From positions 1-27,776 of the IMG/VR virus record IMGVR_UViG_3300005830_000032: 27,776 nt of DNA; one strand, given 5' to 3'. Source of the DNA: a virus. A program made the translations under genes and the position numbers. Below, one piece after another: positions 1-27,776 of this stretch (its first letter is position 1; each line of letters begins with the position of its first letter). The notes under the pieces were generated by a model. It was not told where the DNA came from. It searched no databases and saw only the letters and a program-made list of their open reading frames with translations.

Positions 1-654
1 CTGGGCCTTCGAGCCATAGCCTTGGTCGTAGCCCTCGCTGACGCGCGCGCGCTTCAGGCGATCCTGTTCCTTGGCCACGTCCATTTGAACGTCGCCAGTG
101 TGTGTGCTCTGCGCCCAGGCGTTGTCGGCGGAGAGGTTCTCCATCTCAACGTCGTGTGCCTGCTTGTCCTCGCGATCAGCGGCAGAGGCCTGCTCCGCTC
201 GCTGCGCCTCCACGAACGCGCGCTTCTGGAACATCTCCTTCTGGAGGTTCTCCAGCGCGGTCACCTGCTGCTGGCCAAGCTCCGTGTAGGCCTTGACGAC
301 GTACTCGTTGTCAGGGTACGACGCGATGGCGTTGTGCGAGAGGTCCAGCTTCTGCTGATACATCTCGGAGCGCAGCTTCACGCTCTCGGCCTCGAAGAGG
401 TTCTCCTCTTTCTCGTCCCGCGGGCGGCGCTGCATGAACACGTCGTCCTCGTACATCTTCTTCCGAGCCTGGTACTCCTCCCACTGGCCATCCACCTTCT
501 TCAGGGAGTTGGCCACGTCAGCGCCGACCTGCTTGGCGGTCTGGCGATCAGCGCGGTCACGCATGACCTCTTTCGTCTTGCGGATGGCAGCGCCGACCTC
601 GTAGCCGCCCGCGAAGCTGTTCATAAAGATGTCGCCGAAGAGTTGCTTTGCCAT
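1..654 (-). CDS. Helical phage protein, possible internal virion protein (partial, C-terminus off window)
   Basis: The reading frame is open from the ATG at 654 to the left edge, giving 218 codons with no stop. The visible protein begins MAKQLFGDIFMNSFAGGYEV and is almost entirely charged, Gln/Glu/Lys/Ala-rich helix, with long heptad-like stretches such as KEEYQARKK and VTALENLQKEMFQKRAFVEA. No signal peptide or membrane segment is visible. The start lies 9 nt after the TAG of the upstream gene and has a modest AGGA close to it. It is the last visible gene of the late operon, beyond the tail genes, where podoviruses usually place internal core or ejection proteins. That role is inferred from position and helical character only. 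A family match cannot be claimed. Confidence 0.75.
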   Translation of the reverse strand, partial: MAKQLFGDIFMNSFAGGYEVGAAIRKTKEVMRDRADRQTAKQVGADVANSLKKVDGQWEEYQARKKMYEDDVFMQRRPRDEKEENLFEAESVKLRSEMYQQKLDLSHNAIASYPDNEYVVKAYTELGQQQVTALENLQKEMFQKRAFVEAQRAEQASAADREDKQAHDVEMENLSADNAWAQSTHTGDVQMDVAKEQDRLKRARVSEGYDQGYGSKAQ

Positions 655-663
655 AATCCTGTA

Positions 664-1992
664 CTAGCCTCCGTAAATTGCGGCGACGATTCCGCCGACT
701 GCGCCGACTCCGCCGACAATCTGTTCAGTGGTGCTGGGCTTGGCAGCCTTCGCCGCCGCGTTCGCAGCTGCCATCTGCGCCATGCTGCCGGTGGCGCTGG
801 ACGCCAGGCCGAACAGGTCGCTCACATACTGTGACACGAGGTTGTTCTGAATCTGGCGGAAGTTGTCCCGCACGCCCGACTCGTTGTTCACCCAGGCCGA
901 GGAGAGCGCCACCGCGTTGTTCGCCATGTCCATGCGCACGCCTTCGTAGAGCTTGGCTGCGTCACTCTCGATGCCAGCGCGGGCCGCAGCCGCCTGGCCT
1001 TCCACGTCTGCTCGCTGCGTGGCGAATCGCTCGGCGTTGCGGGCGCCGATGGCCGCCATCTTCGCGGTCTGCCCGGCGGCGCCGGTGCCCATCATCATGT
1101 CGCGCTGCTGGCGAACCGCGGTACGCTCCTGCGAGCCGAGCGCGCGGACTGCCTGCTGGCGACCCTGCTCCACCGCGGTGAGCGCGCCGGAGGTGAGTGA
1201 GTCCTTGAAGCGCATGGACTCTGCGCTGTTGGGGTCCTGCATCTGGCGGGCCTGGTTCACCACCCCGCCTACGAGCATGCCAGTGGGCGAGCCGAGCGAG
1301 GACTCCGCCGCGCCTTCGGTATCGAACAGCGGGTCGTACTTGTCGCCCTTCGAGAAGCTCAACGCACCAGTACGGCCCGGCAGCAATCCCTCGCTGCTGA
1401 AGTTCTCGTTGAGACCAAACTGCTCTGTTAGCGCATCGGCCTGGGCTTGCAGCTGGTCAGCCGTGTCGTAGTCGCCAGCCTTCGCCGCATCGTTGGCCTG
1501 CTTATACAGGGCGTTGACCTGCGATATCTGGCCGGACAACTCGTAGCGGCGAATCTCGTCCGCCGCCTTGCGCTGGTTCATGCCGCCGTACTTGATGTCA
1601 GCGAAGACCTGGTTCGACCCTACCTTCACTCCGCCGGACGCAACGTCGGCGATGGTGAGGTCCTTCCGAATCCACTTCCCGGAATCTGGGTCTCTGTACT
1701 TACCCTTGCCGATCACCGTGTCGCCGCTTCGCGCGCTGGACAGGTAGGACTGGGTTTCTGACGTGTCACCCTTGAAGGCGCCGGTGACCAGCAGTCCCTT
1801 GTTGTACTTCGATAGGTCTCTGGCCTGCGCTCCACTGTAGGAGCCGGACAGCTGCGCCGACGAGCCGAGGCCCGACTGAATCCTCGCCCGAGTGGCTTCA
1901 CCCGCCTGGCCGGAGGCGATCTGATTCGTCGCGAACCGGGTCGCCTGTTCCTTCGAGATGGATGCCTGGGCCGCTAGTGTCTTCTTGTTCAA
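664..1992 (-). CDS. Ala/Gly/Gln-rich virion protein, possible internal or ejection protein
   Basis: This is a 442-residue protein with a TTG start. The ATG-less start is supported by AGGAG six nt upstream, which overlaps the region just after the TAA of the preceding tail gene. The N-terminal third is rich in Ala, Gln and Ser (AAQASISKEQATRFATNQ), and the middle and C-terminal parts are long Ala/Gln/Arg-rich helix (residues about 270-400). It ends in a glycine-alanine hydrophobic tail, GGVGAVGGIVAAIYGG, that could insert into or contact a membrane. Together with the next gene it forms a pair of helical proteins behind the tail genes, a position typical of podoviral internal or ejection proteins. 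I do not recognise a specific family. Function is inferred from position and composition. Confidence 0.8.
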   Translation of the reverse strand: MNKKTLAAQASISKEQATRFATNQIASGQAGEATRARIQSGLGSSAQLSGSYSGAQARDLSKYNKGLLVTGAFKGDTSETQSYLSSARSGDTVIGKGKYRDPDSGKWIRKDLTIADVASGGVKVGSNQVFADIKYGGMNQRKAADEIRRYELSGQISQVNALYKQANDAAKAGDYDTADQLQAQADALTEQFGLNENFSSEGLLPGRTGALSFSKGDKYDPLFDTEGAAESSLGSPTGMLVGGVVNQARQMQDPNSAESMRFKDSLTSGALTAVEQGRQQAVRALGSQERTAVRQQRDMMMGTGAAGQTAKMAAIGARNAERFATQRADVEGQAAAARAGIESDAAKLYEGVRMDMANNAVALSSAWVNNESGVRDNFRQIQNNLVSQYVSDLFGLASSATGSMAQMAAANAAAKAAKPSTTEQIVGGVGAVGGIVAAIYGG

Positions 1993-2004
1993 GGGAAGCT
2001 CCTG

Positions 2005-2865
2005 TTACGCCGTGCGAATGAGGATGGTGCCAATCTGCGCACCAAGCTGATCGATCTGTTGATCCGTGGCCTGGCCCTGGATCGTGTACTGGTAGACGGT
2101 TCCGTTCACCATGTTTTGGTGAATGAAGAACGGCGAGGCCCCGTGGCGGCGCCCTGTAGCGAGGTCCGCGTGACAGGAGCCGCCGGGCACACCAACGCGG
2201 GTGCCGTCAATCGCGATCTGCGCGTTGAAGGCGTCCTTCTGGTTGTTGTCGCCCTTCGCCGAGAGCACGCCGAGGATCAGACAGACCCAGGTGCCCTCGT
2301 CGGGAACCGTCACGTTGATGTAGAGCGACGCCGTGGAGTTCGACTTCGCCGTGTGCCAGTCGCTGCTGGAGAAGAAGTTGCCCGAGGACTCGTAGGAGGA
2401 CTGGGCGAATTGAACCTGTAGGTAAGTAGTGTCTGTGGCGGTAGCGGTGTCGTCGGTGGCAACGGTCGTGCCGATGGGCGTTGACACCGTGCTGGTGAAG
2501 TCGGAGCTTCGCTGGCTGCGGTTCCGCGTGGCAACGCGGGCGTAGTAGGTCACGCCGGAGACGCCAGCGTAGTAGGTGTACCGCGGGTCCACCGTCGTAT
2601 ACTCGGTGAGGTTCGTCATCGCCGCGTTGTCAGCGATCTGAACCCGGTAGTGAAGCAGGTCCGCGATTGGCGAGTCAGTCCACTCGAACGCAATCACACC
2701 AGGCTGGAGCGAGTAGGCGAGGTCGGTCGGCTTTGGTGGCACGCCGCCGGTGATAGCCGCCGTACCGCCAGAGCCTTGCAGGCCACGGATTTGCTGCTCC
2801 AGCGTCTTGATCCGCGTCTCCAGCCGCGAGATGTTGATGGTGGAGGTGTTGTTGACCACCGGCAT
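2005..2865 (-). CDS. Fibre-like tail protein with N-terminal coiled coil and fibronectin III-like domain
   Basis: This is a 286-residue protein. The ATG is chosen because it overlaps the TAA of the 922-residue tail gene by one base (TAATG), which implies translational coupling. Longer upstream starts only read the neighbour's codons in another frame. Residues about 8-32 form a short heptad coiled coil (ISRLETRIKTLEQQIRGL) that could trimerise. After a Gly-rich hinge comes a fibronectin III-like module, residues about 43-135, with the pattern LQPGVIAFEWTDSP, LHYRVQIAD, TYYARVATRN. The remaining 150 residues are beta-rich and lack catalytic motifs. The domain order and position next to the nozzle-like gene suggest a tail appendage, needle or fibre subunit. 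The exact role is inferred. Confidence 0.82.
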   Translation of the reverse strand: MPVVNNTSTINISRLETRIKTLEQQIRGLQGSGGTAAITGGVPPKPTDLAYSLQPGVIAFEWTDSPIADLLHYRVQIADNAAMTNLTEYTTVDPRYTYYAGVSGVTYYARVATRNRSQRSSDFTSTVSTPIGTTVATDDTATATDTTYLQVQFAQSSYESSGNFFSSSDWHTAKSNSTASLYINVTVPDEGTWVCLILGVLSAKGDNNQKDAFNAQIAIDGTRVGVPGGSCHADLATGRRHGASPFFIHQNMVNGTVYQYTIQGQATDQQIDQLGAQIGTILIRTA

Positions 2866-5633
2866 TAGCTGGCCCTCGTTCCGCGGAAGGAGCCCCGGGG
2901 CAAGTAGAACAGGCGGACGCCCTTGATGAAGCCGTCCTCGTTGGAGGTGTTGTTCCGCATCCGAATGCGACACCAGCCACCAGTCTCGTAGGCGGGCGGG
3001 ATCGGCACGATCACCGCAGCCTTGCCCGCCGGGCAGACCACGTTGAACGTGCTGGTGCCGAGGGTCACCCCGTCAGCATCCGAGAGGATCGTGACAGTGC
3101 AGGCCCAGGTGATGCCAGCCGTGCTCTCGCTGTTGACCAGGAGGAAGCGCGGGACACCGCGGCCGTTCACCAGGTCACCGTCACCCACAGCCCCACGATC
3201 CGACGGCGGACCAAGAGGCACAGCGTGTGTCTCGAAGTCGGCGTCGATGGCAGCGGTTGAAGCCCCGTTGGCGTAAGACAGAACGCTCGAATCTTGTAGC
3301 TGGTAGACGTGGCCGTCGGAGGCACCAACCCATACCTCGGGCTTGTTGGCCGACTCCGATACAGCGCACGCGGAAGTGACCGTAACCGGGAGCGAGAGAG
3401 TGAACCACGCGCCGATGCGGAGGTCCTTCGGGCTGGAGCCCTGGCCTTCCTTCGTGATCTCCTGCGTGCCGGTGGTCGCATACTGGTACACCCAGATCGC
3501 CGAGCCGAGGAACAGGATCAGCCTGTACCGCGCTCGGTCGTGGACGATGAAGGCGGCGGCGAGGTTGGCGCTCGACACCGCGGCGAATTGGTCGAGCACC
3601 GCTCCGTTGATCAGCCACGGCTGGCGGGGGTCCTCAACCAGGTAGAACTCCTCCGCGCGCAGCACGAGGTGGATGCCCAGCGCCGAGGACACGGCTTGGA
3701 AGCTGTTGGCACCAAGCTCGGTGTTGAGCGAGTCCACGCGGAAGGGCGTGTCCACGCCGTTGCCGGAGAGCAGTAGCGTGCGCTCGCGCCCGTACAAGAT
3801 CAGGCCACCGAGGGGGTGGCTGCGCAGGCTCACAAGCTCCTCGTCCACCGACAGCTGGTCAACGATGCGGAATTGCTCCGGCGCCGACACGTCGCTGATG
3901 AGGATGATGCTGGGGTCATCGCCCGAGATGCCGAAGATGCGGTTCTCGTGGACCGTGAAGCTCCGCATTCGCTCCGGCGGCGAGGAGTCCAGCTGGTCGT
4001 CTCCAGCGATGGGCATGGTCGCGTTGCCGAGGCTGCCGGAGGCCACGTCGTCGGTGTAGGTGGTCGTGACGTTGTTGTCGATCTGGTCAACGAAACGGTA
4101 CACGCGGTCGGACTGGCTGTCACGGTAGATGCGCCGCGCGATCACCTGGGCGTCCGAGGACACAGGCACCGCGGTCAGGTCGATGCTCTGCCCATCGCGG
4201 CCATCGGCAAGCGTCGCCGCGCCCCAGGCGAGATTGGCCCCCGTCTCGGTGCTGGCGATGCTGTTGCCCCCGGTGCCGACCGTGCGCGCTGTGACGACGA
4301 CGGTGGTGGACGTGCTCGTCGCAGTAACCTGGCTGTGGGCGCCAATGCCCGCGGCGTAGTTCGTGCCAGCGTCGCCGGTCGCGTTGATCGCGTACTCCAG
4401 GTTCAGGCAGGCCGCAGCCGCGGAACCGCCGATCAGTACCTCGTAGGCCGTCGGGGTGAGCGTGGTCTTGAACGTGTAGACGATGGACCCGATGGTCACC
4501 GTGGCGCCATCAGCCGGTGTGCCAGAGGCGGTCAGCGTACCGGCGGCAGCCGCGCTCACCGGGGTCAAGCTGTTGCTCGCCGAGCCCGCATTCGACTCCA
4601 CGCCGTACTCGGTCAGGAACGTCACCCGGTAGGTCACCGTGTCGTCGATGTTCCCGGCGGCGTTGATCGCAGCCGTGGGCTTGCCGAGGTCCACGCGGTA
4701 GAGGTTGTCCCACAGCATGCCCGAGAAGACGGTGGCGCTCGCGACCGTGTTCACGGTGAAGCGGATCGTGTCGATAGCGGTGAGCGTGGCGCCAGTGCCC
4801 GTCTCGCTGTCCGGCGCGTCGAGCGCGAGGAGCAGCTGGTTCCAGCCGGGGACAAGCTCACCGACGCTGAACGCGTGCTTGTCGGAATCCGTGAGCGAGG
4901 CTCCGCCCATGCGGACCTCTAGCGCGGTGCCGGTGGTGGCCAGCTTCTGGAGCGTGCCTGGGGGCAGGTAAACCCACACATAGGCCACGACGCTCGTGCT
5001 GAAGCTGATGCCAAGCCCGGACTTCTCGAAGTAGGCCACGCTGGACGCAGTGCCATCCTTGGCGAGGCTGATGCTGCCCGCGCCGTCACGCGAGGTGGTG
5101 GCGTTGGTCGAGGTGGTGGCGTCCGTGCTGTCAGACCAGCCCGTGAAGGCGTCCAGGGCGTTGACTACCGTGGGCTCGGAGCCGGGAGCGAGCACGCCCC
5201 ATCGGCGCGCGTTGTCGCCGTCATACTTCACGCCGCCGGTGACCAGCGCACGCTGGTTCTCCGAGGAGAGGTAGACGCGGTTGCCAAACACGGCGTCGCA
5301 GAGTGGCTCGGTGTAGAGCGCCGGGCTCGACCAGATGGACGTGGCCGTCCCGCCGGTGAAGTCGTAGAGCGCACCATTGCTCGCCGCCAGCTGCTTGCGC
5401 GTCCGCACGGCCGAGAGGTTCGTGTACTCGAACTGGTGGATGCTCTTGACCGCCGCGGGCATGGCGCTGCCGGTGATCTTGGTGGACCCCGGCACCTTCC
5501 CGAGCGTGCGGAACTTGCGGTAGGTGTCCACGTTCTGCGCCGACCGCAGAGTGCGCAGGGTCTGCGTCTCCGGGTCGAAGTTGGTGTTCACGCCCGCGGC
5601 CAGCGGGATTTCGTGGAAAGGGAGGCGGCGCAT
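2865..5633 (-). CDS. Large tail/nozzle (stabilisation-type) protein with an inserted beta domain
   Basis: This is a 922-residue protein starting MRRLPFHEIPLAAGVNTNF, a start style seen in podoviral tail-tube or stabilisation proteins. It is beta-rich with propeller-like repeats, for example HPLGGLILYGRERTLLLSG, FQAVSSALGIHLVLRAEEFY and KPEVWVGASDGHVYQL. Residues 335-540 resemble a fibronectin-like segment (TYRVTFLTEYGVESN, then VPVSSDAQVIARRIYRD, then TTTYTDD). That segment is interrupted at residues about 363-478 by a separate domain with VTIGSIVYTFK and a Leu/Ala-rich helix. Related domains occur in two other genes of this window. The ATG directly abuts the TAA of the adaptor gene (TAAATG) with GGGAG upstream. 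It probably forms the tail hub or nozzle below the portal and adaptor. The family is judged by order, size and style, not by a search. Confidence 0.82.
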   Translation of the reverse strand: MRRLPFHEIPLAAGVNTNFDPETQTLRTLRSAQNVDTYRKFRTLGKVPGSTKITGSAMPAAVKSIHQFEYTNLSAVRTRKQLAASNGALYDFTGGTATSIWSSPALYTEPLCDAVFGNRVYLSSENQRALVTGGVKYDGDNARRWGVLAPGSEPTVVNALDAFTGWSDSTDATTSTNATTSRDGAGSISLAKDGTASSVAYFEKSGLGISFSTSVVAYVWVYLPPGTLQKLATTGTALEVRMGGASLTDSDKHAFSVGELVPGWNQLLLALDAPDSETGTGATLTAIDTIRFTVNTVASATVFSGMLWDNLYRVDLGKPTAAINAAGNIDDTVTYRVTFLTEYGVESNAGSASNSLTPVSAAAAGTLTASGTPADGATVTIGSIVYTFKTTLTPTAYEVLIGGSAAAACLNLEYAINATGDAGTNYAAGIGAHSQVTATSTSTTVVVTARTVGTGGNSIASTETGANLAWGAATLADGRDGQSIDLTAVPVSSDAQVIARRIYRDSQSDRVYRFVDQIDNNVTTTYTDDVASGSLGNATMPIAGDDQLDSSPPERMRSFTVHENRIFGISGDDPSIILISDVSAPEQFRIVDQLSVDEELVSLRSHPLGGLILYGRERTLLLSGNGVDTPFRVDSLNTELGANSFQAVSSALGIHLVLRAEEFYLVEDPRQPWLINGAVLDQFAAVSSANLAAAFIVHDRARYRLILFLGSAIWVYQYATTGTQEITKEGQGSSPKDLRIGAWFTLSLPVTVTSACAVSESANKPEVWVGASDGHVYQLQDSSVLSYANGASTAAIDADFETHAVPLGPPSDRGAVGDGDLVNGRGVPRFLLVNSESTAGITWACTVTILSDADGVTLGTSTFNVVCPAGKAAVIVPIPPAYETGGWCRIRMRNNTSNEDGFIKGVRLFYLPRGSFRGTRAS

Positions 5634-6338
5634 TTAGTCTCCCTGGCGGAAGGGTCTGCCGAACACGAGGCCTTCCGTGCGGTCGCTGGCGTACTCCATG
5701 AACGACGCCTCGTACTGCTGCTGGAAGCTCTGCATGGCAGAGACATAGTTCTCGGGAAGGTTGCTCTGGCTGTTCTCCTGCGAGAGGGCGAGCACCACGG
5801 TGTCGTACACCAGGAGCGTCTCCATCACGTCGGGGAAGCGCAGGTCGATCTTGTCGCCGTCGGCGGCGATGCGAGCCGGGGCAGACTCCAGGTCGATCTG
5901 GAGTGCATCGTCCAGGCTGAACATCGGCTTCGGTTCGAGCAGGATCAGGTTCGCACTCAACTCGAAGGTCGGCCGGTAGTTCTCGATGCTGGTCGCGCCG
6001 ACGCCCTGGGTGATCTGCGTGCCCCACTGGTCGTTGCGGGAGAGGTCCACTTCCTTCTGGACGCCTCCGCTGGTCCACACGAGCGTGACCTGCTTCACGC
6101 GGCCCGAGCCCTCGGGAATGGTGTACTCACGCTGGCCGGACACCAGCGAGGTGTACACCTGGTCGGTCACCCAGCCCTCGTCGAGCATGGCCAGCTGCAT
6201 CACACGGAGGTCAATGCACGCGTTGAACAGGTAAAGCAGCGTCGTGTCATCCCAGAAGGACGACGCAGACGTGGTTTCTCGCAGCAGCGTGCGAATCTCG
6301 GTGCGGATCACTGACCATGCTCGACGGGCTCGGGACAC
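5634..6338 (-). CDS. Head-tail adaptor-like protein
   Basis: This is a 234-residue protein with a GTG start, supported by AAGGAG seven nt upstream. The preceding gene's TAG lies between the two. The N-terminus is helical (SRARRAWSVIRTEIRTLLRE) and followed by SSFWDDTTLLYLFNACIDLR. The middle has the pattern TSLVSGQREYTIPEGSGRVKQVTLVW, and the C-terminal half is helical. This layout matches phage adaptor or gp6/tail-tubular-A type connectors, which have an N-terminal helix bundle, the phrase xYxLPxGxxRVxxV, then helices. Such proteins sit under the portal and connect it to the tail. Position immediately before the large tail gene agrees. I am fairly confident of the class and less so of the exact family. 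Confidence 0.78.
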   Translation of the reverse strand: MSRARRAWSVIRTEIRTLLRETTSASSFWDDTTLLYLFNACIDLRVMQLAMLDEGWVTDQVYTSLVSGQREYTIPEGSGRVKQVTLVWTSGGVQKEVDLSRNDQWGTQITQGVGATSIENYRPTFELSANLILLEPKPMFSLDDALQIDLESAPARIAADGDKIDLRFPDVMETLLVYDTVVLALSQENSQSNLPENYVSAMQSFQQQYEASFMEYASDRTEGLVFGRPFRQGD

Positions 6339-6342
6339 TTGG

Positions 6343-6852
6343 CTACTCCTTGGCCGCGCGCTTCTTCGCAGGGGCCTTGTTCAGTTCGGCACGGAGCAAG
6401 TCCGAGATCGCCTGGTTATAGTGGAACGACCAGTGCTCGTGCTTGTTCTCTTCCATCTCTTCCTTGGTGAGGCCGAATCGCTTGCGGATGTTCTGGAGCC
6501 GCTTGTTGCCGCGGTCGCTGTAGAACAGGATCGCGCGCTTGATGGCGTCGTCGCAGGCCTTCTCCACAGTCTCTTCGTTGTCGGTCAGCTGGACCATTGC
6601 GAGGCCCCGCTCTCCGCACTCTCGCATCATCACCGCCGCGTCGCTCGCACGCAGGATTTGGCTGGCACCAGGAGCGAGCCGGACAAACTCGCGCTCGTCG
6701 CCGCCACTGTACTGCCAGTCGATGTCGAGTGGCGTGTGGTTGAAGGCCTCGGCGGTGTCCGCCAGACCGGCCTTCTCCAGGATCGCGGCGTCCGCCAGGC
6801 GCGGCAGCGGGTTGAGGACCTTGACAGACTTCTCGGAAATTCCTCGGCGCAT
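6343..6852 (-). CDS. Conserved-looking neck-region protein of unknown function
   Basis: This is a 169-residue protein starting MRRGISEKSVKVLNPLPRLA, with AGAGGAG six nt upstream of the ATG. Residues 1-60 look like a short beta module. Residues 60-160 are charged helices that include a Lys/Glu-rich run (RKRFGLTKEEMEENKHEH) and a basic tail, KAPAKKRAAKE. There is no membrane segment or recognisable catalytic motif. It lies between the zinc-ribbon protein and the adaptor, so a structural or neck role is plausible but unproven. The stop is only 4 nt from the GTG of the adaptor, and its last codons carry the adaptor's AAGGAG. Confidence 0.75.
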   Translation of the reverse strand: MRRGISEKSVKVLNPLPRLADAAILEKAGLADTAEAFNHTPLDIDWQYSGGDEREFVRLAPGASQILRASDAAVMMRECGERGLAMVQLTDNEETVEKACDDAIKRAILFYSDRGNKRLQNIRKRFGLTKEEMEENKHEHWSFHYNQAISDLLRAELNKAPAKKRAAKE

Positions 6853-6900
6853 TGTGATACTCCTCTGTTCAAGCGCAGTAAGGCCGCGCAGGACTCGCCT

Positions 6901-7074
6901 TTACCCCACATACCCGTTGTACGGGTTGTAGCTCATCGGGATAGGGGGGATTTCCCCGATGAATTTGCAGCACGAGCACTCCTCGCACCGCTGAAACATG
7001 TCGATGTGATCTCGGCGCTCGTGCCCACACTTGCAGGCGAGAAGGAAGCGGAAGTCGCCGGGGGCGTAGCTCAC
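6901..7074 (-). CDS. Small Cys-rich zinc-binding protein
   Basis: This is a 57-residue protein read from a GTG whose last two bases plus one overlap the upstream stop (GTGA overlap), with TTGGAG seven nt before it. It starts MSYAPGDFRFLLACKCGHER and contains the cysteine series CKC (residues 14-16) and CEECSCC (30-36), with His at 18 and 23. This pattern suits a single zinc ribbon. The C-terminal part is Pro/Tyr/Asn-rich (IPPIPMSYNPYNGYVG). The overlap with the preceding gene and the tight fit before the next gene support it as real. Role unknown; it may be a small virion or assembly protein. Confidence 0.72.
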   Translation of the reverse strand: MSYAPGDFRFLLACKCGHERRDHIDMFQRCEECSCCKFIGEIPPIPMSYNPYNGYVG

Positions 7075-7634
7075 TCTTCTACTCCAAGCTCTCGGTTCGA
7101 GAGGCTGATGAGTCTGGATTCTGCACTGCTCGTGTGTGAGCCCATGCCCGAGTAGGAGATCGCCTTGGCCTCGCGCGTGGTGCGCTTGCCGCGGGCGATA
7201 TCCAGGCCGAGTGAGGCGTTGGCCGCCATCTTGTCCTTGAGGTACTGCTTGTGGGCCGCCGTGCGCCGCGCAGCGTTACGCTCGGTCATCGCCTTCGTGA
7301 TGCGCCAGGCCTCCGCCGGGGTGCGGTGGCGTGATACGTCGCCCTCCAGGTGCCGCACCGACAGGTGGTTGAAGCCCTCCTGGACCGGGTACGAGCGCAC
7401 GAAGTAGTGGTGCGACGAGTAGGGGTCCTTGCGCCACAGGTAGAACGCCGGGTCGCGGCAGGGTCCGGTGAGCACTTCCCCGCGCTCTCCGTAGCCGTCC
7501 ATGATGATCGGGAGCCCTGTGGAGGTGTCGATGGCGTAGGGGCTGAAGGTGACCCGCAGCTGGCGGTCCAGGCGCTTGAGGCGCGAGAGCACGCCGCGTT
7601 CTACTGACGGGCCGTCGAAGCGAATCGGTTCCAT
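7071..7634 (-). CDS. Hypothetical late-operon protein
   Basis: This is a 187-residue protein starting MEPIRFDGPSVERGVLSRLK with GGGAGGA close upstream of the ATG. The first 110 residues have a compact mixed alpha/beta look, with phrases such as LRVTFSPYAIDTSTGLPIIM and RDPAFYLWRKDPYSSHHYF. The second half is a basic helix (MTERNAARRTAAHKQYLKD). No catalytic motif, membrane segment or known fold is recognised. It sits between the domain-bearing structural gene and the zinc-ribbon gene and overlaps the latter's GTG by 4 nt. I infer it is part of the morphogenesis set by position only. Confidence 0.75.
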   Translation of the reverse strand: MEPIRFDGPSVERGVLSRLKRLDRQLRVTFSPYAIDTSTGLPIIMDGYGERGEVLTGPCRDPAFYLWRKDPYSSHHYFVRSYPVQEGFNHLSVRHLEGDVSRHRTPAEAWRITKAMTERNAARRTAAHKQYLKDKMAANASLGLDIARGKRTTREAKAISYSGMGSHTSSAESRLISLSNRELGVEE

Positions 7635-7653
7635 GATTTCCTCCCTGGAATGA

Positions 7654-8364
7654 TTAGACGGTTTCGAGCACTCCGAGTACGACGATGGCGAACGTCTGCC
7701 GCGCGCTGGCCTGGACGCCCAGCAGGCCGTCGGAGGCAGCTGCCGCGTCCTCGGTGCCGTCGAAGTTCGGGCGGAACCAGATGGCCGGGGAGTCGTTGGA
7801 GCCGCCGGTCAGGGCCGCGCCGCTCACCGTGGTGTTGGACGCGCTCTCGGACAGAGCGATGCCTGCCGCGATGGCCGTGCCGGGATTGACGGCCGTGAGC
7901 GTCACCGTGCCGGTCGAATTGACTGCCGTGACTTCGCTGTTCGCCACGGTGCCTGTGCTGTACGTCGTGCCCTCGCCTGCGTCACCGTTGATGGCCGCCG
8001 CGAGGTTGTCGCCCGTTGCCGTAGCCGAGGCACCAATCAGCACCTCGTTCGCCACCGCCGGGCCGACGGAGAGTGCGTCCTTGAGGGTGTACTCAATTGC
8101 GCCAATGGTCACCGTCTCGGCCGTCAGCGGAACATCGCTGAACGCAACCGTGCCCGTGCCATAGCCCCCACCAATGCCGTATTGCGGAGCCGTGCCGAAC
8201 GGGTGGGCGCCGACCACACAGATGATCTTCGAGAAGTACTTCGTGAGGTCCACCGACTCATCGCCCATCATCGCCGCGGACGGGAGGTACGAGAAGTGGA
8301 CGAGGGCTTTGCCGTCGATGCCGAGCGGGATGCAGAAGAGTTGCGTGGGGTCGTAGGCGGCCAT
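7654..8364 (-). CDS. Structural protein carrying an inserted beta-rich domain
   Basis: This is a 236-residue protein. The ATG giving MAAYDPTQLFCIPLGIDGKA is chosen because AAGGA lies about six nt upstream. A longer in-frame start 12 codons upstream lacks this. Two segments appear to form one fold: residues 1-69 (ending KIICVVGAHPFGTAPQYGIGG) and 189-236 (SPAIWFRPNFDGTEDAAAA to IVVLGVLETV). Between them, residues about 70-188 are a separate domain with VTIGAIEYTLKDAL, ANEVLIGASATATGDNLAAA and a Val/Thr strand region. Related domains occur at 4200-4547 and 20408-20740. The gene lies between the decoration-like gene and neck genes, so it is probably a minor head or tail protein. The specific role is unknown. 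Confidence 0.78.
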   Translation of the reverse strand: MAAYDPTQLFCIPLGIDGKALVHFSYLPSAAMMGDESVDLTKYFSKIICVVGAHPFGTAPQYGIGGGYGTGTVAFSDVPLTAETVTIGAIEYTLKDALSVGPAVANEVLIGASATATGDNLAAAINGDAGEGTTYSTGTVANSEVTAVNSTGTVTLTAVNPGTAIAAGIALSESASNTTVSGAALTGGSNDSPAIWFRPNFDGTEDAAAASDGLLGVQASARQTFAIVVLGVLETV

Positions 8365-8418
8365 TGGGGTTCCTTGGTATGAGTGAGAGAAAGCGCGCAC
8401 AGTGGCGCGAGAAGATGA

Positions 8419-8453
8419 CCCCGGGCAGGTGGGGAGGAGGCACCCACCCGGGG
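8419..8453 (-). other. GC-rich hairpin downstream of the decoration-like gene
   Basis: On the minus strand CCCCGGG at 8453-8447 pairs with CCCGGGG at 8425-8419, and an inner TGGG/CCCA extends the stem with a small bulge. It lies between the stop of the 107-residue gene and the start of the next gene. No T-run follows, so it is not a textbook terminator. It could set transcript ends or stabilise the abundant capsid and decoration mRNA. Only the pairing is directly seen. Confidence 0.4.
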
Positions 8454-8462
8454 CGGCAAGAC

Positions 8463-8786
8463 CTAAATCTTGCCGATCACAGACACTTCGTAAGTGCCCG
8501 CGGCGCCCTCAATCGAGAGCGCGCCACCATCGGCCGCGGTGTCCTCGGTGCCGCCAGTGCCACTCGCGCAGTTGCGCTTGTACACCGGCATGTCCGTAGT
8601 CACCGCAGTACCGATGCCAACCGCGCCGACGATGCGGTCGATCCAGCGGAGGCCGGTGCCCGAAGGCCCAGCCGCCACCCATTCGTCCGCCGCGTTGGCG
8701 TTGGCAATGGTGAAGCGGAACGTGCGCAGAACGCGATCCCCGACGGGGATACGCTTGCCCACGACCGTAGCAGTCAGTGCTGCCAT
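8463..8786 (-). CDS. Probable capsid decoration or head-associated protein
   Basis: This is a 107-residue protein starting MAALTATVVGKRIPVGDRVL, with AAGGAGAG upstream of the ATG. It is small, Gly/Ala/Thr-rich, almost free of Lys, and predicted beta-rich (RVLRTFRFTIANANAADEW, GGALSIEGAAGTYEVSVIGKI). It is the first gene after the major capsid gene, separated by about 100 nt of structured RNA. In many phages this slot and size class hold a decoration or capsid-cement protein. That call rests on position and composition, and I see no diagnostic motif. Confidence 0.75.
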   Translation of the reverse strand: MAALTATVVGKRIPVGDRVLRTFRFTIANANAADEWVAAGPSGTGLRWIDRIVGAVGIGTAVTTDMPVYKRNCASGTGGTEDTAADGGALSIEGAAGTYEVSVIGKI

Positions 8787-8816
8787 GAGTCTCTCCTTTC
8801 ACGGAGGTGCCTAACG

Positions 8817-8862
8817 AGCCGGGCTCGGTCATCCTGATTTTGAGTCAGGCCCTGGCCCGGCT
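8817..8862 (-). other. Nested hairpin between major capsid and decoration-like genes
   Basis: On the plus strand AGCCGGGC (8817-8824) is the exact inverse of GCCCGGCT (8855-8862). Within that loop CCTGA (8833-8837) pairs with TCAGG (8845-8849). The nested stems fill most of the 100-nt gap between the two genes. Structures here often act as weak terminators or mRNA stability elements that let the capsid gene be expressed more than its neighbours; that role is inferred. Confidence 0.5.
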
Positions 8863-8887
8863 GTTAAGTTGAGGTCAGACGCTATCT

Positions 8888-10129
8888 CTAGCGCGTGGCC
8901 TCGGTGAGGGACGTGATGCGAACGAACGCGTTCGGCCGACGCACGACCCACGCCGCGTATTCCTTGAGGAACACGAGGCCCTGGTCCTTCGTCGCGACCC
9001 ACTTCAACGCCGAGCCATTGTACTCGGTATCGACGTGGAGCTTGCCGTTCGGCGTGTACAGCGCCTGGCTGTACTTGAAGTCGCCGAGGTATGCCTTGCT
9101 CGCGGGAGCCATGTAGCTCGTCACGACCGGCACGCCGCCCACCTTCGCCTCGCTCGTGTTGAGCAGGTCGATATCCGAGACGCCGTTGTAGCGGACGCGC
9201 GGAATCGCGAGGCGGAACAGAATCTCCGCCTGCATCGGGTGGGTCGCCAGGCGCAATCGGCCCGGCATCTGCGACAGCTGAATGCCGCTGCGCTGCGTCA
9301 ACCTGACGCGTGCGCGCTGAATCACCTCTTCGTCGAAGAGGCTGGACGCTGCGAACGTCTCCGACTGCCACTCGGGGCTCGTCGACCGGTCGATGCCGAG
9401 GTAGGTGCCGCTCGCGAGGAGCGAACCTTCCAGGCCGATGGGCTCGTGAGCCGAGCTGCCGACCGAGCTGTCAGCGATGACGATGAAGTCACCGATGGCC
9501 GCCGCGGTAGCCACGTCGCTGTCGAACGACACCGACTTCGTGGCCCAGTTGACGGCCGTGATCGTCATGTCAGCCTCATGCACCGTCGAAAGATCGGTGT
9601 CGAGGATGTCCACGACCATGCCCACACGGAGGTGCGACACGTCGTCTACGAAAAGCTCTTCGAGCGTTTCGCCCTTCGCGCCGTCCGGGTCAACCGTCGC
9701 GAACGTCGCGAGGTGACCCTTGCCATCACGGAACAGAGCGCCTTCCTTGTACGCGCTCATGGACTCGACCAGCTGCGACACGTTCTCATCGTATGCGCGA
9801 GCGAAGGCCGCTGCGCTGCCCGAGGAGACCGCCATCGAGAGGCCAGTGAGTTGCGCCACGCCCGCGAACACCGTGGGAGTGACAACCGCCTGCTTGACGG
9901 TGCTGACGCGGCCAGCCGGAAGGCTGTCCGACTCACCGATGTACGCGTGGGCGAAGTTGCCCGCCGTGCGCACCGGGAAGTAGAACCCAACACCGCCGAG
10001 GTCGGCGGAACCCTCGTTGAGCAGAGTGCCCAGCGTGGGGAAAGTCAGGTTCACGAGCTGCTCGATTTCCCACGAAGCGTAGAGGCGCTTCAGGAGTTCA
10101 CCGAGCGTAGAACTGGTAATCGTAGCCAT
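8888..10129 (-). CDS. Major capsid protein, HK97-fold type
   Basis: This is a 413-residue protein starting MATITSSTLGELLKRLYASW. Placement directly after the scaffold gene, the size, and the alternation of a short N-terminal helix with long beta segments fit an HK97-type major head protein, which self-assembles into the icosahedral shell. Phrases such as GGVGFYFPVRTAGNFAHAYI, VVTPTVFAGVAQLTGLSMAV, MPGRLRLATHPMQAEILFR and the C-terminal EYAAWVVRRPNAFVRI are typical of capsid E-loop, P-domain and closing strands. No protease gene is evident. The start has AAAGGGG about eight nt upstream. Gaps with hairpins on both sides suggest independent dosage of this transcript. Confidence 0.87.
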   Translation of the reverse strand: MATITSSTLGELLKRLYASWEIEQLVNLTFPTLGTLLNEGSADLGGVGFYFPVRTAGNFAHAYIGESDSLPAGRVSTVKQAVVTPTVFAGVAQLTGLSMAVSSGSAAAFARAYDENVSQLVESMSAYKEGALFRDGKGHLATFATVDPDGAKGETLEELFVDDVSHLRVGMVVDILDTDLSTVHEADMTITAVNWATKSVSFDSDVATAAAIGDFIVIADSSVGSSAHEPIGLEGSLLASGTYLGIDRSTSPEWQSETFAASSLFDEEVIQRARVRLTQRSGIQLSQMPGRLRLATHPMQAEILFRLAIPRVRYNGVSDIDLLNTSEAKVGGVPVVTSYMAPASKAYLGDFKYSQALYTPNGKLHVDTEYNGSALKWVATKDQGLVFLKEYAAWVVRRPNAFVRITSLTEATR

Positions 10130-10273
10130 TGCTACAACCCCTTTCTAGTCGTGTTGGCACGCTGCACTGCCCGAGACTTTCTCGGATCGTGCTGCGAACC
10201 TTGCCCTCGCTCCGCCGCTGGACAGGACGAGGATTGCCGCTGGTGGCCGTTTTTCGCCCGGCCAGGCTGAAAA
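10130..10273 (-). promoter_or_regulatory. Leader region of the major capsid gene with hairpins
   Basis: This 144-nt gap between scaffold and capsid genes is the longest inside the late operon. It contains a six-base stem with a three-base loop, CCGAGA/TCTCGG at 10171-10185. Nearer the scaffold stop there is a GGCCG/CGGCC stem followed by A-rich loop bases. No convincing -10/-35 pair was found. It most likely tunes capsid translation or mRNA processing. A weak internal promoter cannot be excluded. Confidence 0.4.
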
Positions 10274-11197
10274 CTACTCCTCGAAGAGTTCCTTCGTGAT
10301 CGCGGCGAAACGCTTGCTGCGCGCCGCATCGAACTCTTCTCGGGTCTTGAACTTGGGTGTCTCCGCCGCGGGCTCCGCCGACGCTGCGCTGCGAGCAGCA
10401 GGAGCGCCCTGGCTGCCCTTGGTCGAGGGCTTCGGCGCGGCCTTGTTGCCCTTCGCGGGAGCCATGTACTCGGAGGGCGGTGTGTTGGTGCTCTTGAAGT
10501 AGACCTTCGCCATCTCCACGATCTCCTCGGGAGTGGCCTCCGCCACTTCCTCGGCCGAGAGTTCGGTCATCACGTCGCGCACGACGGCCTCTACGAAGTG
10601 AGGCTTGATGTGCTCGCCAAGCGCCTCGTTGAAGCTGGTCTTCACCTGGTTCAAGAGCAGCTTCTGGACGGCGGGGCTGGAGGCGGGTGCGGCTGGCGCG
10701 GCGGGCGCTGCCGCTTCGTTGGTGTTGTCGATTTCGGTCACGGGGACTCCCATTGCTGCCTTCACTTTGGCAGCGGCTTGAGCTAGTGAGGGGTCGGATG
10801 TTGCGAGGCGGTCGAACGTCTCCATGAAGGCGGCGTCGAACTTGGCGAGGTCGGGGTCCGTCTGGTACTTTTCGACGAACACGCCTTCCAGCTTCTGGAG
10901 TGCCGACAGCTTGCCCTGGACGTGTGCCAGTGACTTCTCGGCTTCCGACATGTTGTCACGGAGCGCGTTACGCTCATGGATGACCTTGGCGAGGCGGGTG
11001 TACGGGACCACCTGCTGCTTCGCCTTGTCGGCTCTCTCGAAGCTGCCGAACTCGGTGTCTTCATCTACCGAGACTTCGGGCGCTTCTGCATCATCTGCCA
11101 GCAGCACTTCGGGCGCGCTGGCTTCCTCACCTGCTTCCACGATGGGAGCAGCGGACTCGCTGGCAGACTCGGCTGCCGGGGCGAACGGGTTGGACAC
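10274..11197 (-). CDS. Capsid scaffolding protein
   Basis: This is a 307-residue protein with a GTG start (MSNPFAPAAESASESAA) and GAGGAG six nt upstream. The composition is classic for a phage scaffold. The N-terminus is acidic and low-complexity (EAGEEASAPEVLLADD, EVSVDEDTEF), and a long coiled coil at about residues 65-115 (IHERNALRDNMSEAEKSLAH) follows. An Ala/Pro linker (AAAPAAPAAPASSPA) leads to a helical region and a basic Lys/Arg C-terminus that would bind the capsid protein. It directly precedes the major capsid gene and follows the portal gene. It would guide procapsid assembly and then leave. No protease motif is visible. Confidence 0.87.
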   Translation of the reverse strand: MSNPFAPAAESASESAAPIVEAGEEASAPEVLLADDAEAPEVSVDEDTEFGSFERADKAKQQVVPYTRLAKVIHERNALRDNMSEAEKSLAHVQGKLSALQKLEGVFVEKYQTDPDLAKFDAAFMETFDRLATSDPSLAQAAAKVKAAMGVPVTEIDNTNEAAAPAAPAAPASSPAVQKLLLNQVKTSFNEALGEHIKPHFVEAVVRDVMTELSAEEVAEATPEEIVEMAKVYFKSTNTPPSEYMAPAKGNKAAPKPSTKGSQGAPAARSAASAEPAAETPKFKTREEFDAARSKRFAAITKELFEE

Positions 11198-11252
11198 AAG
11201 ATTCTCCTCGAATCATGGCGCGTTCAACGGTAGCGCCAAGCTCACCGAACAA

Positions 11253-13421
11253 TCAGGCTCCCGGCGTCGGCGGGGGCTTCTGAATCTGCTGTGACGGGTG
11301 CATGCCCTGTGCGAACAGGTCCTTCAGCACCTGCGCCTCTTCGGCGGCGGCGGCCTCTGCGGCGTAGTAGTCGAAGCCCTGTAGCAGAGCCTGCTTCACT
11401 TCATCCGGGTAGTCGTTGAAGCGATCCGACAGACACGCGCGCTGGAACTCCGGCGCCATGACCGTGGGATCGTCAATGCGAGGCATCGGCAGCAGCGCGT
11501 CTACCATGCCGCTCTGAATGCGCGAGATCATCCGGCGCGCTCGCTGGAGGCTGGAGTCCTGCTCGTTCTTGATGAACTTGTCTAGGCGCATTGCTGCGAG
11601 CAGACCGGCCCGCTCGGCGGGCGAGACGTTGCCCTGGGCGAACTGGAAGAACTCCGTGGCGCGCTGCTCGGCAGCCTCTGGGCTGTGGCGCAACTCGCTG
11701 GAAATGTCGATCTCCACCGCGTGGTGGTCACGCAGGCTGGCGCCAGTGAAGGCCTGGATCGAGAGCAGCGAGTGCTCACGAGCGGCCTGGCGGAGCCGGT
11801 CAGTGAGCACCGGGTCTTCCTGGGCGAGGTTCAGCTGCATGTCGATCAGCACGTTCTGGCTGATATTCTCCACGAACTGCTCGAAGCTGCGGAGCATCGG
11901 GCTCTTGTTGCGGAGCTTCTCGTTGCGGAGGAAGTCGAGGACCACGCCCGCCCGCGCGGCGCTCTGGGCGATCTGGTCGTCGAGCGTGCCGGTGCCCGAG
12001 ATGTACTCGATGGCGGCCACGAGGTTCTGGCGCTCCTCGAACAGGTCCGAGGGCAGCGGGTCGTTCTTCACGCGCTCGGGCTTGGAGAGCCCGGCCACGT
12101 CGGTGTATTCATACTGCGAGCCGGGCATGCCGCCGACCATCCCGAGCTTCACCTTGCTGTGCTTCGGGAGGAACCACTGGCCGATGGCCATGTACTCGCG
12201 GTTCTTCTGGACGAGGTTGTCGATGGCGTTGATGCGCTTCTGGAGCGGGACGATCTCGGAGAGCATCGCCATGCCGAAGAACTTGCCTGCGATCTTGAAC
12301 CAGGACCAGAAGCTGTACGGGTGCCAGCGCCAGGGGTACTTCTCGCTCCACGCCCGGGCCTTGCCAGCGTAGATCAGCTTCCCGCCAGCGACCACGAGCG
12401 TGCGGCCCTTGGGGTGCTGGTCACTCGGTCGCACGTCGATGACAGTGAATTGCGTCTGGTTCGGGAGCGTGCCCGAGGCGTTCATCAGCGACGACACGAG
12501 GCCGCCGCCGTAGGTGCTCTGTGGGCTGGCCAGCAGGTCCTGGATGCGGACGTACCAGAACAGCGGGCTGTTGGCGCCCGACTGCTGGGACACCACGTCG
12601 TCGGCCTTCAGGAAGTAGCCGTCTTCCTCGGTGCGGTCCTTGTTCTGGACGAAGCGCGCCTTGATCGCGTCCACATCCTCGAAGGTCGTGCGAGCGACCC
12701 AGGTGATGTTCTTGGTGTTCGTCGCCGCGGGGTCCACGGTGATGTGGAGCGGAGTCCACATGGTCACGTCGGCGTCGCGGCGGGCCTCGATGCTGGAGCC
12801 GGTCTGCACCGGCACGTCCACTTCCTCGCCCGTCAGGGCGTCAACCTGGGTGATGGCGCCCATCGTGGGCACCTCGACGCGCTCACCAGTCTCGGAGTAG
12901 TCCGACTCGGCGATCACGCCGTCGAAGATCGCGCCGATGGAGCAGGCTTCGCGGAGAAGCTCTGGCATGTTGAGCGGGCGCTCGTACACAAGGCGCAGGA
13001 GAATCTCGGACAGCGCGGCGGCGTCCTCGTCCTCGGGTGAGTCGCTGTTGGGCGTGACTCGCGGGCTCGGCTCTGTCTCGGTCAGCAGGCCCGCCATCGC
13101 CTCGGCAGCGCGCGGCAGGCGGTTATCGCTCGTGCGCGGCACCGTGTCCGACTCACCGCCGGGCATGCCGGGGACGTAGTTGTTGCCCGACGACACACCG
13201 AAGCCATTCGAGGAGTCGTAGTAGAAGCGGGCGATGTGGTTGCCCATCAGGTACGACGCGTTCTCGAACGCCTGGAGCGCGCGCGGCCACTGCGCCAGCT
13301 GTGTGCCATAGACCCAGCGGTTGATCGCAGTGGTGAGCGCAAGCCGACCGCTCTCGTCGTCCGCCGGGATGATCCCGAGGGCGAGGAGCGATTCGGTCTT
13401 GTAGTCGGTTTCTACGGACAC
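11253..13421 (-). CDS. Portal protein
   Basis: This is a 722-residue protein with a GTG start directly abutting the TAA of the preceding gene (TAAGTG), with GAGG upstream. The size is close to large podoviral portals such as that of P22. Portal-like phrases include the N-terminal helix NRWVYGTQLAQWPRALQAFE, the central WRWHPYSFWSWFKIAGKFFG followed by VPLQKRINAIDNLVQKNREY, and a long Gln/Glu/Arg helical C-terminal barrel region. It sits after the terminase and before the scaffold and capsid genes, the canonical portal slot. The dodecameric portal forms the DNA gate in one capsid vertex and docks the terminase. The C-terminus is Pro/Gln-rich (PSQQIQKPPPTPGA). Confidence 0.92.
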   Translation of the reverse strand: MSVETDYKTESLLALGIIPADDESGRLALTTAINRWVYGTQLAQWPRALQAFENASYLMGNHIARFYYDSSNGFGVSSGNNYVPGMPGGESDTVPRTSDNRLPRAAEAMAGLLTETEPSPRVTPNSDSPEDEDAAALSEILLRLVYERPLNMPELLREACSIGAIFDGVIAESDYSETGERVEVPTMGAITQVDALTGEEVDVPVQTGSSIEARRDADVTMWTPLHITVDPAATNTKNITWVARTTFEDVDAIKARFVQNKDRTEEDGYFLKADDVVSQQSGANSPLFWYVRIQDLLASPQSTYGGGLVSSLMNASGTLPNQTQFTVIDVRPSDQHPKGRTLVVAGGKLIYAGKARAWSEKYPWRWHPYSFWSWFKIAGKFFGMAMLSEIVPLQKRINAIDNLVQKNREYMAIGQWFLPKHSKVKLGMVGGMPGSQYEYTDVAGLSKPERVKNDPLPSDLFEERQNLVAAIEYISGTGTLDDQIAQSAARAGVVLDFLRNEKLRNKSPMLRSFEQFVENISQNVLIDMQLNLAQEDPVLTDRLRQAAREHSLLSIQAFTGASLRDHHAVEIDISSELRHSPEAAEQRATEFFQFAQGNVSPAERAGLLAAMRLDKFIKNEQDSSLQRARRMISRIQSGMVDALLPMPRIDDPTVMAPEFQRACLSDRFNDYPDEVKQALLQGFDYYAAEAAAAEEAQVLKDLFAQGMHPSQQIQKPPPTPGA

Positions 13422-13715
13422 TTACGCCTCGTTCGTGGGCGCCGCGTCGGGCGCTCCGGGCTTGCTGGCAGGAAGCCAGTGAATGGTTTCTTGTGCGGGC
13501 GGTGGCTCCGGGAGCGGCCCGACCGGCACGTCAGCCTCGACACCGGCCATCGTGGCAGGGCCGAGAATTTTGAAGCCGAGCCCGGCCTTTACAGCCTGGG
13601 CCGATGCCAGACCAAGCTGGGCGTTGGTGTCTGCCGCGGTGCGCAGGGCCTCGATCAGTGCTTCCATCCCACGGACTCGCTCACGCAATACCAGCACCTC
13701 TACTTCGGGTGTCAT
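13422..13715 (-). CDS. Small coiled-coil protein between terminase and portal
   Basis: This is a 97-residue protein whose ATG overlaps the terminase stop by four bases (ATGA), so it is very likely translationally coupled. Residues 1-30 form a heptad helix (VEVLVLRERVRGMEALIEAL). The rest is Ala/Gly-rich and then a Pro-rich tail (VGPLPEPPPAQETIHWLPAS). There is no known motif. Its tight insertion between the packaging motor and portal genes suggests a packaging or portal-assembly accessory. That is inference only. Confidence 0.78.
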   Translation of the reverse strand: MTPEVEVLVLRERVRGMEALIEALRTAADTNAQLGLASAQAVKAGLGFKILGPATMAGVEADVPVGPLPEPPPAQETIHWLPASKPGAPDAAPTNEA

Positions 13716-15340
13716 CTCATCCTCTCCATCAGTGCCCCTCGGGCCATCGCCTCTTTCAGCGGGCCGAAGAAACGCTGCTTATGGGCGTTCTCGAACGCCT
13801 CGGAAAAGCTAGTGACAGGCGGCGGCTCGGTGGGAGCGCCGTAGCTGTCGAGTGGGATCATCAGGAAGCGCATGGCGTCGCAGAGGTGGTCGTAGCCCTT
13901 GGCGGGCTCACGGATCACTGGAGCGCCCGCGGACGTGGGGGCCTTCATCTGCTTCCAGACGTACTTGCGAACTTGATCGACTAGGTTCTCACAGCTGTTC
14001 ACGAGGAACAGGTCCTCGTCTTGGAACCACTTGTCCACCTGGTCACAGGTCTGGATTACCGAGCGTTGATCGCTGGTGTTGGGCGAGGTCAGGCCCACAT
14101 CCCAGCGGTCGATGATCTCCAGCTTGTGCTGGGACGCTGGGTCGATGCTCACGAGGAACAGAAGCTCCTGGATCGCCGACAGGCCGGTGATGTTCGAGCC
14201 GAAGGCGGGGGAGAGCACGTCTACCAGCATTTCCTCGACGGCGGGCAGCACCGTGAAGATGCCTCCGGGCGGCTTCTCCAGGTAGACCTCGCCGAGAATC
14301 CACTTCCGCTTGTCGAGCCCGATGCCGCCGAGCACGACGCCCGTGAATGCCCCGGTGTCGATCCCGAGGCCGAGGCGCATACCGCGAATATACTCCGGGC
14401 TGGGCATGCGAACAACATGCTTGTCTTCATCGAAGCTGCGCCACACGCGGCCGGAGGCGAATGTCATCTTGCCCTGGTACTGCTCGGCGAAGGCCACCTT
14501 GTCCAGGGTGTTACGGCGCACCTCGATCACGGCGCGGTCGTAGTCCGGGTTCTCGGACACGTCGGCCTCGCGGACCCAGGCAGTCTGCGCGTAAGGCACG
14601 GCGCCGAAGTGCAGGCGCTCGGCCTTGTTGCCAGTCTGCTTCTTGATGCGCTCCCACTCGCTGGCCGCCGCGCCCTCATAACCCTTGGGCGTGGTGTAGA
14701 GGCTGATGAAGCCCACGTTCTGGGCGCTGTTCATCAGCGAGCGGTCGCTGGCGCGCAGGAGGCGCTTGTTGAAGATTTCGGGGGAGACGTGGCTGGCCTC
14801 GCCGCAGATCACGTCGGTGTACTCGCGGCCCAGCAGCTGCGCGCCTTCCTCGCTCTGGGTGCTGATGCCGATTGTCTCGGTGCCCCAGATGGTGTCGGCG
14901 TGGAACTCGTGGTAATTGTTCTGGTTCTTGAAGACCAGGCGCTTGAAAGCCTGTGGGCGCCCGGCGAACAGCTTGCGCAGCCCCTGGTGCAGGTACTGGA
15001 ACTCATGGGCAACGTGGTCGTAGCGGCCCGCGACGACGGCGACCTTGCGGCGCGGCAGGATGTTGGCGCAGAGGAGGTCACAGCCGCCCAGCACGCTCTT
15101 GCCCAGGCCGGAGCCGCCGTGGATGATCTTCAGCCGCTCCTTGCGTGAGAGCGTCTCGACCTGGATGGCCGACAGCCGCGCCTTGGGGTTCTTGTCCGAC
15201 CAGGGCGCACCGGCCCAGTGGCAGAGCAGGAGCTTGGCGGCGAGCGGTAGCCGGATGTGGGCCCGGCCTTCCAGCACGTCCTTGAAGCTAACCTTGCTTG
15301 GCTGCGGCTTCTCGGGCTGCGAGGGAGTCTCGGTAGTCAT
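13712..15340 (-). CDS. terL: Terminase large subunit
   Basis: This is a 542-residue DNA-packaging motor protein with both expected domains. The Walker A loop is HGGSGLGKS at residues 74-82. The Walker B-like segment is YTDVICGEAS near 174-183, with the catalytic acidic residue at its end. A coupling-type segment is FISLYTTPKG at 211-220, and EQYQGK is at about 286-291. The RNase H-fold nuclease begins at LGIDTGAFTG (325-334, metal-binding Asp 328) and ends with DHLCDAMRF (484-492, Asp 488). TerL cuts concatemers and pumps DNA into the procapsid through the portal. Its start overlaps the small-terminase gene by 53 nt and has no strong ribosome site, so it may rely on coupling. Confidence 0.96.
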   Translation of the reverse strand: MTTETPSQPEKPQPSKVSFKDVLEGRAHIRLPLAAKLLLCHWAGAPWSDKNPKARLSAIQVETLSRKERLKIIHGGSGLGKSVLGGCDLLCANILPRRKVAVVAGRYDHVAHEFQYLHQGLRKLFAGRPQAFKRLVFKNQNNYHEFHADTIWGTETIGISTQSEEGAQLLGREYTDVICGEASHVSPEIFNKRLLRASDRSLMNSAQNVGFISLYTTPKGYEGAAASEWERIKKQTGNKAERLHFGAVPYAQTAWVREADVSENPDYDRAVIEVRRNTLDKVAFAEQYQGKMTFASGRVWRSFDEDKHVVRMPSPEYIRGMRLGLGIDTGAFTGVVLGGIGLDKRKWILGEVYLEKPPGGIFTVLPAVEEMLVDVLSPAFGSNITGLSAIQELLFLVSIDPASQHKLEIIDRWDVGLTSPNTSDQRSVIQTCDQVDKWFQDEDLFLVNSCENLVDQVRKYVWKQMKAPTSAGAPVIREPAKGYDHLCDAMRFLMIPLDSYGAPTEPPPVTSFSEAFENAHKQRFFGPLKEAMARGALMERMR

Positions 15341-15917
15341 TCAGGGACTCGATTGTCTTCTGGATCACGTCGGAGGGCGGTGTCGCCTCGGCGTATCGGG
15401 GGAAGAGTGCGCGCATCGGCACGGACTCGCCGGTGTCGTTCAGGACCACCTCGGCCCCGATGGCACACATGATCTCGGCCCACTGCTCCACGGCGTCACG
15501 GAAGCCGAGCTTGTCCTCGTCGTCCAGCACGCGCTCGGCGGCGTTGAGGGCCGTCTTCGTGTCGGTGAACAGCACCGCGTCGGACAGGACCTGGCGCGCG
15601 AGGTCACCCGAGGAGTTCTTGAGTTCCTCGATGTAGGCCTGGACGTGCTGAAGCTCCAGCAGCGCCTGGGCCTTGCGGTACGCCGTCTGGTTGCCGACCG
15701 GCGGCTTCTCCAGGTTGGCCTCGCCGTTGTTCAGCCGCGGGTACCACTGCTCGCTCTCCTCGTCGAACGCGAGGTAGGCACGGCGGTAGGCCTCGGGGGC
15801 GCCCCGCTCGCCGAATGCGACGTAGATGCGGACGAAGGCGAGTTCGCGCTCGTCCATCGCGTGGCGATTCGAGATGCGCCGCTTCAGCGTGTTCTGGGTA
15901 GCCATCTCTACTGCCAT
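15288..15917 (-). CDS. terS: Terminase small subunit
   Basis: This is a protein of about 209 residues with an N-terminal helix-turn-helix-like block typical of small terminases (RELAFVRIYVAFGERGAPEAYR, then VGNQTAYRKAQALLELQHVQ and AYIEEL). A helical oligomerisation region and a charged C-terminus follow. It recognises phage DNA and recruits the large subunit, whose gene it overlaps by 53 nt. The start is uncertain. The ATG at 15917 overlaps the previous gene's stop by 10 nt, another ATG lies at 15905 just after that stop, and a GTG lies at 15953. None has a clear ribosome site, so re-initiation after the repeat-protein gene is likely. Confidence 0.88.
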   Translation of the reverse strand: MAVEMATQNTLKRRISNRHAMDERELAFVRIYVAFGERGAPEAYRRAYLAFDEESEQWYPRLNNGEANLEKPPVGNQTAYRKAQALLELQHVQAYIEELKNSSGDLARQVLSDAVLFTDTKTALNAAERVLDDEDKLGFRDAVEQWAEIMCAIGAEVVLNDTGESVPMRALFPRYAEATPPSDVIQKTIESLNDYRDSLAAREAAAKQG

Positions 15918-16543
15918 CCAGTCTGTGGGTCGGAGTTGGGATCGTCGGTCCACGTCGATGCCGGGTCGCTCGTGGGTCGGTCGGTGAAGGTGGACACCGG
16001 GTCATTCGCTGGACGATCAGTCCAGCTGGAGGCCGGGTCAGAGACGGGCCTGTCGGACCAGGCGCTCACGGGGTCGGAGGAGGGCCGGTCAGTGTAGATC
16101 GCGCTTGCCTGGCCGCGCCCGCGGGCGAACAGCGATGGCATGGTGGCGTCGGCGCTGCCAGTGCGCGGCTCGACGACGGCGCCGGACGCGGAGCCGGTGA
16201 GGCTGGGTAGCGTGCCTGCCGCCTGGCAGGAGACGCCGAGGTCGCCCACCGCATCGCCGGTGAGACTGGGGATGGCGCCCGCCGCCTGGCCAAGCGCACC
16301 AATGTCGCCAGCAGCACTGCCAGTGAGCGAAGGTAGCGTGCCTGCGGCGGTGCCGATCACCCCAATGTCGCCAGCCGCGGAGCCGGTGAGGCTGGGCAGC
16401 GTCCCGGCGCCGGAGGTGGACACCGTGTCGGCGATGCCGAACGCGTAGTCCATCAGCGGTGCAGACCAGAGCGCGCTCTCCAACGAGATGCGCTGGTCTA
16501 GGAGCGGCGTGCGAAGCGCCTGTACGGCAGCTGCGGTAGTCAC
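15908..16543 (-). CDS. Repeat protein with two kinds of tandem repeat, probable virion protein
   Basis: This is a 211-residue protein with a GTG start supported by AAGGAG eight nt upstream. Residues 47-122 contain three full and one partial copy of a 21-residue unit of the form GTLPSLTGSAAGDIGxxGxA. Residues 150-209 contain five exact-length copies of a 12-residue unit, aromatic-T-D-R-P-x-S-D-P-x-S-x, and the protein ends WQ. The first 45 residues are a non-repetitive helix and turn. No enzyme motif is present. Repeats of this style are usual in extended or collagen-like fibres and surface adhesins, so an appendage or decoration role is plausible. Its position just before the terminase genes is unusual for a fibre. 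Confidence 0.8.
   Translation of the reverse strand: MTTAAAVQALRTPLLDQRISLESALWSAPLMDYAFGIADTVSTSGAGTLPSLTGSAAGDIGVIGTAAGTLPSLTGSAAGDIGALGQAAGAIPSLTGDAVGDLGVSCQAAGTLPSLTGSASGAVVEPRTGSADATMPSLFARGRGQASAIYTDRPSSDPVSAWSDRPVSDPASSWTDRPANDPVSTFTDRPTSDPASTWTDDPNSDPQTGWQ
15917..16096 (-). repeat. Five tandem 36-bp units encoding a 12-residue repeat
   Basis: The array is in frame. Read on the minus strand, each 36-bp unit encodes (Y/W/F)(T/S)DRPxSDPxSx. Units 1 to 4 are close to each other. Unit 5, next to the gene end, has diverged (WTDDPNSDPQTG). The length is exact with no indels, which points to duplication by slippage or unequal exchange under selection for the protein period. Confidence 0.9.
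16178..16405 (-). repeat. Tandem 63-bp units encoding a 21-residue repeat
   Basis: Three complete units (residues 47-67, 68-88, 89-109) and a partial fourth share PSLTG followed by a Gly/Asp/Ile segment. Unit 3 carries substitutions, including a cysteine (LGVSCQAA). The array precedes, and is unrelated in sequence to, the 12-residue array of the same gene. Confidence 0.88.
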
Positions 16544-16555
16544 TGCGGCTGCTCC

Positions 16556-17443
16556 TTACAGGGACGAGTACGAGTAGCGCGCCCGCCAAGATGCTAGGGT
16601 GGTGGCCCAGCCTGTCGTCATAATCGCGCCAAACGTTAGCACGCTGCCGGAGTAGATTTTGGCTGGGAAGTCAAGCAGTCCAACTCGGGTCACACCCGCG
16701 CCGACCGCGTGATAGTTCTGGAGGCGCACATGTCCGATGATGCGATATGCGAAGAGGACGTAGTTTGCGCTCGACAGCGCGGTAGTGCGATTCAGTGAGT
16801 TCACCTGCCGCACGCCAGTGTCTCCGGCTTGGAGCTCGAAGAGGCTGACGATTCCGGCGGCGCCAGTGGGAACACCAGCAGTGAGGGTGCCCGTGCGCGA
16901 GCCGGTGCCACCGCTGTTCGTGTAGGTGATCGTGAGGTCGGTAACCGCCGAGAGGTTGGCGAACGACAGAATACCGATGCCTACGCCATCACCGCTCGTC
17001 GCTCCATTGCGGTCGCGGGCGGGCCAGGTGGGTGAGTTGATCGTGCTGCTGTTTGACGCCGTGGTGACGTTCTGGCCGTTCCACCAGAGAATGTCGAAGA
17101 TGATCGCCGAGCCATCGTTCTGGCCGTAGGTGGCCGCAGACACCGCACCATCCATGCTGATGCCGGTCATCCACGCGCTGCCACTTGGGGCGTCGCGGAA
17201 GTCAAACGTGTTGAAGCGGCGTCCGATGGCGGAGGTGTTGTCGAGCGTGTCACCAGCGAGCGAGGACGGCTGGTCGCCGATGGCAATGGCAGTCATCCCT
17301 GCCGGGAACTGTGCCGATCCCGAGGCGCGCTGTGTCGCCTCCATCGCCCAATACTTCGTACCAGTGAGCAGGAGGTTCGTGGAGTTCGTCTGAAGCTCGC
17401 CCTCGTGGTAGGCGTTGCTCTTGAAGTCGGCCAGCCTGGTCAT
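16556..17443 (-). CDS. Probable virion surface protein, paralog of the next upstream gene
   Basis: This is a 295-residue, beta-rich, Ser/Thr/Gly/Asn-rich protein starting MTRLADFKSNAYHEGELQTN. The core, residues about 130-225, contains PTWPARDRNGATSGDG, YTNSGGTGSRTGTLT and SLFELQAGDTGVRQV. The neighbouring gene at 17447-18250 repeats these blocks in the same order, so the two are paralogs. The stop/start spacing is three bases (TAG, then ATG) with AGGG upstream. No catalytic motif or signal peptide is seen. Low Lys content and beta character suggest a structural or decoration role. The family name is not known to me. Confidence 0.8.
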   Translation of the reverse strand: MTRLADFKSNAYHEGELQTNSTNLLLTGTKYWAMEATQRASGSAQFPAGMTAIAIGDQPSSLAGDTLDNTSAIGRRFNTFDFRDAPSGSAWMTGISMDGAVSAATYGQNDGSAIIFDILWWNGQNVTTASNSSTINSPTWPARDRNGATSGDGVGIGILSFANLSAVTDLTITYTNSGGTGSRTGTLTAGVPTGAAGIVSLFELQAGDTGVRQVNSLNRTTALSSANYVLFAYRIIGHVRLQNYHAVGAGVTRVGLLDFPAKIYSGSVLTFGAIMTTGWATTLASWRARYSYSSL

Positions 17444-17446
17444 GGT

Positions 17447-18250
17447 CTAGCCCTGCGTGTATATGAGCGAGCCAGAGTAGCGCGCCGTTGTGTTCGCGTT
17501 TGGTCGCACGATGATGAATGGCACCGTGTTGTCGTAGCAGCGCGGAAGTCCAAGGTCATCCGGGCCACCGCGGAGCGGAACGCGGGCAGCGGCCGAGGAG
17601 AACATGGCGATCTTGCGGAACGCTACGAGGTGGATCACGCCGGTGCCGTAGGAAGTCCCGAGGGTGAGGCCCTGGATGCTCTTGATGCCGGTGTCCCCGG
17701 CCTGAAGCTCGAAGGGTATGAAGGTACCAGCCACCGCCGTAGCCGGGAATGACGTGATGGTCGCCGTGCGAGAGCCAGTACTGGCGCTATTCGTGTACTC
17801 CATCGTGGTGTTCGTGTTGGGAGAGCCGTTGGTCGTCGCGGTGCTGACCTCGATGCCTACCAGGATGCCGTCTCCGGTGGTCGCTCCGTTGCGGTCGCGG
17901 GCAGGCCAGGTGGGCGTCGTGATCGCCTGCGCGGTCGTGGTCGTGCTAGAGATGTTAGCGTTGTGCCAGAGGCGGTCGCAGAGCCAGAACTGGCCGAAGT
18001 TGTCGCCCTGGATTGAGAACGAGTAGAGGTGCGTGTTGTTCGACGCCGCAGGGAACTGGAGCATGCCACTGTAGCTTGTGAGCGCGTCGCCGTCGATTGT
18101 GCTCGTAGGCGCCACCGCAGCGCCGGGAAAGCCGGGCGCGTAGTGCATCGTGTGCGGGATGCCAGCGGCCTCCTGCGTCACGACGTACTTGTGAAACATG
18201 TACGGAGGCAGCAGCCCGCCGATGGCCTGGTCGAACGTGGTGATCGCCAT
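17447..18250 (-). CDS. Probable virion surface protein, paralog of the next downstream gene
   Basis: This is a 267-residue protein starting MAITTFDQAIGGLLPPYMFH. It shares with its neighbour PTWPARDRNGATTGDG, YTNSASTGSRTATIT and IPFELQAGDTGIKS, while the first 110 and last 70 residues differ. It is beta-rich and Thr/Ser/Asn-rich, with no membrane segment. The ATG is three bases after the TAG of the gene before it. Tandem duplication followed by divergence of the ends is the simplest reading. The conserved centre may form the oligomer core and the ends the variable contacts. Confidence 0.8.
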   Translation of the reverse strand: MAITTFDQAIGGLLPPYMFHKYVVTQEAAGIPHTMHYAPGFPGAAVAPTSTIDGDALTSYSGMLQFPAASNNTHLYSFSIQGDNFGQFWLCDRLWHNANISSTTTTAQAITTPTWPARDRNGATTGDGILVGIEVSTATTNGSPNTNTTMEYTNSASTGSRTATITSFPATAVAGTFIPFELQAGDTGIKSIQGLTLGTSYGTGVIHLVAFRKIAMFSSAAARVPLRGGPDDLGLPRCYDNTVPFIIVRPNANTTARYSGSLIYTQG

Positions 18251-18253
18251 GCT

Positions 18254-18667
18254 CTAGCTCGCAGGCATCGTGACGGTGAAGCTCGTGATGCGGACGATGC
18301 CTCCAGCGACGATTGACACCGAGTTGAGGTTCAGCGTTGCGCCTGACGTGCCCACGTCGCAGTCGAAGATGGCCGTGCCGTCGCTGTCGGCGATGCGCGC
18401 CCACGTCGCGGTGCCGGTGGCGTCCGCCGAGGAGTCGTCGGTGACCGCACTGGCCGTGGCGACGCCGCTGGCCGCGGCACCGAACGCCGGATCGCTCCAG
18501 GTCAGCGTGGCGAGGAGCACCTGCGAGGTGATGGCCGTGCTCGGGCCCGCGGGCTGCGAGCCATCATAGATTTTGATGGTGCCCGCGCCCGCCCCAGCGT
18601 CGATCAGGTCAACGAGAGCGTCTGCACAGGCCGACCTGGCGGCGTCGGTGATACGAAAGTTGGCCAA
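18254..18667 (-). CDS. Conserved phage structural-type protein
   Basis: This is a 137-residue protein. I place the start at TTG (18667), reading MANFRITDAARSACADALVD, because CGGAG lies six nt upstream. Longer starts run through the zinc-ribbon gene in another frame. The text has the layout of a widespread phage family: an N-terminal helix with DALVDLIDAGAGAGTIKIYD, then GSQPAGPSTAITSQVLLATL, WSDPAFG, DATGTATWARIADSDG, and a C-terminal VRITSFTVTMPA. Members occur among head-tail structural genes of many phages and their exact job is unsettled. The family resemblance is from memory. Confidence 0.8.
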   Translation of the reverse strand: MANFRITDAARSACADALVDLIDAGAGAGTIKIYDGSQPAGPSTAITSQVLLATLTWSDPAFGAAASGVATASAVTDDSSADATGTATWARIADSDGTAIFDCDVGTSGATLNLNSVSIVAGGIVRITSFTVTMPAS

Positions 18668-18669
18668 GG

Positions 18670-18822
18670 CTATCTCCGAATGCGGTGAACTTCGCCGCAG
18701 CCCGAGCAACGCACGTTGCCCGCGGCCTTACGGTCGATGGTGGTCTTCGAGCCGCAGCTGCACACAACAACTGTGGCGGCGGATAGGGATAGGCCGGGGC
18801 CTGTGACTTGGAGGCGGGGCAT
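18670..18822 (-). CDS. Small zinc-ribbon protein
   Basis: This is a 50-residue protein starting MPRLQVTGPGLSLSAATVVV. It carries CSCG (residues about 22-25) and CSGCG (about 40-44) separated by a short basic loop, a four-cysteine zinc ribbon. The ATG overlaps the previous stop by one base (TAATG), and the last codons hold the ribosome site of the following TTG-start gene. Both points make it a real coupled gene. Similar mini zinc ribbons occur near phage structural genes. Function unknown. Confidence 0.8.
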   Translation of the reverse strand: MPRLQVTGPGLSLSAATVVVCSCGSKTTIDRKAAGNVRCSGCGEVHRIRR

Positions 18823-19070
18823 TACTCCGCGTCCTCGTCTTTGCCGGTCTTGCCCCACTTGGTCACGACGTTGCCCTGCGACATGATCTTCTTCAGGTCA
18901 GCGTAGGAGTCGTCGAGGTACTTCTTCTGGGACACTTCAGTCTCGGTGCGCTCCATGTCGAAGCGATCCAGGGACTCCAGGCCGCGCTCGAAGGCCGCCA
19001 TGCGCTTCTCGTTCAGAAGGCGGATGCGGTCCTCGTTCTTCTCGATGGCGATTTCTTGGGACGACTTCAT
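18822..19070 (-). CDS. Small charged helical protein
   Basis: This is an 82-residue protein. The ATG giving MKSSQEIAIEKNEDRIRLLN is chosen over an earlier GTG because CGGAG lies five nt upstream. Nearly the whole chain is predicted helix, with alternating acidic and basic residues (ERGLESLDRFDMERTETEVS) and an acidic tail, KTGKDEDAE. No known motif. It may act as an assembly chaperone or small scaffold, but there is no direct support for that. Confidence 0.72.
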   Translation of the reverse strand: MKSSQEIAIEKNEDRIRLLNEKRMAAFERGLESLDRFDMERTETEVSQKKYLDDSYADLKKIMSQGNVVTKWGKTGKDEDAE

Positions 19071-19179
19071 GTCGGCTCCGATAAGGGTTGCGGGGTCTGG
19101 ACTGCCGCCAGACGCTCCCACCATCCGGTCACCACGCCCCAGCGGAGAGCACGATGACAGCAGAGGATGAATCGTGTGG

Positions 19180-19377
19180 CTAGTTCCAGGTCTGCGGGTC
19201 TGCGTCTGGCTTCAGTGCCGCGAGCGCCCGCTGTTGCAGCATGTCCTGCTCGACACAGGGCGGGATGACCAGAACGCGGTAGCCCCAGAGGACCTTCGAC
19301 ATGGCCCAGAGCAGCGCCTTCGTTGCGACGCGGGTGTACCACTTGTCGAGGTTGGCGTGGTCAGTGCAGTATTCCAC
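19180..19377 (-). CDS. Hypothetical small protein
   Basis: This is a 65-residue protein read from a GTG two bases after the upstream TAA, giving MEYCTDHANLDKWYTRVATK. It contains an amphipathic segment, ALLWAMSKVLWGYRVLVIPP, and ends DPQTWN. The ribosome site is weak, so coupling to the upstream gene is assumed. A longer ATG start exists at 19464 but overlaps the previous gene by 85 nt and reads through it in another frame. No function can be assigned. Confidence 0.6.
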   Translation of the reverse strand: MEYCTDHANLDKWYTRVATKALLWAMSKVLWGYRVLVIPPCVEQDMLQQRALAALKPDADPQTWN

Positions 19378-19379
19378 GG

Positions 19380-19778
19380 TTACGGCCGCAGGTTCGCGCT
19401 GGGCAGCGATGAGACGACCTGGATGTCGGAGGCGGGTTCGTTGAACCGCTCCAGCACTTCGCATGCGTCGAGGAATGCGGCGGCCAGATTGGCTCGGCCC
19501 GCGTTCGTCTTCGCCTCGGCCTCGGCGATCAGCTTGTTGCGCTCCCAGTTGGGGTCGCCTTCGATGGCCTCGTGGTCCGGGCCCGGGTCGATCACCGGGA
19601 TGGTGGACGCCGCTGCGCCTGCGCGCTGGGCGTACTCCAGGTAGGTGTTCGCGCGCTGGAGCGCCTCCTGCACGGCTTGGAACTCGGCGAGGAGCGCCTG
19701 TACCTGGCGAGAGTTCGGGTCCTTGGCTCGGAGCTTGCGGAGCCGGGCAGCGTCTGCACGGCGGTCTTTGCGGTTCAT
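19380..19778 (-). CDS. Coiled-coil small protein
   Basis: This is a 132-residue protein starting MNRKDRRADAARLRKLRAKD, with GGGAGGA five nt upstream. That site lies in the last codons of the tiny membrane protein gene before it. The N-terminal 60 residues are a basic helix and then an amphipathic Gln/Ala/Leu helix (QVQALLAEFQAVQEALQRAN). The second half has another Ala-rich helix (AEAKTNAGRANLAAAFLDA). No catalytic motif or membrane segment. Role unknown; assembly or accessory functions are possible. Confidence 0.72.
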   Translation of the reverse strand: MNRKDRRADAARLRKLRAKDPNSRQVQALLAEFQAVQEALQRANTYLEYAQRAGAAASTIPVIDPGPDHEAIEGDPNWERNKLIAEAEAKTNAGRANLAAAFLDACEVLERFNEPASDIQVVSSLPSANLRP

Positions 19779-19779
19779 C

Positions 19780-19884
19780 CTAATCCTCCCAGATTGAATC
19801 AATGATCAGCCAGGCACACACGGCCAGACCGACGCCTACGAGTAGGCCAGCGAACGCCAGGTTGGCGGCCACCCGGCGCAACAT
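19780..19884 (-). CDS. 34-residue single-pass membrane protein
   Basis: The ATG directly abuts the preceding TAG (TAGATG), and the stop is one base from the next gene's ATG. The chain is MLRRVAANLAFAGLLVGVGL and then AVCAWLIIDSIWED. Residues 8-27 form one clear hydrophobic helix, with a positive N-terminus and an acidic C-terminus. Size and topology fit a small phage membrane peptide, such as a lysis accessory or inner-membrane effector. The next gene's ribosome site GGGAGGA lies in its last codons. Confidence 0.68.
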   Translation of the reverse strand: MLRRVAANLAFAGLLVGVGLAVCAWLIIDSIWED

Positions 19885-20238
19885 CTACGCCCCGAGGCCC
19901 TTCGCGCCGGGGACGAAGTAGAACACGGTAACTTCCACGTCACCCGCGGCCGAGGCCGTGATGAGTTCCAGGCCCTCGATGGCGGGAATCTCGAACGGCT
20001 CGGTGTGCGGCTGGAAGCCACCAGCGCCGACGTTGACGCGGAAGTACTCCGGCGTGTTGTCGTCTGCGCGGAAGATCACCTGTTCGGCAGCGGCTCCGCC
20101 GTTGATCACGAAGCCGAGCACCAGGACCTTGCCGAGGTCGCCGGAGATGCCCGACGGAGCGAAGACCTGCTGCGCGACGTTGGTAAGGGCGGTGATGGTG
20201 ACCCGGGCGTTGGCGACCGGAAGTGCGTAGTGATTCAT
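19885..20238 (-). CDS. Probable virion protein, short paralog without the inserted domain
   Basis: This is a 117-residue, beta-rich protein starting MNHYALPVANARVTITALTN, with CGGAG six nt upstream. It aligns along its whole length with the 223-residue product of the adjacent gene (20240-20911). Shared parts are LPVxNARVxITAL, IFRAxD, EYFRV, GLExxTxxAxG and a C-terminal PGAKGLG. The larger protein carries an extra domain between the IFRA and EYFRV parts. This small form probably shows the ancestral fold. No enzymatic motif. A capsid or tail surface role is likely from composition. Confidence 0.8.
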   Translation of the reverse strand: MNHYALPVANARVTITALTNVAQQVFAPSGISGDLGKVLVLGFVINGGAAAEQVIFRADDNTPEYFRVNVGAGGFQPHTEPFEIPAIEGLELITASAAGDVEVTVFYFVPGAKGLGA

Positions 20239-20239
20239 C

Positions 20240-20911
20240 CTAGACTCCGAGGCCCTTTGCACCGGGCTGGTGATAGAAGACGGTGATGCCCACGCCGGTT
20301 GCGGCGGTGGTTAGGACTTCGAGGCCATGTGCGGCGGGGAAGGCCAAGGGAAGCTTGATGCTCTGCGTGCCGTTGCCGGCCACGGTGACGCGGAAGTACT
20401 CCAGGTCGGCGCCGCCGGTGAGCGTGCCCGCGCCGGATACTGTCGCGTTCGTGAGGGCCTCGGTCAGAGTCACGTTACCCGCGGTGCCGTCCGCGATGGC
20501 GGTCAGAGTGACGACGCCCGCGTTCGCCACGGCGGTGACGGAGGCGTTCGCCGTGTTGTTCGCGTCGCCGTTGATGGCGGCAGCGACGTTTGCTGCCGTC
20601 TCTGTGGCGTCAGCGCCGATCTGGATTTCCCCGACCGCTGGCGTGAGCGAGTCCCAGAGATTGTACGATGACGCGCCAACAACAAAGCCTTCGCCGTCGA
20701 GCGGAAGGCCCGTGAAGGTGATCGTGCCACTGGCGTAGACGTTGCTGTCCTGCGCGCGGAAGATCGTGGTGCCCGCGGCGTAGGCGTGAATGTCGCTGAC
20801 GATGATGCTGCCCAGCGAGCCCGCGACTCCGGTGAACACGGTCTGCGGCGTGGTGTCCAGCGCCGTGATCGCGACTCGCGCGTTGGGCACCGGCAGCTGC
20901 GAATAGTTCAT
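20240..20911 (-). CDS. Probable virion protein, paralog with an inserted beta domain
   Basis: This is a 223-residue protein starting MNYSQLPVPNARVAITALDT, with GGGGAG nine nt upstream. Longer upstream starts are out-of-frame readings of the next gene. Residues 1-57 and 171-223 match the 117-residue neighbour. Residues about 58-168 are an added domain with YASGTITFTG, VVGASSYNLWDSLT, IGADATETAANVAAAINGD and a VVTLTAIADGTAGNVT strand pair. Related domains sit inside the genes at 2865 and 7654. The pair of paralogs gives a clean before-and-after view of the insertion. Function is probably structural or surface-exposed. Confidence 0.82.
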   Translation of the reverse strand: MNYSQLPVPNARVAITALDTTPQTVFTGVAGSLGSIIVSDIHAYAAGTTIFRAQDSNVYASGTITFTGLPLDGEGFVVGASSYNLWDSLTPAVGEIQIGADATETAANVAAAINGDANNTANASVTAVANAGVVTLTAIADGTAGNVTLTEALTNATVSGAGTLTGGADLEYFRVTVAGNGTQSIKLPLAFPAAHGLEVLTTAATGVGITVFYHQPGAKGLGV

Positions 20912-20915
20912 GCTA

Positions 20916-21218
20916 CTACTCTCCCCAGGTCCCGCGGCTGCCCGTCTGGTTCCTGGCGTGGATGTTGCCCATGCCGGGCATGCCACCCGAGATGGGGCGG
21001 TACTTGCGCTCTTGCTGGGCGGCGCGCGGGCGGGGCTTGGAGAGCCCGAGGCCACGCGTGGGCGAGGCGTAGGGCTTCTCACCCTTCGGGGCCGGAGCGC
21101 CCTGCACGACGCGGCGGCGAGTGACCTTGCCGTACTTCGTGTTCTTCGGCTGGCGAGTAGTGCCAACCACGCGAGCCATGCCCTTCTCGGGCCGGATGAC
21201 GCCGGTGTAGTCAGCCAT
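20916..21218 (-). CDS. Small basic Gly/Lys/Arg-rich protein
   Basis: This is a 100-residue protein starting MADYTGVIRPEKGMARVVGT. It is strongly basic and rich in Gly, Pro, Lys and Arg (YGKVTRRRVVQGAPAPKGEK, GLGLSKPRPRAAQQERKYRP). It looks largely disordered and lacks a known fold. The ATG is two bases after the preceding gene's TAG, and a GAGGG lies further upstream. Such proteins can bind nucleic acid or sit inside the head next to DNA. That is inference from charge only. Confidence 0.7.
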   Translation of the reverse strand: MADYTGVIRPEKGMARVVGTTRQPKNTKYGKVTRRRVVQGAPAPKGEKPYASPTRGLGLSKPRPRAAQQERKYRPISGGMPGMGNIHARNQTGSRGTWGE

Positions 21219-21220
21219 GA

Positions 21221-21403
21221 CTACATGGCCCTCGGGGCGCCGCGCTTCTTCATCACCTTCTTGTAGCCGCGCGCGCCAGCCGAGCCGGTGCGGCCAGCCG
21301 ACGGAGCCTTGCCTCCGACGCGTGCGCCTGCCATCTGGGTTCCACCCGGGCCGGGCTTGGAGTAGGTGCGCTGTGTGACTGCGGGGCGATTCTGGGCGAT
21401 CAT
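21221..21403 (-). CDS. Small basic disordered protein
   Basis: This is a 60-residue protein starting MIAQNRPAVTQRTYSKPGPG, with AAGGAG eight nt upstream. It is Gly/Ala/Lys/Arg-rich, ending GYKKVMKKRGAPRAM, with no predicted hydrophobic core. It lies between the endolysin and another basic protein and reads as part of the late operon. A DNA-binding or internal head role is possible but not shown. Confidence 0.7.
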   Translation of the reverse strand: MIAQNRPAVTQRTYSKPGPGGTQMAGARVGGKAPSAGRTGSAGARGYKKVMKKRGAPRAM

Positions 21404-21415
21404 GGGAGTGGCTCC

Positions 21416-21832
21416 TTACGGGATGAAGATGCGCCGCCCGCTCTTTGGCGGGACGGTCTGGAAGTGGACCCATCGAGGGGTGTGGGCTGGGCTCTCGATC
21501 CAAAGCTCGTGCTCGCCGAGGAGCGCCAGGCCTGCCGCGGTGACCACGAAGGCGCCGAGGTCGCCCTCGCCATCCGCTACGTCAATGGCCTGGCCCGTCA
21601 TGTGCTTGCTCGCGGGAGCGGCGCCGGGGATGCGCTGGTTGACTGCGGGCGGGCGCCAGCCGGAGTTCACATGCCAGGACCGGAGCCCGACGAGTGCACC
21701 CACGGGGAGATCGGTGAGGAACGCGGAGACTCGATCCAGAGTCACGGCGGCGTTCACTTTGATCTCTGGGGTCAGGTCGCCCGCGAAGAGGCGGTCGCGG
21801 CCAGCCCAGTACTCGGCCGGGGAGAGGACCAT
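21416..21832 (-). CDS. Endolysin, M15-family peptidase
   Basis: This is a 138-residue single-domain protein. The zinc peptidase M15 pattern is clear: VNSGWRPP near residue 55-62, then SKHMTGQAIDVAD with zinc ligands His 77 and Asp 84, and WVHFQ with His 123. Glu 113 in WIESP is the likely catalytic base. M15 enzymes in phages cut peptide cross-links of peptidoglycan as L-Ala-D-Glu or D-Ala-D-Ala type peptidases. There is no signal peptide or wall-binding domain, the usual build in phages of Gram-negative hosts, so a holin is needed for release. The start has no strong ribosome site and follows the small hydrophobic gene closely. Confidence 0.88.
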   Translation of the reverse strand: MVLSPAEYWAGRDRLFAGDLTPEIKVNAAVTLDRVSAFLTDLPVGALVGLRSWHVNSGWRPPAVNQRIPGAAPASKHMTGQAIDVADGEGDLGAFVVTAAGLALLGEHELWIESPAHTPRWVHFQTVPPKSGRRIFIP

Positions 21833-21833
21833 G

Positions 21834-21974
21834 CTACGCCCGGGGACGGCAGTAGTGCGCAGCGACGGCCAGCTTCGCCGAGAGGAAAAAGCAGAACTTG
21901 GCGGCAGCGTTGAGAAACCAGGCGAAAGCCGAGCGAATACGGGCGGTTACGGTGGAAAGTAGCTTGCGGGGCAT
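21834..21974 (-). CDS. Small hydrophobic protein, candidate holin or lysis accessory
   Basis: This is a 46-residue protein starting MPRKLLSTVTARIRSAFAWF, with AGGAG seven nt upstream. The middle (residues about 16-40) is mostly hydrophobic or aromatic, AFAWFLNAAAKFCFFLSAKL, with basic residues at both ends. It is the first gene after the late promoter and ends one base before the endolysin ATG. Adjacency to the endolysin and membrane character suggest a lysis partner. Its segment is short and has interior Lys residues, so the holin call is tentative. Confidence 0.6.
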   Translation of the reverse strand: MPRKLLSTVTARIRSAFAWFLNAAAKFCFFLSAKLAVAAHYCRPRA

Positions 21975-22021
21975 CTTGGGGCTCCTGGCCGAAAAGTGAG
22001 AGATTTTTCTGGGGCTGATGT

Positions 22022-22051
22022 ATGATATAGTGAAAGGTTCGCGTTCCCCAA
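22022..22051 (-). promoter_or_regulatory. Candidate sigma-70-type late promoter
   Basis: On the minus strand TTGGGG (22051-22046) is followed after 18 nt by TATCAT (22027-22022), in an AT-rich patch that stands out in this GC-rich genome. It lies 48 nt upstream of the first late gene's ATG. Downstream there is no other obvious promoter within the 22-kb minus-strand operon. Confidence 0.5.
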
Positions 22052-22300
22052 GACCCCCCCGGGTGCGCGCGCGTGTGCGCATGTGCGCGCGTAAGTACGC
22101 GGAATCACTGCGCTTCACAGTGTATCAGTAGTACACTGGAGTAGGCAACTTGTGTGCAGCTGTCAGTGAAGTTGCGCGCGACAGTCTCTCGCGTCCGGGA
22201 CAGAACATGCGAGCTTGCTGCACATGCACTGCTAGCCTAGCAGCTGTCGGGCACACTGTGCGTGCGTGCGCGCGTGAGTCCGATTCAATCGCCGCGCCGA

Positions 22301-22342
22301 GTGCCACAAATTGCGGCGCAAAGTGACAAACCTTGTCACACT
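22301..22342 (+). promoter_or_regulatory. Conserved dyad element, copy 1
   Basis: This 42-nt element matches 23984-24025 at 34 of 42 positions without gaps. It contains TTGCGGCG and the perfect inverted repeat GTGACAA-ACC-TTGTCAC at 22323-22339. The dyad centre lies 48 nt upstream of the GG of the -24/-12-like element. It is likely an activator or repressor binding site for the early unit, and being symmetric it could also affect the divergent late genes. Confidence 0.7.
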
Positions 22343-22376
22343 CCGGCCGCGCCGAGCATCCTGCGGGCGTTTCGCG

Positions 22377-22393
22377 CTGGCATGCCGCATGCA
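22377..22393 (+). promoter_or_regulatory. Sigma-54-like -24/-12 element, copy 1 (imperfect)
   Basis: The sequence CTGGCATGCCGCATGCA keeps the invariant GG and GC pairs 12 nt apart, with two differences from the TGGCACG-N4-TTGCW core. On its own it would be weak evidence. It is listed because it has exactly the same distance to the upstream dyad as the perfect copy at 24060. The implied start of transcription is near 22404, 36 nt before the gene. Confidence 0.5.
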
Positions 22394-22439
22394 ATGGTCC
22401 CGAGCCGAGCGACTCACTCACACAGCGAAGCGAGGCACG

Positions 22440-22664
22440 ATGCAAGCGATCCTAGTAGTCGAGCGAACGGTACTACCGACCGCGAAGTGCGGTATCTACT
22501 CTGCGCGTGTAGCCTTCCGCAACGGTGCCGCGCCCTGGTACGCGTTGGGCATCTCCGGGCTGGCCGATCCGCTTGACGCTATCGCGCAAGCGCGAACGGT
22601 ACTCTACGCGGCGGGCGAGCGCGACGCCTACTCGCTGCCGGTGCAGTTTCGGCGCTTCGCCTAG
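22440..22664 (+). CDS. First early gene, small hypothetical protein
   Basis: This is a 74-residue protein starting MQAILVVERTVLPTAKCGIY, with GCGAGG four nt upstream of the ATG. It has a mixed alpha/beta look (YSARVAFRNGAAPWYALGIS, then an ARTVLYAAGERD helix) and no known motif. As the first gene after the divergent control region it should be among the earliest expressed, where phages often place host-takeover or anti-defence proteins. That is inference from position. Its stop codon lies within a 16-bp palindrome (22661-22676). Confidence 0.72.
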   Translation: MQAILVVERTVLPTAKCGIYSARVAFRNGAAPWYALGISGLADPLDAIAQARTVLYAAGERDAYSLPVQFRRFA

Positions 22665-22676
22665 AGTGCACTCTAG
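22661..22676. promoter_or_regulatory. Perfect 16-bp palindrome CTAGAGTGCACTCTAG
   Basis: The palindrome covers the stop codon of the first early gene. A related site, TAGAATGCACTCTC, follows at 22711-22724, matching 12 of 14 bases of the palindrome's core. The two copies flank a 12-bp hairpin. This looks like a paired operator for a dimeric regulator. Confidence 0.6.
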
Positions 22677-22677
22677 C

Positions 22678-22709
22678 CTACACGTTACGGTTGGCGTCGT
22701 AGCGTGTAG
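22678..22709 (+). terminator. Strong hairpin between early genes (attenuator or processing site)
   Basis: CTACACGTTACG (22678-22689) pairs with CGTAGCGTGTAG (22698-22709) over 12 pairs including one G-T wobble, closing an 8-base loop. No T-run follows. It may reduce readthrough from the first early gene into the GP88-like gene, protect an RNA end, or act as a DNA cruciform. The terminator type is a best guess. Confidence 0.45.
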
Positions 22710-22749
22710 CATAGAATGCACTCTCACTCACTCACAAACGAGGCTCACA

Positions 22750-23502
22750 ATGGCAACTAGATACGCTGATGCGGTCAAAGCGGTAGGTGGTCTATCCAGA
22801 CCAAGCAAGATGCCCACGCTCTCGTGGAGCACACCCCCCGCGTTAACGTGCGGCACCGGTAGCAAGCTCGCGGTCAACACGGAGACTATTTGCGGCAGCT
22901 GCTACGCTCGAAAGGGTTTCTATGCGATGCCCGACACTGTGCGAGCAATGGCGCGGCGCGAGCGTGTACTGCGCGAGGCACTGGCCGATGCGGAACGGGG
23001 CGCGCAATTCGTGAGCAACTTCGTAACCATCATTCGTGAACGCCTTGCGCGAACGGCGCGCCTAATCGCTCGCACCGGCGCTCCGGGACGCGACGACGGT
23101 CGCGCGTTCCGCTGGCATGACGCCGGAGACGTTGTGAGCCTCGCTCACCTGCGCATGATCTGCGCTATCGCGGAGGCTACGCCCGAAGTTGCATATTGGC
23201 TGCCTACGAAAGAGGCTGGTATCGTGCGCGCGTATCTGGAAACGGGCGCGCAGTTTCCTAGTAACTTGCGCGTGCGCTTGAGCGTGCCGCGGCTGAATCG
23301 AGGCGTCCCGCCAGCGTATGCGAGGCTCGCTGCACTGTCACCGCAAGTTACTTTCGCGGCCGCTCACAGCAATACCGATCAAGCGCACTTGTGGCGCAAC
23401 GGCGGCAGCTTCGCGGAGTGCGGCGCGCCTGCTAACGACGGTGAGTGCGGCGCGTGCCGCGCATGCTGGACGCGCGACGAAGTTTCCTATAACCTGCACT
23501 GA
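22750..23502 (+). CDS. GP88-like phage protein
   Basis: This is a 250-residue protein starting MATRYADAVKAVGGLSRPSK, with CGAGG six nt before the ATG. The conserved-looking N-terminus is MPTLSWSTPPALTCGTGSKL followed by ICGSCYARKGFY (Cys 34, 48, 51). FRWHDAGDVVS is at about 120-130 and YWLPTKE near 149-155. A C-terminal cysteine cluster, ECGAPANDGECGACRACW, adds Cys 224, 233, 236 and 239. The pattern of Trp-Ser-x-Pro, Cys-x-x-Cys-Tyr-Ala, Asp-Gly/Ser-Gly-Asp and Pro-Thr-Lys matches what I recall of the Gene 88 family of mycobacteriophages. Its biochemistry is not established. The cysteines suggest metal binding. A longer upstream start is rejected because it crosses the hairpin. Confidence 0.75.
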   Translation: MATRYADAVKAVGGLSRPSKMPTLSWSTPPALTCGTGSKLAVNTETICGSCYARKGFYAMPDTVRAMARRERVLREALADAERGAQFVSNFVTIIRERLARTARLIARTGAPGRDDGRAFRWHDAGDVVSLAHLRMICAIAEATPEVAYWLPTKEAGIVRAYLETGAQFPSNLRVRLSVPRLNRGVPPAYARLAALSPQVTFAAAHSNTDQAHLWRNGGSFAECGAPANDGECGACRACWTRDEVSYNLH

Positions 23503-23518
23503 AGAAAGCGAGGCAACT

Positions 23519-23755
23519 ATGCGGCAACATAGGTGCGATTACTGCGAGGCGAGACTGACAGTTTCTGGCCACTGCCGCGAGAATTGCGCGGGCGAGCGTA
23601 GGCTTGCTCGGCGCGAGATGCGGGAAGAGGCGCAAGAGGCGAGCAAGTGGGCCAGCGAGCACGCGATAGCGGTGCGCCCCGAGCGTAGGCAAATGGTGCG
23701 CAGTGCACGCGCCGGTCATGGTAGGAGGCTTGCCGATGCGCTGCGCAATCTGTAA
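23519..23755 (+). CDS. Small zinc-finger-like protein
   Basis: This is a 78-residue protein starting MRQHRCDYCEARLTVSGHCR, with GCGAGG five nt upstream. Cys 6, Cys 9, His 18, Cys 19 and Cys 23 fit a compact zinc site (CDYC, then HCRENC). The rest is a very basic helix (ERRLARREMREEAQEASKW, RRLADALRNL). A nucleic-acid-binding or regulatory role is plausible from charge and zinc motif. It overlaps the next gene by 20 nt. Confidence 0.72.
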   Translation: MRQHRCDYCEARLTVSGHCRENCAGERRLARREMREEAQEASKWASEHAIAVRPERRQMVRSARAGHGRRLADALRNL

Positions 23756-23987
23756 GCGCGAGAGCGAGCAGCTAGTGTGCAACTCCTGGCGTTGTCAGGC
23801 GCACGCGAGGCGCTTCAAAGAGGCGCGAGCCGCAGCTGAAGCGCGCATGTGGCGCGAGCACACGGAGCGAGTCGAGGCTGAACGAAGGGCGATGAACGCT
23901 GAATGGAAAAAGAGGGGCGAGCGGCGAACGGAACCCCGCGAAGGGTTCAACGCGGCCGCCGACGAATTGCTGGCGCGCTTCAAGTGA
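23736..23987 (+). CDS. Small Cys-rich, charged-helix protein
   Basis: This is an 83-residue protein. The ATG at 23736 giving MRCAICKRESEQLVCNSWRC is preferred because TAGGAGG lies seven nt upstream, stronger than at earlier in-frame ATGs. The cysteines CAIC and CNSWRCQAH form a zinc-knuckle-like N-terminus. A long charged helix (ARRFKEARAAAEARMWREH and on) follows. It resembles the preceding gene in build, so the two may be diverged relatives. The stop codon lies in the conserved dyad element of the next unit. Confidence 0.75.
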   Translation: MRCAICKRESEQLVCNSWRCQAHARRFKEARAAAEARMWREHTERVEAERRAMNAEWKKRGERRTEPREGFNAAADELLARFK

Positions 23988-24025
23988 CACACTTTGCGGC
24001 GAGAAGTGGCAAAGTTTGTCACACT
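23984..24025 (+). promoter_or_regulatory. Conserved dyad element, copy 2
   Basis: This copy matches copy 1 at 34 of 42 positions without gaps and has TTGCGGCG plus GTGGCAA-AGT-TTGTCAC (24006-24022, one mismatch in the dyad). The outer arms CACTT/AAGTG pair as well. Its dyad centre is 48 nt upstream of the GG of the sigma-54-like promoter, as in copy 1. Confidence 0.72.
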
Positions 24026-24059
24026 TGCCGGTCAAGGGGCCACCAGGGCCGTCGAGAGC

Positions 24060-24076
24060 CTGGCACGGCGATTGCA
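24060..24076 (+). promoter_or_regulatory. Sigma-54 (-24/-12) promoter, perfect consensus
   Basis: CTGGCACGGCGATTGCA matches the published consensus YTGGCACGRNNNTTGCW at every defined position. GG is at 24062 and GC at 24074, the required 12 nt apart. The implied transcription start is near 24087, 40 nt before the DUF932 gene ATG. RpoN-type promoters need an ATP-driven activator bound upstream. The conserved dyad centred 73 nt before that start is the natural candidate site. Confidence 0.72.
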
Positions 24077-24126
24077 GAACATCAGGGCACACACAACACG
24101 CGGCACGAGCCGCAAAGAGGCAAAAG

Positions 24127-25059
24127 ATGAGCAAGGGCAAATCGATCTTCGACCGCATCGGACACGGCGCGCAGAATGCGCAAGAGGGCCTGCGCGTAGC
24201 TGGCATGGATTACCTAGTGAAACGCGTGCAGCTGCAAGGCGATGGCGGCAACGGGGTGCAGGACGTGCGCGGTGCTTTCGGACTCTTCACCAGCAAAGGC
24301 ACGTTCCTGAAGAATGCGGTGGGCGACGAGTACCGAGTGGTGCAGCATGCAGAACAGATGCAAGTTGTGGATAACCTCGTGGCGCAGGGCAAGTGCAGTC
24401 TGCGCACCGTCGGGGCACTGTCCGAGCGGACGGCTTTCGCGTGGGCCGACCTGCCGATTGTCACCGAAGTGCGGCCGGGCGACCCGGTGCAATGGGGCAT
24501 GCTGATGACCAGCAGCCACGGGGCCACGGCGAATCACGCGTTTCTGATGGCGGAGCGCCTTCGCTGCGTCAACATGATGCCGCGGCTCAACCGAGGCAAC
24601 TTCGCGGGCGTCAAGGTGACGCTGCGCCACTCCGGCGACGTGCAGCACAAGCTCTCAAAGGTGCAGGCCCTGCTGAACGCCGCGCTCGCCGAGGCCAACG
24701 TGGAAGCCGCACTTTGGCGCAATCTGGTGGAGCGGAAGATCGACCGCAAAGATGCGCGCAAGGTGATCGAACAGTGGCTGGGCGTCGAGGAGGCGCGCGA
24801 GGCGAATAACGACCGCAAGGTCGCGGACTTGCTGTCCGATGCCACGTTGATCGAGAAGTGCGTCGAGTTCAGCCCCGGCAACACGGGCGACAGCAGCCTC
24901 TGGGAGCTTCTCAACGGCATGACCTACTTCCTCGATCATCAGCAACAGCGACACAAGCGCGCGGTCGCGGCGGCACAGCGTTTCGCTGCGTCGGCGGTCG
25001 ATGGCGTGCTGGCGAAGCGCCGGGAGCGCGCGCTGGACCTCGTGAAGGCGCGAGCCTAA
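24127..25059 (+). CDS. DUF932 phage/plasmid-like protein
   Basis: This is a 310-residue protein starting MSKGKSIFDRIGHGAQNAQE, with GAGG six nt upstream. It contains features I associate with the DUF932 (TIGR03299-type) family: residues about 80-90 reading VVQHAEQMQVVDNLV, GKCSLRTVGALSERTAFAWA, LMTSSHGATANHAF, RLRCVNMMPRLN and VTLRHSGDVQHKLSKVQALL. The C-terminal third is helical. The family is widespread in phages and plasmids with unknown function, possibly linked to DNA metabolism. The gene follows the perfect sigma-54-type promoter. An ATG 37 codons upstream lies before the predicted transcript start and is rejected. Confidence 0.82.
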   Translation: MSKGKSIFDRIGHGAQNAQEGLRVAGMDYLVKRVQLQGDGGNGVQDVRGAFGLFTSKGTFLKNAVGDEYRVVQHAEQMQVVDNLVAQGKCSLRTVGALSERTAFAWADLPIVTEVRPGDPVQWGMLMTSSHGATANHAFLMAERLRCVNMMPRLNRGNFAGVKVTLRHSGDVQHKLSKVQALLNAALAEANVEAALWRNLVERKIDRKDARKVIEQWLGVEEAREANNDRKVADLLSDATLIEKCVEFSPGNTGDSSLWELLNGMTYFLDHQQQRHKRAVAAAQRFAASAVDGVLAKRRERALDLVKARA

Positions 25060-25139
25060 CGGCTCTCTCACAGGCTCGGCGCTGGAGGGCGTCGGGCCGA
25101 TGAGCGAATCTGGCTCTCACACACACAGGAGCAACTAAC

Positions 25140-25745
25140 GTGCACAACAAGGAAAGAGCAGCAGCAATGGACGATGCGGCATTCAAGGCCCAGCAGGCCG
25201 TGAGCGAGCTGCGGGCGCTGGTAATCGAGCACCACGAAGAAGTGCGAGCGGCGGATGATCCGAACCGCGGCCGCGGGCCGAAGCCAGTGTGCGAGGAAGT
25301 GGCCGCATTCTTGGAGTTTCTGAAAACCGAGTGCCCGCATCCGCCTCCGGGGCGCGAGGGACAGACTTGGCAATGGATGGCCGATGGCCGTGGGCTCGGT
25401 TCGCGGGTTGCTGCGCTGAAGCGGATGCTGAACGCCGAGGGCGTCGCGTCGATTGATCGCTTCCGGGCGCGATTCGTGCTGACGGTGTTTTACAAGGGCA
25501 TCGCAAGTGCTGCGGTGCCGTCGGGCAAGCCGCCGGTCAAGCTGGTGGTCAAAAGGACGGCCAAGGTGGAGCGATTCGATGACTTCAAAAACGAAAGGTG
25601 CCCGTTTCTTGCCGGTGACTGGAAGTGGGCCGCGATGGGTGCGGTCGATGGCGGCAGGCACAGGGCGCTGGTGAAATACTTGGAATTGCAGCCCGAGGGC
25701 AAGCATGCCAAACGCTGCAAGATCACGCTCGAAATGATGAAGTAA
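25140..25745 (+). CDS. Hypothetical early protein
   Basis: This is a 201-residue protein with a GTG start (MHNKERAAAMDDAAFKAQQA) and AGGAG eight nt upstream. An internal ATG at codon 10 lacks a good site. Residues 10-45 are helical. The centre reads GREGQTWQWMADGRGLGSRV and VASIDRFRARFVLTVFYKGI, and the C-terminal third is basic (PPVKLVVKRTAKVERFDDF, HAKRCKITLEMMK). The gene sits 80 nt after DUF932 behind a CACACACA leader. No family or active site is recognised. A DNA- or RNA-binding role is possible from charge. Confidence 0.72.
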   Translation: MHNKERAAAMDDAAFKAQQAVSELRALVIEHHEEVRAADDPNRGRGPKPVCEEVAAFLEFLKTECPHPPPGREGQTWQWMADGRGLGSRVAALKRMLNAEGVASIDRFRARFVLTVFYKGIASAAVPSGKPPVKLVVKRTAKVERFDDFKNERCPFLAGDWKWAAMGAVDGGRHRALVKYLELQPEGKHAKRCKITLEMMK

Positions 25746-25757
25746 GCTGCGTCACCA

Positions 25758-25784
25758 ACACACACAACACACACACACACACAC
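25758..25784 (+). repeat. CA-dinucleotide microsatellite before the kinase-like gene
   Basis: Two AC runs (25758-25766 and 25767-25784) are broken by a single extra A and abut TGGAG, the ribosome site of the next gene. CA-rich leaders stay unpaired and can boost translation. The repeat is also prone to slippage. Confidence 0.9.
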
Positions 25785-25797
25785 TGGAGTTACTGAC

Positions 25798-26487
25798 ATG
25801 TTGACGATTGACAGCAAGCTGCCCAAATACTTCGACGCGAACGGTGCTGCGGCGGTGTACTGGCGCCTCGGCAAACACTTTGGGCTGAAGGCCTACGATA
25901 CCGAGGAAGCGCGCGACGAGAGCTACTCGCTCCAGCAGCTGCTGGCGCGGCACAGCGCGGCACCGGCGCTGGTGGGCCGGTTCAACGCGACCAATCCGGG
26001 CCACCGGTTTTGCTTGATCACCGAGCACGCGTCATCGCTCGGCTCGGACGTGCAGGACCAAAAGGTCTACATGAAGCTTCACCAGAAGCTGAAGAAGGCG
26101 GTGTTGCGCGTGTTCGATGCGGATTGGGCTGATGCGCACGCGGGTAACTGGGGCCTCATGGACGATGACTTGGAGCGCCCAGTGATCATCGACTTCTCGT
26201 GGCACTCGTTCGGGGTCCGCGCCAAGAGGGTCGCAAAGGAAGCGGCGCCGATTGCGACGGCGTGCCTCGACAAGCGGGAAATTGAGAACTTCATCAGCTT
26301 CGGGCTCGCCGACGCGGGCCTGCGCAAGCACGGGGTGCTCGCTGCCGACGCGCCTGCGCTGGTACAGGACCTTGTGGCGGCGGTGCCCGTGTTGCGGGCC
26401 GATCCGGTGATCGCACAATGCGTCAACCAAAAGGTGGTGATCCCTGCCGGGTGGGCCGAGGTCGCGCCGAAGCGAAGGCGCCGCTAG
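25798..26487 (+). CDS. Kinase-fold protein (phosphotransferase-like), early gene
   Basis: This is a 229-residue protein starting MLTIDSKLPKYFDANGAAAV, with TGGAG eight nt upstream. It has a plausible full set of protein-kinase-like motifs in order. A beta-hairpin leads to the lysine strand GLKAY (Lys 31), then a Glu-rich helix (EEARDESYSLQQLL, Glu 37 or 41). A hinge-like LITEH follows at 73-77. The catalytic loop is DAHAGNWG with Asp 112 and Asn 117, and the metal-binding IIDFS has Asp 132. The DxHxGN form resembles aminoglycoside-phosphotransferase and RIO-like kinases. The C-terminal lobe is helical and ends PKRRRR. Phage early kinases, such as T7 0.7, modify host proteins. A similar job here is inferred. 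Confidence 0.78.
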   Translation: MLTIDSKLPKYFDANGAAAVYWRLGKHFGLKAYDTEEARDESYSLQQLLARHSAAPALVGRFNATNPGHRFCLITEHASSLGSDVQDQKVYMKLHQKLKKAVLRVFDADWADAHAGNWGLMDDDLERPVIIDFSWHSFGVRAKRVAKEAAPIATACLDKREIENFISFGLADAGLRKHGVLAADAPALVQDLVAAVPVLRADPVIAQCVNQKVVIPAGWAEVAPKRRRR

Positions 26488-26594
26488 TGCGGTGTCCGAG
26501 GTGCCGGAGGGGTACCTTACGCCGCTCGGTTCGATGGGCCAGGGTGTTCTACTGCAAAGTGTGCAAGGCAGTCTGCACAGGGAGGCCACGGTGA
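26487..26594 (+). CDS. 35-residue zinc-ribbon protein
   Basis: The GTG start shares its G with the kinase gene's TAG (TAGTG), and its TGA overlaps the next ATG (TGATG). It is therefore coupled on both sides. The chain is MRCPRCRRGTLRRSVRWARV and then FYCKVCKAVCTGRPR. CPRC (residues 3-6) and CKVC (23-26) form a four-cysteine zinc ribbon in a very basic protein. AAGG lies eight nt upstream of the GTG. Its size and motif are those of a mini zinc ribbon. Binding partner unknown. Confidence 0.7.
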   Translation: MRCPRCRRGTLRRSVRWARVFYCKVCKAVCTGRPR

Positions 26595-26836
26595 TGATCG
26601 AAGGCGCTTACACGAAGCGGGAGCAGCCGGAGCTATGCCTGCGCTGTGGCCTGCGACGCCCGCGGAACTTCGCGACGTGGACGGTGATCTGTCTGCGGTG
26701 TGCGCGCTCTATCGCGTGGCAATTCAAGCTACGGGCGCGCGCGCTTCGCTTCCAGGCGACCGGCGACCCCGATGACCAGCGCGAAGACGAGGGCGCCTGC
26801 GGGCCATGCGAGCGCCTCACGGATGACGTGGGCTGA
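26594..26836 (+). CDS. Zinc-ribbon protein
   Basis: This is an 80-residue protein starting MIEGAYTKREQPELCLRCGL, with GGGAGG eight nt upstream. The alternative start GTG three bases earlier is also possible. CLRC (residues 15-18) and CLRC (33-36) form a zinc ribbon. The C-terminal half is charged and holds CGPC near residue 67. It follows the 35-residue zinc ribbon by a TGATG overlap, so the two form a coupled pair. The last 108 nt overlap tail-to-tail with a minus-strand membrane gene, which is unusual, and the C-terminus should be treated with caution. Confidence 0.65.
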   Translation: MIEGAYTKREQPELCLRCGLRRPRNFATWTVICLRCARSIAWQFKLRARALRFQATGDPDDQREDEGACGPCERLTDDVG

Positions 26837-26989
26837 CCAATGAAAGTGCGGATGCTGCACAAACTCGCGGATCGCGCCGAGGGCTGCTACCGTTGCCAGT
26901 GTGTGTGCAGCGGACAGTCGAGGCCAGCGAGCCAGGGCGGCCGCAATGCCCACGCCTCCGAGGAAGTGCAGAAGCTCGTCAACAGTCAC
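26729..26989 (-). CDS. Small multi-pass membrane protein
   Basis: This is an 86-residue protein with a GTG start (MTVDELLHFLGGVGIAAALA), three nt after the TAA of the HNH gene. Three hydrophobic segments are visible at about residues 6-22, 28-44 and 60-80 (REALAWPAGALVFALVIGV). The N-terminal DELLHFLGG and central AIREFV resemble small phage membrane proteins of unclear role, including some holin candidates. The ribosome site is weak, so expression may depend on coupling to the upstream gene. It converges with the early plus-strand genes. Confidence 0.65.
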   Translation of the reverse strand: MTVDELLHFLGGVGIAAALARWPRLSAAHTLATVAALGAIREFVQHPHFHWSAHVIREALAWPAGALVFALVIGVAGRLEAKRARP

Positions 26990-26992
26990 AGC

Positions 26993-27622
26993 TTACCCAA
27001 GCTCCGCGCGAGCGAGCGGGCCCGGCTGGGCGATGCGGCGAGCACCGCGCGAGAGGTTGCACGGGGGGCACGCGAGGGCAAGGTTGCCTTCACAGTGTTC
27101 GCCGCCTACAGCCAGTGGCTGGAGGTGATCTAGGTGCGCAGTCGAGTCGATGGTGGCATCGCAGTGAAAGCACACGCCACTCTGGAGCCACATGAGCACG
27201 GCGCGAATGTCGGTGCGGACGGGCTCGACGGTGGCGCCCCTCTTGATGGCACGGCGCTTGGCCTTGAGCACGCGAATCTTGTCGGGGTTGGCCTCGCGGT
27301 AGGCGGCTTGCTTGGCGCGAATCTTGTCGGGGTTGGCGGCGCGGTAGGCGGCGTTCGTGGCGCGAACCTTGTCGGGGTTGGCAGCGTAGTAGGCGGCCTT
27401 CGCGGCGCGAAGCTTGTCAAGGTTGGCGGCGCGGTAGGTGGCCCTTGCGGCGCGAATCTTGTCGGGGTTGGCGGCGCTCCAGGCGGCTCGCTGGGCGTTG
27501 AGCTTCTCGCGGTTGGCGGCGCGGTAGGCACTCTTCCGGGCGAGAATCTTGTCACGGTTGGCGGCGCGGTAGGCGGCGTTCCTGACGCAAGCCTTCTCCC
27601 GACGCTCCTCCGCGGTCAACAT
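26993..27622 (-). CDS. HNH endonuclease with tandem N-terminal repeats
   Basis: This is a 209-residue protein starting MLTAEERREKACVRNAAYRA. Residues 17-121 are seven copies of a 15-residue unit, A-Y-x-A-A-N-P-D-K-I-R-A-x-x-A. The C-terminal domain is a zinc HNH nuclease: CFHC (Cys 151, 154), HLDHLQPL (163-170), GGEH (His 176), Asn 180 and CPPCNLSRG (Cys 185, 188). HNH enzymes cut DNA, either as homing enzymes or with terminases during packaging. The basic amphipathic repeats probably grip DNA. The ATG directly abuts the preceding TAG, with GAGGAA upstream. It lies far from the terminase genes, which favours a free-standing homing type. Confidence 0.88.
   Translation of the reverse strand: MLTAEERREKACVRNAAYRAANRDKILARKSAYRAANREKLNAQRAAWSAANPDKIRAARATYRAANLDKLRAAKAAYYAANPDKVRATNAAYRAANPDKIRAKQAAYREANPDKIRVLKAKRRAIKRGATVEPVRTDIRAVLMWLQSGVCFHCDATIDSTAHLDHLQPLAVGGEHCEGNLALACPPCNLSRGARRIAQPGPLARAELG
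27260..27574 (-). repeat. Seven tandem 45-bp units within the HNH gene
   Basis: Each unit encodes 15 residues of the form AYRAANPDKIRAxxA. On the plus strand the array appears as spaced copies of CTTGTCGGGGTTGGC. All units keep frame and length while the last three residues vary. This is a coding repeat, not a CRISPR array. Confidence 0.92.
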
Positions 27623-27776
27623 CTACTTCCTCTTCGCTTCGAGGCTGTTCTTCAGAGCAGCAGCCGATTCGATTGGCGTAGCGGTGTCGTACATGTTTCG
27701 GCGCCAGGTGCGCAGACCGTAAGTGGCGGCGTAGACGGCCACCAGCAGCCCCTGGAAGTACGTCGGCGTCTGGCCC
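27623..27776 (-). CDS. Partial membrane-associated protein (N-terminus off window)
   Basis: The last 50 codons of a minus-strand gene are visible, ending in TAG directly before the HNH ATG. The chain has a hydrophobic stretch, TYFQGLLVAVYAATYGLRTW, followed by a basic R-R-N and a charged helical tail (IESAAALKNSLEAKRK). One membrane-spanning or membrane-lying segment is likely. Too little is present to name it. The membrane protein downstream of the HNH gene suggests the cluster may concern the cell envelope or lysis. Confidence 0.6.
   Translation of the reverse strand, partial: GQTPTYFQGLLVAVYAATYGLRTWRRNMYDTATPIESAAALKNSLEAKRK

Follow-up and report, generated by a model that had tools for sequence, protein, structure and literature searches.

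A probable divergent kinase-like protein, outside described families, encoded at the right end of an IMG/VR virus contig

Genomic context of the proposed kinase-like gene

The window, that is the whole stretch of 27,776 bases analysed here, derives from an IMG/VR virus record (IMGVR_UViG_3300005830_000032) and has a GC content of 65%. Its minus strand encodes a major head protein, a portal, the terminase large subunit, an SU10-type adaptor, an internal virion protein and an endolysin, and its right end carries on the plus strand, in this order, a GP88 family gene, a DUF932 gene, an unknown gene and the ORF located at 25798..26487 (+). This last CDS, defined by its reading frame, its translation and its GC content by codon position, encodes a putative kinase-like protein of 229 aa (P0001). 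A GGAG ribosome-binding site recognised in the sequence (25786..25789, +) is situated 8 nt 5' of the ATG and immediately preceded by a CA repeat (about 25759-25784), while the GC values at the three codon positions (0.66/0.43/0.84) are similar to those of the neighbouring genes. Judged by this ribosome site and its neighbour-like codon bias, the ORF is a credible gene.

Several other features of the window are worth recording. An HNH endonuclease (26993-27622, -) lies antiparallel to the last plus-strand ORFs and is preceded by about seven 15-residue repeats of the AAYRAANPDKIRA type, organised as 45-nt units. Upstream of the terminase genes, the ORF at 15908-16543 (-) contains about four 21-residue repeats (AGTLPSLTGSAAGDIG) together with a TDRP-type repeat tail.

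The initial annotation described the 229-aa product as early-expressed, a view that found no support, the sole promoter-like site in the 22-27.8 kb region being what is expected from shuffled sequences. The gene is carried by the strand opposite to the structural genes, a position that would suit early or middle expression and proves neither.

An orphan protein in database searches

Extensive searches revealed no relatives of this protein. These included tblastn analyses of phages, using the whole protein, a 139-aa core or a 41-aa core, and of plasmids, using all 229 residues; no related locus was found in IMG/VR or in GTDB genomes. DNA-pattern searches with a fixed or variable spacing between DxHxGNWG and IDF, which also covered IMG/VR, identified no true relative. 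Family scans with Pfam, PHROGs, NCBIfam and PADLOC, as well as a sequence search of the PDB, returned nothing relevant and no kinase family. PHROGs 4301, 3809, 2828 and 15752, and the Pfam families ABC1 (PF03109) and APH (PF01636), gave no match with single-genome E-values up to 10. Searches with the neighbouring genes detected no syntenic relative of the locus, and a sister contig found via its terminase (L002, 81% identical) ends before reaching the kinase-like gene. At the sensitivity of the searches run, the 229-aa protein is an orphan.

A proposed catalytic-loop segment similar to that of phage kinase-like proteins

The proposal that this ORF encodes a kinase-fold protein was based on a small set of residues, and the translation confirmed K31, the loop D112-A-H-A-G-N117 and the motif I131-D132-F133-S134 at their stated positions. 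In PKA, the catalytic-loop residues are numbered D166 and N171. The same distance of five residues separates D112 from N117, kinase order and spacing are kept, and all three C-lobe catalytic residues (D112, N117 and D132) are retained. A loose signature (K..E..DxHxxN..xDF) is found in 0.35% of shuffles of the protein, a per-protein chance that has to be read in the context of the approximately 40 genes considered in the initial annotation, and for this reason the loose motif is merely suggestive. A stricter form (DxHxxNxG followed by a hydrophobic residue, D and F) occurs in about 2 per 100,000 shuffles, with the reservation that this pattern was written after the sequence had been seen.

Natural proteins with DxHxGNWG were gathered from viral contigs. 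Several of these belonged to PHROG 4301, one (L015) was a member of the T7 0.7 kinase family (8e-14), and HipA-type loops were also represented among the pattern matches (L005, L014 and L062). A test profile was built from nine phage relatives of the PHROG 4301 type, none of which has the DxHxGNWG motif. With this profile, the 25798-26487 ORF scored 13.3 bits (E 4e-4) and ranked first among the window ORFs, and none of 20,000 shuffles exceeded this value (best 12.7, next 8.8 bits); since the relatives were originally located via the protein's own motif, the motif-less profile lessens this bias but does not abolish it. Comparisons with hhalign gave a probability of 82.6% with the whole family profile; with the C-lobe half of this profile the probability was 90.9%, and the window ORFs ranking next did not exceed 2.6%. 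The match is confined to about residues 109-140, and runs past the searched motif into R-P-V-x-x-D-[FY]-x-x-H. Pairwise tblastn matches around residues 111-139 involved L039, L018, L015, L027 and L041, and the motif-found ORFs that were most similar outside the motif were the kinase-like ones (L039, L018, L015 and L027, by tblastn).

On the basis of the independent profile, hhalign and tblastn, residues 111-139 (26128..26214, +) are delimited as the segment proposed to contain the catalytic loop, D112-A-H-A-G-N117-W-G, as well as the metal site, I131-D132-F-S. The sequence around D112, N117 and D132 is similar to that of the catalytic loop and the metal-binding motif found in small kinase-like proteins of phages.

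Proposed N-lobe, C-terminal tail and predicted structure

The N-terminal part of the protein gave a different picture. The codon of Lys31, the proposed ATP-binding (beta-3) lysine, is found at 25888..25890 (+) and aligns with the invariant Lys of the nine relatives, and Glu residues follow at positions 36, 37 and 41. The stretch G16-A-A-A-V-Y...G-L-K31 can be plausibly aligned with the glycine loop and Lys of the relatives, an agreement equalled by 7-8% of shuffles. No glycine-rich loop is recognisable, with just G16 before A-A-A-V-Y. The N-lobe profile of the relatives failed to recognise the N-lobe of the protein, and when the family profile was restricted to its N-lobe half the ORF ranked 66th of 110. 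Because of this failure and of the frequency of matching patterns among shuffles, the assignment of Lys31 and a helix-C Glu to a kinase N-lobe does not rise above chance and is tentative. The C-terminal tail (residues 140-229; 26215..26484, +) has no match and falls outside the coverage of all family members; it is helical in a low-confidence model, and the C-terminus is basic (KRRRR).

Structure prediction by AlphaFold2 from the single sequence was useless (pLDDT 33.6), and a model obtained with the nine remote relatives reached a pLDDT of 45 and a pTM of 0.32. The latter comprises strands 10-14, 18-22 and 28-33, with K31 inside the third, a helix at 45-51, a strand at 57-61, a helix at 86-98 and two strands (118-121 and 127-130) followed by helices. 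This order of elements is kinase-like (beta1-beta2-beta3(K31)-alphaC-beta4-helix-beta-beta-helices), with a confidence too low to count, and the nine relatives in the alignment may themselves impose it. Foldseek searches of this model against the PDB and BFVD returned no significant fold match; fragments of PIM1 and PRPK appeared at E values of 5-9 and were dismissed as noise.

Taken as a whole, the kinase-fold claim is supported for the catalytic loop and metal site by profile and pairwise matches, and lacks above-chance sequence support for the N-lobe. A kinase-like fold is probable, and a whole bilobal arrangement is plausible, the model neither establishing nor contradicting it. The contrary reading, an unrelated small phage protein in which a DAHAGNWG...IIDF stretch arose by chance, is unlikely without being negligible. 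The rate of the loose signature over the genes considered, the unrecognisable N-lobe and the lack of any significant fold or family match would all fit such an accident, but a 29-residue match to a motif-less profile that surpasses 20,000 shuffles and all other window ORFs, and that reaches beyond the searched motif into R-P-V-x-x-D-[FY]-x-x-H, argues against it.

Comparison with known phage kinases and kinase-like proteins

Among the closest points of comparison are the members of PHROG 4301, which include Pseudomonas phage YuA gp39, PaMx11 gp73, the kinase-like protein of Pseudanabaena phage Pan1 and LAV_00062 of Sphingobium phage Lacusarx. A tblastn search with one member retrieved 90 phage records, mainly YuA-like Pseudomonas phages, in which automatic annotation had assigned the names hypothetical protein, kinase or protein kinase. 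In their alignment G, R, VxK, E, D, N and D are invariant and follow the order seen in kinases. Like these small phage proteins, the 229-aa product exhibits D-x-[HK]-x-x-N-[WF]-G and, after it, R-x-V-x-x-D-[FY]. In contrast, a clear glycine loop and VVKVE are present in PHROG 4301 members, which are usually 140-200 aa long and are devoid of the 90-aa C-terminal tail, whereas the 229-aa protein has GAAAVY and GLK in place of the invariant G-x-x-R and VxK and does not match the family model even with E up to 10. PHROG 4301 itself (L080, L078, L082 and others) is widespread and listed as of 'unknown function'; its invariant kinase residues are packed into only about 140 aa, in which the hinge is followed almost directly by the catalytic loop, as in a minimal kinase-like domain.

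The T7 0.7 kinase and JSS1_004 (phrog_15752) share with the 229-aa protein a phage origin and kinase-type catalytic residues, and L015, a member of this family, carries DLHAGNWG. The initial annotation had noted no resemblance to T7 0.7, and at the sequence level this holds, the phrog_15752 model giving no match. The proteins also differ in size (229 aa, versus about 40 kDa), and, although the C-terminus is basic, there is no sign of the shutoff domain.

The top-scoring local match was the kinase-like domain of L039 (8649-11288, -), with 44% over 36 residues and an identical N117-D132 spacing. It differs in that it is part of a phage ORF of 880 aa and has an N-lobe of its own (GAFSTAF...VKLT), and in having DGG where the 229-aa protein has DFS. 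Within this ORF, the domain is found near the N-terminus (GAFSTAF...VKLT...DDHDGNWG...VVIDGG). Another viral contig, L027 (8532-10159, -), harbours a tandem pair of adjacent kinase-like genes. Each of the two has a clear glycine loop, VVKF and DLHxGNWG...LDFG, and weak matches to the ABC1 and T7 0.7 families were obtained.

Catalytic loops of the DxHxxN type, or similar ones, also characterise the APH, Kdo-kinase, ABC1/UbiB and Bud32 branches as well as HipA-type kinases; the 229-aa protein has no family match with ABC1/UbiB, APH or HipA-type kinases.

Possible activity and biological significance

The best explanation, put forward tentatively and at slightly less than an even chance, is that the gene product is an ATP-dependent phosphotransferase of compact and strongly diverged kinase-like fold, whose substrates are most likely proteins. 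That it is an active protein kinase, as suggested by the retention of D112, N117 and D132, is about equally balanced, leaning a little towards doubt. Such an enzyme would accommodate ATP between an N-lobe (strands near residues 10-33) and the C-lobe; K31 would hold the ATP phosphates and might itself be held by E41 or a neighbour. D112 would position the substrate hydroxyl, N117 and D132 would hold Mg2+, and the gamma-phosphate would be transferred to Ser, Thr or Tyr.

An improbable alternative is an active kinase-like fold whose substrate is not a protein but a small molecule, a sugar, a nucleotide or a tRNA, a situation known from the APH, Kdo-kinase, ABC1/UbiB and Bud32 branches. APH and ABC1 kinases typically have a loop of the DxHxGN type, the pattern-mate L027 weakly matches ABC1 (7e-5), and the C-lobe is compact with no evident activation segment; yet the protein itself matched neither ABC1 nor APH in the single-genome comparison, and its closest annotated phage relatives are called protein kinases, if by automatic annotation only. 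Equally improbable is a kinase-like fold that does not phosphorylate, whether a partner-binding pseudokinase or an enzyme of other chemistry such as AMPylation, for which the missing glycine-rich loop, the N-lobe diverged beyond recognition and the existence of kinase-fold proteins with other chemistry, e.g. SelO, can be invoked, but which is at odds with the conservation of D112, N117 and D132.

By analogy with T7 0.7 and JSS1_004, the likelier guess is that the favoured divergent phosphotransferase would act on proteins, and on those of the host (for example RNA polymerase, RNases, translation factors or proteins of defence systems). The host proteins phosphorylated by T7 0.7 include RNase III (PMC4858673), JSS1_004 inactivates DndFGH and other defence proteins, and phosphorylation by T7-type phage kinases puts several bacterial defence systems out of action (PMC12345140). 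By analogy with T7-like phages, kinase targeting of host defences is thus a reasonable hypothesis. The most far-reaching version, in which an active kinase of an undescribed family, unrelated in sequence to T7 0.7, would serve an uncultured podovirus-like phage in phosphorylating proteins of host transcription, translation or defence, is rather unlikely. The gene probably adds a further divergent member to the kinase-like proteins of phages, outside described families.

T7-type phage kinases have been described as almost exclusive to Autographiviridae (PMC12345140), and small unstudied kinase-like genes, such as those of PHROG 4301, are carried by many other phages. The present gene is by itself a candidate only; if it did add another, unrelated kinase type, this would suggest a wider occurrence of kinase-based interference with the host.
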